A stretch of DNA of 64,000 nt, taken from assembly GCA_037138755.1 (NCBI GenBank), contig JBAXHT010000001.1:1893805-1957804 (forward strand). Reading direction: 5' to 3'. Source of the DNA: Armatimonadota bacterium. Its GTDB lineage: Bacteria > Armatimonadota > Fimbriimonadia > Fimbriimonadales > Fimbriimonadaceae. The notes beneath the pieces were generated by a model. That model saw nothing but the letters and a program-made list of their open reading frames with translations. It was not told the DNA's origin and ran no database searches. Position numbers and translations under genes: made by a program. Below, piece by piece: positions 1 through 64,000 of the stretch. The stretch's first letter is position 1; every line of letters starts with the position of its first letter.

Positions 1-2
1 GG

Positions 3-1142
3 ATCTTCTTCCTTGGCTACTTCCTGCTCGAGATTCCGGGGACGCTGATTGTTGAGCGCTGGAGCGCGAGGAAGTGGATCGCAAGGATCATGGTGTCGTG
101 GGGCATCATCGCTACCTTGATGGGCTTCATCGGTCTCCCTATCTTCTCCGCTTTCGGGTTAGAAGATCAGTTTTATGGACTTCGATTCATTCTCGGTTTA
201 GCCGAAGCGGGGTTCTTTCCAGGCGTGATTGTTTACCTCTCCCACTGGTTTCGGGCGGAGGATCGGGCGAAGACGAAGTCGCTGTTCCTGATAGGCATTC
301 CGTTGGCGACGATCATCTCAACGCCGCTGTCCCAGTTCATCATGCATTCGGTCGATTGGATGGGATTGGCCGGTTGGCGCTGGGTGTTCTTCCTGGAAGG
401 CGTTCCGTCGGTGATCATGGGTGTCGTGACGTGGTACTACCTCACTGATCGGCCGGAGCAAGCCACTTGGCTGGATGACGAAGAGAAGGCTTGGATAACG
501 ACCGAGCTTGCCAACGAGAAATCGGCGAAGATGTCGCTTGGCGGCGACCAGATCAAGGCAGGGCTGCGGAATCCGCAGATTTGGCTGCTCGCACTGATCT
601 ACCTGTTTGCCGTGACCGGCATGTACGGATTTACGTTCTTCCTGCCGGCGATTGTTGACAAGTTTAAGGGCACTTCTGTCGTGGTTCAGACTCTGATCTC
701 TACAGCGCCGTACATGCTTGGTTTTGGAGGAATGCTCTGGGCGGGCGCGCACTCGGATCGTACTCGCGAGCGGCGGTGGCATACCGCTATTCCGTTGTTG
801 CTAGCTTCGGTGGCGATGGGTTGCGCGGCGTTGTTTGCATCATCGACGGTTTTGGCGACAGTGTTTATGTGTCTGTTAGGGCTGACGTTGTATTCGTACC
901 TGCCTGCGTTTTGGACGCACCCGACTTCGACGCTGACGGCTTCGTCAGCGGCGTTTGCGGTTGGGCTGATTAACTCGGTGGGGAACCTGGGCGGGTTCTT
1001 TGGGCCAAAGATTGTTGGGGAGCTGAAGACTCGGTCGGGGTCGTTCGAGAGCGCATTGTGGTTTTTGGCGGGGTGCATTTTGGTCGCAGGGGTTTTGGCG
1101 ACGATGTTACGAGCTGGGCGCGGACATGCGGTTAGCGAGTGA
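3..1142 (+). CDS. MFS transporter, anion:cation symporter-like (5' partial)
   Basis: The reading frame is open from the window edge (frame beginning at base 3) to the stop at 1142. The first visible Met codons are internal, so the true start lies outside the window. The product shows repeated hydrophobic segments and the sequence GYFLLEIPGTLIVERWSARKW near the edge. This matches the TM2 / TM2-3 loop region of the ACS family of the major facilitator superfamily (glucarate, phthalate, hexuronate permeases). A charged central loop (about residues 125-165 of the visible part) separates two six-helix halves, as expected for MFS. It would act in the inner membrane as a proton-coupled organic anion importer. 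The substrate cannot be read from the sequence. It ends convergently towards pheS with a long non-coding gap between. Confidence 0.85.
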   Translation: MFFLGYFLLEIPGTLIVERWSARKWIARIMVSWGIIATLMGFIGLPIFSAFGLEDQFYGLRFILGLAEAGFFPGVIVYLSHWFRAEDRAKTKSLFLIGIPLATIISTPLSQFIMHSVDWMGLAGWRWVFFLEGVPSVIMGVVTWYYLTDRPEQATWLDDEEKAWITTELANEKSAKMSLGGDQIKAGLRNPQIWLLALIYLFAVTGMYGFTFFLPAIVDKFKGTSVVVQTLISTAPYMLGFGGMLWAGAHSDRTRERRWHTAIPLLLASVAMGCAALFASSTVLATVFMCLLGLTLYSYLPAFWTHPTSTLTASSAAFAVGLINSVGNLGGFFGPKIVGELKTRSGSFESALWFLAGCILVAGVLATMLRAGRGHAVSE

Positions 1143-1163
1143 CTTGGTGGAGAGAACTGCGAC

Positions 1164-1220
1164 GGATTTTGGTGGGGAATCAGGTTCAAGGAGTTGCTCA
1201 TTTTAGGATTTTGGTGGGGA
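1164..1220. repeat. 15-bp direct repeat pair in the intergenic region
   Basis: GGATTTTGGTGGGGA occurs at 1164-1178 and again at 1206-1220, 42 bases apart, just after the MFS stop. No gene is visible in 1143-1690. The repeat could be remnant sequence or a local duplication. No function is proposed. Confidence 0.6.
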
Positions 1221-1540
1221 CAGGTGGGGACAGCTTTTGCAGGGCGGAGTGGGTGTAGCGAAAACAGAGTGGCGGTCGTGTGTTGAGTTGAGTTCGTTGA
1301 ACGGTTTAGCTTCAGACGTGCGGATTCCTTTTTGAATGGTGGGTAGGACGAGGCAGCTTTTCTGCCACTCGTCTTGAGATATGGCTGGGCGGTATGGTGG
1401 TGGTCTGAGGGAGATTGTGAAAATTTGATCATCACTCTATAGGCAACGAAACGAGGCGAAAGTCAACCAGGTTCGAGTCTTTTGTTGCAGGACTTCGCTG
1501 TTAGGCCGGGCTCGGACTGTGGACGGGTGGCTCAGGCGCA

Positions 1541-1663
1541 CTTCCACCCGCCGGCCCAATGCCACACCCCACCCAAGACAGGTTTGCTCCTATCGCATTC
1601 TCCTATGTCGAACACGATAGGAGCAAACCTGCCTCGGGACCCGTGCCCCCTGGCGGGTGGAAG
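1541..1663. repeat. Nested inverted repeat between convergent genes
   Basis: An inner perfect 17-bp inverted repeat (arms 1579-1595 and 1615-1631, 19-base loop) sits inside an outer perfect 12-bp inverted repeat (arms 1541-1552 and 1652-1663). The structure lies 28 bases past the pheS stop and about 400 bases past the MFS stop. It could be a bidirectional transcription end without a U-tract, a small mobile palindromic element, or a structured RNA. The rest of the 1143-1690 gap holds only the 15-bp direct repeat and no credible ORF. Confidence 0.7.
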
Positions 1664-1690
1664 CTCGCTCGGAGTTGAAGCTTGCCAGTT

Positions 1691-2719
1691 TTACCGCAGT
1701 TCAATCGGCTCGGCTCTGAACTGCTCTAAGAACCGGAGATCGTTCTCCATGAAGTGGCGCAAATCGTCGACCCCGTAGCTCATCATCGGAATCCGCTCGA
1801 CGCCCAGCCCGAAGGCGAAGCCGGAATACCGCTCGGTGTCGATGCCGTAGTTTTCAAGAATGTTCGGGTGAATCAGTCCGGCTCCGCCGAGTTCGACCCA
1901 TTTGCCGCCGAACAGCTTAGGAGTCGAGATGGCGTAGTCGACGCCGGGCTCGACGAAGGGGAAGAAGTCGGGGCGGAATCTCACCGTAACTTCGCTGCCG
2001 AACATTTCGCGGGCGAAGAGGCAGAGAGTGCCTTTGAGGTTCGCCATCGAGACCCGTTCGTCGATCATGAAGCAGTCGACTTGGTGGAAGGTGTGGCTGT
2101 GCGTGCGGTCAACCGCTTCGTTTCGGTAGGTGCGACCGATGGTAAAGGCGCGGAGCGGCAGAGTGCGTTTGCCTTGTTGGACTTCTTCGAAGACGCGGCC
2201 CTGGAGGGCGGTGCATTGGGTTCTGAGGACGTGGTTGTCGTCGATATAGAACGTGTCCTGATCGTCCATCGCCGGGTGGTCGGGTGGGTAGTTCAGGGCG
2301 TCGAAGTTATAGCGGAAATGCTCTAGTTCCGGGCTTTCGAGGTATTCGAATCCGAGTCCGCCGAGGACCCGCTTGATGCGGTTCATCGTCTGTTGAAGAA
2401 CGTGCTCGTAGCCGACCTGAGTCGGACGTCCGGGCATGGTCACATCAATCCGTTCCGCCTCGAACTGGGCGGCGAGTTCGCCTCCCTTCAAGTCTTCTTC
2501 CCGAACCGCAAGAGCCTCCTCAACCGCGCCCTTGGCAGCGTTGACAGCCTGGCCAAAAGCCCGCTTATCGCCCTGATAGGAGCCGACTTCGCGGAGCTTT
2601 CCACTGATTAATCCGTTGTTTCCCAAGAACTTGATCTTCAGGTCCCGCAATTCGGCGGTAGAGCCTGCCGAAGCAATTTCGGACAGGGCTTGGGCTTGGA
2701 GATCGAGCACTTCTTGCAT
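1691..2719 (-). CDS. pheS: Phenylalanyl-tRNA synthetase alpha subunit
   Basis: Class II aminoacyl-tRNA synthetase subunit that, with PheT, charges tRNA-Phe in the cytoplasm. The 342-residue length is normal. The N-terminal coiled-coil tRNA-binding arm (MQEVLDLQAQALSEI...) is followed by the PGRPTQVGYEH segment and the catalytic core. Visible core signatures include HSHTFHQVDCFMID, GVDYAISTPKLFGGKWVELGGAGLIHPNIL and the motif 3 segment GFAFGLGVERIPMMSYGVDDLRHF. Usually pheS is followed directly by pheT, but here the downstream region is non-coding and runs into an unrelated transporter, so pheT must lie elsewhere. AGGGGT upstream of the ATG can serve as the ribosome binding site. Confidence 0.97.
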   Translation of the reverse strand: MQEVLDLQAQALSEIASAGSTAELRDLKIKFLGNNGLISGKLREVGSYQGDKRAFGQAVNAAKGAVEEALAVREEDLKGGELAAQFEAERIDVTMPGRPTQVGYEHVLQQTMNRIKRVLGGLGFEYLESPELEHFRYNFDALNYPPDHPAMDDQDTFYIDDNHVLRTQCTALQGRVFEEVQQGKRTLPLRAFTIGRTYRNEAVDRTHSHTFHQVDCFMIDERVSMANLKGTLCLFAREMFGSEVTVRFRPDFFPFVEPGVDYAISTPKLFGGKWVELGGAGLIHPNILENYGIDTERYSGFAFGLGVERIPMMSYGVDDLRHFMENDLRFLEQFRAEPIELR

Positions 2720-2751
2720 GAGAGACCCCTAGGTTGTACCTTGCCGAGGGT

Positions 2752-2757
2752 TACACT
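2752..2757 (+). promoter_or_regulatory. -10-like box of a probable leaderless transcript
   Basis: TACACT ends five bases before the GTG start at 2763, and there is no Shine-Dalgarno sequence. With the usual 6-7 base distance from -10 to the transcription start, the mRNA would begin at or next to the start codon. Confidence 0.4.
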
Positions 2758-2762
2758 GAGGC

Positions 2763-3245
2763 GTGCTGACAAAGCGATGGATCTCGGTTGAGGACTTCCA
2801 AATGATGGCAAGATCGCATCAAGAGTTCCTTGATGCCACGGGTCTGACCGCGGCAGAAGGTGCCCTTCTCCCGGAAGAGTTCCTGAGGGACATCGTTGAA
2901 AAGTACGCAAAACAACCCGAGTGGTTGGGGTTCCTCGCAATCCGTAACGGTCTGGTCGTCGGGTCGGGAGCATTTAAGGATCCACCTTTGGAAGGTTGGA
3001 CGGAGATCGGCTACGGAGTCGCTCCCGAAGTTGAGGGTCAAGGAGTGGCCACTCAAATCACGACCTGGCTCTGTGAGTACGCCTCTTCGATGGGCGCAAC
3101 CACTGTACGAGCCAATACTCTCCCAATTGCACCGGCATCGCAAATGGTGCTTCAAAAGAACGGATTCGAGTTCGTCGGAGTGTTTGAGGATCCGGAGGAC
3201 GGAACTGTCCATCGGTTTGAAAAGCAACTCTCGCAAAAACACTAG
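2763..3245 (+). CDS. GNAT family N-acetyltransferase
   Basis: A 160-residue single-domain protein of the Gcn5-related N-acetyltransferase fold. The acetyl-CoA binding motif A is seen as EIGYGVAPEVEGQGVATQITTWL (about residues 85-107, V-x-x-x-x-x-G-x-G/A type). Motif B follows as N-x-x-S-Q-M-V-L-Q-K-N-GFEFVGVFED, the usual 'alone-x-x-GF' C-terminal strand. It resembles the RimJ/RimL-like group, but the acceptor (small molecule or protein N-terminus) cannot be inferred. GTG start at 2763, divergent from pheS. It stands alone, 49 bases before fliL, whose own ribosome binding site suggests a separate start. Confidence 0.85.
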   Translation: MLTKRWISVEDFQMMARSHQEFLDATGLTAAEGALLPEEFLRDIVEKYAKQPEWLGFLAIRNGLVVGSGAFKDPPLEGWTEIGYGVAPEVEGQGVATQITTWLCEYASSMGATTVRANTLPIAPASQMVLQKNGFEFVGVFEDPEDGTVHRFEKQLSQKH

Positions 3246-3294
3246 GTCAGCACGATTACCTGCTGTGGAACCTACTAGGCACGGAGAGGGAGTT

Positions 3295-3918
3295 ATGTCA
3301 GCGAAAGCAGAAAAGAAAGAAGAAGGCGCAGAGGGCGGAAAGAAGAAAGGCGGGAAGCTACCAATTATCCTGGCTTTGGTGCTCGTCCTTGGGGGAGGCG
3401 GCTTCTTTATGATGAAGGGCAAGGGCAAAGAAAAGAAGAAGGAGCCTGAAATCAAGTTGGCTCATGCTGAGCTCGAGATGAAGGACGAGTTCACGATCAA
3501 CTTAGCGGACGGGATGACCTACGCCCGTTGCAAAGTTGCGTTCCTTCCCAAGGAAGGATTCCAGGCGGCAACGTTTGATGCTCATGCTGGTGAAGTGGCC
3601 GACGCCGTCATCACGGTGATCAAGTCGACCAAGAAAGAAGAAACCCTTACCGAAGCTCATCTCACGGCGATGAAAATGAAGATTGCCGCGAAGTTGAACA
3701 AGATCTTCCACGAAGAGAAACCCGAAGAGGAAGAGGAGTCCGATAAGGACACCAAGAAGAAAAAGAAAAAGAGTGACGAGGACGCAGGGGCTAGTCACGG
3801 CAAGAAGAAGTCGAGTCATGACGAAGAACCCGTCGAGGAAGAAGAAATCCCAGAGGGCTGGCACTCCGCAAAGGGTCCGATTCTGAAAGTTTTCTTCAAA
3901 GCATTTGCAACGCAGTAA
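3295..3918 (+). CDS. fliL: Flagellar basal body-associated protein FliL
   Basis: A 207-residue FliL-like protein. A lysine/glutamate-rich cytoplasmic N-terminus of about 22 residues is followed by one membrane helix (LPIILALVLVLGGGGFFMM) and a periplasmic FliL domain. That domain contains DEFTINLADGMTYARCKVAFLP, the typical 'x-F-x-x-N-L-x-x-x-x-Y-L-x' beta strand. FliL surrounds the stator and supports torque. The frame is open upstream to 2896, but ATG 3295 with GGAGAGGGAG just before it is the correct start. The periplasmic domain is unusual in carrying a long acidic/lysine-rich low-complexity stretch (about residues 140-185). First gene of the flagellar block, followed by a strong terminator. 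Confidence 0.88.
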   Translation: MSAKAEKKEEGAEGGKKKGGKLPIILALVLVLGGGGFFMMKGKGKEKKKEPEIKLAHAELEMKDEFTINLADGMTYARCKVAFLPKEGFQAATFDAHAGEVADAVITVIKSTKKEETLTEAHLTAMKMKIAAKLNKIFHEEKPEEEEESDKDTKKKKKKSDEDAGASHGKKKSSHDEEPVEEEEIPEGWHSAKGPILKVFFKAFATQ

Positions 3919-3937
3919 TCGTCGAAGCAGAGAGTGG

Positions 3938-3972
3938 GGCAAAACCTAGAGCAAGTCTCTAGGTTTTTTGCC
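3938..3972 (+). terminator. Rho-independent terminator after fliL
   Basis: Perfect 11-bp stem AAAACCTAGAG / CTCTAGGTTTT (3941-3951 and 3957-3967) with a 5-base loop and a T6 run (3964-3969). The outer GGC/GCC can also pair. It separates fliL from fliM, so fliM onward probably has its own promoter or depends on read-through. Confidence 0.85.
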
Positions 3973-4035
3973 GTTTCCCCTTAAGAATTTGGGGGTTGTG
4001 CCGAAATCAACTGTAGACCTTTTGGGGAAACGCAG

Positions 4036-5061
4036 TTGTCAGACATCCTATCACAAGCCGAAATAGAAGCACTCTTGAATACGCTCGGCGCCGAATCCGG
4101 CGGTGGTGGCGGTGGTAGTTCGCCGATGGGTGGTGGTGGTGCTCCTAAGCCAAAAGGAAGCGGAGCACGTGCCCCGAAGACGCAAAACTACTCTTACGAG
4201 GTTTACGATTTTAGGCGTCCAGACAAGCTGTCCAAGGATCAGCTTAGGACGCTCTCCATGCTCCATGACACGTTCGCTCGAGCGGCTGGATCGGCACTCT
4301 CGGCTCAAACTCGATCGCAAATCAACATCGAAATGATCTCGATGGAGCAGATTCCCTACGACGAGTACTTGCGATCAATCAGTGCTTCGGTGTTCGGAAT
4401 CGTCTCGCTTCCTCCGCTGAACGGTCAGATTGTCGTTGAGTGCGAGATGGGGCTGATGTTTGCTTTGGTGGACAAGATGCTTGGCGGCCCTGGCCGTCCC
4501 ATGGAACGAAGTGTTCTCACTGACATCGAAAAGCCTCTTGTTCGTTCTATCTTGGATCGAATGCTCGGCGCACTCAAGCAGTCATGGGAAGGCGTCGTCG
4601 TTGTATCGCCAAGCGTGGACGGTCTAGAGACTTCGAGCCAGTTTGTTAGTGTTGCCCCGCCAAATGACATCGTGCTTGTCATCCTCTTTGAAGTCAAAAT
4701 TGGCGAGATGCGGACGGCGATGAGCATCTGTATCCCCTATCTGGTTCTCAAACCGATCACGATCAAGCTCAGTGCTCAGAAGTGGTTTGCATCAAGCGGC
4801 AAGCGGCAGAGTCCAGCGATTCGTCGACTTGTGTCGAACCAGGTCACCGCCACCGAAGTGCCTTGTCAGGTGCTTTTGGGTAAAGCGGTTGTTCCTTTTG
4901 AAGAGTTTTTGGAGGTCAAGGTTGGCGATGTGATCAAGCTCGACCAGATGACTGAAAAGGACCTCACTTTTATGATTGCTAACGTGCCGAAATTCAAAGG
5001 GCGACCGATGATGAATGGCAAGCGCTACGTTTTCTCCATTACCGAACCTATCCAGCAGTAA
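4036..5061 (+). CDS. fliM: Flagellar motor switch protein FliM
   Basis: A 341-residue C-ring switch protein that binds phospho-CheY and sets the rotation direction. The start is TTG 4036 with GGGGAAA upstream, giving MSDILSQAEIEALLNTL, the conserved CheY-binding N-terminus (LSQ-x-E-I-D/E-A-L-L). A Gly/Ser-rich linker follows (residues about 20-50), then the middle domain starting at YEVYDFRRPDKLSKDQLRTL, and the C-terminal FliN-like SpoA domain ending KGRPMMNGKRYVFSITEPI. The fliY start lies four bases after its stop, so the two are co-translated. Confidence 0.96.
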   Translation: MSDILSQAEIEALLNTLGAESGGGGGGSSPMGGGGAPKPKGSGARAPKTQNYSYEVYDFRRPDKLSKDQLRTLSMLHDTFARAAGSALSAQTRSQINIEMISMEQIPYDEYLRSISASVFGIVSLPPLNGQIVVECEMGLMFALVDKMLGGPGRPMERSVLTDIEKPLVRSILDRMLGALKQSWEGVVVVSPSVDGLETSSQFVSVAPPNDIVLVILFEVKIGEMRTAMSICIPYLVLKPITIKLSAQKWFASSGKRQSPAIRRLVSNQVTATEVPCQVLLGKAVVPFEEFLEVKVGDVIKLDQMTEKDLTFMIANVPKFKGRPMMNGKRYVFSITEPIQQ

Positions 5062-5065
5062 GAAC

Positions 5066-5977
5066 ATGACTCAGTTACAACTCATTCAACAATTTAGCGA
5101 GCTGCTACCGTCGATCTGGGAGACCGTCGGCGAAACCGTCAGTTCTAACTCCCCGGTCCCGGCGAAGTTCTCATCGCCGATCGCAATGCGGGCTAACGTA
5201 TCCGAGGTTTCGGCCGAGCTTGCAGGGAACATCCTTGCGATCCAGTTCGCGATGGCCAACAACCCCGAAGCGATGCAAATGATCCTGGTTCGGCCCGAGA
5301 CAGTTCTTGAAGTTGCAAAAGTCGTCACAGGGATGTCTTGGGAAGAAGTCGATGATGACGTAATGGCCGAAGTTCGGCCCTTCGCCGAGTCGATTGTTCA
5401 AGGTTTGTGTTTAGGACTTGGAAACGCGCTGCTTGACACCGTGGTTGCAACGGGCATGAGCATCCGCTACCAAATGATCCAGCTCGCCGATAACCTTGCC
5501 CACGCTCCTTCGGTTCTGCGTTGCAACATTGCGATGCAGATTGGCGAGGAGACGGGCGTCATTCTTTGGCTGATGGACGACGATACTGCGAAGCAGATCG
5601 TCGGCGGAGACGAGGAGGAAGAGGCCCCGATTGGAGTGCCAGGAATTCCTGCGATGCAGATGGGCGGAATGCCCATGATCGGAGGATCTGCTAAGCCTGC
5701 CTTTGAGCACGATTCCTCGATGGACGTGCTACTTGATGTGCCGTTGGAAATTTCAGTCGAACTAGGGCGGGTGAAGATGGTCGTTCGCGACGTTCTTGAC
5801 CTCGGAACTGGTTCGATAGTTGAAGTGGATAAGGCGGCAGGTGAGCCAGTTGACGTGATGGTTAACGGACGTTTGGTTGCCAAAGGTGAAGTTGTGGTTA
5901 TCGAAGACAACTTCGGTGTTCGCATCACCGAAATTCTGAACCCGGCTGAGCGGTTCCGAATGGACGCCGCTGCTTAA
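5066..5977 (+). CDS. fliY: Flagellar motor switch phosphatase/FliN-type protein FliY
   Basis: A 303-residue protein with two parts. The N-terminal ~185 residues are CheC/CheX-like, with two repeats of the E-x-x-N type helices seen weakly as EVSAELAGNILAIQF and ESIVQGLCLGLGNALLDTV. An acidic linker (GGDEEEEAP) leads to a C-terminal SpoA (FliN) domain of about 80 residues (LLDVPLEISVELGRVKMVVRDVLDLGTGSIVEVD...VVIEDNFGVRITEI). This is the FliY architecture of Bacillus/Thermotoga rather than short FliN. It completes the C-ring with FliM. Whether the CheC-like part still dephosphorylates CheY-P is uncertain, because the canonical E/N pairs are not clean. ATG 5066 follows the fliM stop. Confidence 0.9.
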   Translation: MTQLQLIQQFSELLPSIWETVGETVSSNSPVPAKFSSPIAMRANVSEVSAELAGNILAIQFAMANNPEAMQMILVRPETVLEVAKVVTGMSWEEVDDDVMAEVRPFAESIVQGLCLGLGNALLDTVVATGMSIRYQMIQLADNLAHAPSVLRCNIAMQIGEETGVILWLMDDDTAKQIVGGDEEEEAPIGVPGIPAMQMGGMPMIGGSAKPAFEHDSSMDVLLDVPLEISVELGRVKMVVRDVLDLGTGSIVEVDKAAGEPVDVMVNGRLVAKGEVVVIEDNFGVRITEILNPAERFRMDAAA

Positions 5978-5986
5978 GAGGATTTG

Positions 5987-6517
5987 ATGTTACGTTTCTT
6001 CGCTCTGCCGGCCCTCTTGGTTTCTGCTGCGGTTTCGGCTGCGCAGAGCGGAATGCTTGGCACAAAAGGCGAGTCCGCCACCCAGTTCACCCCGACCGCG
6101 AGTTCGGGCGGTGGTCTGCTCCAGATGGTGGTTGCGGTTTTTGTCGTGATGATTCTGATGAAGCTGTTCTTGCCGAAGATGATGGCAAAGTACGGTTCCA
6201 AGCTTTCGACAGGGTTGAACTCGGCGATTAAGGTCGAGGAGTCGGCTTCGTTTGCTGGTGGCTCGATTCACTTGGTGACCGTCCGAGGACGAACCTTGCT
6301 TCTTGGATCGACTCCGACGACGATTTCAACGCTGGCTGACTTGGGCGAGGCACCGAAGAACGATCCGGGGCCGACGTTTATGGAGATGGTCGAAGCCGCC
6401 CCTGAGCTCGAGTTTCCGACTCCGCCTTCGATGGATCAGATGCGGGCCGCAATTAGTGTTGCCGAAGAGAACGAAGCTGCAATCGCGCTTCAACGACTGA
6501 ATCAATTGATGAGATAA
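5987..6517 (+). CDS. fliO: Flagellar biosynthetic protein FliO
   Basis: A 176-residue protein with a cleavable-type N-terminal hydrophobic segment (MLRFFALPALLVSAAVSAAQS), a second membrane helix (LLQMVVAVFVVMILMKLFLP) and a cytoplasmic region. The cytoplasmic part contains SIHLVTVRGRTLLLGSTPTTISTLADL, which matches the FliO signature (x-V-x-V-x-G-R-x-L-V-L-G-V-T). FliO assists assembly of the FliP ring in the export gate. AAGAGGA precedes ATG 5987; a TTG one codon earlier is less likely. Only three bases separate it from fliP. Confidence 0.85.
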   Translation: MLRFFALPALLVSAAVSAAQSGMLGTKGESATQFTPTASSGGGLLQMVVAVFVVMILMKLFLPKMMAKYGSKLSTGLNSAIKVEESASFAGGSIHLVTVRGRTLLLGSTPTTISTLADLGEAPKNDPGPTFMEMVEAAPELEFPTPPSMDQMRAAISVAEENEAAIALQRLNQLMR

Positions 6518-6520
6518 CCC

Positions 6521-7282
6521 ATGAAAAAGCTTCTATGGATCATTCTGGTACTTGGCTTGGTGGGTATCGCATCCGCTCAAGCAGGGATCCCCTCTATTAG
6601 TATCGGCTTGGGCGCTCCTCAGTCTGGAGCAAAAATTAACCCAGGTGGTGGCAATACTGAAGTTGCGACTTCGTTGCAGATTCTGGCGATGCTGACGGTG
6701 CTTTCATTGGCACCGGCCTTGATGATTCTCACGACGGCGTTTACTCGTATCGTCATCATCTTTAGCTTCATCCGCACGGCTCTGGGCACCCCGACAATTC
6801 CACCAAACCAGGTGGTCATTGGGCTGTCGTTGTTCTTGACGTTCTACGTCATGGGGCCAACTTGGACGAAGGTGAACGACACTGCGATTCAGCCGATGCT
6901 TGCGAAGAAGATTGACCAGAAGGTCGCCTTAGAGCGAGCCAGCGGCCCGGTACGAGACTTTATGCTGAAGAACACCTATGAGAAGGATTTGAAGCTGTTC
7001 TTGGATCTTCGGAAAGAGAAGCCCGCGACCAAGAAGGAAGTTTCGCTGACCTCGCTGGTTCCTGCCTTCGTGATCTCCGAGCTTAAGACCGCCTTCATCG
7101 TTGGCTTCTATATTTTCATCCCGTTCCTCATCATCGACCTCGTCGTGGCCAGCGGCCTCATGAGCATGGGAATGATGATGCTCCCGCCCTCAATTGTCTC
7201 CCTGCCTGCCAAGTTGCTGGTCTTCGTACTTGCCGACGGCTGGGGGACCCTAGTCTCCGCGATCTTAGCCGGGTACAGATAG
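6521..7282 (+). CDS. fliP: Flagellar export gate protein FliP
   Basis: A 253-residue protein with a signal peptide (MKKLLWIILVLGLVGIASAQA) and the conserved FliP core: LAPALMILTTAFTRIVIIFSFIRTALGTPTIPPNQVVIGLSLFLTFYVM, then a periplasmic loop. The C-terminal half (LVPAFVISELKTAFIVGFYIFIPFLIIDLVVASGLMSMGMMMLPP) is the strongly conserved family signature. It forms the core of the type III export gate in the inner membrane with FliQ and FliR. Confidence 0.97.
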   Translation: MKKLLWIILVLGLVGIASAQAGIPSISIGLGAPQSGAKINPGGGNTEVATSLQILAMLTVLSLAPALMILTTAFTRIVIIFSFIRTALGTPTIPPNQVVIGLSLFLTFYVMGPTWTKVNDTAIQPMLAKKIDQKVALERASGPVRDFMLKNTYEKDLKLFLDLRKEKPATKKEVSLTSLVPAFVISELKTAFIVGFYIFIPFLIIDLVVASGLMSMGMMMLPPSIVSLPAKLLVFVLADGWGTLVSAILAGYR

Positions 7283-7321
7283 CCCGCCTAAGACTGAAGA
7301 CCAAAGACTCAAGACTTTGCA

Positions 7322-7594
7322 ATGAACCAAACTCTCGCTCTCGATACCGCGCGACTCGGACTCCAGACCGGACTTCTTGTCTCGCTGCCGGTGCTCGCCA
7401 CCGCGCTCTTTCTCGGCCTCATCGTCTCCGTCTTCCAGGCGGTGACCCAGATTCAGGAAGCAACGCTCGCCTTCGTTCCCAAACTCATTGGAGTGGGAGT
7501 GGCGACGGCGTTCATGGGGAACTGGATGTTGACCACGCTGGTCCAGTTCGTCCACCTCTGCTTCCAACGTGCGGCGAATATCGGGTGGCAATAA
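7322..7594 (+). CDS. fliQ: Flagellar export gate protein FliQ
   Basis: A 90-residue protein of normal length with two membrane helices and the signature sequence LGLIVSVFQAVTQIQEATLAFVPKL. Export gate component between FliP and FliR. Thirty-nine bases separate it from fliP. Its TAA stop overlaps the ATG of the next small ORF by one base. Confidence 0.95.
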   Translation: MNQTLALDTARLGLQTGLLVSLPVLATALFLGLIVSVFQAVTQIQEATLAFVPKLIGVGVATAFMGNWMLTTLVQFVHLCFQRAANIGWQ

Positions 7595-7752
7595 TGCAGT
7601 TGGAAGCCGTTGAACAGCCAGTGCGGCTGACCGTCATCGAGGGCGGACTTCGACCGAATGGTGAGACCGAGCTGCCTTACTCTTTTGACCTCAAAAACCT
7701 ATTCAGAAATCTAATGAACGAATCAGATCAGATGACACCCTCGGAGAAGTAG
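7594..7752 (+). CDS. Small 52-residue ORF coupled to fliQ
   Basis: An ATG overlapping the fliQ stop (TAATG) opens 52 codons ending at TAG 7750-7752. The product is soluble and acidic: MQLEAVEQPVRLTVIEGGLRP... then NLFRNLMNESDQMTPSEK. The one-base overlap suggests translational coupling and makes this more than a chance ORF. I do not recognise it; no flagellar gene of this size normally sits between fliQ and fliR. It could be a clade-specific export accessory or regulator, or a non-functional short reading frame. Confidence 0.5.
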   Translation: MQLEAVEQPVRLTVIEGGLRPNGETELPYSFDLKNLFRNLMNESDQMTPSEK

Positions 7753-7789
7753 TAAGTCGATCAACTCTCCCGGTTCGCTTCGCTTACCG

Positions 7790-7811
7790 ACCTCCCTAAT
7801 CTTAGGGAGGT
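7790..7811. repeat. Perfect 10-bp inverted repeat upstream of fliR
   Basis: ACCTCCCTAA and TTAGGGAGGT are separated by two bases. There is no T-run, so it is not a classical terminator. It may act as an attenuating or stabilising hairpin in the fliQ-fliR intergenic region, which holds nothing else recognisable. Confidence 0.5.
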
Positions 7812-7870
7812 ACTGCGGAGAATCGAACTACTATCCTCCAACCTCAAACTTCAAACCGTTAACCACCAAA

Positions 7871-8641
7871 ATGCCCCCCCTCAACGACTTCCAGGCCCTG
7901 TATGCGTTCTTCATCGTGTTTGTGCGATGCAGTGCGGCGGTCTTGTCGTCGCCGCTTTTCGGAGCCCAAAACACACCGGTACAGATTCGAGTGTTTACTT
8001 CGCTTGCACTGAGCGCAGCACTGAGCATGGTCGTTCAAGCGAAAATCGGACCAGCACCGGAGCACCTTGGTGGAATGCTAATGGCACTCCTCAATGAAGT
8101 CGGCGCAGGGCTCCTCATCGGACTCCTGATGCAGATGACGATCCATTTCGCGACGATGGCCGGCTCGTTCTTGGACCTCCAGATTGGCCTGGGTATGAGC
8201 CAGACGCTCAATCCGGTTCTCGGAATTCAGGTTTCGGTGATGGGGCAATTCAAGACGATGCTCGCGATCATGTGTTTCTTGGCAATGAACGGTCACCACA
8301 TCGTCATCCAGGCCATTGTCAAAAGCTACCAAACCGCCCCGACTCTCACCGCGAATCACATGGGAATGATTCACAACGGGATCATGCAACTGATCGCCCA
8401 GGGCATGCTCATCTCGGTTCAAATTGCCGCGCCAGTGCTTGGCGTTTCGATGATTATCGACGCAGCTCTCGGCCTTATGTCGAAGGCATTGCCTCAGCTT
8501 CAGCCGATTCAGATTGGCACTCCGGCGAAGCTTGGGCTGGGTATTGCCGCCGTTTCAATGACCCTTCCTGCCCTGGTGGCAGCAACCAACGCGGGGATTT
8601 CCCGTTCCGCTGAGTTGATCGGAAAGATCTTTGGAGGCTAA
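7871..8641 (+). CDS. fliR: Flagellar export gate protein FliR
   Basis: A 256-residue protein of the usual length with about six hydrophobic segments. The N-terminus FQALYAFFIVFVRCSAAVLSSPLFGAQNTPVQIRVFTSLALS has the FliR pattern (R-x-x-x-x-x-x-x-P-x-F-G-x-x-x-x-P). EVGAGLLIGLLMQMTIHFATMAGSFLDLQIGLGMSQTLNP is the other family hallmark. It nucleates the export gate with FliP and FliQ. The start codon is followed directly by seven C (ATGCCCCCCC), a slippage-prone tract, and there is no Shine-Dalgarno sequence before it. flhB begins three bases after its stop. Confidence 0.94.
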   Translation: MPPLNDFQALYAFFIVFVRCSAAVLSSPLFGAQNTPVQIRVFTSLALSAALSMVVQAKIGPAPEHLGGMLMALLNEVGAGLLIGLLMQMTIHFATMAGSFLDLQIGLGMSQTLNPVLGIQVSVMGQFKTMLAIMCFLAMNGHHIVIQAIVKSYQTAPTLTANHMGMIHNGIMQLIAQGMLISVQIAAPVLGVSMIIDAALGLMSKALPQLQPIQIGTPAKLGLGIAAVSMTLPALVAATNAGISRSAELIGKIFGG

Positions 8642-8644
8642 CAG

Positions 8645-9709
8645 ATGGCAGAATCCGCAGGAGAAAGGACAGAACAGCCAACAGACCGTAGGAAGCGCGA
8701 GGCGCGCAAGAAAGGTACGGTCACTAAGTCAACCGATTTGATCGGCGCTCTCGTTTGGCTCGCGCTGCTGATCGCGATTCCCGCAATTTTTCGCATGGGG
8801 TTCACCGGCTTCATGGAAGGATTCAAAGCTGCCGTTACAACGAGTTCCACTGAGCTTACAGTTGGAGGAATTCAGCGTGTGACCAAAGCGGCAATGTTTC
8901 CGATCTTGCCTGCGCTCGCGCTGCTGATGAGCGTTGCGATGATCGTAGGAGTTGCGGGAAACGTTGCTCAAGTCGGCTTTGCCTTCTCTCCCGAGGCGAT
9001 GAAGCCGACCTTCCAGAAGTTGAATCCGATGAACGGGTTCAAACGGCTATTCGGCAAACCGGCAATCTTTGATGCCTTTAAGGGCATCGTCAAGCTATTT
9101 CTCTTTTCGTTCTTGGTTTACACATCGCTGCTGTCCCACTGGCAACGGCTCGCGATGATTTGGACGCTGACCCCGGCTGAATCCTTTGGAGTCATTGGCG
9201 AGGTGGCGCGAACAGTGAGCCTTCGAGTCGGGATCGCCTGGTTGGTTCTAGCTGCGGTGGACTATATGTTCCAGCGGCAGCAGATTCTGAAGCAACTCAA
9301 GATGACGAAGGAAGAGGTGAAGCAGGAGTACAAGGACGCGGAAACTTCGCCCGAACTGAAAGGCGCGATGGCGCGGCGGCGACGACAGATCATGAAGATG
9401 CGGACATCGCAAGCAGTCAAGTCCGCCGATGTCATCATCACGAACCCGACCCACTTTGCGGTTGCGATCCAGTACGACGCAGCAAAGAACCACGCTCCGG
9501 TTGTCGTGGCGAAGGGTGTCGACCACCTTGCTCTGAAGATCAGGGAGATAGCGGCGGAGGCCAAGGTTCCGGTGGTTGAGAACGTTCCGCTCGCGCGAGC
9601 GTTATACAAACAGTGCGAGATCGGAGACTTCGTTCCGCGCGAGCTTTTTGGTGGCGTGGCAGAGGTTCTAGCGTATGTCTACCGAAGCGTCAAGAAGGTT
9701 CGGAGGTAG
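8645..9709 (+). CDS. flhB: Flagellar export switch protein FlhB
   Basis: A 354-residue protein. The N-terminus GERTEQPTDRRKREARKKGTVTKS is the classic FlhB start. Four membrane segments follow, then the cytoplasmic domain with the autocleavage site NPTH at residues 267-270, in ADVIITNPTHFAVAIQY. This cleavage changes export specificity from hook to filament substrates. The C-terminal VVVAKGVDHLALKIREIA and NVPLARALYKQCEIGDFVP are family signatures. It is the last flagellar gene of the block; flhA is not in the window. Confidence 0.97.
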   Translation: MAESAGERTEQPTDRRKREARKKGTVTKSTDLIGALVWLALLIAIPAIFRMGFTGFMEGFKAAVTTSSTELTVGGIQRVTKAAMFPILPALALLMSVAMIVGVAGNVAQVGFAFSPEAMKPTFQKLNPMNGFKRLFGKPAIFDAFKGIVKLFLFSFLVYTSLLSHWQRLAMIWTLTPAESFGVIGEVARTVSLRVGIAWLVLAAVDYMFQRQQILKQLKMTKEEVKQEYKDAETSPELKGAMARRRRQIMKMRTSQAVKSADVIITNPTHFAVAIQYDAAKNHAPVVVAKGVDHLALKIREIAAEAKVPVVENVPLARALYKQCEIGDFVPRELFGGVAEVLAYVYRSVKKVRR

Positions 9710-9710
9710 G

Positions 9711-9835
9711 TCTGGAGTGCGGAAACATGTTTCCGCTTTGGATCAGCCGAGCTTGCTCGGCGTGGAGATGATAACCAACTCCGGCCGCGATGAATCGCTA
9801 GAATCGAAAGCGGGAACAAGTTTCCGCACTCCAGA
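9711..9835. repeat. Composite palindromic (REP-like) element
   Basis: Perfect 16-bp terminal inverted repeats (TCTGGAGTGCGGAAAC at 9711-9726 and its complement at 9820-9835) bracket the element. The left arm is followed by the palindrome GGAAACATGTTTCC (9721-9734) and the hairpin GCCGAGC-TT-GCTCGGC (9746-9761). A related hairpin and CCGCACTCCA sequence occur again near 44936-44983. It lies directly after flhB and could terminate or stabilise its transcript. The structure suggests a dispersed repeat family of the genome. Confidence 0.75.
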
Positions 9836-9839
9836 TGGG

Positions 9840-9869
9840 TTGCAAAGAGCGACAACCATCAGACATAAT
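9840..9869 (+). promoter_or_regulatory. Candidate sigma-70 promoter for rplU-rpmA
   Basis: TTGCAA (9840-9845) and CATAAT (9864-9869) are 18 bases apart, directly after the palindromic element. They would leave a leader of about 55 bases before rplU. Confidence 0.45.
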
Positions 9870-9930
9870 AGATGTTCGCGCCCTCGCCGACGGATTTCCT
9901 GCGTCGAGACGAGTACGGAGATTTAGGATT

Positions 9931-10245
9931 ATGCAAGTCATTGTGAAGACCGGTGGGAAGCAGTATGTAGCTTCAAAGGGCGACGTGATCATCGTTGATA
10001 AGCTCGAAGGCGAAGCTGGAACGTCCGTGGAACTGACCGAAGTGGTTGCCGTTGTTGATGGCGATAAGACCGTGGTCGGTAGCCCATTCATCAAGGGTGC
10101 TAAGGTTGTTGCAGAGATCGTTCGACAGGGTAAAGCCAAGAAGATCAACGCGTTCAACTACAAGCCAAAGAAGAATGAGCGAAAGCGATGGGGCCACCGA
10201 CAGCCGGAGACCCACATCAAGGTGACCGAGGTCGTCGCCAAGTAA
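9931..10245 (+). CDS. rplU: 50S ribosomal protein L21
   Basis: A 104-residue protein of typical length. It starts MQVIVKTGGKQYVASKGD (family signature I-x-x-G-G-K-Q-Y) and ends with the rRNA-binding KKINAFNYKPKKNERKRWGHRQPETHIKVTEV. It is a component of the large ribosomal subunit. ATG 9931 is preceded by GGAGATTTAGGA; the frame is open upstream but not coding. It is paired with rpmA, the common bacterial arrangement. Confidence 0.97.
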   Translation: MQVIVKTGGKQYVASKGDVIIVDKLEGEAGTSVELTEVVAVVDGDKTVVGSPFIKGAKVVAEIVRQGKAKKINAFNYKPKKNERKRWGHRQPETHIKVTEVVAK

Positions 10246-10266
10246 AAGGATTTAAGGGAGCAATTT

Positions 10267-10527
10267 ATGGCACATAAGAAAGGTCAAGGTTCAACTCGAA
10301 ACGGTCGCGACAGTAACAGTAAGCGACGCGGAATTAAGAAGTACGGCGGAGAAGTCGTCAAGCCGGGCGCAATCATCGTCCGACAATGCGGCACCAAGTT
10401 CCACCCAGGTCCTGGCGTGGGAATCGGTCGCGACTTCACCATCTTCGCCTTGATTGATGGTCAAGTCAAGTTCGAAGGTCCGAAGAACAAGCGCCGAGTC
10501 GCAGTTTACGAAGCTCAGGCTGCGTAA
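10267..10527 (+). CDS. rpmA: 50S ribosomal protein L27
   Basis: An 86-residue protein. [29 protein letters not shown] is the canonical L27 N-terminus (A-H-K-K-G-x-G-S-x-x-N-G-R-D-S), which reaches the peptidyl-transferase centre. [30 protein letters not shown] is the conserved core. There is no extended N-terminus of the Firmicutes Prp-processed type. TTAAGGGAG precedes the ATG. It is co-transcribed with rplU and followed by a hairpin terminator. Confidence 0.97.
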
Positions 10528-10547
10528 GTTAGATCAGTGAGCCTTTG

Positions 10548-10576
10548 GCCTTGCCAGTCTATGAGACTGGCAAGGC
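10548..10576. terminator. Hairpin terminator shared by rpmA and the convergent gene
   Basis: A 13-bp perfect stem (GCCTTGCCAGTCT / AGACTGGCAAGGC) with a 3-base loop, followed by TTTACTGTTTTT on the plus strand. It lies between the rpmA stop and the stop of the opposing gene, so it may act in both directions. Confidence 0.75.
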
Positions 10577-10577
10577 T

Positions 10578-11444
10578 TTACTGTTTTTGCTGCCCTCGTA
10601 GTTTTTCGATATCTGCGATTCGCAGGTTCACATTAGCCAATCGGGTTCCGCCCTTGCGAATCATGGAGTCTCGATAAACATACAAGTGTCTCAATGCCTC
10701 GTCGTACCGCTTCATGGGCTTGAGCGCGATTCCCGCATACAGGTGAAATACGCTGCGATCAGGCCATCGCTTTAGTGCCGCTTCACATGTTGCCAGCACC
10801 AACGGGTAGTTCGAGTTGAGTTCTGGTCGTATGGACTTATCACCAGATCGTCGGTAGGCGGCAGTGTATTCCTGTGCGAGCGCGAATGCAAAGAACGGCT
10901 CGTCTGGGTGCAGTTTTTTGCATTCAGCGATAACCGGTCGAAGTTCGGCTCCTAAGTTGTTCTGACCAGTAGCGACTAAAGCCAAGTTTTGGTGTAACAA
11001 CTTAGAAGGTCGAAGGCCCTTGAAATCGCCACTAAATCGCAGAGTTGGGAATTGTGACGTGCGTCCAACCGCGTCAAAGTAGGATTCGGTGACTGCTGCG
11101 GCATAACAGAGGGATAAGTTCTCCGTTACGGCGTTTGACGAGCGAGCCTTTCTGAATGGCCAGGCTTTCACGAAGCGAGAGAATTCCTTAACTCTGCCTT
11201 CATCCCGCGCGGAGTCGAAGAGAATTTTTACTCTGAGCGGAGTAATTGGCAGTTCCGCCAGCCGTTTGGAGTTTTCTGCGAACGTCCCCTTGAATTCATA
11301 TGTCTCCGACTGCGGAGTGACCTTTGCCAGCGCAGAGATTGAAAGCTCGCCACGATAGTCGATGAATCCTTTGGGGAAGACTTCCTGCCCATTCAGTTCG
11401 GTCTGGGCAAGAAGCATAACCCCCACGAGTAAATTAATTCCCAT
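10578..11444 (-). CDS. Secreted TPR-like protein of unknown function
   Basis: A 288-residue protein with a short N-terminal hydrophobic segment (MGINLLVGVMLLAQTELNG) that looks like a signal peptide. The C-terminal third contains helix-turn-helix repeats reminiscent of tetratricopeptide repeats (YPLVLATCEAALKRWPDRSVFHLYAGIALKPMKRYDEALRHLYVYRD). No catalytic motif is visible. It lies 15 bases after the upstream 517-residue secreted protein on the same strand, so the two probably form an operon. It ends two bases from the shared terminator. Function unknown. Confidence 0.7.
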   Translation of the reverse strand: MGINLLVGVMLLAQTELNGQEVFPKGFIDYRGELSISALAKVTPQSETYEFKGTFAENSKRLAELPITPLRVKILFDSARDEGRVKEFSRFVKAWPFRKARSSNAVTENLSLCYAAAVTESYFDAVGRTSQFPTLRFSGDFKGLRPSKLLHQNLALVATGQNNLGAELRPVIAECKKLHPDEPFFAFALAQEYTAAYRRSGDKSIRPELNSNYPLVLATCEAALKRWPDRSVFHLYAGIALKPMKRYDEALRHLYVYRDSMIRKGGTRLANVNLRIADIEKLRGQQKQ

Positions 11445-11459
11445 GTCTTTGAAACTCCG

Positions 11460-13013
11460 CTAGTCAGCCAGCCCAGACGCTACTTTTCGAACTTCAAATT
11501 CTAATTCGGCCGGACCCGTATTATCGATTGTGTCGTGAAAGTCACCTGTGTAGCCACCCGCCTCATATCGAGCCTGATAGCGAGTTCGGTGCTGGGTTGT
11601 TGTCCTGCAGAACATTTTCCACTTTTCGACGGGATCTGTGCAAGGACCGATTCCGAGTTCGAGTCCTGTGGTAGACGAGAATCCCTGCTCCTCACCTATT
11701 GCCTTAGAGATATCAAAATTGACCGTTAACTCTTTCCAGATCGGAAACTCAATTCCTCCGGACACCTCGACGGGAAATCCGGTTGTCGTGTCCTGTCCGA
11801 CATCTGCAGTCATTACGGCGGTCTGTCCAACAAAAGTTAGTCGCCCTGCCACCGTGGCACTGCCTACTTGTTGTTTTACGGCCCACTGAGTCCAACCTGA
11901 AGTGCGAGTAAAATTCACCCCTTCTAAAAGCTCACTGGGCGCGTGAATATACATCTTCAAACTGCCTGTGAAAGGGCCCGGATTATCAGAACCTGTGTCA
12001 GTTTGTTTTGCCTTGATCTCCGTGGCTACGGGCGAATGCCAAAGGTTTTGCAATCCTGATTGCCCCGAATTGTACACATACCTGACACCAAAGCAAATGC
12101 CGGATTGCTCGTCATCCACGCGATTTGCCGTTCCGACCCCGGTGACACTTACTGACGGATTGCAACTTGTGGTCCAAGAGCCTAGCCTGGAAATTCCGAT
12201 AAGAGTATCTATGACACCCACTTCGTAGACTGGCATCGGGAGTCCATAACCGGTTTCTTCAATCACTGAGACTCCGACGTGCGCCTCTTGCCGCTCGTAG
12301 TCTGTCCCGCCAGCCGGTACAGGGTATCCCGGACCTTCGTGTGTACCAATAATTGAGACTTCTCTCTTGGACGTACTCTTAGCTAGCCCGAGTGCTTTCA
12401 AATCTAAAGTGGCCTCTGCGCGCCAGTCACCCTGCGCACCGGCGTTGAAGCCGTTGCCCTGCGTTCCTGCTGCTGTCACTTTGATGCCACCTTCAATTTC
12501 GATCACCGCTTTGCCATTTGTATCCAGTTTCAGTTTGGCGATTTTTTGCCCTCTGATGATCGTCACGATTTCTGGCATAGGCCGGATGATGTCTTCTGGT
12601 CGTGGAGCGACCAGTGGCAGACCGAGGGCGACTTCAACGGTTGCGCCTTCGGACTTTTGATAATTTGCAACCGAAGACAGCTTTACGAATCCGTATTGGG
12701 GTGGTGCTCCGGATCCAATCCATTCGATTGTAACCGTTCGCTTCCCAGTGCCCTCGCCTCTTGCAGTTGCCTCCACTCCGTCGACTCCTGCGGAAGCCGA
12801 AGCAGCGAAAAACGCGGTCGGGGTCGTACCGAACAAAGATATGAACTGCCCTGTGCCTCGCCCAGTTACAACTTCAGTAATCTTGAACTGACCATTGTTG
12901 AGGACTACTCCCGAGCCTTGCCCTCCTCCTCCCGGCGACTGTGCAGCTCCAGCTGAGATTAGGGAAAGTGCCGCTACGACTGATACGGCAGACTTAGCGA
13001 CGAAACTCCACAT
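11460..13013 (-). CDS. Secreted protein of unknown function, beta-rich
   Basis: A 517-residue protein with a clear signal peptide (KSAVSVVAALSLISAGAAQS), then Gly-rich sequence. Its composition is rich in Thr, Gly, Val and Ser, typical of exported beta-sandwich proteins. Cysteines occur only in the C-terminal half (SCNPS, GICFG, GPCTDP, MFCRTT), which suggests disulfides. No known domain is recognised. The 5' leader carries a run of nine C directly before GCCATG, where a ribosome binding site should be (see the repeat entry). First gene of a two-gene unit with the TPR-like protein. Confidence 0.75.
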   Translation of the reverse strand: MWSFVAKSAVSVVAALSLISAGAAQSPGGGGQGSGVVLNNGQFKITEVVTGRGTGQFISLFGTTPTAFFAASASAGVDGVEATARGEGTGKRTVTIEWIGSGAPPQYGFVKLSSVANYQKSEGATVEVALGLPLVAPRPEDIIRPMPEIVTIIRGQKIAKLKLDTNGKAVIEIEGGIKVTAAGTQGNGFNAGAQGDWRAEATLDLKALGLAKSTSKREVSIIGTHEGPGYPVPAGGTDYERQEAHVGVSVIEETGYGLPMPVYEVGVIDTLIGISRLGSWTTSCNPSVSVTGVGTANRVDDEQSGICFGVRYVYNSGQSGLQNLWHSPVATEIKAKQTDTGSDNPGPFTGSLKMYIHAPSELLEGVNFTRTSGWTQWAVKQQVGSATVAGRLTFVGQTAVMTADVGQDTTTGFPVEVSGGIEFPIWKELTVNFDISKAIGEEQGFSSTTGLELGIGPCTDPVEKWKMFCRTTTQHRTRYQARYEAGGYTGDFHDTIDNTGPAELEFEVRKVASGLAD

Positions 13014-13016
13014 GGC

Positions 13017-13025
13017 GGGGGGGGG
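13017..13025 (-). repeat. C9 homopolymer in the leader of the 517-residue gene
   Basis: Nine consecutive G on the plus strand (C on the coding strand) end four bases before the start codon at 13013. They take the place of a Shine-Dalgarno sequence. A TATAAT box lies at 13049-13054 on the minus strand, putting the tract within a leader of about 28 bases. Such tracts change length by slippage and could vary expression. Confidence 0.6.
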
Positions 13026-13048
13026 TACTTCGGTTCATGTCAATTTGC

Positions 13049-13054
13049 ATTATA
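13049..13054 (-). promoter_or_regulatory. -10 box (TATAAT) of the 517-residue secreted protein gene
   Basis: A perfect TATAAT on the minus strand, 35 bases upstream of the start codon. No good -35 hexamer is seen. Confidence 0.45.
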
Positions 13055-13181
13055 TGATAGTCTTACAGGGAATTGTGGAAATAGCGCAAAAATATCTAGA
13101 AATTTAACTTTTCTGTTCCATGCAACCTCCAAATCCTAAACCTCGTACGTTTCATCAGTCAACTCGTACAGGTGTGTGCTA

Positions 13182-13198
13182 TCATACATTTCATACAT
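13182..13198 (+). promoter_or_regulatory. Tandem octamer upstream of the AbrB-like gene, possible operator
   Basis: TCATACAT is repeated at 13182-13189 and 13191-13198, one helical-turn-scale step apart, 11 bases before the regulator start. AbrB-type regulators often control their own promoter. That this pair is the site is inference. Confidence 0.35.
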
Positions 13199-13209
13199 CT
13201 TTGAGCAAC

Positions 13210-13464
13210 ATGAAGTGTGGACTTAATTTCGATGACGCCTTTTATGGCTCTGCCACGGTCGGGGACCGGGGGCAGATTGTGATTCCAGCGGAGGCGCGGC
13301 ATGAGCTGGGGATTAGCCCCGGAGATAAGTTGCTGATTATGCGGCACCCGATCCACAAGGGGCTCATGATGTTTCAGCTCGACGCTGTGCGCGAGTTCCT
13401 GGACGAGTTCACGGCAGGCATCCAGCGAGTTGAGACGAGTATGAAACAGGGGGAAGACGAATGA
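13210..13464 (+). CDS. AbrB/SpoVT-like DNA-binding regulator
   Basis: An 84-residue protein with the swapped-hairpin AbrB fold at about residues 14-45: ATVGDRGQIVIPAEARHELGISPGDKLLIM. This is the G-x-x-V-I-P-x-x-x-R-x-x-x-G-I-x-x-G-D signature. The C-terminal 35 residues form a helical tail with no toxin-antitoxin partner next to it. Its stop overlaps the tolC-like start by four bases (ATGA), so it is translated together with the efflux genes and is the probable local regulator of the pump. The frame is open upstream to 13120, but ATG 13210 matches the domain start. Confidence 0.85.
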   Translation: MKCGLNFDDAFYGSATVGDRGQIVIPAEARHELGISPGDKLLIMRHPIHKGLMMFQLDAVREFLDEFTAGIQRVETSMKQGEDE

Positions 13465-14792
13465 CATTGACAGGACTAAGCATGGCTCTCGGAGTGCTGT
13501 TTGCACCCGCAGATACGCTGACTATTGAACAGGCGATTCTGATCGCGGCGCAAAACTCGTTCGCCATCAAGAACGCAGACGCGACCGTGCGAAGCAACGA
13601 GCAGAAGGTTAAGGAAGCTAAGGGTGCGACTGGGCCAAGGATCGCGACGAACTACAATTACGTTCGATTTGGGCAGCCACAGCGCGGAAATCTGGGCGGC
13701 CAGGAGATTACGTTTGTTCCTATCGACACCAACACCTGGACCTCGCAGTTAACGATGCCAATCGACATCGTTGGGTTCTGGAACAAGAACAAGAAGGGCG
13801 CCGAAGCGGGAGTTGAGGCATCGCGAAACACCAGAACGGCTGCAGAGAATGATCTTCGCCAGGCGGTCCGAAAGGCTTACCTTCAGGCACTGCGAACCAA
13901 GAATCTGGTCAAGGTGGCCCAGCAGGGACAAGTCAGCATCCAAGCTCAAGTTGAAGTTGCAGAGAAGAAGCTCCGAGAAGGCGCGATTGCCAGAATCGAC
14001 CTCGAGCGGCTGAAAGCTCAGAAGGCGTCGGCAGATTCGGACGTGCTCAATGCAACCAATAACTACGAAGTCGCAAAGCAAGTTTTGAATCTTCAACTGG
14101 CTAGACCGATCGAAACCGAATTTGAAGTTACCGACGTCAAAGCCCCAGGAAGGCCCGAGACTGGCCTAGAGAAACTAGTGAATCTTGGACAGCAAACCAG
14201 GCCAGAAGTCTTCTCGTTTAGCAACACTGTCAAGGCTCTGGATGCGGCAAAGACACTCGCGGGTCAGGGACTTCTGCCGAGCTTAAACTTGGCTATCCAG
14301 AATCAACAAGCGCTCGACCCGGAAGGGTTTAACCCAGTTCGCGAAGTCAACACCACATCGCTTGCTCTTTCGATCCCAATTTTCGACTCAGGAGTTGCTC
14401 GGGCCAAGAAGGCTCAGACCGAAGAGCAAATCTATCAGACGACCCAGCAACTTGCTCAGATCCGTCTTGGGATCTCTCAGGAAGTGAGGACTTCGCTAAC
14501 GACGATGGAGAACGCGTTAGCGCGAAAGACCGCTGCAACCGAGCAGCTCCGGCTGGCTACCGAAGTCGCCCGCATTGCGCGGGTCAGACGCGACGCCGGA
14601 GAGGGAACTGTTCTGGAGATCATCGACGCGGAAACGACGCTGGTGAACGCGCGAAACGCGCTGATTAACGCCGAATTCGACTTTTATGCCGCGCACGCTG
14701 ACCTTCAGCATGCGATTGGCGCTGACGATATCGACGCCGCGCTTCGGGCTTACGAAGCAAGTCTTACAAAGGGAGCAAAGAAGAAAAAGTGA
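13461..14792 (+). CDS. TolC-family outer-membrane efflux channel
   Basis: A 443-residue protein with an N-terminal hydrophobic segment (LTGLSMALGVLFAPADT) and two OEP repeats of long coiled-coil helices. Visible features are LTIEQAILIAAQNSFAIKNADATVRSNEQKVKEAKGATGPRI in repeat 1 and RPEVFSFSNTVKALDAAKTLAGQGLLPSLNLAIQNQ in repeat 2. The conserved end is DAGEGTVLEIIDAETTLVNARNALINAEFDFYAAHADLQHAIG. It forms the outer-membrane exit duct for the HlyD and RND proteins encoded next. It overlaps the regulator gene by four bases and the adaptor gene by four bases. Confidence 0.93.
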   Translation: MTLTGLSMALGVLFAPADTLTIEQAILIAAQNSFAIKNADATVRSNEQKVKEAKGATGPRIATNYNYVRFGQPQRGNLGGQEITFVPIDTNTWTSQLTMPIDIVGFWNKNKKGAEAGVEASRNTRTAAENDLRQAVRKAYLQALRTKNLVKVAQQGQVSIQAQVEVAEKKLREGAIARIDLERLKAQKASADSDVLNATNNYEVAKQVLNLQLARPIETEFEVTDVKAPGRPETGLEKLVNLGQQTRPEVFSFSNTVKALDAAKTLAGQGLLPSLNLAIQNQQALDPEGFNPVREVNTTSLALSIPIFDSGVARAKKAQTEEQIYQTTQQLAQIRLGISQEVRTSLTTMENALARKTAATEQLRLATEVARIARVRRDAGEGTVLEIIDAETTLVNARNALINAEFDFYAAHADLQHAIGADDIDAALRAYEASLTKGAKKKK

Positions 14793-16222
14793 GAAAGGGG
14801 AGTTTGTTTGGTTTGGCATTGGCGGTTGCCCTCGGAGCCTCGGGCTGCGTAGATCGTCAGGCGCAAAAGGACGCAGCAGAGACCGGAAAGATTCTTTCCG
14901 ATCCATCCAAATCTGTTGTAGTTTCGGCACCTAAAGTTGAAGACATCGAGGACGTGATCAACATTAACGGTGACGTTGTAACGAGCGACGAAGGAACGAT
15001 TTCTGCCGTCGGGAGCGGAAAGCTCGCTGCCGTTTATATCACCGACGGGCAGTCGGTTTCGGCAGGCCAAGTGGTAGCCGTCCTGGATAGTGAGAACCTA
15101 CAAGCATCGGTATCCCAGGCACGAGCGGGACTCGCTTCGGCGACGTCCCAGCTGAACCAGGCGCGAGCGAGCGCACGACTCTCGCCGAGCCGTTCGACGG
15201 CGGCGGTTCGCCAAGCGGAAGCCGCCCTCAAGTCGGCAAAAGCTCAACTCGCCAAAGCCCTGAAAGGCGCGAGGCCCGAAGAGCAGGAGCAAGCGACCAA
15301 CAACCTCCGTGCAGCTAAGAGCAACTTGGAGACCGCGAAGAAGAACCTTGATCGAGTGCGAACCTTGGTGAAAGAGGGTGCTCTCGCGGAGGCCCAGTTG
15401 GATACAGCGAAGAATGGGTACGAGTCGGCTCTTGCGCAGTACGAGAACGCGCTCGCCGCAAGTTCCATCAGTAAAAGCGCAATCCGGCCCGAGGACATCG
15501 AAACTGCGCGAGAGGCCGTCCGGCAAGCGGAACAGGGAGTTGCCTCAGCCAAGGCAACGAAGAGCCTCGACGTGACCCTAACCGACCAAGTCAGAACTGC
15601 CGAAGCCCAGGTGCAGTCGGCAAGAGCTCAGCTAGCCGTCGCCGAAAAGAACCTCAGAGAAGCCTCGATCCGGGCTCCGTTCAGCGGAAAGATCTACGGT
15701 AAGCCGGTTCAAAGTGGAACCGTGGTCGCTCCCGGAACCCCAATTGCGAAGATCGTTGGTGGGCAAGGAATCTACTTTGAAGGCCAAATCCCCTCGGACA
15801 AGATTGGTAAGGTCGAGATCGGAACTCAGGTCAACATTAAAACCGACGCGGGTGAAGGAACTTATAGTGGAAAGGTCGCTTCGATCAGCCCGCAAGGCGA
15901 TTCGGTAGGACGATTGTTTAATGCTCGCGTTGTTTTCACCAACGGCAGCGGTCAGATTCGGCCAGGAATGTTTGCAAAGGGCTCAGTCATCATCAGCCGA
16001 ATTCCTGGCGCAATAGTGGTTCCGGATTCTGCGGTCCTGACTAAAGATGGAAAGCGTTACGTGGTTGTTGCCGAAGGCACAAAGGCAAAGCGAGTCTTCG
16101 TGACGGTCGGCCTGAGGGTCGGCGACATGGTTCAAGTGACAGGCCTGCCGAGCACCGCCCAACTTATCACCAAAGGACAAGAAGGGCTCGTTGATGGCTC
16201 AGTCATCAAGGTTGTGAAGTAA
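14789..16222 (+). CDS. RND efflux periplasmic adaptor (HlyD family) lipoprotein
   Basis: A 477-residue protein with GTG start 14789 overlapping the tolC stop. The signal ends in the lipobox GASGC (Cys about residue 20), so it should be lipid-anchored. A lipoyl half-motif (GTISAVGSGKLAAVYITDGQSVSAGQVVAVLDSENL) is followed by a long alpha-hairpin of about 190 residues rich in Ala/Gln/Glu. The second half-motif (REASIRAPFSGKIYGKPVQSGTVVAPGTPIAKIV), a beta-barrel domain and the membrane-proximal domain come last. The hairpin is longer than in MexA/AcrA and nearer to HlyD/EmrA-type lengths. It links the RND pump to the outer-membrane channel. Confidence 0.93.
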   Translation: MRKGSLFGLALAVALGASGCVDRQAQKDAAETGKILSDPSKSVVVSAPKVEDIEDVININGDVVTSDEGTISAVGSGKLAAVYITDGQSVSAGQVVAVLDSENLQASVSQARAGLASATSQLNQARASARLSPSRSTAAVRQAEAALKSAKAQLAKALKGARPEEQEQATNNLRAAKSNLETAKKNLDRVRTLVKEGALAEAQLDTAKNGYESALAQYENALAASSISKSAIRPEDIETAREAVRQAEQGVASAKATKSLDVTLTDQVRTAEAQVQSARAQLAVAEKNLREASIRAPFSGKIYGKPVQSGTVVAPGTPIAKIVGGQGIYFEGQIPSDKIGKVEIGTQVNIKTDAGEGTYSGKVASISPQGDSVGRLFNARVVFTNGSGQIRPGMFAKGSVIISRIPGAIVVPDSAVLTKDGKRYVVVAEGTKAKRVFVTVGLRVGDMVQVTGLPSTAQLITKGQEGLVDGSVIKVVK

Positions 16223-19200
16223 TGACAAAACTGGCACTTTCAAGGCCGATTTTCATCTTCGTCCTGGTTATCACCACGGTGCTGATCGGCCTCATCTCCT
16301 ATTCCGGAATGCGAAAAGAGAACAACCCCGAGGTCAACTTCGGGACAGTTGTTGTCACCACCGCTTACCCAGGCGCGGGACCTGAGGACGTTAACCAGCT
16401 CATCACCCGAAAGGTTGAGCAAGCAGTTTCCGGAGTTAACGGAATCCGCGAAGTCCAGGGACAGTCGCAGGAAGGAATCTCTGTTGTGACGATTCAGCTT
16501 GAACTGGGTGTGAATACGGAGAGCGCTGTCAACGACATCCGAACCAAGGTTGATGGAATTCTCAACTCGATTCCGAAGGACGCTCGCAAGCCGGTTGTTG
16601 CAAAGTTCGACAACTCCTCGACCCCGGTTCTGACGCTTGCCGTTAGCTCCGACAAACTCAGCAGCCGCGACCTTCGGGACTTGCTGGAAGATAAGATCAT
16701 CGACAAGTTCAGCCAGGTGAACGGGGTCGCCCAAGCTCAGCTGAGCGGCGGTGACGTGCGCGAGATCCAGGTTCGGATCAAGAAGGACAAGCTCCTCCAG
16801 TACGGTGTCGGAGTCTCGGATGTGCTCAGCGCTGTGCAAAGTGCGAACGCTAACGTTCCCGGTGGAAAGTTTGTCGCCGGTGGACAAGATGTTTCGGTCC
16901 GCGTGAAAGGTGACTTCACAAAAGTCGCCGACGTCGAAAACGTCGTCATCAAAGTCAACGACCCCAATAACCCGCAGGCGAAGGCCAAGCAGGTTCCACT
17001 TGGGGCTGTTGCTGAAATTGTTGACTCGGTTGAGGAACGGTCTCGAATGGCTCGTTTGAACGGCGAAGACACCGTCGTTGTCTCGATTCAAAAGACTAAG
17101 GAAGGGAACACGGTCGAGGTGAATACCGCGGCCAAAGCATTGATCACCAAGCTTGAGAAGGAGTTCCCACTCAAGTTTACGGCGGCGTTTGACGAGTCCA
17201 AAACTGTTGACGAAGCTCTGAAAGACGTTCAGTTCTCGCTTTTCTTTGGCGTCTTCTTGGTCGCAGGAATTGTTTACATCTTCCTCCATAACTTCCGAGG
17301 AATGCTCATCGTCGCGCTGGCAATTCCGACTTGTATCTTCGGTGCCTTCATCGTCATGCGCGCAGTTGGCTTTACTGTTAACACGCTCTCGATGCTCGGC
17401 CTGTCGCTTGCGATTGGCGTTCTAGTGGATGACGCGATTGTTGTTCTAGAGAACATCTTCCGGCACCTCAAGATGGGTGAGGATCCACGAGACGCGGCGG
17501 TAAACGGTCGAAATGAGATCGGCGTTGCGGCACTCGCGATCACGCTTGCCGACGTTGTCGTCTTCTTGCCAATTGCGTTTGCCGGCGGTATCGCTGGTCA
17601 GTTCTTCAAATCTCTGTCGTTGACTTATGTCTTCGCGGTTCTGTTCTCCCTATTCGTCTCCTTCACCCTGACGCCGCTCTTGGCGGCTCGCTGGTACAAG
17701 CGAGGCGAGGATATCGAGCACCCCACGGGATGGTTTGCCAAGGGCTTTGAGAAGCGATTCGCTCGGCTTGAGGACCGGTATCGCCGAATCTTGGAGTGGT
17801 GCCTGAATCATCGTTGGTTCACGTTTATTGCTGGTAACTCGCTGTTGCTCGGCGTCATCATGCTGATTGCGGGAGGAAGTGCGGCGAATGTGGCTGGTGC
17901 GATCAAGACAGCGATGCCGTTACAGGTGATCTATGTTGCTGGCGGCATTCTTGCCTCCCTCATAGGCTTCTTCGTTCACAAGCGGTTTACTTTCCGCCCT
18001 ATTTGGGGAGCTGTGCTGTTCGGGCTGATGTTCCCGGTTTTTGCGGTCGGCGGACACATGTTCGGTCAATGGAAGAAGGAGTCAGTCTTCAAGTTCTCCT
18101 TCGTTCCAAGCACCGATCCAATTCAAATCAAGGCGGCGATTGAGCTGCCGGTTGGTTCCTCGCTAGAAAAGACGGACGAGGTCGCTCGCATTGTCGAGGC
18201 GCAGTTCGTCAAGAACCCCGACATCAAGTTCACAATCACGGAAGTTGGAAAGCAAAGTGGAGCGCGGGCTAACGATAGCAACGCCACCAACTTCGCAGAA
18301 GTGACCGGAACGCTGTATGACCGACAGTCATTCATTGACCGAGTGCTGGGTTCTCACGAGAAGCTTCGCACCCGAAAGGCTCCATCCATCGTTGCGGACC
18401 TCACCAAGGGTGTCGGAAAGATCGCTGGAGCTGAGGTCCGGATCTCAGGCGTCTCGGGGTTCAACTTCGGTGCTCCGATTCAGCTCGCACTGATCTCGGA
18501 TAACCGGGCGTTGCTCACCAAGACTGCGGCCGATATTCGAGACCGACTTGCTGCAGGTGAGATCAAAGGCGTTATTGGGCCTGACGTCAGCGTCAAGTCC
18601 GGTAAGCCCGAAATCCGGCTCCTCCCGGACTATCGCAAAGCGGCTGACCTCGGTGTTGACGCAACCCAGATGGGAAGCGTGATCCGTACGATGTACCAGG
18701 GTAACGACGATAGCAAAATGCGCGTTGAGGGCCGTGAGTATGGTGTTCGGGTCATGCTCGACTATGAAGATCGAAACAATCGCGACACGCTCGCAACGGT
18801 TCCAATTCGGTTCAACCAGGGTCGTCCGGTCTATATCGGCTCAGTTTCTCGACTTGACGAAGCTCCCGGCTTCACGGCGATCAACCGCCGCGACCGAGCT
18901 GAAGAGATTCAGGTCACGGCGAACCTTTTGCCAGGCTTCGCCAACGGCGTGGTCGCCGGAGAAATCAATAAGTGGATCAAGGACAAGAATTTGTTGCCAG
19001 AAGGCGTTCAGCTCCGACAGCTCGGAGAGGCAGATGCCCAAGCACGGGAAGGAATCTTCTTGTTCTCAGCTCTTTTCCTCGGAATCTTCCTGGTGTACGC
19101 CGTTCTCGCCTCCCTGTACAACAACTACCTCTATCCCTTCATCATTCAGCTTGCCCAGCCGCAAGCGATGGTTGGTGCGCTTCTGGCGTTGGTGATCACA

Positions 19201-19662
19201 GACCAAGCGTTTAGCGTCATCGGGTTTATTGGAATTGTTGCGCTCGTTGGTCTGGTTGGCAAAAATGCAATTCTGGTGGTCGACTACACGAACACACTTC
19301 GTGAACGCGGCAGAAGCCGACATGATGCGCTAGTCGAAGCGGGCCCAACCCGATTGCGACCGATCTTAATGACTACCCTGGCACTGGTTCTTGGCCTACT
19401 TCCGGTTGCGATGGCTCTTGGACGGGGTTCCGAGTTCCGCCAGAGCATCGGAACCATCGTCCTCGGAGGAATCATCCTTTCGACGATTCTCACCCTGGTG
19501 GTCATCCCTTGTTCGTACACAATTTTTGACGATCTGTCGAACTTGTTCGCGAAATGGATGAAGAAGCCGCTGAGCTTTGGCGGCCCGCAAGGCTACCAAT
19601 CAGGTGCGATCACCGACGAAGCGGGCGAAATCGAAGCGGAAGAAGAAGTCGAATCGGTCTGA
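16222..19662 (+). CDS. RND multidrug efflux permease (AcrB/MdtB type) with extra membrane segments
   Basis: A 1146-residue permease, about 100 residues longer than typical AcrB homologues. The N-terminus LALSRPIFIFVLVITTVLIGLISYSGMRKENNPEVNFGTVVVTTAYPGAGPEDV and the TM4 charge motif (GLSLAIGVLVDDAIVVLENIFRH, with the D-D pair of the proton relay) are standard. C-terminal repeats (GFIGIVALVGLVGKNAILVVDYTN, RLRPILMTTLALVLGLLPVA) are normal. The region after TM6 (about residues 529-620) is expanded. Instead of a single TM7 it has three hydrophobic stretches (FIAGNSLLLGVIMLIAGG; IYVAGGILASLIGFFVHK; WGAVLFGLMFPVFAVGG) before the second porter domain begins at FKFSFVPSTDP. It is co-translated with the adaptor. 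Confidence 0.93.
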   Translation: MTKLALSRPIFIFVLVITTVLIGLISYSGMRKENNPEVNFGTVVVTTAYPGAGPEDVNQLITRKVEQAVSGVNGIREVQGQSQEGISVVTIQLELGVNTESAVNDIRTKVDGILNSIPKDARKPVVAKFDNSSTPVLTLAVSSDKLSSRDLRDLLEDKIIDKFSQVNGVAQAQLSGGDVREIQVRIKKDKLLQYGVGVSDVLSAVQSANANVPGGKFVAGGQDVSVRVKGDFTKVADVENVVIKVNDPNNPQAKAKQVPLGAVAEIVDSVEERSRMARLNGEDTVVVSIQKTKEGNTVEVNTAAKALITKLEKEFPLKFTAAFDESKTVDEALKDVQFSLFFGVFLVAGIVYIFLHNFRGMLIVALAIPTCIFGAFIVMRAVGFTVNTLSMLGLSLAIGVLVDDAIVVLENIFRHLKMGEDPRDAAVNGRNEIGVAALAITLADVVVFLPIAFAGGIAGQFFKSLSLTYVFAVLFSLFVSFTLTPLLAARWYKRGEDIEHPTGWFAKGFEKRFARLEDRYRRILEWCLNHRWFTFIAGNSLLLGVIMLIAGGSAANVAGAIKTAMPLQVIYVAGGILASLIGFFVHKRFTFRPIWGAVLFGLMFPVFAVGGHMFGQWKKESVFKFSFVPSTDPIQIKAAIELPVGSSLEKTDEVARIVEAQFVKNPDIKFTITEVGKQSGARANDSNATNFAEVTGTLYDRQSFIDRVLGSHEKLRTRKAPSIVADLTKGVGKIAGAEVRISGVSGFNFGAPIQLALISDNRALLTKTAADIRDRLAAGEIKGVIGPDVSVKSGKPEIRLLPDYRKAADLGVDATQMGSVIRTMYQGNDDSKMRVEGREYGVRVMLDYEDRNNRDTLATVPIRFNQGRPVYIGSVSRLDEAPGFTAINRRDRAEEIQVTANLLPGFANGVVAGEINKWIKDKNLLPEGVQLRQLGEADAQAREGIFLFSALFLGIFLVYAVLASLYNNYLYPFIIQLAQPQAMVGALLALVITDQAFSVIGFIGIVALVGLVGKNAILVVDYTNTLRERGRSRHDALVEAGPTRLRPILMTTLALVLGLLPVAMALGRGSEFRQSIGTIVLGGIILSTILTLVVIPCSYTIFDDLSNLFAKWMKKPLSFGGPQGYQSGAITDEAGEIEAEEEVESV

Positions 19663-19671
19663 CAGTAAAAT

Positions 19672-19706
19672 GCCCAGGAAAATGAAGCTAACTTCTGATC
19701 CTGGGC
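19672..19706. repeat. Hairpin between the RND gene and the fasciclin gene
   Basis: An 8-bp perfect outer stem GCCCAGGA / TCCTGGGC encloses an inner GAAG/CTTC pairing. There is no U-run. It may end the efflux operon transcript or be part of the next gene's leader. Confidence 0.5.
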
Positions 19707-19757
19707 CACCGTAGAGTTTCCTACCACTCCGGATAAGCCGGGGGGAGAAACAAACCA

Positions 19758-20246
19758 ATGAAGATTCGCACTTCCATTCTATCACTTTCTGCAATCCTGA
19801 TGGTTGCGGCAATCCCAGCTCGCACCAACGAAAAAGATATCGTTGACACTGCGGTAGCTGCAGGATCGTTCAAGACCCTCGTCAAGCTCGTGAAGGACGC
19901 TGGCCTCGTTGAGACTTTGAAGAGTGCAGGACCTTTCACTGTCCTCGCCCCAACCGATGCCGCTTTCGCAAAGGTTCCAAAGGCAGTTCTCAAGAAGCTC
20001 GCAGGTAACAAGGAACTCTTGAAGAGCGTCCTCACCTACCACGTTATCAGCGGAAAGGTTCTTTCGACCGACCTCAAGGAAGGCTCCGTCAAGACCGTTC
20101 AGGGCGAGAGTGTCAAGATCAACCTTCACGGTGGCGCTTTCTTTAACAAGTCAAAGGTTGTTAAGGCCGACATCATGACCAGCAATGGCGTGATTCACGT
20201 GATCGACTCGGTTCTTCTTCCTCCGTCCGTCGCCGCAAAGCTCTAA
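19758..20246 (+). CDS. Secreted fasciclin (FAS1) domain protein
   Basis: A 162-residue protein with a signal peptide (MKIRTSILSLSAILMVAAIPART) and one complete FAS1 domain. The domain opens with DIVDTAVAAGSFKTLVKLVKDAGLVETLKSAGPFTVLAPTDAAFAKVP and carries LTYHVISGKVLSTDL, the conserved 'YHV' H2 box. It ends NGVIHVIDSVLLPP. FAS1 proteins mediate cell-surface adhesion. GGGGGAGAAAC upstream of ATG 19758 is the ribosome binding site. Its last four bases overlap the convergent glycosyltransferase. Confidence 0.93.
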   Translation: MKIRTSILSLSAILMVAAIPARTNEKDIVDTAVAAGSFKTLVKLVKDAGLVETLKSAGPFTVLAPTDAAFAKVPKAVLKKLAGNKELLKSVLTYHVISGKVLSTDLKEGSVKTVQGESVKINLHGGAFFNKSKVVKADIMTSNGVIHVIDSVLLPPSVAAKL

Positions 20247-21352
20247 CTTCGGGCGGCTTTGGCATAAATTGCCTCGAAGCGATCCACCATCCTCTGGGTG
20301 GTGAATCGTTCCTCGACTGCCTGACGAGCGCGAATGCCCATGGCCTCGCGCTCGTTGTCATTTGTCAGCAGGTAAGAAACGGCTTTGGCGATGTCGTCTG
20401 GTTCGAGGTCGACCAGGATTCCGGTGTGGCCGTCTTTGACAACTTCCGGTAAACCGCCGACGCGCGACGCTACCACTGGCTTGGAACGAGCCATTGCTTC
20501 TACCGCAGCAACTCCAAACGTTTCGATGTAGGAAGGCATCGCCGAAATCGAAACCGCATCCAGCAGAGCTGGAATGTCCTGTCGCTCACCGGTGAGTGTC
20601 ACCCTTTGGTGGAGCTTTGCGTTGGTCAGCTCGCTTTCCAGTTCCTTCTCGAAGCCAGGAACGACCCGACCAACGAACATGAGGTGCGCATCTGGGTGTT
20701 GGGCGGCAACTCCTCGCATCGCCCGAATCATCTCAACATGCCCCTTCTCTCGGCAAATCCGACCTACGATGGAGACAATCTTTTTGTCTTGTTCGATCCC
20801 AAGAGTGTCTTTGGTGATTCTTGGATCGGTGTGCGGAATGTCCAGCAAATCGGTTCCGTTGTAGACGGTGTCAATGTATCGATCCGGAACACCTCGACCA
20901 TGGAGCATCCCGCGGACGAAGTCGCTAACCGCGATCAGCCGATTGTGCTTTCGCGCTAAACGGCGGTAGATGTTATCGTTGTTAGCGATGTGAACGGAGG
21001 TGATGATTGGCACCCGAGTGATCAAACCAGCCGCGTGGCCTATGTACGCCGTTCGCGTAAGGTGGGTGTGGACGACGTCAATCTTTTGCTTGCGAATTTG
21101 TTTGACGGTGTAGCCGAGTGTGTTCAGCCAGCCTCTGCCACGCATTCCGATTTGGTGGTTCGGAATCTCCTCTTCAAAGAGCGCAGTCGGCAACCAGCCG
21201 GGACCAGGAGTGATGACTTGGACGTAATGCCCGCGGTGACGCAAGTTAGTCGAGAGCGCGAAAACGTGCCGTTCAGCACCAGAAACGGCGCTGCTTGAGC
21301 ACATTTGCAGAATTCTTAGATTTGAATCAGCCGACAAAGCCCCTCGCCCCAC
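20243..21352 (-). CDS. Glycosyltransferase family 4
   Basis: A GT-B fold transferase of about 369 residues. It starts with the acceptor-side motif LRILQMCSSSAVSGAERHVFALS and has IDVVHTHLTRTAYIGHAAGLITRVPIITSVH. The donor-binding C-terminal domain holds KKIVSIVGRICREKGHVEMIRAM and the E-x7-E motif as SYIETFGVAAVEAMARSKPVVASRVGGLPEVV. Likely role: transfer of a sugar nucleotide-derived residue in surface polysaccharide or glycolipid synthesis. The start is uncertain. GTG 21352 is given here; TTG 21379 and TTG 21337 are in frame, and a TACAAT box at 21356-21361 argues against the longest form. Confidence 0.92.
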   Translation of the reverse strand: MGRGALSADSNLRILQMCSSSAVSGAERHVFALSTNLRHRGHYVQVITPGPGWLPTALFEEEIPNHQIGMRGRGWLNTLGYTVKQIRKQKIDVVHTHLTRTAYIGHAAGLITRVPIITSVHIANNDNIYRRLARKHNRLIAVSDFVRGMLHGRGVPDRYIDTVYNGTDLLDIPHTDPRITKDTLGIEQDKKIVSIVGRICREKGHVEMIRAMRGVAAQHPDAHLMFVGRVVPGFEKELESELTNAKLHQRVTLTGERQDIPALLDAVSISAMPSYIETFGVAAVEAMARSKPVVASRVGGLPEVVKDGHTGILVDLEPDDIAKAVSYLLTNDNEREAMGIRARQAVEERFTTQRMVDRFEAIYAKAARS

Positions 21353-21390
21353 AGGATTGTACCGCCCGAGCAGGTTCAAACGATAGGGGT

Positions 21391-21396
21391 CATACT
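21391..21396 (+). promoter_or_regulatory. -10-like box of a probable leaderless transcript
   Basis: CATACT ends six bases before ATG 21403 and no Shine-Dalgarno sequence is present. Confidence 0.35.
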
Positions 21397-21402
21397 GATA
21401 GT

Positions 21403-22671
21403 ATGGAGTCGGAAAACGGTCCGTTGAATCGCCGCATTTTTGACTTCTTGTTTGCCCCAGACTCTAAGTTCGTTCGCGTTTTTCGACACAGGGATTTCAG
21501 GATCATGTGGATGGGCGCATTCCTCTCCTTCATTGGTTCTTGGGTGCAAAACGTTGGACAAGGATTCTTGGTCTACGATATCACTCAGAGCAAGGAAAAA
21601 CTGGCTTTGATTTCGTTCTGTGGGATGGTTCCCGTCACATTCCTCGGTCCATTCGGCGGGTCGATTGTCGATAGGTTTGACCGTCGTAAGCTACTCATAT
21701 GGACCCAAGTGATGCTTGCCTTGGGTTCGTTTATCGTATTCTTTTCTTATCTACGCATGGGGCGAAACATGCCGATCGAAATTTTGGTGTTTGTCGCCCT
21801 GATGGGCGGCACCGTATCGTGCCTTGAGATGCCGGCTCGGCAGTTGGTGATTGCAGATACGATTCCTAGAGAGGACCTGCCAGTGGCGATTCCGTTCCAG
21901 GGCCTCACGTTCAATCTTGCCAGGGTGGTGGGGCCTGCCATCGGAGGAATTCTGCTAGCCACCATCGGAGTTCAGGCTTGCTATCTCGTCAACGGAATCT
22001 CGTTTGCTGCCCTCGTGATCGCAACCCTTGCGATCCGCACCCAACTCTCGATGAGCAAAGGCAAGGGCGAACCGATTGGAGACTTGCTGAAGGAAGGGTA
22101 TCTGTACACGATGCAGGAGCCCCGGCTCAAGGCACTTTTCTATCTAGAAACTGGGGTGTCTTTGTTCGCTCTGTTCTATCTTGTCCAACTTCCCGCACTG
22201 GCAAAAGACATCTTGCATCTCGGGACAAGAGGCGTGGGAGACGTTTACACTGCGGTCGGTGTCGGCTCAATCTTAGCCCTGACGCTGACAGCAAAAACGG
22301 CCGACCTACACATCAAAGGCTACTTGGTGCGCGGTGCGATCACCGCAATGGCGGTTGGCCTTGCCGGGCTCGCGCTTTTGGAGAACCGCTTCCTAGTCTT
22401 CGGCATTCTCGTCATGCTTGGGATGGCGAGCGTCACTCTGTTTAACACTTGCAACTCGCTCTTTCAGCTCATCGCGCCTGAACGGCTACGGGGTAGGGTG
22501 CTCTCGATGCACATCTGGGCTCTTAGCGGCGTAGGGCCGCTTGGTGTGTACCCTTTCGGGCTACTAGCCGAGCATCATGGTCTCAAGATAGCCCTCGCTT
22601 GGGCGGCGGGACTAACCGGTGGTCTCGCGACGGCTTCTTGGCTATTGCGGCTGCGTTTGGAGTCAGAATAG
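21403..22671 (+). CDS. MFS transporter (EntS/DHA3-like exporter)
   Basis: A 422-residue protein with about 12 hydrophobic segments. It starts RVFRHRDFRIMWMGAFLSFIGSWVQNVGQGFLVYDIT, the MFS_3/EntS-like N-terminus ('F-R-x-L-W-x-G-x-x-x-S-x-x-G-x-W'). GPFGGSIVDRFDRRKLLIWTQ is the MFS loop 2-3 motif (G-x-x-x-D-R-x-x-R-R). The family includes siderophore and macrolide exporters; the substrate here is unknown. ATG 21403 is preferred over the open upstream frame. It is divergent from the GT4 gene and 10 bases before hsp20. Confidence 0.9.
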   Translation: MESENGPLNRRIFDFLFAPDSKFVRVFRHRDFRIMWMGAFLSFIGSWVQNVGQGFLVYDITQSKEKLALISFCGMVPVTFLGPFGGSIVDRFDRRKLLIWTQVMLALGSFIVFFSYLRMGRNMPIEILVFVALMGGTVSCLEMPARQLVIADTIPREDLPVAIPFQGLTFNLARVVGPAIGGILLATIGVQACYLVNGISFAALVIATLAIRTQLSMSKGKGEPIGDLLKEGYLYTMQEPRLKALFYLETGVSLFALFYLVQLPALAKDILHLGTRGVGDVYTAVGVGSILALTLTAKTADLHIKGYLVRGAITAMAVGLAGLALLENRFLVFGILVMLGMASVTLFNTCNSLFQLIAPERLRGRVLSMHIWALSGVGPLGVYPFGLLAEHHGLKIALAWAAGLTGGLATASWLLRLRLESE

Positions 22672-22681
22672 AAGGGAAGAA

Positions 22682-23128
22682 ATGGCGAGGCGCGAATCTG
22701 AGGAGCTGTTTTGGCAAGGTGGTGGCGATCTTGCGAAGCTGAGCGAGGAGCTCGGCGGGCCGCGCCCAAGAGTCGCGGCAAAGCGAGTCTGGGAACCTCT
22801 GGTCGATCTTATCGAAGAGACGGACCGCATCGTGCTTAAGGCCGAAATTGCCGGAGTATCGACGGCTGGCGTCGATGTGATCTACATCCAGGAGCGAAAT
22901 TCTGTCGTGATTCGGGGCAGAAGAGACGAGGATGTTGACTCCGAGCAAGCCCGGGTCGGCGTATATCAATTAGAGATTCTTTACGGCGAGTTCGAGCGCG
23001 AAGTGCGGTTACCCCAGGTTGAGTTGAATACCAACGAAATGCGGGCGATCTTCCGCCACGGGTTACTCATCGTCTTGATTCCAAAAGCGGGCGCGCGGAC
23101 CATCAAACTGGTCGTACGCGAAAACTGA
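22682..23128 (+). CDS. Small heat-shock protein, Hsp20/alpha-crystallin family
   Basis: A 148-residue ATP-independent holdase. The alpha-crystallin domain spans about residues 38-145: WEPLVDLIEETDRIVLKAEIAGVSTAGVDVIYIQERNSVVIRGRR (W-x-P-x-x-D-x-x-E strand pattern). The ending RAIFRHGLLIVLIPK has the G-x-L motif. AAGGGAAGA precedes ATG 22682. Its TGA stop overlaps the lon start by one base, so chaperone and protease are made together, which fits joint handling of misfolded proteins. Confidence 0.92.
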   Translation: MARRESEELFWQGGGDLAKLSEELGGPRPRVAAKRVWEPLVDLIEETDRIVLKAEIAGVSTAGVDVIYIQERNSVVIRGRRDEDVDSEQARVGVYQLEILYGEFEREVRLPQVELNTNEMRAIFRHGLLIVLIPKAGARTIKLVVREN

Positions 23129-25566
23129 TGTCTGAAGTAAAACTCCCCATAGAAGAAGATATTGCGAACGAGCTCGACCTTGAGGCCTCGCTGGCAATCG
23201 CGGCGATTGATGCCGCCGAGGATGACCAGCCAAAACCGGTTGTGCCGGAGGAGATAAGCATTCTTCCGCTGCGGGACAGTGTGGTCTATCCTATGCTCAT
23301 CGCTCCGCTTTCGGTGTCTCGAGAGAATGGGATTCAGCTCATCGATGAATCGGTATCAAATTCAAATCGGGTGATTGGCGTTGTCGCCCAGCGCGATCCT
23401 TCGCTCAATGAGCCTGGGTTTGAAGGAGTCTACGAGTACGGCTGCGCCGTCATCATCCGAACCTTGGTTAAGATGAACGACACAGTTCGGCTCATCGTTC
23501 AAGGGGTTCAGCGCTTCCGAATCGTGGAGCGACTTTCGGAGGAGCCCTACCTGCGAGCGCGAATCGAGCTGATTGACGAACCTGCCACCGAAGGGCACAG
23601 CGAAGAAGAACTTGAGGCGTTGAAACGATCAGTCTCCGCCTTGTTTGACCAAGCGATTCGACTTTCGCCCGGCTTGCCGGACGAGCTGCGATCCTTGACT
23701 CAGGCGGTGAACGAACCGAACGTGATGGCAGACCTGGTTGCTGCCCACATGTCCCTAAACGTTGCCAGTAAGCAAGAAATCTTGGAGACGGCGGACCTTG
23801 AGGAGCGGCTCAAGAAGTTGCTTTCGATGCTCTCTAAGGAGGTTCGCGTTCTGGAACTTGCTTCCAAGGTTCAGACAGAAGTCAATCATGAGCTCAGCAA
23901 ATCTCAGCGGGATTACTACTTGCGCGAGCAGCTAAAAGCGATTCAGAAGGAGCTTGGTGAGTACGACGACCGCGCTGAAGAGCTGGATGAGCTTCGAGAC
24001 AAGATTGAGACAGCGGAGCTTCCGGAAGAGGCGGATAAAGAAGTCAGACGAGACTACGACCGAATGAAGCGCATGAACCCGGGCTCGCCGGAATACTCGG
24101 TGGCCAGAACTTACGTGGATACGGTTTTAGCTTTGCCGTGGCACAAGTCGACGGTAGACAATCTCGACCTGCGACATTCGCAGTCGGTCTTGGACGGCGA
24201 TCACTTCGGCCTCGAAAAGGTCAAAGATAGGATCATTGAGTTTTTGGCGGTTCGGAAGGTGAAGACGGATGGACGTCTGCGACAACCAATCCTGTGTTTA
24301 GTCGGTCCTCCTGGAGTAGGGAAAACCTCACTGGGCCGTTCGGTAGCGGATGCTCTCGGTCGCAAGTACGCTCGGATTTCACTCGGCGGGATGCGCGACG
24401 AAGCAGAGGTGCGCGGGCATCGACGAACCTATATCGGAGCCATGCCCGGCCAGGTCGTTCAGGCTCTTCGACGAGTTGAATCAAACAATCCGGTTTTGGT
24501 TTTGGATGAGATTGATAAGATCGGCTCAGACCATCGGGGTGATCCGTCTTCAGCATTGCTGGAAGTCCTTGACCCGGAGCAAAACTCGACTTTTAGGGAT
24601 CACTACGTGGATGTTCCGTTCAACCTGTCGAACGTGATGTTTATCGCCACAGCGAATCGGCTAGATACGATTCCGGCTGCACTGCGTGACCGAATGGAGA
24701 TCATCGAACTCGGCGGCTACACCGAAGCAGAGAAGATAGAGATCGCGGTGCGCCACCTGATTCCGAAACAAACCGAGGAGCATGGGCTGAAGGCGTCAAG
24801 GTTGCAATGGAACCGCGAGGCCGTTGTAGCTCTGGTTCAGCATTACACTCGCGAGGCGGGAGTGCGAAACCTAGAGCGAGAAATTGGCTCGGTCACGAGA
24901 AAGGCGACCAGGATGTTTGCCGAGGGTCGGGGTGCGAAAGTTGTGGTCACGCCGGCGTTTATAGAGAAGTCGCTAGGTGCACCTAGGTTTGTACATGATT
25001 TGGTTTCCGAACGAGAGATGGTTCCGGGTGTAGCTATCGGTTTGGCATGGACTCCGGTGGGTGGAGACGTCCTCTTCATCGAGACCTCTAAAATGCCGGG
25101 TTCGAAGGGCATGATGGTGACCGGGCAGTTGGGTGACGTGATGAAGGAGTCAGTGAGCGCTGCTCTGACCTATATCCGTTCTCGCGCCGATCAGTTTGGT
25201 TTGGTTAGCGAACAGTTCGAGAAACAGGAGATACATGTTCACGTCCCGGCTGGTGCCGTTCCGAAGGACGGCCCAAGTGCGGGTGTGACCATGCTCACTG
25301 CTTTGGTTTCGCTGCTGACAGGGCGCAAAGTGAAGGATCGTCTGGCGATGACAGGTGAATTCACCCTCAGTGGAAATGTATTGCCCGTCGGAGGCATCAA
25401 AGAGAAGGTACTCGCTGCGCTTCGTGCAGGTGTCACGACACTGATTCTGCCGGAAGCGAACCGAAAGGACTACTTCGAAGACGTCCCAGCGGATGTCCAA
25501 AAGCAGCTCAAAACTTACTTCGTTAAGACGGGCGACGAGGTTCTAAAGCTCGCATTGGAGAAGTAA
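23128..25566 (+). CDS. lon: ATP-dependent protease Lon (LonA)
   Basis: An 812-residue LonA protease that degrades misfolded and regulatory proteins in the cytoplasm. The N-terminal substrate-binding domain (ISILPLRDSVVYPMLIAPLSVSRENGIQLI...) is followed by a coiled-coil region (SKSQRDYYLREQLKAIQKELGEYD). The AAA+ module has Walker A GPPGVGKT at about residues 392-399 and Walker B VLVLDEIDKI. The protease domain has catalytic Ser717 (PKDGPSAGVTM) and Lys760 (GGIKEK). The first ~40 residues form a long acidic extension before the usual Lon start. It is translationally coupled to hsp20. Confidence 0.98.
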   Translation: MSEVKLPIEEDIANELDLEASLAIAAIDAAEDDQPKPVVPEEISILPLRDSVVYPMLIAPLSVSRENGIQLIDESVSNSNRVIGVVAQRDPSLNEPGFEGVYEYGCAVIIRTLVKMNDTVRLIVQGVQRFRIVERLSEEPYLRARIELIDEPATEGHSEEELEALKRSVSALFDQAIRLSPGLPDELRSLTQAVNEPNVMADLVAAHMSLNVASKQEILETADLEERLKKLLSMLSKEVRVLELASKVQTEVNHELSKSQRDYYLREQLKAIQKELGEYDDRAEELDELRDKIETAELPEEADKEVRRDYDRMKRMNPGSPEYSVARTYVDTVLALPWHKSTVDNLDLRHSQSVLDGDHFGLEKVKDRIIEFLAVRKVKTDGRLRQPILCLVGPPGVGKTSLGRSVADALGRKYARISLGGMRDEAEVRGHRRTYIGAMPGQVVQALRRVESNNPVLVLDEIDKIGSDHRGDPSSALLEVLDPEQNSTFRDHYVDVPFNLSNVMFIATANRLDTIPAALRDRMEIIELGGYTEAEKIEIAVRHLIPKQTEEHGLKASRLQWNREAVVALVQHYTREAGVRNLEREIGSVTRKATRMFAEGRGAKVVVTPAFIEKSLGAPRFVHDLVSEREMVPGVAIGLAWTPVGGDVLFIETSKMPGSKGMMVTGQLGDVMKESVSAALTYIRSRADQFGLVSEQFEKQEIHVHVPAGAVPKDGPSAGVTMLTALVSLLTGRKVKDRLAMTGEFTLSGNVLPVGGIKEKVLAALRAGVTTLILPEANRKDYFEDVPADVQKQLKTYFVKTGDEVLKLALEK

Positions 25567-25570
25567 GCCA

Positions 25571-26125
25571 ATGCTCGAAACTCCGATCTCTGGTCGTTAC
25601 GCAAGAGAAGAAAGATTTCTGACGTTTGAGGCTGCGCTGCCTTACATGGCACTCGTCTACGGATGCATCTATGGTGGCGGCTTCTTTGCGCTGTCGGCGC
25701 TCCTTGGTGGCTCCTTTCAGGCAGTGCTTTTGTGGGGGGCAGTTTGCTTTTCTGGAATCTGGGCGCACTTTTCCGTGCCTCGAATTCGGTTCGATTGTCG
25801 GACGAAGCAGTACCGCCGACGTCAGGGGCCAGGTTTCATCCCTCGACTTTGGGCGGGTCCAACAACTGACCTGGATGCCATTGTTGAGCTAGCCGAGCCT
25901 AGCCTGCTAAATCGTATTAGCGTCAACTACTACATCGTTCTTCACTGGAAACAGCAGCGGGCTCCTCTGATGATATTGGAGAAGCAGACCATTCAATCGA
26001 CGGGTCATATGCAAATGGACGGCAGAGGAATCGTGGCGAGAGCTGTAAAATACGGTCAGTCCATCGGGGTCCCGGTTTACGATAACACTCACTTCCCAAG
26101 CCCATGCCCGGTTCCGGTCTTTTAG
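25571..26125 (+). CDS. Membrane protein of unknown function
   Basis: A 184-residue protein four bases after lon, so in the same transcript. Two adjacent hydrophobic segments (about residues 22-65: MALVYGCIYGGGFFALSALLG and FQAVLLWGAVCFSGIWAHF) are followed by a soluble domain of about 115 residues. That domain has a 'strand-basic patch' start (PRIRFDCRTKQYRRRQGPGFIPRLW), a pattern seen in PH-like membrane-associated domains. I do not recognise a family with certainty. It ends four bases into the convergent mgtE. Confidence 0.7.
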   Translation: MLETPISGRYAREERFLTFEAALPYMALVYGCIYGGGFFALSALLGGSFQAVLLWGAVCFSGIWAHFSVPRIRFDCRTKQYRRRQGPGFIPRLWAGPTTDLDAIVELAEPSLLNRISVNYYIVLHWKQQRAPLMILEKQTIQSTGHMQMDGRGIVARAVKYGQSIGVPVYDNTHFPSPCPVPVF

Positions 26126-27537
26126 AACGACATTCCGAACGTCGCCAGAACCTTGTGCGCAATCTCGAAGTAGATAATTAGCCCCGTGGCATCGACAAAG
26201 GTCGAGATAAACGGGGCACTCATCACCGCCGGATCAACCCCTACGCGCTTTGCCCCGATCGGGAGTAAAGAGCCAACCGTAGCTGCCCATACAATGATTG
26301 CCGGGAGGGCAAATCCGACAACGATAGCTAACGGCAAGGGCGAACCCCAGCCGATGATTGGAATTTTCACTACACAGCGGATGAAGCCAAATATTCCTAA
26401 GAGCAGACCAATACACATCGCGACAAGAAATTCCCGGCGAAGGACCCTAAACCAATCCGAGGACCGAATCTCGCCTAGAGCCAGGGCACGAGTAATCGTT
26501 GTTGTCACCTGAGACCCGGCATTGCCTCCCGCGCCAATCAACAGAGGAATAACGAGTTGAAGCTTTGCAAGGATAGCCAGCGAAGCACTTGGGTCAGAAT
26601 CCGCCCGGTTCCCCAGGTAGTACCGCAATACGTTTCCAGTCAAAAACTCGGCCACAAAAAGCACAGCGAGCCAAGGCAGTCGCCGCTTGATGAGTTCAAT
26701 AACGCTCAATGAGAGATAGTTCTCCGCATCACCCGAGACGCCACCAAGCATGAGAACGTCCTCGGTGTGAGCTTCGTCAAGAATCTCTTGGGCGTCGTCT
26801 GCCGTAACGATTCCGAGCATACGACCGCGCTCGTCCAAAACCGGAATTGCCGAGAATCCGTAGCGGGCCAGAGTTCGCGCCACTTCTTCCTCTTCGGTTG
26901 TGACTGGCACTGTAATCACATCCTCAACCATCACCTCGCGAGCAAGAGCCGAGGGTTTGGAGCGAATGACTCGCTTTAGGGTGAGAAGTCCCAGAAGGTG
27001 GCGATCTTCGGAAAGGACGTAAATATAGTTGACCGTCTCAAATTCTTCATCGTTCGTTGTTCGAATCAAATCGAGTACGTCAGACATTGAGTCAGTCGGC
27101 ATAACCGCAACGAAGTCTTCGGTCATCATCTGACCAGCCGAGAATTCGGGATAGCTCAGCAGGCGCCGAATCTCTTGAGCATCTTGGTCCGGAATAACGT
27201 TAAGAAGTGCCTCAAATCGTTCGTCTTCCAAATATTCTCGCAAAGCGAGAGCATCATCCATCGGAAGAATATCAAGATAGTGTGCGACTGTAGCGTCCGG
27301 AAGCTGCGTAACAATATCTCGGGCCGTGTCGTCTGGCAGTTCGATCAGTAGGTAAGCAGCAGACTCGGCGTCCAACTTTTGCAGAACAGAAAGGGAAATC
27401 TCAAACTCACAACGCTGCAAAGCGTCCGCAAGGTCTTCTGGGCGCTGGTTTTCTAGCTCCGCACGAACCACATACTTGTCTGGCTCCGTGGCTAGGTAGG
27501 AAAGGCGGTCAACTAAGGCGTTTTCGTCCGTTCTCAT
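26122..27537 (-). CDS. mgtE: Magnesium transporter MgtE
   Basis: A 471-residue Mg2+ channel with all three parts. The N domain has repeated 'LPDDTARDIVTQLPDATVAHYLDILPMDDA' superhelix elements. The CBS pair starts at AGQMMTEDFVAVMPTDSMSDVLDLIR and includes EVMVEDVITVPVTTEEEEVARTLARYGFSAIPVLDERGRMLGIVTADD. The five-helix pore domain has RLPWLAVLFVAEFLTGNVLRYY and GAGGNAGSQVTTTITRALALGEI, the family signature. The N and CBS domains gate the pore by sensing cytosolic Mg2+. ATG 27537 follows AAGGAG, so it is preferred over an in-frame TTG at 27567. No M-box riboswitch is recognisable in the 139 bases upstream. Confidence 0.96.
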   Translation of the reverse strand: MRTDENALVDRLSYLATEPDKYVVRAELENQRPEDLADALQRCEFEISLSVLQKLDAESAAYLLIELPDDTARDIVTQLPDATVAHYLDILPMDDALALREYLEDERFEALLNVIPDQDAQEIRRLLSYPEFSAGQMMTEDFVAVMPTDSMSDVLDLIRTTNDEEFETVNYIYVLSEDRHLLGLLTLKRVIRSKPSALAREVMVEDVITVPVTTEEEEVARTLARYGFSAIPVLDERGRMLGIVTADDAQEILDEAHTEDVLMLGGVSGDAENYLSLSVIELIKRRLPWLAVLFVAEFLTGNVLRYYLGNRADSDPSASLAILAKLQLVIPLLIGAGGNAGSQVTTTITRALALGEIRSSDWFRVLRREFLVAMCIGLLLGIFGFIRCVVKIPIIGWGSPLPLAIVVGFALPAIIVWAATVGSLLPIGAKRVGVDPAVMSAPFISTFVDATGLIIYFEIAHKVLATFGMSF

Positions 27538-27676
27538 GGCGTGCTCCTTCTTCGGTCGGGCCGCCAAGGTTGGGGCGGCGTCTAGTCGGTACTACTTGGT
27601 TCCATTGGGTGTATCCCTCTGCGTGGGATTCAATAACAATTCTGGCAGGATGCGGCCAGAAAAGTACACAGAAATG

Positions 27677-28213
27677 TCACAATTCGTCAAAAACTGCCTG
27701 CCAAAGCGTGGGGTTGACGGAGGAAGGGATCAATCGTAGAATTTCTTCGGTTTGCCGCTTGTATCGTGCTAGTTTCTTCGGTTTTCTCGTGACTTTGGCT
27801 TGCCGGATGTTCGCCAGTCGGTCGGCGAGTTTGATCGCTTGAATCTCTTCGGGCATCTGAGAAATTTCTCCGAGCAGGATAGATGATCGTAGCTCCCAAA
27901 CCTGTTGCTCGGTTAGCTCGCCACGTTCGAGCGCGCTGGGTTCGTATCGAGTCAGGTTAACGACCCCACTTGCGACTCTGTTCCCGAAAACTCCTTCAAT
28001 GCTAGCAGCAGAATATTGGGTTTCTTCGAGAACATCGTGAAGACAGGCGATCACAAGCAAATCTTCGTCAGTAACTCCACCTACGTACCTGAGCAAGGAC
28101 ATCACCTCTATCGCGTGACTCACGTAAGGCAAAGGCAGGTCACCATCTCGATAATCGCCCGCATGAGCCATAACCGCGAACTCGATAGCCTGCTCTAACT
28201 TTCCCTTTGCCAC
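27677..28213 (-). CDS. HD-domain protein, small alarmone hydrolase (MESH1/SpoT-HD)-like
   Basis: A 178-residue stand-alone HD domain. Metal-binding residues appear in the SpoT/MESH1 order: His17 (AVMAHAGDYRDG), His33 (YVSHAIEV), His59-Asp60 (ACLHDVLEET) and a late Asp in AIKLADRLANIRQ, equivalent to KLADRLHNM of RelA/SpoT. The likely activity is Mn-dependent removal of pyrophosphate from (p)ppGpp or a related nucleotide. No synthetase or TGS domain is present. GTG start at 28213, divergent from ppx with only a few bases between. Activity is inferred from motifs; other HD phosphohydrolases are possible. Confidence 0.75.
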   Translation of the reverse strand: MAKGKLEQAIEFAVMAHAGDYRDGDLPLPYVSHAIEVMSLLRYVGGVTDEDLLVIACLHDVLEETQYSAASIEGVFGNRVASGVVNLTRYEPSALERGELTEQQVWELRSSILLGEISQMPEEIQAIKLADRLANIRQAKVTRKPKKLARYKRQTEEILRLIPSSVNPTLWQAVFDEL

Positions 28214-28218
28214 ACCCG

Positions 28219-28224
28219 ATTATG
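28219..28224 (-). promoter_or_regulatory. -10-like box of a probable leaderless transcript
   Basis: CATAAT on the minus strand ends five bases before the GTG start at 28213, and no Shine-Dalgarno sequence is present. It overlaps the start region of the divergent ppx gene. Confidence 0.45.
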
Positions 28225-29124
28225 CAAGCATATAGGGAGATGACACAGCTTTTCGCCGCAGCCGACATAGGGAGCAACACCGCCCACCTCCTTGTCGCTG
28301 CTTCCGACGGCGAAATCGTGATGCGGGTCGACAATGTCAACGAGTGGATCGGTCTTGGCGAAGTCGTTGCCCGAAAAGGCGAAATACCTAAGGACGTCGC
28401 GGATCAGTTGATTCTCGCGATGCGAGAATTCAAACGTGTTTCTGAGGCTAAAAAGGTTAAAAGGCTTTACGTTTTCGCCACCGAAGCAATGCGCGCGGCA
28501 CCAAACCACGCCGATGTGATTCGACGAATCCTAAAAGACACTGGCGTTGGAGTGGAGATCATCGCTCCTGAAAGAGAAGCCGAACTCAGTTTCCGAGGAG
28601 TCCAACTTGACGCAAGGCACTACGGCGCCGAACTTCTGTTTGAGGTCGGGGGAGGAAGCGCCCAGATCGCCGAAGTGAACGATGGAGAATTGGGGACGAA
28701 GTGTTCGATCAAGATCGGAACCGGGAAAGTCCTGGCTGAATCAAATCTGACCAATCCCGGAAGTGATCTGGCCCTCAAAGTAGCTCGTGAATACATCCGC
28801 GAACAGCTTGCAAAGTGTAAGGTCGAGAAGAAAGCGCAGACAGCCGTCGTCAGCGGAGGCGTTGGACGCGGCCTCTGGCGCGCCCTACATCCCGACGGTG
28901 AAAAGGTTCTTGAGCTGTTTGAGCTGGAGTATTTGTTCAAAAGTGTTAAAGTTCTGCCTACTGACCGCGTCAGCTCGAGGTTTTCGGTAAAACAAAAGCG
29001 AGCAGGAACCTTATTGGTTGGCTCGCTGATCTACATAGAATTAATGAAGCACTTTGGAGTTGAACACCTCGTTATCAGCGAATTTGGGGTCCGCGAGGGT
29101 GCGGTTCTGGAGATGGCTCGATGA
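28222..29124 (+). CDS. ppx: Exopolyphosphatase Ppx/GppA family
   Basis: A protein of about 300 residues with the actin-like ASKHA fold. It has phosphate-1 motif FAAADIGSNTAHLLVA, the conserved YVFATEAMRAAPN, and phosphate-2 motif LLFEVGGGSAQIAEV. The second domain holds AVVSGGVGRGLW. It removes phosphate from polyphosphate or hydrolyses pppGpp. The length is that of the short two-domain form without the C-terminal HD-like domain of E. coli Ppx. ATG 28222 and ATG 28240 are both possible starts. Its stop overlaps ppk1 by four bases. Confidence 0.9.
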   Translation: MQAYREMTQLFAAADIGSNTAHLLVAASDGEIVMRVDNVNEWIGLGEVVARKGEIPKDVADQLILAMREFKRVSEAKKVKRLYVFATEAMRAAPNHADVIRRILKDTGVGVEIIAPEREAELSFRGVQLDARHYGAELLFEVGGGSAQIAEVNDGELGTKCSIKIGTGKVLAESNLTNPGSDLALKVAREYIREQLAKCKVEKKAQTAVVSGGVGRGLWRALHPDGEKVLELFELEYLFKSVKVLPTDRVSSRFSVKQKRAGTLLVGSLIYIELMKHFGVEHLVISEFGVREGAVLEMAR

Positions 29125-31187
29125 CGAAGAAACCCCCAGAAGGGAACTTGGGCAGGTACATCAACCGAGAGCTGTCGTGGCTTGCATTCAACGAACGAGT
29201 TCTTGCCGAGGCGGAGAACGCGGCCAACCCCCTACTGGAACGCCTGAAGTTCCTCGCCATCTTTGAATCGAACCTCGATGAGTTCTATATGGTGCGGGTT
29301 AGCGGCCTCATCGAGCAATTCGATGCTGGAGTTCTGACGACCACCGTTGATGGCCTCAGTCCAAACGAGCAACTCCAGCAGATCTCCTCGCGCGTCGCTC
29401 CGCTGCGAGCCAAAGCAAGCACGCTTTTTGCCGAGGAACTCGAGCCCGCCCTTCACCGAAACGCGATTCACATCCGCCAGTACACTGAGCTCGCCGAGTC
29501 GAAACAGGAAGAGCTTGACGGCTATTTCCGGTCCCAAGTGTTCCCGCTTGTTACTCCGCTAGTTCTGTTCCCGGCGGTCTCGGTTCCGTTCATCAGCAAC
29601 CGTTCTCTCAATATCGTAGTCCAGTTGGATATCGGCGATGGTGAGCTTCACCTGGCCCGGATCAAGATTCCGACGGTGATTCCGCGTGCAATTCGGCTGA
29701 CTCCAAAGCGAAACGACTTCATCCTCCTAGAAGATCTCATCCTCAATAACCTGGATGCGTTCTTCCCTGGGGTCAAAGTGGTCCAGGCCCACTTGTTTAG
29801 GGTGGTTCGGGATGCTGACGTTGAGATTCGTGAGATCGAAGCGGCTGATCTCATCTCAACCATCGAGGAGACGATTCGACTTCGCCGGTTCGGCGATCCA
29901 GTTCTGCTCGAAGTCCCGACGTCGATGCCGCCGTTGCTGAGGAATACCCTCATGGGGCTCCTTCGGCTGGATGAGGACGACGTGCTCCAGATCGACGGAA
30001 TCATTTCAATGGATGTCTTTTGGGAGCTCGCAAAGATCGACAAGCCGGGGTTGCGATTTGAAGCCCATGTTCCGTATCTGCATGAGCAGATGTCAACGTC
30101 CGCTGGACTCTTTGAGACCGTCTCTCAACGCGATATCCTCCTTCATCACCCCTACGACTCGTTCCGTCCAGTCGAAACTCTGATTGACTCAGCAGGTCTC
30201 GATCCGCAGGTTTTTGGTATCAAACAAACTCTCTATCGGGTCGGCTCGGAGTCGCCCATCGTTGAGAGCCTTTTGGCCGCCGCTGAAAGCGGGAAGCAGG
30301 TCGCAGCGATGGTCGAGCTCAAAGCGCGGTTTGACGAGAGCAACAATCTCGTCTGGGCAAGAGCTCTGGAGCGAGCGGGTGCCCACGTCACCTACGGATT
30401 CACAGAAATGAAGACCCACGCCAAACTGTGTTTGGTAGTCCGACGTGAAAAGCAGGGTCTCGTTTCCTACGCTCACATCGGGACCGGCAACTACAATCCC
30501 GCAACGAGCCGCCTCTACACGGACCTTGGTCTGCTCACGACCGATCCGGACATTACCCAGGATATATCCGAACTTTTCAACTACCTAACGGGAATAAGCC
30601 AACAACGGAACTACCGTAAGCTCCTAGTTGCTCCGGTGAATCTGCGCGAAGGAATCCTTGAGAGAATTCGGCGCGAAGTGACGAATGTAAAAGCCGGAAA
30701 GGTGGGAAGAATCATCTGGAAACTTAACTCCTTGGTCGATCCCGAAGTGATTGAAGAACTCTATATCGCCTCACAAGCAGGAGTGAAAATTGACCTTATC
30801 GTCCGTGGAATATGTTGCCTTCGTCCTGGCGTCAAAAAGCTTAGTGAGAATATCACGGTGCTCTCCATCGTAGGCCGATTCTTGGAGCATAGTCGCATCT
30901 ACTACTTCGAGAATGCTGGGAAGCCGGATTGCTACATTGGTAGCGCGGACGCGATGCGCCGCAACCTCGACCGCCGGGTAGAAGTGCTCGTTCCGGTGGA
31001 AAACAAGAAGCTCCAACAGCACATCAAAGCTCATATTCTTGAGAACTGCCTCAAGGACAACGTCCAAGCCTGGACGTTGGATGTGAACGGCAAGTACACC
31101 CGGCGCAAGGCTCCGAAGGACAAATCTCACCAGTCTCAGACGTGGTTCATGGCGCGTCCAACATCGAAAACTCAGTTTTCGTCGTAA
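29121..31187 (+). CDS. ppk1: Polyphosphate kinase 1
   Basis: A 688-residue PPK1 that makes polyphosphate reversibly from ATP. The N domain starts YINRELSWLAFNERVLAEA, with NPLLERLKFLAIFESNLDEFYMVRV following. Catalytic histidines appear as His452 in YAHIGTGNYNPATSRLYTDLGL (autophosphorylated) and His590 in EHSRIYYFENAG. IGSADAMRRNLDRRVEVLVPV near the C-terminus is a PLD-like signature. It is translationally coupled to ppx, so synthesis and breakdown enzymes are made from one mRNA. Confidence 0.98.
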   Translation: MTKKPPEGNLGRYINRELSWLAFNERVLAEAENAANPLLERLKFLAIFESNLDEFYMVRVSGLIEQFDAGVLTTTVDGLSPNEQLQQISSRVAPLRAKASTLFAEELEPALHRNAIHIRQYTELAESKQEELDGYFRSQVFPLVTPLVLFPAVSVPFISNRSLNIVVQLDIGDGELHLARIKIPTVIPRAIRLTPKRNDFILLEDLILNNLDAFFPGVKVVQAHLFRVVRDADVEIREIEAADLISTIEETIRLRRFGDPVLLEVPTSMPPLLRNTLMGLLRLDEDDVLQIDGIISMDVFWELAKIDKPGLRFEAHVPYLHEQMSTSAGLFETVSQRDILLHHPYDSFRPVETLIDSAGLDPQVFGIKQTLYRVGSESPIVESLLAAAESGKQVAAMVELKARFDESNNLVWARALERAGAHVTYGFTEMKTHAKLCLVVRREKQGLVSYAHIGTGNYNPATSRLYTDLGLLTTDPDITQDISELFNYLTGISQQRNYRKLLVAPVNLREGILERIRREVTNVKAGKVGRIIWKLNSLVDPEVIEELYIASQAGVKIDLIVRGICCLRPGVKKLSENITVLSIVGRFLEHSRIYYFENAGKPDCYIGSADAMRRNLDRRVEVLVPVENKKLQQHIKAHILENCLKDNVQAWTLDVNGKYTRRKAPKDKSHQSQTWFMARPTSKTQFSS

Positions 31188-31190
31188 ACT
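31185..31190 (+). promoter_or_regulatory. -10-like box before the GH20-like gene
   Basis: TAAACT overlaps the ppk1 stop codon and ends seven bases before ATG 31198. A GGAG lies in between, so either a leaderless start or a normal ribosome binding site on ppk1 read-through mRNA is possible. Confidence 0.3.
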
Positions 31191-31197
31191 TGGAGCC

Positions 31198-33693
31198 ATG
31201 CTCTTCGGCGACGCGTTTCTGTTCGATGTCACTTCGGGAGGAGGGCTCACCGTCAGAGCTCAGGGAATACCGATTATCAGGGCGTCGAGCCTGCAGTACT
31301 ATGCGCCAGGCTGGACTAAGGGTTATTACAGCTCGCGTTGGAACGGACAGCAAGTCCGCAAACTGGACGCCAATACCATCGAAGTCAGCTTCAAATCGGG
31401 AGATGGCCAAGCTCACGGATTGACGACGTATCGTCGTGACGGGAATCGCCTGATCGTAGACCACACACTGAACTGGGACGGCGATGAACCTGCCCTCATC
31501 GAACTCTGCGCCGGCTTTGTCTGGCAACCGCCGTTTCAAGGCGGAACGTTTCAGTTTGGCGGTCAAAGCACGCTACCCATCACGACTCATCCCAGTACGA
31601 AAAGTCCGATTTCAGAACGGACAATAGGTGTTGATTCTTCGCAAAATCTAACAGGCGCCGCCCTGAGTCTACAATTCACGGCTGACCAAGCGGCAACGTG
31701 CTTCGATGCGCGCAACTACAACCAAGAATGGGCCGAAGACCAGGCTCTGCTCTGGCAAGGCTTCACTGGGATCCCGGTGAAGAAGGGAAGTCCGGCCACG
31801 GTTCACTACGAGTATCAGTTGCGAGCCAGGCAGCGAGAGTCCACCGAGCCAGGTATCGTCACCGAGAGCCTCCAAACCGAAGATGCCCTCTTCCCCAACG
31901 AAAAGCAGCCCCCGCTAATTCCCCAACCGAAAAACTCTCTGATCGACTGGAAGAACACCGCAACCCTTTCGGGACTCTGGGATTTCCCCGCTGGTCGACC
32001 AAAGTTCTTTGACCTTCTCACCAAGAAACTCAACGAGCGATTCGAGTTCCCCGCCAATCCGAGCGGCGATAAGATGAAAATCGATGGCGGAATGAGCGAC
32101 CTGCAGAAGCGGTACGGCGGCTACCGTCTGGTGATCCGCCCCGATAGCATCAGCATGTACGGCGAAGGCGAAGCTGGTTTGCGCAATGCGGTGTATCGCC
32201 TCGCGCAAATGGCGTTCGTAAAACGCGGCAAGGTCGTTGTTCCCACCGGGACAATTGAGGATGAGCCGAGGCACGACTTCAGGGGAGCTCATCTCTTCGT
32301 CGGACCGAAGGCTCCTGAGTTCCAAAAGCGGCTCTGGGAAAACGTGTTGCTCCCGCTCGGAATGAACAAGGTTGTTCTGCAATGCGAACGAACCGAGTGG
32401 AAAACCCTCCCGAAAGTCAGCGATAACATGACGATGAAGCAGGCCGACCTCGTGGATTTGTTCGGCTGGTATCGGAAGCAAAATGTCGAGCCAATTCCCC
32501 TGATTCAGAGCCTTGGGCACATGGAGTGGTTCTTTGCCGGAGGTGCCAACCTTGATCTGGCCTACAACCCAGAAGTTCCGTACACGATTGACCCCCGTAA
32601 ACCCGAATCGAAGCAGCTCATCGGAAAGCTGTGGGATGAAGTCGCAACCATTCTTAAGCCACAAACCTTTCACTTTGGACTCGATGAAATTGATATGCGC
32701 GGCTTTGCCAAAAAGGACCCGGCCCATGTCACGGAACTTTGGGAGCTGATGATCCCCACCCTGGGAGACATCGCCAAGCGAAATGGCGCGAAGATGATGC
32801 TCTGGGGTGATGAGGGGCTATCGCCCAGTGATGCCGTTGATGCGACGAACGGTTACGACCTGGAGAATGCCAGAAAGCGAAGGAAAGTGATTCCCAAAGG
32901 GGCGATGATTGCGGATTGGCACTACAGGGCCGATCAGAACCATCGTCCGTTCATAAAGTCACTCCAGACCTGGAAGCTCGAAGAACTCCAGCCAATCGCA
33001 AGTACGTGGTACCGTCCGGAGAACATTCGCGGCTTCAACGTGGCGGCGGATATCGAGCAAGTCGGCACCCTGATCACCACCTGGGCGGGCTACGAGAGTC
33101 ACGAAATGGGCATGCTCAAGAACTTGAAACAATTCGAGGCGATGGTCTACGCTGCCGACTACGGTTGGAGCGGAAGGACCGAACTCATCGAAGACTTGGA
33201 CTACCGAGCTGACGAAGTCTTTGCCCAGATGTACGCTCCTAGGCAAAGCGTTCTTGCCATCCAAAAGGCGACCACGATAGGCGACGGTACCCCCTTTGTC
33301 ATCGCCGGAACGAAGTTCCGTAAACTCAAGAACGGCCAACTAGCCGGAGTCTCGCAAGAGCAGTTTGACGCCCCTTCCCAACTGCAAATCCCAATAGGGA
33401 AACCAGTCAGTCGCCTCTTCATCGCCGCCGCAACGTCAGTCAAAACGGAAGATGGATCACCGATCGGCAGCGTCGATGTCGAGTACGCAGACGGTACTAC
33501 AGCTTCCATTCAGCTACTTTACGGAGCACATTTAAGAGCGGCCGATGATCCAAGGGCGACCTTGTACGGACCCAGGCAAAGCGGCTTCACGAACCTGTTA
33601 ATCGCAACCAAATCAACCCGGATCAAGCGCCTCGTTATTCGAGAGACCGACCTGAACCTAGGTCTAAACGTCTACGGTATCACCTACAGGTGA
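31198..33693 (+). CDS. GH20-like beta-N-acetylhexosaminidase family protein
   Basis: An 831-residue protein. The N-terminal ~240 residues are a beta-rich domain of unknown type. A GH20b-like domain follows (YGGYRLVIRPDSISMYGEGEAGLRNAVYRLAQM, the 'E-x-Y-x-L-x-I...A-x-G-x-x-x-A-x-x-T' pattern). The TIM barrel starts at DEPRHDFRGAHLFVG. The Asp-Glu catalytic pair of GH20 corresponds to FHFGLDEIDMRG. SLGHMEWFF resembles the barrel motif of hexosaminidases. No signal peptide is visible, unlike most secreted family members. Probable role: removal of N-acetylhexosamine from glycans or cell-wall material. The substrate is not established. Confidence 0.75.
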   Translation: MLFGDAFLFDVTSGGGLTVRAQGIPIIRASSLQYYAPGWTKGYYSSRWNGQQVRKLDANTIEVSFKSGDGQAHGLTTYRRDGNRLIVDHTLNWDGDEPALIELCAGFVWQPPFQGGTFQFGGQSTLPITTHPSTKSPISERTIGVDSSQNLTGAALSLQFTADQAATCFDARNYNQEWAEDQALLWQGFTGIPVKKGSPATVHYEYQLRARQRESTEPGIVTESLQTEDALFPNEKQPPLIPQPKNSLIDWKNTATLSGLWDFPAGRPKFFDLLTKKLNERFEFPANPSGDKMKIDGGMSDLQKRYGGYRLVIRPDSISMYGEGEAGLRNAVYRLAQMAFVKRGKVVVPTGTIEDEPRHDFRGAHLFVGPKAPEFQKRLWENVLLPLGMNKVVLQCERTEWKTLPKVSDNMTMKQADLVDLFGWYRKQNVEPIPLIQSLGHMEWFFAGGANLDLAYNPEVPYTIDPRKPESKQLIGKLWDEVATILKPQTFHFGLDEIDMRGFAKKDPAHVTELWELMIPTLGDIAKRNGAKMMLWGDEGLSPSDAVDATNGYDLENARKRRKVIPKGAMIADWHYRADQNHRPFIKSLQTWKLEELQPIASTWYRPENIRGFNVAADIEQVGTLITTWAGYESHEMGMLKNLKQFEAMVYAADYGWSGRTELIEDLDYRADEVFAQMYAPRQSVLAIQKATTIGDGTPFVIAGTKFRKLKNGQLAGVSQEQFDAPSQLQIPIGKPVSRLFIAAATSVKTEDGSPIGSVDVEYADGTTASIQLLYGAHLRAADDPRATLYGPRQSGFTNLLIATKSTRIKRLVIRETDLNLGLNVYGITYR

Positions 33694-34751
33694 GGGGAAG
33701 CCCCAAGCATCTGAACGATTTCCTTCACCCTCTGGGCGTCAGCCATCGAGGCGGTCAGAACCGCGTCATTCGTCTGAACCAGAATCATGTCGCGCAACCC
33801 AACGGCGGTGAGTACGCGATCCTCGGAATCATTGTAGAGGACGCAGCCGACGCAGTCCTTCGCCACTACCTGCCCAATTGAAACATTTCCATTCTCGTCG
33901 ACTGGCATAGTACGCAGAAGGCTATCGAACGACCCGACATCGTCCCAAGGGAATGACGCTCGGACGCAAAAGACTTTTGAGGACTTCTCCAACAACGCAT
34001 AGTCAATCGAGATGTTTGGAAGCTGTCGGAACAAGGTTGTTGCGTGTTCCTCGTGAGCGCGTCCCAACGCCTCGGACATGCTTAGAACAATTGAGGCAGA
34101 CACAGGGTCAACCGCCGCTAATTCGTCACAGAATGTCGAAACTTTCCATGTGAGCATTCCGCTATTCCATAGAAAATTGCCTTGAGCGAGGAATGATTCC
34201 GCTGTTGCCAAGTCTGGTTTCTCGCGGAACATTCTGACCTTGGAAGTCAGCGCGTCGACTTCTTCGCCGTATTCAATGTAGCCAAAGCCGGTGTCCGGCC
34301 GAGATGGCCGAATTCCTAAAGTCACAAGAGAGTCCGTCTCTTCGGCAATCGTAATTGCGAGGCTATGATCGTCTCGGAACTGATCGGGATCGTCGATCTT
34401 GTGGTCGGCGGTCAGAATTGTCAGGGTGGCTTGTCGACCGGTCTCGCCATAGCGGGCCATGATCGAAGCCGCTACCCAAGCCAAACAACCAAGCGTGTTC
34501 CGCTTGTCTGGTTCAGCTAATACATTTTCTGGGGCTACAATCGACGCCTTGCGAATCGGCGCTGCTAAGTGCATGGACGTTGCAATAAACACATTTTCTC
34601 GTCCCAGAAGCGGCGCAATCCGGTTCACTGCTTCTTCTAACATCGTTACCGATGGGTCCGTTAGGCGAAGCAATTGCTTCGGTCGCAATTTGCGCGAAAG
34701 CGGCCAGAACCGTTCGCCCGAACCCCCTGCCATGATCACCGCAAAACGCAT
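33684..34751 (-). CDS. manC: Mannose-1-phosphate guanylyltransferase
   Basis: A 355-residue nucleotidyltransferase. The N-terminus MRFAVIMAGGSGERFWPLSRKLRPKQLLRLT is the G-G-x-G-x-R-x-x-P-x-x...K pyrophosphorylase signature. It also has LTADHKIDDPDQF, RPDTGFGYIEYGEEV, MFREKPDLATAESFLAQGNFLWNSGML and SIDYALLEKSSKVFCVRASFPWDDVGSFDSL, all typical of GDP-mannose pyrophosphorylases. No C-terminal isomerase domain is present. It makes GDP-mannose for surface glycans. ATG 34751 matches the family start; an in-frame ATG at 34784 is also possible. Its end overlaps the GH20-like gene by ten bases. Confidence 0.93.
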   Translation of the reverse strand: MRFAVIMAGGSGERFWPLSRKLRPKQLLRLTDPSVTMLEEAVNRIAPLLGRENVFIATSMHLAAPIRKASIVAPENVLAEPDKRNTLGCLAWVAASIMARYGETGRQATLTILTADHKIDDPDQFRDDHSLAITIAEETDSLVTLGIRPSRPDTGFGYIEYGEEVDALTSKVRMFREKPDLATAESFLAQGNFLWNSGMLTWKVSTFCDELAAVDPVSASIVLSMSEALGRAHEEHATTLFRQLPNISIDYALLEKSSKVFCVRASFPWDDVGSFDSLLRTMPVDENGNVSIGQVVAKDCVGCVLYNDSEDRVLTAVGLRDMILVQTNDAVLTASMADAQRVKEIVQMLGASPHL

Positions 34752-34817
34752 ATGTCTGACTATTATTGGCAGAGTCGAATCCATTTACCCACGATTTAAC
34801 CAATAATCAACATTATC

Positions 34818-35963
34818 ATGGCGAGTGTTAATGGGTCTAATAAAGCAATGATGCTCGGAATCCTCCTGCTCGGCTGCGCCCAGACTGCCCCAGTTAAAGC
34901 AAAAACTACCCAGGTGCAAACCAACACCGAAGCAAATCGGGTCGCAGTCGTCGTGAATGCAACGAACACCGACAGCGTGCGAATTGGTCAGTATTACGCC
35001 ACCAAGCGCAAGGTTCCGGCGCAAAACATCATTCGGATCACCACAACTCATAACGAAGAAATCACTCCCGAAGCGTATGCCCAAGAAATAGAAGCTCCGG
35101 TGCGAAAAGCACTCTCCAAACTGCCCGGAATTGACTTCATTGTGCTAACCAAAGGAACTCCAATCAGAATTGGAGACCAAGGCGGCTACTCGGTCGACGG
35201 CGCACTAGCCGCAATGAATCTGAAAACCCGACAGATCAAGCAAAAAGTCGGTCAGTTCATGCCTGATGAGACCGACATGGACATGGCAGTCAAAGAAGCT
35301 CGAAACCCCTTCTTTGCCTCGACTCAACGCTTCAGTAGCAAGAAGTTCGGGGGGATGTATCTCGTCACCCGCCTTATTGGCTATACAGTCCAGGATTGTT
35401 TGAAGCTAGTTGACAACAGTTTGAATGCTAAGGAAAGCAAAGGACCTTTTCTGTTGGACTCCCAGCCCGCCTACGGACCGGGGAGTGGCTACTACCCAAT
35501 GGAGCAACAGATGTTGAGAGCGAACCAGTCGCTTCCTTTGAAAGGTATGGATGTCTACTACGAGCAAACCGACACCTTTTCCGATGGCCGTGAGACTCTG
35601 ATGGGCTACATCAGCTGGGGTAGTAACGATAAGAGTTTCGACGTCGAGGCATATCACCGCTTAAAGTTTAAGCCTGGCGCTATCGCCGAAACGTACGTTT
35701 CAACGAGCGCTCGAACATTTGGATCTGTCCGCTCAGGACAGTCCTTGATCGGCGATTTGATTCAGCAGGGGGTGACTGGCGCCAAAGGATATGTGAGCGA
35801 ACCCTTTACCTTTGCCCTTTGTCCGGCTGAACTCCTGTTCGGACGCTACTACAGCGGCTTCAACCTCGCTGAAGCCTTTTATGCAGCCTCACCAGTAGTG
35901 AAGTGGAAAGACATGGTCATTGGCGACCCCTTGTGCCGCCCGTTCAAGACCGGAAAGCTGTAG
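34818..35963 (+). CDS. TIGR03790 family protein
   Basis: A 381-residue exported protein. The signal region contains ILLLGCAQTA, a possible lipobox. The core NRVAVVVNATNTDSVRIGQYYATKRKVPAQNIIRITTT and FIVLTKGTPIRI match the TIGR03790 family, which has no known biochemical function. It is found mainly in Acidobacteria, Planctomycetes, Verrucomicrobia and similar lineages. GYISWGSNDKSFD and GDLIQQGVTGAKGYVSEPFTFALCPAELLFGRYYSGFNLAEAFY resemble the second family block. It is divergent from the mannose-1-phosphate guanylyltransferase gene. Confidence 0.8.
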   Translation: MASVNGSNKAMMLGILLLGCAQTAPVKAKTTQVQTNTEANRVAVVVNATNTDSVRIGQYYATKRKVPAQNIIRITTTHNEEITPEAYAQEIEAPVRKALSKLPGIDFIVLTKGTPIRIGDQGGYSVDGALAAMNLKTRQIKQKVGQFMPDETDMDMAVKEARNPFFASTQRFSSKKFGGMYLVTRLIGYTVQDCLKLVDNSLNAKESKGPFLLDSQPAYGPGSGYYPMEQQMLRANQSLPLKGMDVYYEQTDTFSDGRETLMGYISWGSNDKSFDVEAYHRLKFKPGAIAETYVSTSARTFGSVRSGQSLIGDLIQQGVTGAKGYVSEPFTFALCPAELLFGRYYSGFNLAEAFYAASPVVKWKDMVIGDPLCRPFKTGKL

Positions 35964-36019
35964 CCAAGCACGGCAAAATCGCTAGGGAATACGTCATAAC
36001 TTAAGAACGATATTTCCCC

Positions 36020-36691
36020 ATGATCTTGGTCGGTCTAGCCATCTTTGCATTCTTCCTCGGTTCCATCCCCTTCGGGATGCTGCTTGCGCGTGCCAACGGC
36101 GTTGATATTCGTGCCGTCGGCTCCGGAAACATTGGCGCCACAAATGTTGTTCGCGCTCTTGGGCCAAAAGTTGGCCTGGCGGTTTTCGTCTTGGACGTCC
36201 TCAAGGGGGTGATCCCCGCGGTGGCCACCAAGCACCTAGTTCATGCGCCTTTTGGCGAAATTCAGATTCAAACGCTGAGCATGATCATGGGTGTGATTGC
36301 GATCCTCGGGCACATGTTCTCGCCGTTCATTGGATTTAAAGGTGGCAAAGGCGTCGCAACTGGTTTCGGAGCGGCCCTAGGCGCGATCACGGGTGCTGCT
36401 CTTGTCGCTTTCGCGGTGATCATTTTGACGGTCGTGATCACGCGCTATGTTTCCCTCGGCAGCATTCTATCGGCGATCTCGGTGCCGATTGCCTCCATGT
36501 TGGTCTTTCACGACTCACCTCAGCTCCTCCCAATCTTAGTTGTAATGGTCGTGTTCATCGTCTGGAAACACCGGTCTAACATCGAGCGGTTGCGAAACGG
36601 AACCGAGTCGAAGTTCTCGTTCAAAAAGCAGATTCCCGACCGGGAAGAATCAGCAACGGAGGAAGCCGATAGGAACGATTCTTCTCGCTGA
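36020..36691 (+). CDS. plsY: Acyl-phosphate:glycerol-3-phosphate acyltransferase PlsY
   Basis: A 223-residue membrane enzyme that transfers the acyl chain from acyl-phosphate to glycerol-3-phosphate, the first step of phospholipid synthesis. Conserved motifs are visible: FLGSIPFGMLLARANGVDIRAVGSGNIGATNVVRALG (motif 1), GHMFSPFIGFKGGKGVATGFG (motif 2) and VFIVWKHRSNIERLRNGTE (motif 3). The C-terminal ~25 residues are a charged tail beyond the usual end. GATATT lies five bases before the ATG. Confidence 0.97.
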   Translation: MILVGLAIFAFFLGSIPFGMLLARANGVDIRAVGSGNIGATNVVRALGPKVGLAVFVLDVLKGVIPAVATKHLVHAPFGEIQIQTLSMIMGVIAILGHMFSPFIGFKGGKGVATGFGAALGAITGAALVAFAVIILTVVITRYVSLGSILSAISVPIASMLVFHDSPQLLPILVVMVVFIVWKHRSNIERLRNGTESKFSFKKQIPDREESATEEADRNDSSR

Positions 36692-36734
36692 CATCCACGC
36701 ACCGCTGGGTTCCTTTTTCCCCTGCCTGCTGTTT

Positions 36735-37472
36735 TTGGGGTTCCCAATCTTTTTCGTCTATTTGATGAACCGCTCGGTGATGGGAGAAATAGGGTGTTTC
36801 ACCGCCATTCTGATGTCCTTTACGGTCGTCTATTTGCTCTTCGTCATCTGGAAGATCGAAGATACTCGTCTCCATTATCTTGCTGTTGGAGGAGTTTTGA
36901 CACTATTTGTGGCGCTTCCGATCTTGGAACGCACGATGGATAAGCTGGACGACAAGGCCATGCAGGGTGAGCAAATCGCAATTTGCTACCAGCAAATCAG
37001 GATGAACCCCCAGAATGCAATGGCAGCGTTTCGGCTCGCGAAGATTCTGTGGGACCGTGGAGACAAGGAAGTTGGCGCCTCGATTGCCTCCCAAGCGATC
37101 CCCCACTTACCAGCCAGCGCGTTCCGCGATGAGCACAGATTGTATCACTTCTGGCTGTCAAAGGTGGACATAACCGCCGTCAAAGACATTCACTGCGCCG
37201 CTTGCGGGGCATCGGTGCCGCCAAGCGCACTGATCTGCCCCCGTTGCCTGGGCTCCGTTCACCTGGACCGTGCAAGAAGCTCGTCCGTCCTCTACAATCG
37301 CAAAACTCAGAAGATCATTACAATCTGGTCCTCGCTCCTGCTCGTGTTGTTTATCGTGCCTATGATGGGGCAGTTCCCGCCCGCAGTAACCATACCGACC
37401 GTCATCGTGCTTCTCGGGGTTGCGGTTTGGGCTGTTGTAAGTGCTTTCGTCGTCACTGGAGAAGCAAAGTGA
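36735..37472 (+). CDS. Membrane protein with a zinc ribbon
   Basis: At least 245 residues with three to four hydrophobic segments at the N-terminus, a helical tail with TPR-like character (MNPQNAMAAFRLAKILWDRGDKEVGASIASQAI), and a zinc ribbon HCAACGASVPPSALICPRCLG (four cysteines, CxxC...CxxC). Two more membrane helices follow. The start is unclear. TTG 36735 is the first standard codon, but the frame is open further up with plausible coding sequence, and GGAGG at 36658-36662 points at an ATA codon at 36669. It overlaps the LptF/G-like gene by four bases. No specific function is recognised. Confidence 0.65.
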   Translation: MGFPIFFVYLMNRSVMGEIGCFTAILMSFTVVYLLFVIWKIEDTRLHYLAVGGVLTLFVALPILERTMDKLDDKAMQGEQIAICYQQIRMNPQNAMAAFRLAKILWDRGDKEVGASIASQAIPHLPASAFRDEHRLYHFWLSKVDITAVKDIHCAACGASVPPSALICPRCLGSVHLDRARSSSVLYNRKTQKIITIWSSLLLVLFIVPMMGQFPPAVTIPTVIVLLGVAVWAVVSAFVVTGEAK

Positions 37473-38554
37473 GGCGCATCGACCGTTACATCTACCGCGA
37501 AATCTTCCCGATATTCCTACTGTCGTTTTTGGTCGTGACCGTTCTTTTTCAGGCCGATGCCTACCTCTTTCTCGCCAAAAACGAGCTCACACGAAATGTC
37601 CCACTTCTAGCGACAGTTCAACTCATCCTCTGGGGAACTCCCGAAAGACTCAATCTCGTCTTTCCAATCGCGGTCGCTCTAGGTAGCTCGCTCGCCCTTT
37701 CGCGAATTTCTAGGGAGAGTGAAATTACTGCCATCCGCGCCGCGGGCGGCAAGGTTTCGCGCGTCGTTTGGCCTGTTCTTTGGTTCGGTCTTGCGGCGGG
37801 CTTGCTCAACTTCTGGAGCATCACTAAGCTAACTCCGTACGCAACCAAACGATCCCAAGACCTCCAGATGTCCTCGAATGTGCTCGCCGGAATGGGCACT
37901 TTCGTGTCGAACAAGCCGATCAAACTGGGTAACTATACGGTTTCCATCGGTTCGATCACCAAGGTTGATGAAGATACCCTCAGCCTCCGAGACACGATTC
38001 TGGTAGACCGAACCGACGAATCCAACTTGAGTGTCATTTCTTCGCAAGAGGGAACCTACCAGCGGGGGATTTGGAGGTTCTCAAATGCGGCATCGGTCAG
38101 TGTTAAGCCTGGACGCGAAAACGCGATCGTCTCGAAGTCAAAAGAGTTTGTTATCAACCAAAAGATCAGCCTTCCCGAAATGATGGGAAAGAGTCAGGAC
38201 CAGGAGCGACCCGACCTTACGATTCCTGAGCTTCTGGAGCAAATAAAGCTGAAACGCACCATGGGCGCGTCATCGGTGCGCGATGAAATCACGCTTCATA
38301 AGATGTTCAGCATTCCCATGATGTGTGTCATCTTCGCCCTTGTCACCCCGTTCTTCAGCATCAAACTGGCGAAGTTCGGCGGCTTCGCGGGCGTCATGAT
38401 TAGCATGGTCATCGTGATGGGCTACTACAACATCCTCGTGATCTGCACCGAAATCGCCGCCAAATCAGCAACAGTGAACCCCGCCCTGATCACCTGGCTG
38501 CCCGACATCATCTTCCTTGCAATCGGCCTCGTCTTTATGAGGAAGCTAGAGTGA
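37469..38554 (+). CDS. LptF/LptG family permease
   Basis: A 361-residue YjgP/YjgQ-type protein with GTG start 37469. It begins RRIDRYIYREIFPIFLLSFLVVTVLFQADAYLFL, the LptF/G signature ('l-d-R-Y-i-x-r-e'). ALGSSLALSRISRESEITAIRAAGGKVSRVVWPVL and three C-terminal helices follow. The periplasmic beta-jellyroll lies between (about residues 130-250). It is the inner-membrane part of the Lpt bridge that moves lipopolysaccharide to the outer membrane. Only one such gene is here; a second subunit would be elsewhere. It overlaps lptD by four bases, which supports shared function. Confidence 0.92.
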   Translation: MRRIDRYIYREIFPIFLLSFLVVTVLFQADAYLFLAKNELTRNVPLLATVQLILWGTPERLNLVFPIAVALGSSLALSRISRESEITAIRAAGGKVSRVVWPVLWFGLAAGLLNFWSITKLTPYATKRSQDLQMSSNVLAGMGTFVSNKPIKLGNYTVSIGSITKVDEDTLSLRDTILVDRTDESNLSVISSQEGTYQRGIWRFSNAASVSVKPGRENAIVSKSKEFVINQKISLPEMMGKSQDQERPDLTIPELLEQIKLKRTMGASSVRDEITLHKMFSIPMMCVIFALVTPFFSIKLAKFGGFAGVMISMVIVMGYYNILVICTEIAAKSATVNPALITWLPDIIFLAIGLVFMRKLE

Positions 38555-40791
38555 GATCTGCAGCCGTACTTCTGGTCCTCGCTCCTACTCTCGGATTTTC
38601 ACAGGGGCTAGTGATTCGTGACTTCGTACGCCGGCTCCCGTTGAAAGCCCCAGTTTCACCCTCAAACCCAACTCAACCCCAGCAGAAGCCGCTTCCGGCT
38701 CCTGATGACAAACTCCTCGAAATCGTCCAATTCGGAAACGTCTCTAACTCGGGCAAGAAGGTTAAGCTCACCGGCGGAGCGGAGATTCTGTACCGAGGCT
38801 ATCGCTGCCTTGCCGACGAAATCGAGGGCGACCGAGATACGCAGATCTTTCGCTTCTCCGGAAACGTTCGCCTCATCGGCAAAGATGAAACCGTTGTTGG
38901 CGATGCTGTCACAGTCGATTTCAGCAAGCGAACCTTCCTCGCCAACTACAGCCAGGTCAAAATCTCGCCGAGTACCGTCGGAAACAAGATTCAAGGAGAT
39001 GCCTACCTCAGTGGAAAAACCAGCCAAGGCAATAGCAAACGAATCGATGCCGTGGACTGCATCTTTACTTCCTGCGACTACAAAACACCCCATTTCCACC
39101 TCGACTCCGAGACCGCCACGGTGGAACCCGGAAAGCAAATCATCTTCAAAAAGGTCAAGCTCAACATCCTTGGAAAAAACGTTGTCAGCCTCCCGATCCT
39201 TTGGATTCCGCTGGGCGACCGCAGCTTCAAATATCTCCCCCAATTCGGCCAAACCGAAGACGAAGGTTTCTACATCAAAAACACCTACGGCTTCCCCATG
39301 AAGGGCGAAGACCGCGCCGCCGTCCGCACCGACTACATGTCCAAACTCGGCACCGGACTCGGCACGAGCTACTACTATCGGAACAAGGATATCAACGGAA
39401 TCGCCCGCCTTTACGGCGTTTTCGGAAACATCAACACCTTCAACGCCAACCTCCAGCACGAGCAAAAGCTCAAATGGGGCAACCTGCTGATCGACCAAGA
39501 CATCCAGCGCAACAACTACCTCACCACCCCTTCTGCAACGACAAATAACACCCGAATCCAAGCAAATATCGGTCGCACGACCACCCTCTCGTTCTCGCGC
39601 CAAGCACAAGAAACTGGCACCTTCAGCAACGAAAACCAGACCTTCACCTTGGGTGACCGACGACAGTTCGGCAAATCCAGCACCTCGCTGGACGCGACTT
39701 GGAACCGCTCTGGCGGCTCCACCGGTGCTGAGCGCCAGACCATCGACGTCCGTTTTCAAGGTCAAACCGACCTTAAAACCGCATCGGCATCGCTCGAGTA
39801 CCAACGAACCATCCCCATTGGCGAGGTCGCCAACTTCTTCCCTGGCTCCGACCGAACGCCCGTCCTCACCCTCCGTTCCGACTCAAATCGTTTGATGGGC
39901 AGTAAGGCGAACAAAACTCTCCCGTTCACCACCGAAATGTCGCTGGGCGAATATCTGGACCCAATCACTCAAAGCCGGATCACTCGCACGAACTTCCAAC
40001 TCGGCTTTAGTCGCGCCACGCGAGACAAGGGACCTTGGAAGCTCGACTTCAACGGCAACTTCCAGCAGGGCCTCTACTCGGACGACACCGCCCAATACCG
40101 CCTCAACTTCGGCACGGCCGGAACCTATTCTCTCGGCCGCCGCCTTACGGCGAATCTCCGCTACTCCTACCTCCGCCCCTTCGGCTACTCGCCACTCGCA
40201 ATTGACCGAACCGGAATCACCAACTACTCCAGCTTCGACCTGAGCTGGATGACCAACGAAAAATCGAGCTTTGGAATCCAAACCGGCTACGACTTCACCC
40301 GAGCTGAGCGCAGCGAAGTCCCCTGGCAGCAAGTCGGAATCCGTTCCGAGTACCGCCTTGGTCAAGCCTTTTCCCTCAGGACACTTTCTTCCTATGACAC
40401 TTTCAATTCGGTGTGGAGCAACGTTCGCCTTGACATGCAATGGCAGACGCCAACCTTTATGTCCTCGATTGGAGCCCGCTACGACGCGCAGCGTTCGACA
40501 TGGTCAGCAATCAACCTGATGCTCGACGGCTATCGCATAGGAAAAACACGGATAGGTGCAAATTTAGCCTACAATGGTTATACAAAACAGTTCGATACCC
40601 AGCAGTATTCGCTTGTGTACGACCTCCACGATGCCGAGGCAATCCTCACCATCAGTGACTTCGGCTCCGGCTTCAGAAGTGGTCGAGAAATCGCCTTCTA
40701 CATCCGCCTCAAGATCATTCCGTTCGATACGAACAACGGCTTCGGGCGACGTGGTCAAGCCTTCGGAACGGGCACCGGAAGAGACTTCTGA
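38551..40791 (+). CDS. lptD: LPS-assembly protein LptD-like
   Basis: A 746-residue protein with signal peptide RSAAVLLVLAPTLGFSQG. The OstA/LptA-like beta-jellyroll (about residues 45-170: VKLTGGAEILYRGYRCLADEIEGDRDTQIFRFSGNVRLIGKDETVVGDAVTVDFSKR) is followed by FTSCDYKTPHFHLDS, equivalent to the cysteine-bearing LptD hinge. A region with VSLPILWIPLGDRSFKYLPQFG comes next, then a long beta-barrel of alternating polar and aromatic strands. LptD places lipopolysaccharide in the outer leaflet. Coupling to an LptF/G gene supports a diderm, LPS-containing envelope. Confidence 0.85.
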   Translation: MRSAAVLLVLAPTLGFSQGLVIRDFVRRLPLKAPVSPSNPTQPQQKPLPAPDDKLLEIVQFGNVSNSGKKVKLTGGAEILYRGYRCLADEIEGDRDTQIFRFSGNVRLIGKDETVVGDAVTVDFSKRTFLANYSQVKISPSTVGNKIQGDAYLSGKTSQGNSKRIDAVDCIFTSCDYKTPHFHLDSETATVEPGKQIIFKKVKLNILGKNVVSLPILWIPLGDRSFKYLPQFGQTEDEGFYIKNTYGFPMKGEDRAAVRTDYMSKLGTGLGTSYYYRNKDINGIARLYGVFGNINTFNANLQHEQKLKWGNLLIDQDIQRNNYLTTPSATTNNTRIQANIGRTTTLSFSRQAQETGTFSNENQTFTLGDRRQFGKSSTSLDATWNRSGGSTGAERQTIDVRFQGQTDLKTASASLEYQRTIPIGEVANFFPGSDRTPVLTLRSDSNRLMGSKANKTLPFTTEMSLGEYLDPITQSRITRTNFQLGFSRATRDKGPWKLDFNGNFQQGLYSDDTAQYRLNFGTAGTYSLGRRLTANLRYSYLRPFGYSPLAIDRTGITNYSSFDLSWMTNEKSSFGIQTGYDFTRAERSEVPWQQVGIRSEYRLGQAFSLRTLSSYDTFNSVWSNVRLDMQWQTPTFMSSIGARYDAQRSTWSAINLMLDGYRIGKTRIGANLAYNGYTKQFDTQQYSLVYDLHDAEAILTISDFGSGFRSGREIAFYIRLKIIPFDTNNGFGRRGQAFGTGTGRDF

Positions 40792-40825
40792 TCTCCGTAG
40801 ACTGCATGATTCTTTGCGTCTCAGC

Positions 40826-40853
40826 TATACACATTCCGCAATGTGTATATAAT
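40826..40853 (+). promoter_or_regulatory. Palindrome overlapping a TATAAT box
   Basis: TATACACATT-CCGC-AATGTGTATA is a perfect 10-bp dyad (40826-40849). Its right end overlaps TATAAT at 40848-40853, with TG upstream as in extended -10 promoters. The position fits a repressor operator controlling the downstream esterase gene, about 80 bases away. Confidence 0.5.
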
Positions 40854-40934
40854 TCGGTTTAACGGTCAATCAGTCATTGGGAGAATCCTGATGTTGGTGG
40901 CACATACTCCCGACGACAGGGTGAGAAACAGACA

Positions 40935-41858
40935 ATGCAGTTATCTCCGGAACGCAGACTTCGAGCCATCACAACGACTATCACCTTGGTGCTAGCCATG
41001 ACTACCCTTGCTCAAAACGACAAAATGACACCAATCCCGATTCCGAAGCAGCCCGGTGCGATTGAGCTCGGCACAGGGAAGCTACCCGAGGCAACTGCAG
41101 AAGAGTCCTGGCATTCGCAGTACGGCAGCATGTTCGCTCGCAACGTCAGCGTCGCAACCCTCACTCCGTTCCTCCCGCCCAAATCCAAAGCCACCGGCGC
41201 AGCCGTCATCGTCGCACCTGGCGGCGGATTCCGAACTCTTTCGATGCAAAACGAAGGCTGGGACGTCGCAAAAGCCCTCAACAAAAGGGGCGTCGCGGCA
41301 TTTGTTCTCAAGTACCGCCTGAACCCAACTCCAGCAGATTTGGCTGAGTTTGCCGCACCACCCAGGGGAACTGGCGGTGGTGCTCCCCGGCGCCCACCCA
41401 CCTCGGCAGATCCATCCCAGGCCTTTGCACCGCAAGTTGCAGATGCAACTGCTGCTTTCGCCCTTGTTCGCTCGAGAGCCAAAGAGTGGAATATCGACCC
41501 AACCAAGGTTGGAATGATAGGCTTCTCGGCCGGCGCGATGCTCACCCTCCAAACCGCACTTTACGGAAAGGACGTCAATCCTGCATTTATCGGAGATATC
41601 TATGGACCGCTCGGAGCCGTAAAGGTCCCCGCCAACGCACCACCGCTGTACATCGCTCTCGCCGCTGACGACCCCTTCTTCGCCAACGCTGGCTTCGGGC
41701 TGATCGAGAGCTGGAAAGCCGCCAAGCGCCCAGTAGAGTTCCACCTCTTCGAGCAAGGCGGTCACGGCTTCGGAATGTATCCCAAGGAGACAACCAGCAC
41801 CGGCTGGTTCGAAAACTTCGCCTCTTGGCTCCGCATGCACGGCTACATCAAGAGCTAG
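40935..41858 (+). CDS. Secreted alpha/beta-hydrolase (BD-FAE/acetyl-esterase type)
   Basis: A 307-residue protein with an N-terminal signal (ITTTITLVLAMTTLAQ). The oxyanion HGG-like turn is VIVAPGGGFRTLSMQNEGWDVAKALNKRGVAAFVLKYRL. The catalytic serine is in GMIGFSAGAMLT, the Asp in ALAADDPFF and the His in EQGGHGFGMYP. This matches the esterase group active on acetylated polysaccharides (BD-FAE and xylan esterase relatives). A Pro/Gly-rich insertion (about residues 140-160) is unusual for the family. It is a single gene flanked by a likely operator upstream and a terminator downstream. Confidence 0.9.
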   Translation: MQLSPERRLRAITTTITLVLAMTTLAQNDKMTPIPIPKQPGAIELGTGKLPEATAEESWHSQYGSMFARNVSVATLTPFLPPKSKATGAAVIVAPGGGFRTLSMQNEGWDVAKALNKRGVAAFVLKYRLNPTPADLAEFAAPPRGTGGGAPRRPPTSADPSQAFAPQVADATAAFALVRSRAKEWNIDPTKVGMIGFSAGAMLTLQTALYGKDVNPAFIGDIYGPLGAVKVPANAPPLYIALAADDPFFANAGFGLIESWKAAKRPVEFHLFEQGGHGFGMYPKETTSTGWFENFASWLRMHGYIKS

Positions 41859-41877
41859 CCTGAATCTCAGATGAACT

Positions 41878-41909
41878 CCCTCGGTGGGCGATGCCCCCGA
41901 GGGCTCGAT
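41878..41909 (+). terminator. Terminator after the esterase gene
   Basis: An 11-bp GC-rich stem (CCCTCGG-T-GGGC / GCCCCCGAGGG) with a GAT loop, followed by CTCGATTTT. It lies 20 bases past the stop codon. It argues that the next gene starts at 41934 and not at the upstream in-frame ATG 41871. Confidence 0.8.
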
Positions 41910-41933
41910 TTTGGGGGATACTGTCATTCAAAC

Positions 41934-43820
41934 ATGCTTGGCCTAGCAATTGTTTCGATCATATCTGTCGGTGCTAGTGCAGCATTTTCCTACTACGGAC
42001 GACGGCTGTTTGCGGACCAGTGTTGGGCTGCAAAACAGGGCCTTTCGGGACTTGTTGGACTTGGCTTATGGGGGATGTTCACTTACTTCCAAGGAATGCT
42101 AGATACCAAAACCGTCGGAACCGGTGGGCTAATCCTTATTGGACTACTGACGACGTTCGGAGCCGGTTATTGGCTCGCTAAAGAGCGACACAAAGCTCCT
42201 GCAGAAACTCGCCCGCCGTTGGCCTTTTGGCTAGCCCTAATCCCACTCCTCATCTCCCTCGTCGGAGTCCTCACACCGTCCACATCCCTAGACTGGGATA
42301 GCGTCGCGTACCACCTCGCCGTACCTAAAATCTGGCTCCAGGAGGGTCACGTCAGCAGCGTTTCGTACATCCACCACTCCAACTTTCCCGCCGCTGTCGA
42401 TGGCCTCTTCCTCATCGGTCTCAAGATCGGCGGTCAAGCCGGAGCCAAGGCGTTCGTCTGGTGGTTCACTGCCTTCGGAACCCTCGCCATCTACGGCGTC
42501 CTTGGCGACCGATTCGGCAAAAAGGCCGGAGCGGTCAGCGCGCTCATCTTCGCCAGCATCCCCATGGTCATCTGGGAAAGCGGCACTGCCTACATCGACG
42601 TCGCCCACGGCCTCTTCGCCGGGTTCGGTTTCTACTTCGCCGCGCTCCACATCGAGAGCCGCAAAAGGGAAGATGCCATCCTTGCCGGAATCATGCTCGG
42701 CCTCGCTGCTGGATCCAAGTACACCGGACTCCAAAGCATCGGCATCGCCGGACTCCTGATGCTCATCATGGGCGACCGCAAGCTTGCCGCCCAGGCTCTG
42801 ACCATCACAGTTGCAATAGCCGCCCCCTGGTACATCAAGAACTGGATCGTCGTTGGAAACCCCGTCTACCCCTTCTTCTCCGGAGTCCTCGGTGGCAAAT
42901 ACTGGGACGCCGCTGCCGCCGCGATGTACTCCGAAGAGCAGAAAACCTTCGGCTATCAAGGAGTCGCTAATATCGGCAACAGTATCTTCGGCCTCGTCGG
43001 AAACCCGGGCCACTTTACCAACCCGGGCCAAACCACCGGCCAAGGCTTTGCCTTCGTCAGCTTAGGCTTTGCCCTCCTCGCCACCGGAGCCGCTGGAATC
43101 GCAAAAGGGCTCGCAAGCAAGTTCGACCGCAGCATCGCCCTGATGATCGGAATCCAGCTTCTCGCCTGGACCGTCCTCAGCCAGCAGTCGCGATACATCC
43201 TCGCCCTCGCCATTCCCCTCCTCGCCCTTGGCGCAAGAGCAATCGACTGGAAGCCAACCAAGCACCTCATCCCCGCCGCCGCTGGACTCCAGCTCCTAGC
43301 CAGTCTGTACATCTACAACTCGTCAGTTATTCAAGAACGCCTTCCGGTCCTCGCGGGCGGGCTCACCGAACAGGAGTTCCTGGAAGGATTTGATACCAAC
43401 GACGGCCAAAGAGTCCCGGGAAAGGTCGCAACCGCCACCCTCAACAAAGTCACCAAAGATGATCCCGCCGTCAAAAAGATCGCTCTTCTCGACGAAGTCT
43501 TTGGCTTCTACCTCGACAAACCCTACTTCTGGGCCGGCCCCGGACACACCACCCAAGTCGCCTGGGCAAAAATGCAAACCGCGAAAGACATGATTGACAA
43601 CCTGAAACAGCTGGGGATCACCCACGTCTATCTCAACAACCAGTACGTTGCTGACCTCGACAAGTGGAACCGAAGCTTAACCCAAGCCCGCTCCGAGCCC
43701 CTTGCCGAGGATATCCGCAACAAGTGGCGCCAACTCGTCAGCGACGCCATCTTTGAAGGCAAGCTCAAACCCACCCAACAACTCAGTCGAACCAAAACCC
43801 TTTACGAAATCGCACAGTAA
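41934..43820 (+). CDS. Integral membrane glycosyltransferase (GT39/ArnT-like)
   Basis: A 628-residue protein with about 11-13 hydrophobic segments and a soluble C-terminal domain of about 150 residues. The first periplasmic loop contains TPSTSLDWDSVAYHLAVPKIWLQEG; the D-x-D-x-x-x-Y-H acidic-aromatic pattern is the hallmark of GT-C fold dolichol/undecaprenyl-phosphate-sugar transferases. PGHFTNPGQTTGQGF lies in a later loop. Probable role: transfer of a lipid-linked sugar to an envelope acceptor. Substrate unknown. The start is ATG 41934 because a terminator covers the region of the longer form. Confidence 0.75.
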   Translation: MLGLAIVSIISVGASAAFSYYGRRLFADQCWAAKQGLSGLVGLGLWGMFTYFQGMLDTKTVGTGGLILIGLLTTFGAGYWLAKERHKAPAETRPPLAFWLALIPLLISLVGVLTPSTSLDWDSVAYHLAVPKIWLQEGHVSSVSYIHHSNFPAAVDGLFLIGLKIGGQAGAKAFVWWFTAFGTLAIYGVLGDRFGKKAGAVSALIFASIPMVIWESGTAYIDVAHGLFAGFGFYFAALHIESRKREDAILAGIMLGLAAGSKYTGLQSIGIAGLLMLIMGDRKLAAQALTITVAIAAPWYIKNWIVVGNPVYPFFSGVLGGKYWDAAAAAMYSEEQKTFGYQGVANIGNSIFGLVGNPGHFTNPGQTTGQGFAFVSLGFALLATGAAGIAKGLASKFDRSIALMIGIQLLAWTVLSQQSRYILALAIPLLALGARAIDWKPTKHLIPAAAGLQLLASLYIYNSSVIQERLPVLAGGLTEQEFLEGFDTNDGQRVPGKVATATLNKVTKDDPAVKKIALLDEVFGFYLDKPYFWAGPGHTTQVAWAKMQTAKDMIDNLKQLGITHVYLNNQYVADLDKWNRSLTQARSEPLAEDIRNKWRQLVSDAIFEGKLKPTQQLSRTKTLYEIAQ

Positions 43821-43823
43821 ACT
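43818..43823 (+). promoter_or_regulatory. -10-like box of a probable leaderless transcript
   Basis: TAAACT overlaps the previous stop codon and ends six bases before ATG 43830. No Shine-Dalgarno sequence is present. Confidence 0.35.
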
Positions 43824-43829
43824 CCCGCC

Positions 43830-44834
43830 ATGGAACTCACCCGCTTACTCGCAATCTTTATCGGCACCTACACCTCCCCCGGTGGAAGCGAAGGCATCTA
43901 TCAAGCCTTGCTCGACATCCAAACTGGTGAGCTCACCCAAAAGAAGCTATTCGCCAAGCTCCAAAACCCGAGCTATCTTCTTCGGCGAGGCGAAACCTTG
44001 TATGCCGTGAGCGAGAAAGCCAACGGCGAGATCTGGGGCTTCGACATGAAGGGCGAAGAGATCAACCACCAGCCCACCGGTGGTGACTACCCCTGCCACC
44101 TCGATCACGACGGTGACGGTATCGTTGTCGCCAACTACAACAAAGGCGTCTTCGCCCGCTACTTCCTCAGCGCTAAAGGCGAGTTGCAATCTCCAGAGTT
44201 TTTTACCAACAACGGTTCTGGCCCGAACAAGTCGCGCCAAGACGCTTCTCACGCACACTTCATCGGCGAAACCGAGAAGAATCTTTTCGCTTGCGACCTT
44301 GGCACCGACGAAGTTCTCATCTTCAAAAAGGGCTCTCTGAATGACCCAGCCAGGTTCAAAACCGCCCCTGGGGCGGGTCCCCGTCACGCGGCATTCGACT
44401 CAACGCGAAACATTCTATTCGTCAATAACGAGCTCAACTGCACCGTTTCTGCGCTCAAGTTCGACGAAAAGAAGGGAAGCCTTAAGGAACTCAACACACT
44501 CTCTACTCTGCCCGTCGGAACCGACCTGAAAGGCAACTCCACCGCCGAAATCCGCGTCTTCCAAAACAAATTCGTTTACGTTTCCAATCGGGGCCACCAC
44601 TCCATCGCCAGCTACGCCATCCAAAATGACGGCAAGCTCAAGCTCATCGAAGTCACCCCTGCCGGAGTCAAAACCCCCCGAGGAATGAACATCGACCCCA
44701 GCAACACCTGGCTCCTTGTCGCCGGACAAGACGACAACGTGATCAAGTCCTTCCGCATCAACCCCAAAACCGGCAAACTTAAACCCAGCGGCTTCTCGCT
44801 GGCGGTCAGCAAGCCCGTCGATATCGCATTCTAA
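43830..44834 (+). CDS. Lactonase family protein (6-phosphogluconolactonase type, beta-propeller)
   Basis: A 334-residue protein of the seven-bladed propeller lactonase family. It starts FIGTYTSPGGSEGIYQALLDIQTGEL, the signature 'GTYT...GIY...d-x-x-t-G-x-L'. Blades show the recurring patterns NPSYLLRRGETLYAVSE, GAGPRHAAFDSTRNILFVNNELNCTVSALKF, KFVYVSNRGHHSIASYAI and PRGMNIDPSNTWLLVAGQDDNVIKSFRINPKTGKL. It may hydrolyse 6-phosphogluconolactone or another sugar lactone. No clear signal peptide is seen. Confidence 0.92.
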   Translation: MELTRLLAIFIGTYTSPGGSEGIYQALLDIQTGELTQKKLFAKLQNPSYLLRRGETLYAVSEKANGEIWGFDMKGEEINHQPTGGDYPCHLDHDGDGIVVANYNKGVFARYFLSAKGELQSPEFFTNNGSGPNKSRQDASHAHFIGETEKNLFACDLGTDEVLIFKKGSLNDPARFKTAPGAGPRHAAFDSTRNILFVNNELNCTVSALKFDEKKGSLKELNTLSTLPVGTDLKGNSTAEIRVFQNKFVYVSNRGHHSIASYAIQNDGKLKLIEVTPAGVKTPRGMNIDPSNTWLLVAGQDDNVIKSFRINPKTGKLKPSGFSLAVSKPVDIAF

Positions 44835-44846
44835 TCCGAACTCCCA

Positions 44847-44868
44847 CTCTCCTTCTCAGGAGGGAGAG
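44847..44868. repeat. Hairpin-forming GC-rich repeat
   Basis: CTCTCC ... GGAGAG pair across a short loop, followed by a G-rich stretch (44869-44886). It lies 13 bases after the lactonase stop and could end transcription weakly or belong to a dispersed repeat. Confidence 0.4.
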
Positions 44869-44935
44869 GGGGCTGGGGGGTGAGGGAGGCTAATGCTGAA
44901 GCCGTGTACCGTAACCCGGCGTCGGCGCACACGGA

Positions 44936-44983
44936 ACCGAGCAAGCTCGGCACAACCAGAGCGGCGCCATGCCGCCGCACTCC
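44936..44983. repeat. Second copy of the REP-like repeat sequence
   Basis: CCGAGCAAGCTCGGC (44937-44951) and CCGCACTCCA (44975-44984) match parts of the element at 9711-9835: the hairpin complement and the terminal arm. They are in the region between two plus-strand genes, which has no ORF. This copy is shorter and lacks the GGAAAC palindrome. Confidence 0.6.
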
Positions 44984-44992
44984 AAACATGGC

Positions 44993-44998
44993 TAAACT
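44993..44998 (+). promoter_or_regulatory. -10-like box of a probable leaderless transcript
   Basis: TAAACT ends six bases before GTG 45005. No Shine-Dalgarno sequence is present. Confidence 0.4.
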
Positions 44999-45004
44999 AA
45001 AGTC

Positions 45005-45496
45005 GTGACTCCTGCCCAACGCCTCCGCCGACTCCGCATCCTTCTCGGAGGATTCATTTTCGGCGTGGTCGTCAGCGGAGTCACCGCCTTTCCGCTCACC
45101 TGGGAGGTGAATCTCCTCGTCCAATGGTTCGGGCAGGGCGACGACGGTCTCGCTACCTGGCTCCGCATCGTTCAAGCCGGCCTCCAAAACAACGACCAAA
45201 ACTACCCCTTCATCGCCTACGGAACGGACTGGCTTGCCTTCGGCCACCTCGCCATCGCCGGAGCCTTCATCGGCCCCTACCGGGACCCGGTCAAGAACAA
45301 GTTCATTATCCAATGGGGCATGTGGACCTGCGCCCTCGTCCCCCTCCTCGCCTTCACCTGTGGCCCCATAAGGGGCATCCCCTTCGGCTGGCGTATCATC
45401 GACTCCCTTTTCGGCATCGTCGGAATCGTGCCGATGTGGCTCGTCCTTAAGGACACCACCGAACTGGAAAACGAAAATCGCCCCGATTCAAAGTGA
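45005..45496 (+). CDS. Membrane protein of unknown function
   Basis: A 163-residue protein with four hydrophobic segments (ILLGGFIFGVVVSGVTAFPLTW; FGHLAIAGAFIGPY; WGMWTCALVPLLAFTCGP; LFGIVGIVPMWLVL). The periplasmic loop LVQWFGQGDDGLATWLRIVQAGLQNNDQNYPFIAYGTDWLAFGH resembles a conserved hypothetical family found in Bacteroidetes- and Armatimonadota-like genomes. No function is known. Its last codons and stop lie inside a 29-base repeat that also ends the rplJL operon. Confidence 0.75.
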   Translation: MTPAQRLRRLRILLGGFIFGVVVSGVTAFPLTWEVNLLVQWFGQGDDGLATWLRIVQAGLQNNDQNYPFIAYGTDWLAFGHLAIAGAFIGPYRDPVKNKFIIQWGMWTCALVPLLAFTCGPIRGIPFGWRIIDSLFGIVGIVPMWLVLKDTTELENENRPDSK

Positions 45497-45506
45497 ATCG
45501 GAGCGA
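45478..45506. repeat. 29-base terminator repeat, left copy
   Basis: Identical over 29 bases to 46763-46791. It contains the hairpin CCGATTCA-AAG-TGAATCGG. On the minus strand it is followed by TTTT, so it can terminate the minus-strand gene that ends at 45530. It also encodes the last codons and stop of the plus-strand gene. Confidence 0.85.
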
Positions 45507-45529
45507 TCTCCCCGTTAGCCCTGCGAGAT

Positions 45530-45889
45530 TTAGTTGATCTTGCTGGCTCGAAATAGCTCGAACGCGATTGAAAACAGCAGGACAAAGAGGAGAGAAAGTA
45601 GTTCAAAAGGTTTGCCACCAAGTAAGCCAAGAAAGACTAGTGCGATCATCATTGCTCCAAATCTTCCTCCCGCCGATGCGGTATCAAATGAGATAGCCCT
45701 TGATGTCGAGTTGCTAGAGGCGCAAACCAAAAGCAAACCAGCGAGCGTCAGTAAGCAGAAATCTCGTATCCCCAAGACTTCCGCGGGATTTCTCACAACA
45801 CTCGCAATCAAGGCGGTGGCGGCTACGCCAAATGCCACCGCCCTAAAAAGGACGGTGACAAACAGATTACGATCAATCTTTCTGAGCAT
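45530..45889 (-). CDS. Small hydrophobic membrane protein
   Basis: A 119-residue protein with three to four hydrophobic segments (LFRAVAFGVAATALIASVV; FCLLTLAGLLLVCASS; FGAMMIALVFLGLLGG; LLSLLFVLLFSIAFEL). ATG 45889 is preceded by GGAG nine bases away; a TTG at 45904 is less likely. It overlaps the end of the upstream Tat-signal gene by 17 bases, so the two are co-translated. Not recognised. Its size and hydrophobicity would fit an immunity or holin-like partner of the upstream protein, but this is speculation. Confidence 0.65.
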   Translation of the reverse strand: MLRKIDRNLFVTVLFRAVAFGVAATALIASVVRNPAEVLGIRDFCLLTLAGLLLVCASSNSTSRAISFDTASAGGRFGAMMIALVFLGLLGGKPFELLSLLFVLLFSIAFELFRASKIN

Positions 45890-46631
45890 TGAGAGCAGCT
45901 CCAAGTTCGTACGCCAGGATTAGGAGTCCGATTACGCCGAGTAATTTCTTCCCAATTGCTTTCATAAGTTTCTCAAAGAACTCCTTTCCAAACTTGCCGA
46001 TAATCTTCTTTCCGACTGAACCCTTAAGCAAGTTAATGATAGCCTTAATAATTGCTTTTACTTCTTCCCAGGCCTTTCGCTTTATTGCTTCAGCCAAGGA
46101 GTTGAACAGAGTCCCGAACTCCGCGACAAAGATCTTCATCAATTCCTCTAGCTCAGTCTTGGACAGACCCACCAAAACCGCCAGGAACTTGGCAATCAAA
46201 ACCTCGCTTATCGGCTTCTGGGCAAATGGGATACCGGGACTCGTAATCTCCAGCAACTCAAGCTCAAGTGCCTCCATCTGTAGAAAGTTTACTGGTTGCG
46301 TCTCTGCCGCCTCCAGCTGGGTGATTGAGGTCGGGTCAGCTAGTTCCAGGATTTGATTAGAAGCCGCGGCCTGCTTATACTGGCCAAGTGCATTTAGGAG
46401 TCCTTGGACACTAGCCCGGCGCTGTGTAAGCGTTTGCGAAGCCCATTGATCGTAGATTGGTGTGATCGCGGCGATCATCGCAGTTGTTTCCGGTCCTGTT
46501 GGGAATGGCTCTGCCGGGATCGCAATCGCTTGGGCTTGAACAGGTTGTTGCGTTTCTGGCAGTGCCTTTCCAAAGACACTTGCCAATGCGATAGTAAACG
46601 AAGACTTGATGAGGTTTCTGCGTGATTGCAT
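45873..46631 (-). CDS. Tat-signal protein with cationic amphipathic C-terminus, unknown function
   Basis: A 252-residue protein. The N-terminus MQSRRNLIKSSFTIALASVFGKA has the twin-arginine pattern S-R-R-x-x-x-K with a hydrophobic stretch, so Tat export is likely. The middle is helical, without recognised motifs. The last ~75 residues are strongly amphipathic and Lys-rich (KAIIKAIINLLKGSVGKKIIGKFGKEFFEKLMKAIGKKLLGVIGLLILAYELG). This resembles membrane-active peptides or pore-forming helices. The base composition is AT-richer than the neighbours. TACAAT lies six bases before ATG 46631. Confidence 0.7.
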   Translation of the reverse strand: MQSRRNLIKSSFTIALASVFGKALPETQQPVQAQAIAIPAEPFPTGPETTAMIAAITPIYDQWASQTLTQRRASVQGLLNALGQYKQAAASNQILELADPTSITQLEAAETQPVNFLQMEALELELLEITSPGIPFAQKPISEVLIAKFLAVLVGLSKTELEELMKIFVAEFGTLFNSLAEAIKRKAWEEVKAIIKAIINLLKGSVGKKIIGKFGKEFFEKLMKAIGKKLLGVIGLLILAYELGAALNAQKD

Positions 46632-46637
46632 TAACAA

Positions 46638-46643
46638 ATTGTA
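46638..46643 (-). promoter_or_regulatory. -10-like box of a probable leaderless transcript
   Basis: TACAAT on the minus strand ends six bases before ATG 46631. There is no Shine-Dalgarno sequence. Confidence 0.4.
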
Positions 46644-46754
46644 TCAAGAAAGAAAACAAAGTAGGTAGCAAATAACTCTACGTTAAGAAAAAAGCGTGAA
46701 TGAAAGCGCTTGCACCGAAAAGTAGGTGCAATATCACCGAGACAGAGAAAACAT

Positions 46755-46796
46755 AAAAAAACTCGCCCCGATTCAAAGTGAATCGGAGCGAGTTTT
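46755..46796 (-). terminator. Rho-independent terminator of rplJ-rplL (right repeat copy)
   Basis: The hairpin ACTCGC-c-CCGATTCA-AAG-TGAATCGG-a-GCGAGT is followed on the minus strand by T6. It lies 22 bases past the rplL stop. Bases 46763-46791 are identical to 45478-45506. Confidence 0.88.
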
Positions 46797-46817
46797 GAAA
46801 GATCAATAAGCCGAGGA

Positions 46818-47207
46818 TTACTTGATTTCGACCTTTCCGCCAGCTTCGTCGATCTGCTTCTTGATCGAATCTGCTTCGTCCTTCGAAACGCCCTGCTTCA
46901 AAGGCTGTGGAGCGCCGTCGACGAGGTCCTTGGCTTCTTTGAGGCCAAGACCGGTGAGTTCGCGAACGACCTTGATGACCTGGAGCTTCTGTCCGCCTGC
47001 CTCAGCAAGGATGACGTCGAACGAGGTCTTCTCTTCGACTTCAGCAGCGCCGCCGCCAGCTGGAGCCATTCCAGCGAACATAGCTGGGTTAAACGCAGGA
47101 GCTGCAGCGGTAACGCCGAACTTGTCCTCAAGTGCCTTCTTGAGCTCGGAGAGCTCGATTGCGGTAAGTCCGCTAATACTTTCAACGATTGAATCGATGG
47201 ATGCCAT
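46818..47207 (-). CDS. rplL: 50S ribosomal protein L7/L12
   Basis: A 129-residue stalk protein. The N-terminal dimerisation domain [29 protein letters not shown] leads through an Ala/Pro/Gly hinge (residues about 35-58) into the C-terminal domain [42 protein letters not shown], which recruits translation GTPases. A purine-rich AGAAGAGAAAAGAA precedes ATG 47207. It follows rplJ by 61 bases and is not followed by rpoB, unlike the usual order. Confidence 0.98.
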
Positions 47208-47268
47208 TTCTTTTCTCTTCTGTGTGTGTTAAATCTTGGAGCCCTTACGGGGCTCAAAACGAATCTTC

Positions 47269-47796
47269 TTAGGCGGCTTTCTCCGCTGCCTGGTCGGCCA
47301 CCGCGCCAATCGTGCGGATTGGTTCCGCATAAAGGGCTTCGATGGTTCCAACGAGGTTGCTGAGAGGAGCAGCGATGGTTCCGATAACCTGCGAGATGAG
47401 AACATCGCGCGGAGGAAGGTCCGAAAGGGCCTTGACCTGGTCAGCAGACATCGCTTTGCCACCAAAGAGTCCGCCTTTTACGACGAGCTTCTTGCTGGAT
47501 TTAGCGAAATCGAGAAGTGCCTTTGCACAACCCGCTTCATCTTCGAAGATGTAAGCGTATGCGGTTGTGCCGTTGTGGAACTCAGCCGGAAGGGTGTTGA
47601 CATCCTCGCCAACTGCCGCTCGGAACAACGTGTTCTTGACAACATGGATTTCGGCGCCCTTCTTGCGAAGGTCGGCTCGAAGCCCCTGCATCTGCTTAAC
47701 ACTGAGTCCGCGGTAGTCAGCAAAGATCACGCCCGACGACTTGGAGTACCACTCCTTCGCCTGCTCGATCACTTGTGCTTTTGCTTCTGTGGGCAT
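47269..47796 (-). CDS. rplJ: 50S ribosomal protein L10
   Basis: A 175-residue protein that anchors L7/L12 dimers to the ribosome. MPTEAKAQVIEQAKEWYSKSSGVIFADYRGLSVKQMQGLRADLRKKGAEIHVVKNTLFRAA is the canonical L10 N-terminal domain. GGLFGGKAMSADQVKALSDLPPRDVLISQVIG and the C-terminal L7/L12-binding helix follow. ATG 47796 (MPTEAKAQ) is the correct start; the frame is open upstream inside the leader. Confidence 0.97.
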   Translation of the reverse strand: MPTEAKAQVIEQAKEWYSKSSGVIFADYRGLSVKQMQGLRADLRKKGAEIHVVKNTLFRAAVGEDVNTLPAEFHNGTTAYAYIFEDEAGCAKALLDFAKSSKKLVVKGGLFGGKAMSADQVKALSDLPPRDVLISQVIGTIAAPLSNLVGTIEALYAEPIRTIGAVADQAAEKAA

Positions 47797-47955
47797 TAAT
47801 TTGCACCTGATCTCGAAAAGTTTCGAAGGGAAAACGGCGCAGAAGAGACGTCCCCGGAATAGGGACACGGGAATGAATCAAACCCGTTTTAAGCTCCTCG
47901 GCTGGCGTCCGGCTTGCGCTGGACATTAAGTTTCCACCTGCTGTCTTTAGAGAAC
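47797..47955 (-). promoter_or_regulatory. L10 leader-like autoregulatory RNA
   Basis: The minus-strand sequence upstream of rplJ begins CTAAAGACAGCAGGTGG (complement of 47934-47950), the conserved start of L10-leader RNAs. It continues through several hairpins (for example GTCCC...GGGAC, complement of 47840-47865) to rplJ. In other bacteria L10 or L10-L12 binds this RNA to repress its own operon. A -10-like TATACT lies at 47962-47967 on the minus strand. Assignment is by conserved motif and position. Confidence 0.7.
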
Positions 47956-48023
47956 TGACGGAGTATACCACGCCGGAAGCGGAAGAGTCTTCTCCCTGCA
48001 AAGTGCAGATCGGCCAATTCCCG

Positions 48024-49262
48024 CTATTTTAGGGCGGACGTCACCCAGTCAAAACTGGGAAGGCTTGAGCCGTCGCGCAGGCGGACACCGCTCGAACTTA
48101 CCAACGAATCTCCGCTCTTCCCATCGCTCGAAGTCGATAGTCCGGCAATCTGAGTCTTCTCAATCGGAATCACTTCGCCGCTGTCTGATTTTCCATTCCC
48201 GTTCTGGTCGAACCACAGCGCTAGTCCGACCAGTTCCTTGCCGGATAACTCGCCATCGCGATTATCGTCAAGGGCAGCCATAGCGGTATATCCGTTCTCC
48301 CACAGCATCCACCACGTCGCATTTCCGAAGAGTTGTCGCCCTGATCGGATCCGTCCCTCGCGCATCGGATCCCAGACCAGAAAAGCGGTCGTTGGTTTGA
48401 CCCACTGATAACGCTGCACCCGTGCTGAACCATCGAGATCAAAGCTCACAGTTCGCTTAGAATCGAGCAAATCGGCAATAGATGATGATCGGTCGAAACT
48501 GAGCACGATCGGCGTGATCATCCCAGAGTCTGGAACCTTCTCCAGCTTCGCAAGCTTCATCCGAACCAAATCGGACTTTCTGCCCTTTGGCACGAGTCGC
48601 AGATACGATTTTCCGGCTTCGTACGAGATTAGCGATCCCAGCCCGAAAATCGGCTTTTCTGAGATTTTTGAATCATTCTTTATGGCTTGATCAAAAGCGG
48701 TCGCATACTCATCAGCCGCCACCTTACGCCACTCTTCCGGCGTGTTCGCCTTTGAGTATTTGCCACTTAAGGGAATGCTCGCAGCCAGAAACGAACCAGA
48801 TTCAAAGGTACATGCCAGGGTGAGGTGTGACAGTGCAGTGTCGGTACTCTCGGCTGACTTTTCCCGGAGTTGCCTTTCTAGTTCCAGTGATGTTGTCAGG
48901 CATCGAATTGCCTCACTGATGTGTTTTCGGTTTGCCTCTGTATTCTCAATCTCTCTGCTGCGATTCCAAGGATTCGTGTGGGTTCCAAGATGGTAGAAGT
49001 CGGCAACTTGATCTGGATCTTTCCGGTTTCCGAGGACTTCAACCTCGCCCTTCTTGATCCACCTGCTCTCAATGACACTCGCGTAGGTCGCAAAGTGTGC
49101 CCTCCCGAGCAAATAGAACAGTTTTGGACTTTTGGGCTTATCGACAAGTTGTTTTGTTAAGTTTGCAATCAGACGATCACCGGGAATCCGGCCTGGCATT
49201 ACCGGCATTGCCCCGGTTAGCGCCAGCGCTGCAGCTACGAAACCAGCCACAAACACCTTCAT
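48024..49262 (-). CDS. Secreted protein with a C-terminal EF-hand-like pair
   Basis: A protein of about 412 residues with an N-terminal signal (MKVFVAGFVAAALALTGAMPVMPG). The main part is helical without recognised motifs; TPR-like character is possible around ANRKHISEAIRCLTTSLELERQL. The C-terminus carries two calcium-binding loops, DDNRDGELSGKE and DQNGNGKSDSGE (D-x-N/D-x-D/N-G-x-x-S/D-x-x-E), as in EF-hand or dockerin-like modules. Three in-frame starts exist (49373, 49289, 49262). The shortest is preferred because it avoids overlap with the divergent PadR gene and matches the signal peptide. Function unknown. Confidence 0.7.
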   Translation of the reverse strand: MKVFVAGFVAAALALTGAMPVMPGRIPGDRLIANLTKQLVDKPKSPKLFYLLGRAHFATYASVIESRWIKKGEVEVLGNRKDPDQVADFYHLGTHTNPWNRSREIENTEANRKHISEAIRCLTTSLELERQLREKSAESTDTALSHLTLACTFESGSFLAASIPLSGKYSKANTPEEWRKVAADEYATAFDQAIKNDSKISEKPIFGLGSLISYEAGKSYLRLVPKGRKSDLVRMKLAKLEKVPDSGMITPIVLSFDRSSSIADLLDSKRTVSFDLDGSARVQRYQWVKPTTAFLVWDPMREGRIRSGRQLFGNATWWMLWENGYTAMAALDDNRDGELSGKELVGLALWFDQNGNGKSDSGEVIPIEKTQIAGLSTSSDGKSGDSLVSSSGVRLRDGSSLPSFDWVTSALK

Positions 49263-49341
49263 CTCACGACCATTGTACGTCAGTTTCATGAAGATGTGAA
49301 GCGGCAAATTCAGAAAAGATGAGGTAAGTCGGAATTCGATG

Positions 49342-49347
49342 TATAAT
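49342..49347 (+). promoter_or_regulatory. TATAAT box overlapping the first possible PadR start
   Basis: A perfect TATAAT overlaps ATG 49346 and ends seven bases before GTG 49355. This supports a leaderless mRNA starting at the GTG. Confidence 0.5.
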
Positions 49348-49354
49348 GCCATCA

Positions 49355-49699
49355 GTGGCACGCAAAAGCTCATCAGCCTCCGACTCCCTCGGAACCCTGA
49401 TCCTCGCGGTTCTCGAAAACGAGACCGCGCACGGCTACGCCATCGCCGCCAAAATCCGGGCGCTCAGCGACCATAAATTCATCGCCGGAGAAGGCACCCT
49501 GTACCCGGCTCTGAGAAAACTGGAGGCCGAGCAACACATCCAGTCCGAATGGATCATCAGCCCGTCTGGCCCCGCAAAAAGGGAATACAGCATCACCGAT
49601 CAGGGCCGCAAAGAGCTTGAACAAAGAAGGCACGAGTGGCAAACTTACCGCGACTCCGTCGACCTGATCCTAGTAAGGAAACCCATCCATGAACCATGA
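49355..49699 (+). CDS. PadR family transcriptional regulator
   Basis: A protein of about 114 residues (117 if ATG 49346 is used). It has the PadR winged helix: SLGTLILAVLENETAHGYAIAAKIRALSDHKFIAGEGTLYPALRKLEAEQHIQSEW (L-x-x-L-x-x-x-p-x-h-G-Y-x-I and G-x-L-Y-P-x-L-x-x-L-E) followed by KREYSITDQGRKELEQRRHEW. GTG 49355 is chosen because the -10 box covers the upstream ATG. It overlaps by 11 bases with a membrane protein gene of the kind usually paired with PadR regulators and probably controls that unit. Confidence 0.93.
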   Translation: MARKSSSASDSLGTLILAVLENETAHGYAIAAKIRALSDHKFIAGEGTLYPALRKLEAEQHIQSEWIISPSGPAKREYSITDQGRKELEQRRHEWQTYRDSVDLILVRKPIHEP

Positions 49700-50333
49700 C
49701 CTCCGAACTCAGTTCCTAGCCGAATACGCCTCCGAGCTCGAAAAACGGTGCGACCGGACGACCGTCATCGCCGAAACCCTTGAAGCGGCGGAACATCTCG
49801 ATGCGCTTATCCGAGCAAATGTGGAGCTGGGAGACAATCAGGATGTCGCGACCCAGAATGCGATTGCGCAGTTTGGGAGAGCTCAAGAATTGGGAAAGAG
49901 TGTGGCAAAGGCAAGTTCTGCGTCGAGTGAAAAGCGAAGATGGATAATGATGTCCCTCGTCTCGTTCTTCATCAGCTATTGGCTGCTGCTCAAGCTTTGT
50001 GGAGTTGGCGATTGGGCGGGAGTCGGTCCGCCTAGCTACTCCGCTGTCGCCTTGCAGTATTCGGCTGCCGTGACTGCTTTCTGCTCAGCAATGATGTATT
50101 GGGGTCGAGATCGTCGCCGGCATAATCTGCTAACCCTCTTCATGTGTAGTGCTGCCTTCTTCACAGTGGGTCTCCCAGTTCTGCTGGCGGTTCCGTACGG
50201 AAGGGAAGCAATCGTCTACCATAGCTTTAGGGTCGGGTTGATCATGACGCCCATGGTGGTATTAGTCGTGGTTTCGGCTGCGCTAGGTTCGTTCCAACGA
50301 ACGAAGGCTATCCGGGGAGACCAAGTAAAGTGA
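49689..50333 (+). CDS. PadR-associated membrane protein (HAAS/DUF1700-like)
   Basis: A 214-residue protein. The N-terminal ~80 residues form a helical domain (LAEYASELEKRCDRTTVIAETLEAAEHLDALIRANVELG...ATQNAIAQFGRAQELGKSVAKA). This resembles the HAAS/permease-prefix domain found beside PadR genes. Four to five membrane helices follow. The partner genes probably form a small sensing unit in which the membrane protein modulates PadR. The domain match is by pattern only. Confidence 0.75.
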   Translation: MNHDLRTQFLAEYASELEKRCDRTTVIAETLEAAEHLDALIRANVELGDNQDVATQNAIAQFGRAQELGKSVAKASSASSEKRRWIMMSLVSFFISYWLLLKLCGVGDWAGVGPPSYSAVALQYSAAVTAFCSAMMYWGRDRRRHNLLTLFMCSAAFFTVGLPVLLAVPYGREAIVYHSFRVGLIMTPMVVLVVVSAALGSFQRTKAIRGDQVK

Positions 50334-50427
50334 GTAACCAAGATGTCCGAACTCCTTGAGCCACACTTCTTGACAGAGAACTCATCTGGAACCTGGGAGA
50401 TATTGACAAACGACAACTCCCCACATC

Positions 50428-50449
50428 AACCTCTCAATAAGAAGGTTGA
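50428..50449 (+). terminator. Weak hairpin after the PadR unit
   Basis: CAACCT and AGGTTG pair across a 10-base loop, followed by ACTTTTCCCC. The stem is short, so this is a tentative terminator. No gene is visible in 50334-50600. Confidence 0.3.
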
Positions 50450-50604
50450 CTTTTCCCCGTTTTCGTCGCCTAGTAAGTGATGCTTCATTTTTCCATCAAG
50501 AAAAGCCCAGAATCTCCAAACGGACTGCCCCTTACTGCCCATCTTTCGACCAAATGCAAGCAACATTGAACCTAAGATGCCCCTCTAACTCTACACACGC
50601 ACCC

Positions 50605-50636
50605 GAAAAAACACCCCGAGAGCAAAGCACTCGGGA
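50605..50636 (-). terminator. Rho-independent terminator of the YflT-like gene
   Basis: On the minus strand the stem CCCGAG-x-GC / GC-x-CTCGGG (50615-50635) is followed by GTGTTTTTTCGG. It lies 20 bases past the stop at 50657. Confidence 0.75.
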
Positions 50637-50656
50637 CGAATAATCCATCAAACAGA

Positions 50657-51151
50657 TCAGCTTAAAAAGAATGCAGCGCGCGCCGTTTCCAGCGCCTTCT
50701 CATCGCCACGGGCGATCACGAGGAATTTTCCGGCTTGGACGCTCGTTTGATACTCCACAACGCTATCCTTCGGAATTCCCGAGCTGAGAAGAGCAGCGCC
50801 AAGCGCACCAAGCGCTCCGCCGACAATGATCCCTTCAGCGGCGCCAACCAGCGATGAAGCCAGCCAGCCCGCGACGACGATCGGTCCGACGCCGGGAATA
50901 AACAGAAATGCCGAGCCAAAAAGAAGGCCCCAAAGCCCACCCCAAAACGCTCCGTAGGAACCCGTCGCAATCATCCGATCCGAAGTGTTGATAAACCCAA
51001 TCGGATGCTCCTCGCTATGGTAATCCATGCCCAATACGGTCAGGTCACTCATCTTGTAGCCTTCCTTCACCAACTGCCTCACCGCAGCCTCCGCAAGGTT
51101 GTGAGTGTCGAATGTGCCGGTAACGGTTTGCTGTGTTGTAATAGTGTTCAT
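50657..51151 (-). CDS. General stress protein 17M (YflT)-like with glycine-rich membrane segments
   Basis: A 164-residue protein. The N-terminal ~50 residues (TVTGTFDTHNLAEAAVRQLVKEGYKMSDLTVLGMD) resemble the YflT/YwmE stress-protein domain. A Gly/Ala-rich double hydrophobic segment follows (YGAFWGGLWGLLFGSAFLFIPGVGPIVVAGWLASSLVGAAEGIIVGGALGALGAALLSSG). The C-terminal domain is YQTSVQAGKFLVIARGDEKALETARAA. It is probably a membrane-associated stress protein. ATG 51151 is chosen over 51178. It sits beside a BON protein, which supports an envelope-stress theme. Confidence 0.75.
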   Translation of the reverse strand: MNTITTQQTVTGTFDTHNLAEAAVRQLVKEGYKMSDLTVLGMDYHSEEHPIGFINTSDRMIATGSYGAFWGGLWGLLFGSAFLFIPGVGPIVVAGWLASSLVGAAEGIIVGGALGALGAALLSSGIPKDSVVEYQTSVQAGKFLVIARGDEKALETARAAFFLS

Positions 51152-51253
51152 ATCGTTTGCCCAGTTCGTGGGCCGCATGCTCCGCGGAAGCGGAGGCTTT
51201 AGCAGGGATAGGTGCCCAACTGCGGCCAGGGTTGGTCACCAAATCAAAGTTCA

Positions 51254-51904
51254 TCAGACACCAACTTCAAGGAAGTTGTCGACCTTTGAAACGCCAGGAG
51301 TCGCCCATGCCGCCCGAACCGCATCGTTCTTCTCGCTCCAGCCCTGGACAACACCTCGAAGAGTAACGACGCCGTCATTAACTCGAACGTCAATCCGATC
51401 GGCCTCTCGCTGCGCTGCCTGTTTCAAGGTGTCCTCAATCTGAGTCTTGATGTGGGCCATCGTCGCTTCTTGCTTCACCACAACATGGTTAAAGATGCCC
51501 TTCAAGCCATACAGACGGTGAACCGCATGCTCCGCCGCTAGCCGCTGGTAGGGCCACTGAACGCTCCCGGTCAGGGTAACCCAACCATCCTCGGTCGTCA
51601 CCGAGATCCCGGCAGGGACCGCCATGTCCCAAAGCAAGTGCTCCGCCGCCGCCTCAGCGAGCTGAGTGTCGCTGCGATCATGCTCATGTGCCAACTTAAT
51701 GTCAAGCTCCTGAGCCAGGCCGCGAATTCCGGGAACGTGCAGCGCTGTTTTTTCGGCCTGCAGCTTCTGGTAGTAGCCGGGGACGACTCCCGTCAGCGTA
51801 ACCACCTTCTCGTTCACTGCGACCCCGATGTGTCGCGGGTCAATCAGTGGGTTGGCGTGAAGCGCATTCATCACCGACAGTTGGAGTTCTTCGTCATGGG
51901 TCAT
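51254..51904 (-). CDS. Triple-BON-domain protein
   Basis: A 216-residue protein with three BON domains at about residues 4-70, 78-145 and 148-214. Each has the pattern L-x-x-x-x-x-x-x-I-D/V-V-x-V-x-x-G-x-V-T-L-x-G-x-V: HIGVAVNEKVVTLTGVVPGY, GISVTTEDGWVTLTGSVQWPYQRLAAEHAV and IDVRVNDGVVTLRGVVQGWSEKNDAVRAAW. It resembles OsmY-like phospholipid-binding stress proteins but lacks a signal peptide. AAGGA precedes the ATG. Function inferred from the domain only. Confidence 0.88.
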   Translation of the reverse strand: MTHDEELQLSVMNALHANPLIDPRHIGVAVNEKVVTLTGVVPGYYQKLQAEKTALHVPGIRGLAQELDIKLAHEHDRSDTQLAEAAAEHLLWDMAVPAGISVTTEDGWVTLTGSVQWPYQRLAAEHAVHRLYGLKGIFNHVVVKQEATMAHIKTQIEDTLKQAAQREADRIDVRVNDGVVTLRGVVQGWSEKNDAVRAAWATPGVSKVDNFLEVGV

Positions 51905-51991
51905 TCTCGTAATTCCTTCGCTCCGTTGCCGGGGCTGGTTTGATGTTACGAGGGATGACTCCTTTCAGAAAAGTCAGCTTCTTTGTGTCGG

Positions 51992-52543
51992 TCAGATGAC
52001 TGACTGATTAGCAATCGCCGCAAGGAACTCGTCCGCTTCCTCATAAGCCGTCCCCGCCCGGATGCCCGTGATCCGGCTCAGTCGATGAACAACCAACCCG
52101 TAAGGCTGCATCAAATCGTCGTAGTCCCGCATCGTCACCCACTCGCCATCAACGGAGAGAACTCGAACCGTCGAGACAGCACCATCTGGAAGAACCTGGA
52201 TTTGGGCCACCGCGCCCGACTCTGCAATCTGCATCAGAGTCCGTTCGATCTCATCAAGGTCAATCACGAACTCGTACTCCTCGGGAAGGGAAGGGGTGAA
52301 ATCACGCAGACGTCGTAGTCGCTCCGCGTAACGCTCACCAAAGTCGAAGCGACTCACGGAGTCAAGTTCGTACCATTCCACATCGGTGAACTCACCAAGA
52401 GTTCCCAGAAGCTGGACCTGGAAGTTTGCCTGATTAACCTCGAGCACGGTGCCCCAAAGAATCCCGTCGCTGTCCTCCCAAGGACAGAAGCCAAACGGCA
52501 TCCCGTCCGCCAACCGTTCCCGCAACGTCTCGATCAAACTCAT
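51992..52543 (-). CDS. Hypothetical soluble protein
   Basis: A 183-residue acidic protein without a signal or membrane segment. It begins MSLIETLRERLADGMPFGFCPWEDSDGILWGTVLEVNQANFQVQLLGTLGEFTDVEWYELDSVSRFDFG and shows two beta-rich halves, the second (VSTVRVLSVDGEWVTMRDYDDLMQPYGLVVHRLSRITGI) a near repeat of the first in pattern. This suggests an internal duplication of a small barrel-like domain. The family is not recognised. It stands alone and is divergent from the Ig-domain lipoprotein. Confidence 0.6.
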   Translation of the reverse strand: MSLIETLRERLADGMPFGFCPWEDSDGILWGTVLEVNQANFQVQLLGTLGEFTDVEWYELDSVSRFDFGERYAERLRRLRDFTPSLPEEYEFVIDLDEIERTLMQIAESGAVAQIQVLPDGAVSTVRVLSVDGEWVTMRDYDDLMQPYGLVVHRLSRITGIRAGTAYEEADEFLAAIANQSVI

Positions 52544-52617
52544 CCCCAGAGGCTACCATCTGTAATCGAATCGCTCCGAAATCAGAAACGTCACTGCCAC
52601 CCAACCGTCGAACCCAG

Positions 52618-52623
52618 TAAGAT
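52618..52623 (+). promoter_or_regulatory. -10-like box of a probable leaderless transcript
   Basis: TAAGAT ends six bases before ATG 52630. No Shine-Dalgarno sequence is present. Confidence 0.35.
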
Positions 52624-52629
52624 ATTCGC

Positions 52630-52986
52630 ATGACCAGAAAGACCGCCCTCTTAGCCACCATTCCCCTGCTCGTTGCCATGATCGGATGCGGAGGAAAGCT
52701 GGATGAGTTGGTCAAGCCAATCATCGCGAATCAACCTTCGAATCAGACGGTAAAGACTGGAAATGCCTTCGGCTTCGCTGTCCTTGCCACGGGAGCAGGC
52801 CTGAACTACCAGTGGTTCAAGCTTAATACGACAACCAGCACTTACGAGCCAATTACTGGTGGAACAAGCCCAACCTATTCAAAGACGGTCTCCGTTGCTG
52901 GTGACATTGGAACATACAGGGTTGAGGTCTCCAACGCCGGTGGGACGACGACGAGCAACGCGGTGACGCTGACTTTAACGCCGTAA
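52630..52986 (+). CDS. Lipoprotein with one immunoglobulin-like domain
   Basis: A 118-residue protein. The signal MTRKTALLATIPLLVAMIGCGG has a lipobox-like end (MIGC). A single Ig-like domain follows: IIANQPSNQTVKTGNAFGFAVLATGAGLNYQWFKLNTTT...GTYRVEVSNAGGTTTSNAVTLTL. The 'YQW' and 'G-x-Y-x-V-x-V-S-N' strands are typical of bacterial I-set/Big domains. It is probably an outer-surface binding module. No enzymatic part is present. Confidence 0.85.
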   Translation: MTRKTALLATIPLLVAMIGCGGKLDELVKPIIANQPSNQTVKTGNAFGFAVLATGAGLNYQWFKLNTTTSTYEPITGGTSPTYSKTVSVAGDIGTYRVEVSNAGGTTTSNAVTLTLTP

Positions 52987-53040
52987 AACCGGGTGTTTTA
53001 ACCGTGAAATCAGCTATCTTGAATAGCTTTGGCAACTGCA

Positions 53041-54123
53041 ATGCTTTCTCAAGCAGAACGGTGGTATGCCTTCGAGCGCTCGGTTGCTGGCTTCTATCGC
53101 TGGTACATCGCACGGTCGCAGGAGTTACGCAACTGGAACGCTGACTTATCTTTGAACTGGCGAGACCTTCGCCAGGACTTGTCGGATTCCACGATGCGAA
53201 TCGTCGAGGGCTACTACGCCGTCGAACAGTTCATTCCCGACTACGTCAGCAAAGTCCTCAACGTCATCCGCGAGAGCTACGGTCGCTCACAGTTCTACAT
53301 CCGCTGGGGAAGCGAAGAAGAGCGCCATGCCGACCTTTGGCGAAACGCCCTACTGTTCAGCGGTCGTCGAAGTGAGAAGTGGTTGCACGAGTATAACTAC
53401 CAGCTTAGAGGCCAAGAGTGGCACTTGCCGTGGGACGAACCGTTCCGCATGGTGTTCTACACTGTTTTCCAAGAGCGAGCAACCCAGGTTAACTACCTCA
53501 ACCTCGGCTTGGTCGCCAAAGGCGAAAAGCAGATCGACGGAGTCGATGATACGGACCCGGTGCTCGCCCAAGCCTGCCGCCTCATCGCCATCGACGAAGC
53601 TGCGCACTACAACTTCTTCCTAGAACTGTCGCGCTTGATCTTGTACTACTTCCCTGAGGAAGGAGTTGCCGCAATGTACGACATTGTGAAGCACTTCATG
53701 ATGCCTGCCCACGACATCATCCCGGACTACGATGAGTTCACTCGAATTCTGCACAAGGCGGGCGTGTTCGGCCTGCGACAGCATAGCCGAGACGTCGTTC
53801 AGGTTGTTCTGTCGCAGTTTGGAATTGAAGGCGTCAAGGCTCTTGAAGCCGGAATCCGGCGCTCACGCGATATTCCGGACATGGAAGGCAAGTTTCGCAG
53901 CGGTGCTTACTTGGACTCGATGGACTACGGCCTGGTCGAAAAGAAGGTCACCCAGCTTCACGCGCGCGTGACTCACTTCGAAGAGTCGTTTGGACGACAC
54001 GAATTCGACCAGTTTGAGTTCGTCGAAAATCCCGAGCTGACGGAGATCGCTGAGTATCAGCGGCAGCAAAGGGAAGAGCACATCGCCCCGATTATGGAGC
54101 CGGAAGACGAAGCCGCAAACTGA
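53041..54123 (+). CDS. Acyl-ACP desaturase-like diiron protein
   Basis: A 360-residue ferritin-like helical protein. Two ExxH iron motifs are visible: EERH at residues 93-96 (WGSEEERHADLWRNALLF) and EAAH at 186-189 (LIAIDEAAHYNFFLELSRLIL). Their spacing and context match the acyl-[acyl carrier protein] desaturase family (fatty acid desaturase type 2). Glutamates from helices 1 and 3 (EGYYAVEQFIPDY, QERATQVNY) would complete the diiron site. It would introduce a double bond in acyl-ACP in the cytoplasm. TTG 53029 is an alternative start. It is not next to other lipid genes. Confidence 0.8.
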   Translation: MLSQAERWYAFERSVAGFYRWYIARSQELRNWNADLSLNWRDLRQDLSDSTMRIVEGYYAVEQFIPDYVSKVLNVIRESYGRSQFYIRWGSEEERHADLWRNALLFSGRRSEKWLHEYNYQLRGQEWHLPWDEPFRMVFYTVFQERATQVNYLNLGLVAKGEKQIDGVDDTDPVLAQACRLIAIDEAAHYNFFLELSRLILYYFPEEGVAAMYDIVKHFMMPAHDIIPDYDEFTRILHKAGVFGLRQHSRDVVQVVLSQFGIEGVKALEAGIRRSRDIPDMEGKFRSGAYLDSMDYGLVEKKVTQLHARVTHFEESFGRHEFDQFEFVENPELTEIAEYQRQQREEHIAPIMEPEDEAAN

Positions 54124-54169
54124 GAAACTGCCCCGTGGACAACGTCCTCGGAGCAGTTTTATCTAGTCG

Positions 54170-54406
54170 TTACTTAGCGCAGCAGCCGCCCTTCGCGCAA
54201 CAGCTACCTTTCTTAGCGTCGCACTTGCCCGACTTGCACATCTTGCATTTCGCGCACTTATCGCATTTCTTGTCCTTGCAGCAGTTGCCTTTTGCGCAGC
54301 AAGCTGGCTTTTCAGCCTTCTTGGCCGGAGCCTTGTGCTGAGCGATTCCAGCGGACGTAACGACGAGGAGGAGGGCGATCGCGCCCAGTTTGATGGTATT
54401 CAACAT
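54170..54406 (-). CDS. Small exported Cys/Lys-rich protein
   Basis: A 78-residue protein with a signal peptide (MLNTIKLGAIALLLVVTSAGIAQ). The mature part of about 53 residues contains 13 cysteines, four CC pairs and a run of CxxC/CxxxC spacings, together with about 18 lysines. Alanine and glycine fill the rest. This composition is like a metallothionein or metal-buffering protein outside the cytoplasm. AAAGGA precedes ATG 54406; the earlier in-frame start at 54445 lacks a ribosome binding site. It is next to another Cys/His-bearing exported protein on the same strand. Confidence 0.7.
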   Translation of the reverse strand: MLNTIKLGAIALLLVVTSAGIAQHKAPAKKAEKPACCAKGNCCKDKKCDKCAKCKMCKSGKCDAKKGSCCAKGGCCAK

Positions 54407-54463
54407 GATTTCTGTTTTCCTTTGGTAACGGGTGCCATCCGGCACTTTTGACGAGTGGGTGCG

Positions 54464-54826
54464 TCAGGAAACAGGCGGAGCCCTGGTCGGCGGTTGCCAT
54501 ACTGCTCCGCACCCGGGTGGACCCTGGGCTTCTGGAATCGGATCTCCGTTCGCCAGAACTATTAAAGATTGTGCATAGAGAATTGGTTGCGGAAGTGCAA
54601 GAGCCTCGAAGTCTGCCGTGATTGTTCGAGAGGCTGATGCTTCATTTTCGGTGTGATGCTCAATTTTAGTGAAAGAGCAACAGCAAGTCTCCTTCTCTCT
54701 CACTTGAGGCGCAGCAGAAATCTCCGGCTTGCAACACGCCATCTCGCAATGACCTATCACCACGCTTCCCGGCACCTGGCAGACTGCCAGGGCTAAGAAA
54801 AGCAAGATATGGAAGAGTCTTCGCAT
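54464..54826 (-). CDS. Small exported protein with Cys/His clusters
   Basis: A 120-residue protein with a signal segment (RLFHILLFLALAVCQVPGSVV). It has GHCEMACCKPE, ETCCCSFTKIEHH and a Pro-rich C-terminus (AQGPPGCGAVWQPPTRAPP). The arrangement of early Cys/His clusters and a Pro-rich tail resembles small periplasmic proteins linked to copper or other soft-metal handling. I cannot name a family. GGGAG nine bases before ATG 54826 is the ribosome binding site. It lies 57 bases upstream of the Cys/Lys-rich gene and may form an operon with it. Confidence 0.6.
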   Translation of the reverse strand: MRRLFHILLFLALAVCQVPGSVVIGHCEMACCKPEISAAPQVREKETCCCSFTKIEHHTENEASASRTITADFEALALPQPILYAQSLIVLANGDPIPEAQGPPGCGAVWQPPTRAPPVS

Positions 54827-54917
54827 CCTCAACAACTCCCATTGTACAGCAGATTTGGCTTCCTCGTGCTAAATCCCGACTTTGAGAGCCGCCGCGAGCA
54901 ATTCGCAGTCTGGAGGA

Positions 54918-55280
54918 TCAGCCGATGACGGAGAACGGGGTCATGTCTCGTTCGATCGCGTTGTTCTTGTCGAGCAACAGGACTCTTGGGATGATAGGTT
55001 CATCGGAAAGGTCGAAGGCCGCAATGATGACCTTCTCGCCCGACTTGAAAAAGTGTGCAGCGCCGCCGTTGATGCCAATGGTGCCTTTAGGACCGGCAAA
55101 GGCGTAGGTCGTGATTCTTGAAGTACCAGTGACGCTCCAGATGTGGACAAGTTCGCCATCCTGAATTCCGACTGCCCGCATGAGCTCGGCACCAATCTCG
55201 ATTGACCCGATGTAGTCGGGGTTGCAGTAAGTGATCCTCGCGTGGTGGAGTTTGGCCTTCAGAAGTTGCGAGAGTCGCAT
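54918..55280 (-). CDS. panD: Aspartate 1-decarboxylase
   Basis: A 120-residue pyruvoyl enzyme making beta-alanine for pantothenate and CoA. The self-cleavage site Gly25-Ser26 is in DYIGSIEIGAELM, with Lys10 in LLKAKLHHARIT. TYAFAGPKGTIGINGGAAHFFKSGEKVIIAAFDL contains the conserved N-G-A-A-x segment, seen here as NGGAAH. ATG 55280 (MRLSQLLKAKLH) matches the family start; the frame is open further upstream. No other pan gene is adjacent. Confidence 0.95.
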   Translation of the reverse strand: MRLSQLLKAKLHHARITYCNPDYIGSIEIGAELMRAVGIQDGELVHIWSVTGTSRITTYAFAGPKGTIGINGGAAHFFKSGEKVIIAAFDLSDEPIIPRVLLLDKNNAIERDMTPFSVIG

Positions 55281-55362
55281 CGAAGTTTTATTTTGGCAGA
55301 TGAAACCGTTCTTCGTTTTTCGGCGGTCATTTTTCGCTTTGGACGTCAAGCCCCGAAATGTT

Positions 55363-57711
55363 TCAACCGGGGGCAGAGTTTCGTTTGAGGCGTCGATTAG
55401 CGGCGCTCATTAATCCACCGATGAGGAACACTCCGGTTCCAATCCAGACCAGTGAGGCGAGGGGCTTGTAGAAGAGCTTGATGGGGAAGAAGGGAGGGTT
55501 GACGTAGAGCTGAACATTGACCGATTTGTCATTCGCGTTCATCGATTCAAGCGCGACTTGAAAATCTCCGGCTGGGTGAAGAGTTGGCTGCAGTCCGCCT
55601 TCAACTAGCTTGAGGGTTGGAGTCACATTGAACTTCTTCAGTTCGCCTCGGTCCTCGTAGCTGATTTCGAGCTGGGCACCAAACTCTGCTCCCGACTGAC
55701 CAAACTTACCATTGTTGGTCGACTTGAGATGCTTCACGGTCACGTTTGATTGGGTCTTCGTCTCGCCGGGTTTGATTATCATTGCCGGCTTGAAGAATTC
55801 TACGACCGGTTCCGCCATGGCGAAATTGAGGTCGTGGCTGAAACTCTGGACAATATAGGGCCAAACTTGCGCGTTCTCCGGACTTTCTGGCCCGCCCATC
55901 TGGTGGTAGAACAGCGTTGGGGCGATCTCAAACTGGCGACCGTCGGGATCAGTGACCTCAAATTTGACTCGGTTGTTTCGGTCGGTTCGCTTTTCCCAGT
56001 CGTATGCTTTGAAGGCGATCTTGTATCCAATTCCTTCGCCTGGAGTCTGGGCAGTGATCGTAATGTCTGCTTCGCGTTCGAATCCGCGTGAGATCAGTAA
56101 GCCACCAATCAGAACGCAAATTCCAAAGTGGGAGATGAATGGGCCGACACCGAGCTTGGAGCGCTTGCTGAGTTCAATGGCTCGCCAGAGGTTGGTGATC
56201 GCCGGGAAGATGGCGAGGAACATGATGATCGCCATTCCGGGAACAAGCGGGAACTCAACGCCCTGAAGGGGCGTGTGCAGGGTCGCGCCAGGAGTGAGTC
56301 TGACGCCAAACTTCTCGTGCTTAAACACCAGTAGCAGAGCACCCACTAGACCCAGGCTGATGCTTAGCAGGGTGATCAATCGGGAGGTGAGTGATTTTAG
56401 GCCTTCTCGCTTCCAACTGGCGATCGGGCCGACGGCAATCGCAATCATGATCGGCACGAAGAACCAGATGAGTGCACGGTGGTAGACCGCCTCTTCGACC
56501 CGAGCACCCTCACCGCCGCGGAGCGCGGTGATGACAGGCCAGCTCATGCCAAGTGCGATAACTGATGCCAAAAGGCAAAGGCTAAGCATGCCCATTTGGT
56601 AAAACGTCTCTCGGTTAACTCCAGCCGCGGGTTCTTGGTTCTCAGTTTTCGGTTGTCGGTGTACAGTGATGATGTAAGCCGCAACGAAGGCGATCATGAG
56701 ACCGATCATGCCTGCCCGGAGAATCTGCAGCGCGCCGCCTTCCATCTGGGCGAAGCTGTGATTGCTCACTTTGTCAAGCAGACCGCTTCGGGTTAAGAAT
56801 GTGCCGTATACAAACGCAATGAACGGTAGACCGCCGAGGAAGACGTTTGTGCTGATCCACTTTTGCCGAGTGGTCTGCATGATGATTCCATGACTCAGCG
56901 CGACCAGGAATAGCCAGGGAACGAGCGAGACGTTTTCTACCGGATCCCAGCCCCAAAAGCCGCCCCAGTTCAGGGTTTCGTAGGCCCAGAGACCGCCGAG
57001 CGAAATGCCGACCCCGAGGATGGTCATGCCAAAAATGACCGGACCACGCGTGAGCTTCACCCACTCGTTGGTGTCCTTATGAAGAACGCCAGCCATGGCG
57101 TAGCAGAAAGGAATCGCCAATGAAGCGAAGCCGAAGAACACAACGGGCGGGTGGATGTTGTTCCAGTAGTTCTGGAGCGTTGGCACCATGCCGTTTCCAT
57201 CGAACGGCATCTTGATAACGCCCTTGGTTGTTATCGCCTGTTCGATCAACTGAAAGGGTGTCTCACGAGTCAGAATTCCGGCAAGTAGTCCAAGGATCAC
57301 CGACCAAACGGCGGTGTAGCCCCTCTCAAGCCCTTGGGCTCGTCGAAAGGTCACGCCAGCGCAAATGGAACTCCAAAACGCCCAGAGCAGGAAACTGCCC
57401 TGTTGCCCAGTCCAAAGGGCGGAGATTTTGTAGATCAACGGGTTGATCGCTTCGCTATGCTCTGCAACGTATTTGAACTGAAACTGGTTTGTAACGAACA
57501 GTGTGATCAGAGTGCCGAAAGCGGAGATGATCGCAAGGCATCCGACACCGAAAGCAAGTCGTCGAAGCTTGGCGAAATCTTTGATGCTAAAGACGATGGC
57601 GAAAACGAATCCGATGAGGGCAAAGATGATGCTGTAGCGACCAACCGCTCCGAGCATGTTGCCCCATGCGGGGGCATCGGCGAGCTGGGCTAACTGAGCA
57701 TCTTTATCCAT
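55363..57711 (-). CDS. ccmF: Cytochrome c heme lyase CcmF
   Basis: A 782-residue, multi-spanning protein, longer than the usual ~650. The WWD heme-handling motif is WGGFWGWDPVENVSLVPWL, preceded by ETLNWGGFWG. IYKISALWTGQQGSFLLWAFW and NNIHPPVVFFGFASLAIPF are other CcmF signatures. A periplasmic domain of about 200 residues precedes the last helix (LASLVWIGTGVFLIGGLM). With CcmE it attaches heme to apocytochrome c in the periplasm. Its start lies three bases after the ccmE stop. Confidence 0.95.
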   Translation of the reverse strand: MDKDAQLAQLADAPAWGNMLGAVGRYSIIFALIGFVFAIVFSIKDFAKLRRLAFGVGCLAIISAFGTLITLFVTNQFQFKYVAEHSEAINPLIYKISALWTGQQGSFLLWAFWSSICAGVTFRRAQGLERGYTAVWSVILGLLAGILTRETPFQLIEQAITTKGVIKMPFDGNGMVPTLQNYWNNIHPPVVFFGFASLAIPFCYAMAGVLHKDTNEWVKLTRGPVIFGMTILGVGISLGGLWAYETLNWGGFWGWDPVENVSLVPWLFLVALSHGIIMQTTRQKWISTNVFLGGLPFIAFVYGTFLTRSGLLDKVSNHSFAQMEGGALQILRAGMIGLMIAFVAAYIITVHRQPKTENQEPAAGVNRETFYQMGMLSLCLLASVIALGMSWPVITALRGGEGARVEEAVYHRALIWFFVPIMIAIAVGPIASWKREGLKSLTSRLITLLSISLGLVGALLLVFKHEKFGVRLTPGATLHTPLQGVEFPLVPGMAIIMFLAIFPAITNLWRAIELSKRSKLGVGPFISHFGICVLIGGLLISRGFEREADITITAQTPGEGIGYKIAFKAYDWEKRTDRNNRVKFEVTDPDGRQFEIAPTLFYHQMGGPESPENAQVWPYIVQSFSHDLNFAMAEPVVEFFKPAMIIKPGETKTQSNVTVKHLKSTNNGKFGQSGAEFGAQLEISYEDRGELKKFNVTPTLKLVEGGLQPTLHPAGDFQVALESMNANDKSVNVQLYVNPPFFPIKLFYKPLASLVWIGTGVFLIGGLMSAANRRLKRNSAPG

Positions 57712-57714
57712 CGG

Positions 57715-58122
57715 CTACTTCTTCTCGGCCTCGTACTTGCTCGGGCACTTAGTAAGAAGTTGCTCGGCGACGAAATTGTCTCCATCAAGCTTGCCGATTG
57801 CTGTGACTCGCTCAGCCTGATCCAGATTGTTTACCGGGTCACCTTTGTAAATCACGTGAACTTTTTCTCCGTTCTTGTCTTTGCCGTCGAACTCGATGGC
57901 TCCGGTTTGGATGCTCCGCGAAATTGACTTTTTATCGAGTTCCAATCCAAGATTTAGGCGGTCGGAAGATAGTTTCCTGGCCTCAGCAATTGTGATGTAC
58001 GGCGAGGCACCTTGACTGAAGACGGCGGCAACGACTCCGATCGCGACGACCGAAATCAAAACGGGAATGATCGTGGAACCTCGCATAGTTGGAACTAATG
58101 GTACCGGAGAGTTGTCCGACAT
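57715..58122 (-). CDS. ccmE: Cytochrome c maturation heme chaperone CcmE, cysteine type
   Basis: A 135-residue protein with one N-terminal membrane anchor (IIPVLISVVAIGVVAAVF) and the OB-fold heme chaperone domain (GAIEFDGKDKNGEKVHVIYKGDPVNNLDQAERVTAIGKLDGDNFVAEQLLTKCPSKYE). The residue that binds heme covalently is normally His in HxxxY; here it is Cys126 in CPSKY (C126, Y130). This CxxxY type is known from some deltaproteobacterial and archaeal 'system I*' pathways. ATG 58122 is chosen over 58164. It is co-transcribed with ccmF. Confidence 0.9.
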   Translation of the reverse strand: MSDNSPVPLVPTMRGSTIIPVLISVVAIGVVAAVFSQGASPYITIAEARKLSSDRLNLGLELDKKSISRSIQTGAIEFDGKDKNGEKVHVIYKGDPVNNLDQAERVTAIGKLDGDNFVAEQLLTKCPSKYEAEKK

Positions 58123-58197
58123 GATGGTTCTACGTTTGGGGTTGTCAGCAAATCGCCCTACCATGGCACCAAATTTGCCATACTACTGGTTATCACT

Positions 58198-58746
58198 ATG
58201 AATTTTCGAGTTTCTTGTCTCGCGATGTTAGCTGTCTTTGCGGCGGCAATTCCTCAGACTCCGCCGGCGAAGCCAGCTCAAGCCCAACCGGCAAGCGAAA
58301 AGGGTGAAGTCGTCTTAAACGCTGCAATCGGTAGCTTTAAGATCGTGAGCCCCGGTGAGAGGAACGCATTTGGCAAACTTGAGATGAACTTTAAAGGGAC
58401 AGTTCTGTTTGTGGGGCTCAAGGAAAACGCCCCAGTTCAAGTCACAGGAAACGTCCGGAAAGAGTACGAGAACAAGGATCGAGAACGGTTGCTCTTCCAC
58501 GGGCAGGGGCGAATCGTTGTTGACGGCACGTTCAAGGCAATTCAGTGGTTTGGACGAGACTTGTCCGCCCGCTACAACGGGATGGGAATTTTCCGGTTGT
58601 ACGGTGAGTTTGACAACAAGGGAATGACCGGAACGTATCAGATCACCGGCGACAAGCTCCGGTATTGGGGATCTGGGGGAATGACGGTTGTTGTTCCTCG
58701 TCCAGATCTGGCACCGTCGGCTAAGCCTAAGGTCAAGATCGACTAG
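58198..58746 (+). CDS. Exported protein of unknown function
   Basis: A 182-residue protein with a signal peptide (MNFRVSCLAMLAVFAAAIPQT) and a Pro/Ala-rich linker. A single beta-rich domain follows (EVVLNAAIGSFKIVSPGERNAFGKLEMNFKGTVLFVGLKENAPVQVTGNVRKEYENKDRERLLFHGQGRIVVDGTFKAIQWFGRDLSARYNG). The pattern suggests an LptA/OstA-like or jellyroll strand series, but I cannot confirm this. Two bases separate it from the RNase H-like gene, so the two are co-transcribed. It is divergent from ccmE. Confidence 0.7.
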   Translation: MNFRVSCLAMLAVFAAAIPQTPPAKPAQAQPASEKGEVVLNAAIGSFKIVSPGERNAFGKLEMNFKGTVLFVGLKENAPVQVTGNVRKEYENKDRERLLFHGQGRIVVDGTFKAIQWFGRDLSARYNGMGIFRLYGEFDNKGMTGTYQITGDKLRYWGSGGMTVVVPRPDLAPSAKPKVKID

Positions 58747-58748
58747 CC

Positions 58749-59522
58749 TTGCTAGAAAACACATTCATCCACATTCCCGGGGTCGGCACCCAAATGGAGC
58801 AGGCCCTGTGGAAGCGTGGTTGCCTCACTTGGCAGGATGCGCTGGATAATCTTGGCGACTTGTCTTTCGGAGCAGCTGACTTAGATAAGGTTGAGCGAGT
58901 TCTCAACCGGTCTGTTGAAGCCCTTGCTCAAGGTGAGCACCAGTTCTTTACGCCGCTTCTGGGCCTCAAGGAAGCGTGGCGAGCGTTTCCCTCGTTCCGA
59001 GACTCGGTCGCCTATGTGGATATCGAGACCGATGGCGGGAAGGGCGGAAATTCAATCACGATGATCGGGCTTTACGACGGTCACGAGTTTGAGTGTTTCG
59101 TTCGGAAGCAGTCCCTCGAGTCTTTTCGAGATCGAATCAGTCATTTTTCGATGATCGTGACGTTCTTTGGAGCGTCATTCGATCTGCCGATCATCCTGAA
59201 GGCATTTCCTCGTTTGGTCTTGGATCAAGTTCACCTTGACCTTTGCCCAACGTTAAAATCGGTTGGGGTTGGAGGCGGCCTAAAGAAGATTGAGAAGTTC
59301 TTCGGGATTGATCGCGGGGGAGATACCGATGGCCTTAACGGCTACGATGCGATTCTGCTGTGGCGCAAGTGGGAGATGACCAGGAATCAAGGTGCACTCG
59401 ATCGGCTGATCGCCTATAACCGCGAGGATGTGGTCAACATGGAGCGCTTGGCGGAAATCGCATATGAGATGAAGAAATCCGCCACGTTCGATGCAGTATT
59501 TGCCAGTGACTACTTAGCGTAA
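58749..59522 (+). CDS. Ribonuclease H-like 3'-5' exonuclease (YprB-type)
   Basis: A 257-residue protein with TTG start 58749. The N-terminal ~90 residues resemble a helix-hairpin-helix element (FIHIPGVGTQMEQALWKRGCLTWQDAL). The DEDDy-like domain follows: AYVDIETDGGKGGNSITMIGLYDG (D-x-E), IVTFFGASFDLPIILKAF (N/G-x-x-x-F-D) and LIAYNREDVVNMERLAEIA (Y-x-x-x-D). This is the RNase_H_2/YprB family. It probably degrades single-stranded nucleic acid in repair or RNA turnover. Its end overlaps the convergent epimerase by 13 bases. Confidence 0.85.
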   Translation: MLENTFIHIPGVGTQMEQALWKRGCLTWQDALDNLGDLSFGAADLDKVERVLNRSVEALAQGEHQFFTPLLGLKEAWRAFPSFRDSVAYVDIETDGGKGGNSITMIGLYDGHEFECFVRKQSLESFRDRISHFSMIVTFFGASFDLPIILKAFPRLVLDQVHLDLCPTLKSVGVGGGLKKIEKFFGIDRGGDTDGLNGYDAILLWRKWEMTRNQGALDRLIAYNREDVVNMERLAEIAYEMKKSATFDAVFASDYLA

Positions 59523-60316
59523 AGGCCGCGCACGAAGCCCAAACATTGGGCAACTTCGGGGACGTTGGTTTGCCAGTTGTATTCGTACTCGACGCTCACC
59601 GAACCGGTCATGTTGATCTTGTTGTAGATCCCCAGGATTCCGGGGACGTCGGAGACGCCTTGGCCATACGGCATGTCGTGGCCGCCTGGAGTGAACTCGT
59701 GAAGGTCCTTAAGGTGACTACTCACCACTCGACCCTTAAGAATGTTGAGGGCGTCAACCGGCTTGATTCCCGAGCGAACCCAGTGCCCGGTGTCGGCGCA
59801 TGAGCCGATGCGCTTGTCGCGATTCTTGACGAGGTTGTAAACGAAGTTTGGATCCCAGATCACGTACTTCGGATTGTTCGGCTGCTTCGGATGGTTGTGG
59901 AACCCGACCTTGATGTCAAACTCCTTGACCAGTTTCTCGATGGTGTCCATAGAATCCGAACTCTCGGTATTGAGGATTTCGATTCCCATCGACTTCGCCC
60001 AAACGAAGAGCGGACGTGCCTTGTTGATATCGCTTTCGATTCCGGTGACCCCGAAGGCGACGGGTTGAATTTTATACTTCTCGAACTGAGCTTTGAGCGC
60101 AGCCTGGTCTGCAGGCGACATCCATGGACCGACGCTGGATTCGCCACCGTCCTTCAGCTTTTGACCAGGAAACAGCTCCATATACTTGGCCCCAGCTGCT
60201 GCGGCCTTCTCGATGGCCTGAAAGGCGGTGAACTCGTGAAACGTCCAAGCCTGGACGCACAGCTTGAAGGGCATCGGTTTTGCTAGAGCGGCGGCGAGAA
60301 TCAGGCTAGAGACCAT
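59510..60316 (-). CDS. Exported sugar phosphate isomerase/epimerase-like TIM-barrel protein
   Basis: A 268-residue protein with a short signal-like N-terminus (SLILAAALAKPMPFK) and an AP-endonuclease-2-type TIM barrel. It has LCVQAWTFHEFTAFQAIEKAAAAGAKYMELFPGQKL, IKVGFHNHPKQPN, IGSCADTGHWVRSGIKPVDAL, HLKDLHEF and VSVEYEYNW. Metal ligands His/Asp/Glu are in HNHP, DTGHW and EYEY. The family acts on sugars such as inosose or xylose derivatives. Substrate unknown. TAACAT lies seven bases before the ATG. Confidence 0.88.
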   Translation of the reverse strand: MVSSLILAAALAKPMPFKLCVQAWTFHEFTAFQAIEKAAAAGAKYMELFPGQKLKDGGESSVGPWMSPADQAALKAQFEKYKIQPVAFGVTGIESDINKARPLFVWAKSMGIEILNTESSDSMDTIEKLVKEFDIKVGFHNHPKQPNNPKYVIWDPNFVYNLVKNRDKRIGSCADTGHWVRSGIKPVDALNILKGRVVSSHLKDLHEFTPGGHDMPYGQGVSDVPGILGIYNKINMTGSVSVEYEYNWQTNVPEVAQCLGFVRGLYAK

Positions 60317-60335
60317 GCTAGGAATGTTAGCACGA

Positions 60336-60815
60336 TCAAAGGTTCGCGGCGCGGCGCATGACGTTCAAAGCGTGATCGAAAACCATTTCAGTTTGAGGGT
60401 CCCACTGGTAATAGATCGAGGGAAGTGCCTCCATGGTCACAAATTGTCTCCCAAGCGATTCTTCGGTGGCCGTAATCTCCTGCAAGCCCACTACCCGCGC
60501 TGTATAGACATCGGCCCAGCGAACCTCGGACTTCTCTCGAATGTGATAGCAGCCGATGTATTGAATCGAATCGAGCTGGGCTCCGGCCTCTTCAAGAGCT
60601 TCCCGTTTCACCGCGTCAAGCGATGTCTCATAGGCCTCGACTCGACCTGACGGAATGCACCACCCTCGGTCTTCGATGTTGCAGAGCAACACTTCTTCGT
60701 CCTTCCAAGGGAACACAAGTGCCGCAAATGCCCGGATTTGAGACTTGTAGGGCGCGGGATAGAACTGGAGAGTTTGGCGACCGTAGCTTCCAGAAGGAAA
60801 CTTCTTTACCGCCAT
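60336..60815 (-). CDS. Nudix hydrolase
   Basis: A 159-residue protein. The Nudix box is complete: GRVEAYETSLDAVKREALEEAGA (G-x5-E-x7-R-E-U-x-E-E-x-G-U), at about residues 57-79. It hydrolyses a nucleoside diphosphate linked to another moiety; the substrate is unknown. The strand RAFAALVFPWKDEEVLLCNIEDRGWCIPSG precedes the box. Its start overlaps the end of lepB by ten bases, so the two genes are co-translated. Confidence 0.92.
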   Translation of the reverse strand: MAVKKFPSGSYGRQTLQFYPAPYKSQIRAFAALVFPWKDEEVLLCNIEDRGWCIPSGRVEAYETSLDAVKREALEEAGAQLDSIQYIGCYHIREKSEVRWADVYTARVVGLQEITATEESLGRQFVTMEALPSIYYQWDPQTEMVFDHALNVMRRAANL

Positions 60816-61267
60816 GTGACGACCTTGCCGAGCACGTTTTCTAACTTGAATGCGCCAAACTTCCGACTGTCATCGCTGTGAAGAATGTTGTCGCCGATGA
60901 CGTAGATTCTTCCCGCGGGAACCGTGTAGGGTCCGTTCTCCAATGGCCAATCCTGGGGAGCCAAAGCCCACGGGATCTGATCCCCGGGCATGCCGTAAAC
61001 TCGCTTGATGAAGTACTTCGAGGCCGATTGCTCCTCCTGAAGCACGATGATGTCGTTCTTTTTGATCGCTCCAACTAGGAAATAGGCCTTGGTAGTTAAC
61101 ACCTTTTGGCCATTAGAAAGTGTGGGATTCATCGACTGCCCGTCAACGACAGCTGTTTTGAAGTTGAACCCGAAGACGCCTGCCAAGATCAGAACGATGA
61201 AGAGGAACACGGTGAAGAACCGAACTCTGCGCTTCGGTTTTGGTTTTGTGATCGATTCGTTCTCCAT
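60806..61267 (-). CDS. lepB: Signal peptidase I
   Basis: A 153-residue membrane protease that removes signal peptides from exported proteins. One anchor helix (FFTVFLFIVLILAGVFGF) is followed by the catalytic Ser45 in VDGQSMNPTLSNGQ and Lys88 in YFIKRVYGMPGD. GRIYVIGDNILHSDDSRKFGAF is the conserved box E. It is a short form similar to Gram-positive SipS-like enzymes. It overlaps the Nudix gene by ten bases. Confidence 0.95.
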   Translation of the reverse strand: MENESITKPKPKRRVRFFTVFLFIVLILAGVFGFNFKTAVVDGQSMNPTLSNGQKVLTTKAYFLVGAIKKNDIIVLQEEQSASKYFIKRVYGMPGDQIPWALAPQDWPLENGPYTVPAGRIYVIGDNILHSDDSRKFGAFKLENVLGKVVTWR

Positions 61268-61288
61268 TAGCCTGCCATCCGTGTCCGC

Positions 61289-61294
61289 TATACT
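61289..61294 (+). promoter_or_regulatory. -10 box for the DUF4446 gene
   Basis: TATACT lies 39 bases before ATG 61333 and leaves a normal short leader. No clear -35. Confidence 0.35.
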
Positions 61295-61332
61295 TAATGT
61301 TCTAGCACACTGCTCGTCAAGTTCTAGGGGTT

Positions 61333-61845
61333 ATGGCAACAATCTTCGATTCTCTACGCGACAATTCAGGTCCCATACTCGCCGTTCTCCTCGTTTTCAA
61401 TCTAGTTTTCGGCGGGTTTCTGCTAGCCCTCACTCTGAGTGTCAAAAAATCTCAGGCAAGGATGAGAGAAATTTTGTCCGGAGCCGAAGGGGCCGATTTA
61501 GAGGCAGTTCTCGTTGAGCATGGGCGGATGCGGGAGGACCTGAAGCGGCATGTCGACTCAATCGATGGTCGAACGGAAACACTTGAACGCAAAATGATGC
61601 GCTCAAAACGTCACGTTGGCCTGGTCCGCTATGATGCCTTCCCAGATATCGGTGGATTGCAATCCTTTGCCATGGCGGTATACGACGATAATGGCGATGG
61701 GATCGTTTTGAGTAGCATCATCGGTCGAGCCGAGGGAAGGGTGTACGGCAAGCCTCTCATGGCAGGAAAATCGGACCGAAACCTGACTAACGAGGAGCAG
61801 CAGGCGATTGAGATCGCAGTGACTTCGCCTTCGCGGGTTGGCTGA
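61333..61845 (+). CDS. DUF4446 family protein
   Basis: A 170-residue protein with one N-terminal membrane segment (ILAVLLVFNLVFGGFLLALTLSV), a coiled-coil region and the DUF4446 domain: RHVGLVRYDAFPDIGGLQSFAMAVYDDNGDGIVLSSIIGRAEGRVYGKPL. The 'G-L-V-R-Y-n-x-F-x-x-x-G-G-x-Q-S-F-x-x-A-l-L-d' signature matches well. The function of the family is not known. Forty-three bases separate it from the ECF sigma gene. Confidence 0.88.
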   Translation: MATIFDSLRDNSGPILAVLLVFNLVFGGFLLALTLSVKKSQARMREILSGAEGADLEAVLVEHGRMREDLKRHVDSIDGRTETLERKMMRSKRHVGLVRYDAFPDIGGLQSFAMAVYDDNGDGIVLSSIIGRAEGRVYGKPLMAGKSDRNLTNEEQQAIEIAVTSPSRVG

Positions 61846-61887
61846 GAGCGGGTAACTTGTTGGGGCTAGGTTGAATCAGGAGAAGGA

Positions 61888-62481
61888 TTGAGCGAGTATT
61901 TTCAACCGGATAATATTCTGATCGAGAAGGCGCAGCGCGGGGATCGCGGAGCGCTCAATGAACTCATTCGCAAGCACCAGGATCGGGCCTACCAGTACGC
62001 GTTTCGGCTCACCCGAAATCCAGATATTGCGGCTGATGTTGTTGCAGATGCGTTTGTCCGGATCAACAACGCCCTCAAAAACTTTAAAGGAAACGCCGCG
62101 TTTACAACTTGGCTGTACCGAATCATCACCAATTGCTATCTGGATCAACGCAAGCGCGAGAAAGGGAAGGGCAATCTCAGCCTCGACTCGGGCTTCCAGC
62201 AGGATGACGAAGATGTCACACGAGAAATCGAGGATCCGGGCCGAACTCCGGACGAGTTGGTCGAGCGGAATCAGCGGGAAGCCCTGCTCCACAAAGCCCT
62301 CGCACAACTGCCAGAGTTCCAGAAGTCAATGATCGTGATGTATCATGCCGAACAGCTCTCGTACGAAGAGATCGCAGAGTCACTTGACCTTCCGATTGGC
62401 ACCGTCAAGAGTCGATTGAACCGAGCGAGAATCAGCTTGAGAGAAATTCTCGCCCAGGACGAGGAACTATTTAAGGTCTGA
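61888..62481 (+). CDS. RNA polymerase sigma factor, ECF (sigma-70 family)
   Basis: A 197-residue sigma factor with TTG start 61888. Region 2 is seen in LNELIRKHQDRAYQYAFRLTRNPDIAADVVADAFVRINNALKNFKGNAAFTTWLYRIITNCYLDQRKRE, with a charged linker after it. Region 4 is ALAQLPEFQKSMIVMYHAEQLSYEEIAESLDLPIGTVKSRLNRARISLREIL. This is the RpoE-like group. It is followed 45 bases later by a membrane-anchored anti-sigma factor, the usual regulatory pair. Confidence 0.95.
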   Translation: MSEYFQPDNILIEKAQRGDRGALNELIRKHQDRAYQYAFRLTRNPDIAADVVADAFVRINNALKNFKGNAAFTTWLYRIITNCYLDQRKREKGKGNLSLDSGFQQDDEDVTREIEDPGRTPDELVERNQREALLHKALAQLPEFQKSMIVMYHAEQLSYEEIAESLDLPIGTVKSRLNRARISLREILAQDEELFKV

Positions 62482-62526
62482 GCGAGTCAGAAGACTCATC
62501 AACCCTTAACAGGAGATGGATTTCCA

Positions 62527-63396
62527 ATGAGCCGCGAACGATTACAAGAACACTTTTCCGCCCTTTACGAAGGTTCGCTAGACGCTGGACTTACCCAGCA
62601 GATTCAGAAACGCTTTGACACCGACCCTGACCTCAAGCAGGACTATGAAGCATTTTCCTTGATGATGGAGACCTTGGCGACAATGCCAGAGGAAACAGTT
62701 GAAGTTCCATCCTTCCTTTCATCAAGAATCGCGGATCGGATGGACGCAGCGGTCAGCGCAAAGCCAGCGTTGTCTCTTCTAAATTGGTCGAAGTCGTTAG
62801 GCTTTGGTGCAATTGCGACTGTCGCGATTGTCGGTTCGGTGATGGCGATCAAGAACCGAAGCGAGGGTCCGGTGACTGCGGACATGACCGGAATAAGTTC
62901 TGCTGCTGTCAAGGCTCCGAAGGTTCTTGATACTATCGAAATCAAGATGCAAGCAGCAGACGCAGTTCTAAGCTACAACTCGAGTGGGCCGAAGACTCTT
63001 ACCGCGACGTTTTACGGCACGGGTCAAGAGTTGAAGAAGGCAGACCTGAACGGTGACTCCACCAGATATCCGTTAATCAACAGTGAGCCGTTGTCAGCCA
63101 TCTTCCAAATCGAAGTCACTGGCGACAAAGGCGACTTCTTCGTTGTAGTTCCTGGTTCGTCGACGGTCTTTGATCTACAAGGCGAAGGCAAGGTTGCAGA
63201 CTTCCTCAAGGGCGTCTCGTCAAAATTCCACAAAGTGATCTCATTGAGAATGCCAAGCGCAAAGCTGGAAGTAACAACGAAGTGGGACGTGAAGGGTGAT
63301 GACGCGGGTGCCATGCTCTCAACCGTGTTGCCGAGCAAAGATTATTCGATTTCGACGGCTCCGGACGGAATCATTTCCATCGAAGCTCACAACTAA
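62527..63396 (+). CDS. Probable anti-sigma factor, membrane-anchored
   Basis: A 289-residue protein. The N-terminal cytoplasmic domain of about 90 residues (MSRERLQEHFSALYEGSLDAGLTQQIQKRFDTDPDLKQDYEAFSLMMETLATMPEE) matches anti-sigma N-terminal helices of the RseA/zinc-free type; there is no HxxxCxxC motif. One membrane helix (SLGFGAIATVAIVGSVMAIK) leads to an extracytoplasmic beta-rich sensor domain of about 170 residues. AGGAGATGG is the ribosome binding site. It pairs with the preceding ECF sigma factor. Confidence 0.82.
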   Translation: MSRERLQEHFSALYEGSLDAGLTQQIQKRFDTDPDLKQDYEAFSLMMETLATMPEETVEVPSFLSSRIADRMDAAVSAKPALSLLNWSKSLGFGAIATVAIVGSVMAIKNRSEGPVTADMTGISSAAVKAPKVLDTIEIKMQAADAVLSYNSSGPKTLTATFYGTGQELKKADLNGDSTRYPLINSEPLSAIFQIEVTGDKGDFFVVVPGSSTVFDLQGEGKVADFLKGVSSKFHKVISLRMPSAKLEVTTKWDVKGDDAGAMLSTVLPSKDYSISTAPDGIISIEAHN

Positions 63397-64000
63397 GGTC
63401 GCAGCCGAATGGTTCCGCTTGTCGGAACCATTCCAATTTGTCCCTGCTTTCGGAGCTTAACTGTCGCCCCACTCCATCGACCAGGCAAATCGGGCAGCCA
63501 AATGAGCTTTCCTTGAAGTTCCTTGTGAACCGGAATATCGGTGCTCACAACATCAGCCAGACACTCCTTGAGCGTTTTCGGGAGCGTGCCCGGCTTGTCC
63601 CCGTTGATCTTCATTAGCCGGCTGACAATCTTTGGCTCGAAGCAGAATTGAACCCAAAGGAGATATCCGATGTATTGGTTCATGGCAGATTCGCCTTTGC
63701 CTTTGAACATATCGGCATTGGGAAAAGTTTGGGCGGCTTTGAACATTAGCGGGCGCGCTTTCTCCCGCACCCACGCTTGGCACTCGGCTTGGCTCACGCC
63801 CATCATCTGTTCCGGATCATAGTCCTTTCTAACGCACAATTCGGACAGAAAGAGCTTTTCGCCAAGAAATCCGTTCGCCCAGTACTCGGGATAGTCGTAT
63901 CCGCCGACCGCTGGGAGCGTGGCATGTCCGTACTCATGCGCCACTTCTCGTAGCTGTTCCATCTTCTCCTTGAACGTAGGAAGATCATAAATGTAGATCG
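63393..64000 (-). CDS. HEYGH metallopeptidase-like protein (5' partial)
   Basis: The reading frame remains open to the window edge, so the N-terminus is missing; about 202 residues are visible. REVAHEYGHATLP carries the HExxH zinc-protease motif. No clear downstream third ligand motif is seen, although the acidic 'LFLSELCVRKDYDPEQ' helix is a candidate. The C-terminal end is beta-rich (GKLIWLPDLPGRWSGATVKLRKQGQIGMVP). It ends four bases into the convergent anti-sigma gene. It could be an exported peptidase or a domain of a larger secreted protein. Confidence 0.65.
   Translation of the reverse strand, partial: IYIYDLPTFKEKMEQLREVAHEYGHATLPAVGGYDYPEYWANGFLGEKLFLSELCVRKDYDPEQMMGVSQAECQAWVREKARPLMFKAAQTFPNADMFKGKGESAMNQYIGYLLWVQFCFEPKIVSRLMKINGDKPGTLPKTLKECLADVVSTDIPVHKELQGKLIWLPDLPGRWSGATVKLRKQGQIGMVPTSGTIRLRP

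Follow-up and report, generated by a model that had tools for sequence, protein, structure and literature searches.

Two described systems come closest to the arrangement that we have studied. The first is IS1272, which, in the part of its description that deals with target choice (Wan et al. 2017, PMC5678879), takes as its target an inverted repeat of 22-30 bp that often lies 3′ of genes. It has its own transposase and terminal repeats of 16 bp, and the actual insertions described there replace the stem-loop, with no duplication of the target. The same part of the paper sets out a hypothetical 'pathway b', in which the 5′ feet of a stem-loop or cruciform are attacked and the insert ends up with a complete copy of the stem-loop on either side (PMC5678879). 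The second system is the 89K island of Streptococcus suis. According to the passages that treat its integration (PMC3132442), this island of about 80 ORFs is integrated in the rplL gene and carries its own int and xis genes.

We have analyzed a cassette of two genes that lies between rplL and a convergent gene, bounded at each end by a copy of the same hairpin (Table 1). Positions refer to the window, that is, the whole stretch of 64,000 nucleotides that was analyzed. The genome that contains it is denoted G000, the nearest relative examined G016 and a second relative G001. The layout resembles that of pathway b, as drawn in the section cited, in that a whole stem-loop stands at each end, and differs from IS1272 as there described in that the cassette has neither a transposase nor terminal repeats. 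It also resembles 89K, within what the integration passages say of that island, in the insertion at rplL and the direct repeat at each end; unlike 89K, the repeat is the terminator beyond rplL, and there is no recombinase. The integrase of 89K shows, on the evidence of those passages (PMC3132442), that rplL can serve as an integration site. The locus is probably best explained by the insertion of an orphan operon at a terminator, with the hairpin copied from the target.

Table 1. Positions in the window of the hairpin copies, the inserted segment and the neighboring genes
Feature	Position	Strand	Description
Left hairpin copy	45478..45506	.	29 bases; assigned from identity, fold and orthology of the DUF-side flank in G016
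Right hairpin copy	46763..46791	.	Assigned from identity, fold, T tract and orthology in G016 and G001
Inserted segment	45507..46762	minus	1,256 bp, AT-rich, not found in relatives
Orphan Tat-signal protein	45873..46631	minus	252 aa from ATG at 46631; start in the ORF list is TTG at 46637
Orphan small membrane protein	45530..45889	minus	119 aa from ATG at 45889; TTG start at 45904 possible
Cassette operon upstream region	46638..46762	minus	35% G+C
Convergent membrane-protein gene	45005..45496	plus	163 aa, weakly DUF1404-like; left neighbor
rplL (L7/L12)	46818..47207	minus	Right neighbor
rplJ	47269..47868	minus	Presumably rplJ (name taken from the preliminary description); listed from GTG, with an in-frame ATG downstream

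A preliminary description of this DNA had claimed that two identical 29-base copies share one hairpin, that the right copy ends rplJ-rplL and that the left copy encodes the last codons of a plus-strand gene. Alignment and folding bear out the first of these. The copies are identical over 29 bases with a spacing of 1,285 bases, the match stretches to 33 nt if one mismatch is accepted, and no chance match to the repeat was obtained in 100 shuffles of the window. Both copies have a strong predicted fold on either strand. The right copy is indeed the terminator of rplJ-rplL, for which a simple terminator scan gives 18 pairs and, on the rplL (minus) strand, a complete T tract. For the left copy the scan finds a partial stem of 5 pairs only, and the full stem is unscored as a terminator, because the T run is interrupted in the sequence ATTTTCGTTTTCC that directly follows this (cassette-side) copy. 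From its position, the left copy would end the minus-strand operon of the cassette (tat-hyd, comprising the genes for the Tat-signal and small membrane proteins). It also encodes RPDSK and a stop codon, forming the 3′ end of the convergent gene as had been stated.

The hairpin is rare. Allowing up to 3 mismatches, the 29-mer has two copies only in the 3,272,628-base genome, and it was not found in viral contigs. Some 30 hairpins of comparable size were found in 240 kb of G000, making 435 pairs, of which this pair scores 59 and the runner-up 23. A hairpin widespread in the genome had been named in advance as an observation that would refute the proposed insertion. With two genomic copies only, and the other hairpins in the 240 kb unlike this one, the reading of the repeat as a common terminator was rejected. 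A search of Rfam gave no element at the gathering score in 44800-48100.

Between the copies lie only two genes, both on the minus strand and overlapping by 17 nt. The G+C content of the cassette is 47.6% compared with 54.1% for the window, and is the lowest of 628 sliding intervals of the same size; its earlier characterization as two genes only, richer in A+T than their surroundings, is thus upheld, and the composition appears foreign. The first protein has the N-terminus MQSRRNLIKSSFTIALASVFGKA, a motif recognized by eye which we take to be a twin-arginine signal, and a TatC gene was found in G000. Its C-terminal third is Lys-rich, net positive and strongly amphipathic, in agreement with the earlier claim of a Lys-rich amphipathic C-terminus, and is helical in a model of low confidence. 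The second protein is predicted to have about four hydrophobic helices. The structural models are poor, with mean pLDDT values of 48.6 for the Tat-signal protein and 58.3 for the small membrane protein. The ATG starts of Table 1 are our choice, the searches and models having used the ORFs from their TTG starts. The upstream region is presumed to contain the promoter, and no sigma-70 consensus was found on its minus strand. An inverted repeat TTGCACC-N8-GGTGCAA is also present in this AT-rich region, at 46710-46731, and is possibly an operator or a product of chance.

No homologue of the Tat-signal protein was found in 60 other relatives, and no convincing relative in the other 290 genomes of the phylum. 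The 291 phylum genomes including G000 gave three weak matches with E values from 7e-4 to 7e-3 over 53-105 residues, the best being 7e-4 over 53 residues; two of the three fall in frames containing stops. Nothing convincing was found in genome contigs, viral contigs, plasmids, phages or PDB sequences. The small membrane protein gave nothing convincing in 60 relatives, viral contigs, plasmids or phages. It had weak matches in three of the 60 relatives (E 0.01-0.06, two in stop-containing frames), and a second weak match in its own genome (E 0.04) is also in a frame with stops. No convincing family for either protein was found in Pfam, NCBIfam, PHROGs or PADLOC. Matches to RE_TdeIII, CobN and other families were far below the cut-off, and we take weak matches of this type as due to chance because of the helical, Lys-rich stretch.

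We have compared the corresponding site in the relatives. The preliminary description had suggested insertion at a terminator with duplication, which would be supported by relatives lacking the cassette and having a single terminator after rplL, and this is what is seen in both G016 and G001. In G016, which matches the Fimbriimonas sp. MAG record JARXAE010000016.1, rplL (98% identical) is followed by a single hairpin and then by the convergent gene (93%), and the cassette is absent. When the cassette and one repeat (1,285 bp) are removed from the window, the remaining sequence aligns scarlessly through the G016 hairpin, with a 2-base indel nearby and scattered substitutions. On the G016 site the BLAST flanks of the insert share 36 bases; both flanks there are intact and contain no trace of the cassette. 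Relative to this site 29 bases are duplicated in G000, and the direct repeats at the two cassette ends equal the empty site. Relatives carrying the cassette genes with unlike terminators, which would have told against the suggestion, were not seen, the Tat-signal gene being without a convincing match in the 290 phylum genomes.

The G001 site also has one hairpin and no cassette, followed by an lnt-like gene and then the convergent gene. The lnt-like gene (459 aa; L020 1924-3303), presumed to be lnt from the look of its sequence, likewise ends RPDSK within the hairpin. Weak matches to it occur elsewhere in G000 (E 1.5e-4, in a frame of 270 aa) and G016 (E 3.8e-5, in a frame of 275 aa). Since these two genomes have a weak match only, the gene was probably lost in G000 and G016 or gained in G001. 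The simplest history would start from the order convergent gene, lnt, hairpin, rplL, with deletion of lnt and then insertion of the cassette with hairpin duplication in the G000 lineage. We infer the lnt step, and the main claim is independent of it. Out of a possible 58, the local score of the hairpin is 58 in G000, 53 in G016 and 51 in G001; it is 12-20 in the other 17 of 20 genomes of the genus, two of which (G010 and G007) have clipped loci that read less cleanly.

Because the terminator is specific to the lineage of G000, G016 and G001, an element that brought a ready-made identical copy with it is unlikely. The comparison of the sites makes the target the most likely source of the hairpin copy, ahead of the insert itself. 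The terminator would have been the point of entry of the operon, with all 29 bases of the hairpin duplicated from the target; through this duplication a hairpin would still stand at the end of rplJ-rplL, of the incoming operon and of the convergent gene. More tentatively, staggered breaks might have been made at both feet of the hairpin in cruciform form, with fill-in after the foreign piece was joined, and repair or trans-acting enzymes would have performed the cutting and fill-in.

The cassette does not correspond well to the familiar kinds of mobile DNA. Neither a recombinase nor a transposase is encoded in it, and its inner 60-base ends have no terminal inverted repeats beyond chance, 95 of 300 shuffles reaching the observed score. 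As in an integrative element, it has direct repeats equal to the empty site; unlike one, it lacks an integrase of its own. As in a DDE insertion sequence or MITE, there is a target duplication, here of 29 bases; unlike these, it has no terminal inverted repeats, and the target duplication of DDE elements is usually a few bases, much shorter than 29. PF13751, which we take as a marker of IS1182-type transposases and which was the sole family of this type tried, had no match in G000. The presence of the host terminator at both ends argues against an integron gene cassette.

A route through cruciform feet and the fill-in repair of a broken hairpin fit the layout equally well. The latter leads to a narrower form of our preferred explanation that is compatible with it, whereby template switching brought in foreign DNA to mend a replication break at the hairpin, and fill-in duplicated the hairpin with no dedicated enzyme. 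Hairpins stall replication forks and are cut in cells, the insert has no mobility gene or terminal repeat, and the case is an isolated one, all of which favor such a capture; against this, an exact duplication of the whole hairpin would be tidier than is usual for repair of this kind. We regard it as a possible course of events.

Alternatively, a circular cassette bearing a 29-bp attP could have been integrated by a tyrosine recombinase acting in trans at the terminator as attB, giving attL and attR and leaving the cassette re-excisable. The hairpin arms, two inverted stretches of 12 bases around a short center, resemble the core site of a recombinase, and there are nine integrase-family matches in G000, eight of them above the cut-off. 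Integration at rplL with direct repeats as attL and attR is moreover known from the 89K island, in the passages on its integration (PMC3132442). However, all the integrase matches in G000 lie elsewhere and the cassette has no recombinase of its own. The 29-mer, being lineage-specific and absent from the rest of the genome and from viral contigs, makes a pre-matched attP hard to explain. Furthermore, an integrase-bearing island in G000 uses the end of tRNA-Val as its repeat. Site-specific recombination of this kind is in our estimation unlikely.

The island in question (G000:C1:1211510-1256225, outside the window) is a classical tRNA-targeted island. Its identical 47-nt direct repeats are about 44.7 kb apart, with the right copy inside the tRNA-Val gene and an integrase-family gene nearby at C1:1252635. 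The cassette resembles it in being flanked by an identical direct repeat that belongs to a host gene, but is small and without an integrase, whereas the island has 44.7 kb between its repeats and an integrase near one end.

Could the difference between the genomes have arisen by loss? The preliminary description had offered, as an alternative, a capacity for excision by recombination between the copies; this may exist, although the cassette itself would supply no recombinase for it. The ancestor of G000 and G016 might have had the cassette between hairpins, with recombination between the copies removing it in G016. A precise deletion between direct repeats would yield the single copy found in G016, and the polarity, as judged from the sequences, rests on one close outgroup together with absence elsewhere, such that excision from G016 would look identical. 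Yet this history requires a gain plus a loss, the cassette was not found in G001 or other relatives, and the intact G016 flanks are without trace of it. Gain in a single lineage needs one event, because there is no convincing Tat-signal homologue in the 60 relatives or 290 phylum genomes. Insertion is thus better supported than loss from G016, which we consider improbable. An assembly artefact, in which the assembler fused a free circle of 1,285 bp, bearing one hairpin, to the chromosome at the common 29-mer, predicts exactly this layout and G000 is in 20 contigs, but a repeat of 29-33 bases would be exceeded by the long k-mers or reads that usually lie behind a 2-Mb contig, and we give this reading scarcely any credence.

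We have also looked for recurrence of the arrangement. Direct repeats of at least 16 nt lying 150-8,000 bases apart were sought in 240 kb of G000, 104 kb of G016 and 219 kb of G001 (about 563 kb), and all 20 pairs from G000, the best (longest) 40 of 60 from G016 and all six from G001 were listed. Among the pairs listed, a 12-pair palindrome is found in the cassette pair only, the others being mostly in repetitive regions, and there is no second hairpin-flanked insert. Neither was one found in 160 kb made up of four stretches that carry integrase genes. When G000 is compared with G016, overlapping flanks occur in one of nine indels larger than 250 bp in the compared stretches, and a direct-repeat word of more than 10 nt is shared by the insert ends in one of the nine; in both instances this is the cassette. 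None of the six indels listed between G000 and G001 has overlapping flanks. The cassette site is not among these six because the lnt gene of G001 is similar in length to the cassette. The hairpin-flanked cassette is therefore a single case so far.

A general class, in which transposase-free cassettes or an activity in trans insert at terminators by cutting the feet of the hairpin and copying it whole, is quite unlikely. If it were true, each neighboring transcription unit would keep its terminator, and we would have a natural case of the whole-stem-loop duplication that appears as a hypothetical pathway in the relevant section of the IS1272 paper (PMC5678879). No report of a terminator-duplicating cassette was found in a literature search, which is the sole basis for supposing it absent from print. 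Where close relatives differ by a small pair of orphan genes, the pair mostly bears no trace of its route of arrival; here both ends, the filled site, the empty site and the complete duplication of a terminator hairpin are all visible. If the event recurs, terminators would be safe docking sites for small cassettes, and if not, this is a well-documented instance of one-off gene capture.

What might the cassette do? Exported bacteriocins paired with a membrane immunity protein form a class. Like such pairs, and as known here from the genes alone, the cassette combines an exported protein of cationic, amphipathic character with a small membrane protein of several helices encoded directly behind it. 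Unlike them, its proteins are unrelated in sequence to the families searched; no bacteriocin or immunity family was matched in Pfam, NCBIfam, PHROGs or PADLOC, and no precedent of a Tat-secreted halocin was found in the literature search. At its most speculative, our proposal would have the exported protein act as a toxin, with immunity provided by the membrane partner encoded just after it. From the anatomy of the genes, this identification as a toxin of bacteriocin type and a protein conferring immunity to it is doubtful, and other roles that employ an exported protein and a membrane partner may apply.

Further differences in gene content were observed between these genomes. The segment at 10528-13109 of the window measures about 2.5 kb and contains two genes, with products of 517 and 288 aa; it is absent at that place in G016 and G001 and has no flanking direct repeats. 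In G016 (L047 2414-4912) an 832-aa ORF stands between lactonase-like and convergent genes, and is missing from the window. A segment of about 1.4 kb at 50653-52026 of the window, which is absent at that place in G016 and has no flanking direct repeats, contains two genes (173 and 216 aa); by eye, the 216-aa product resembles BON-domain proteins.
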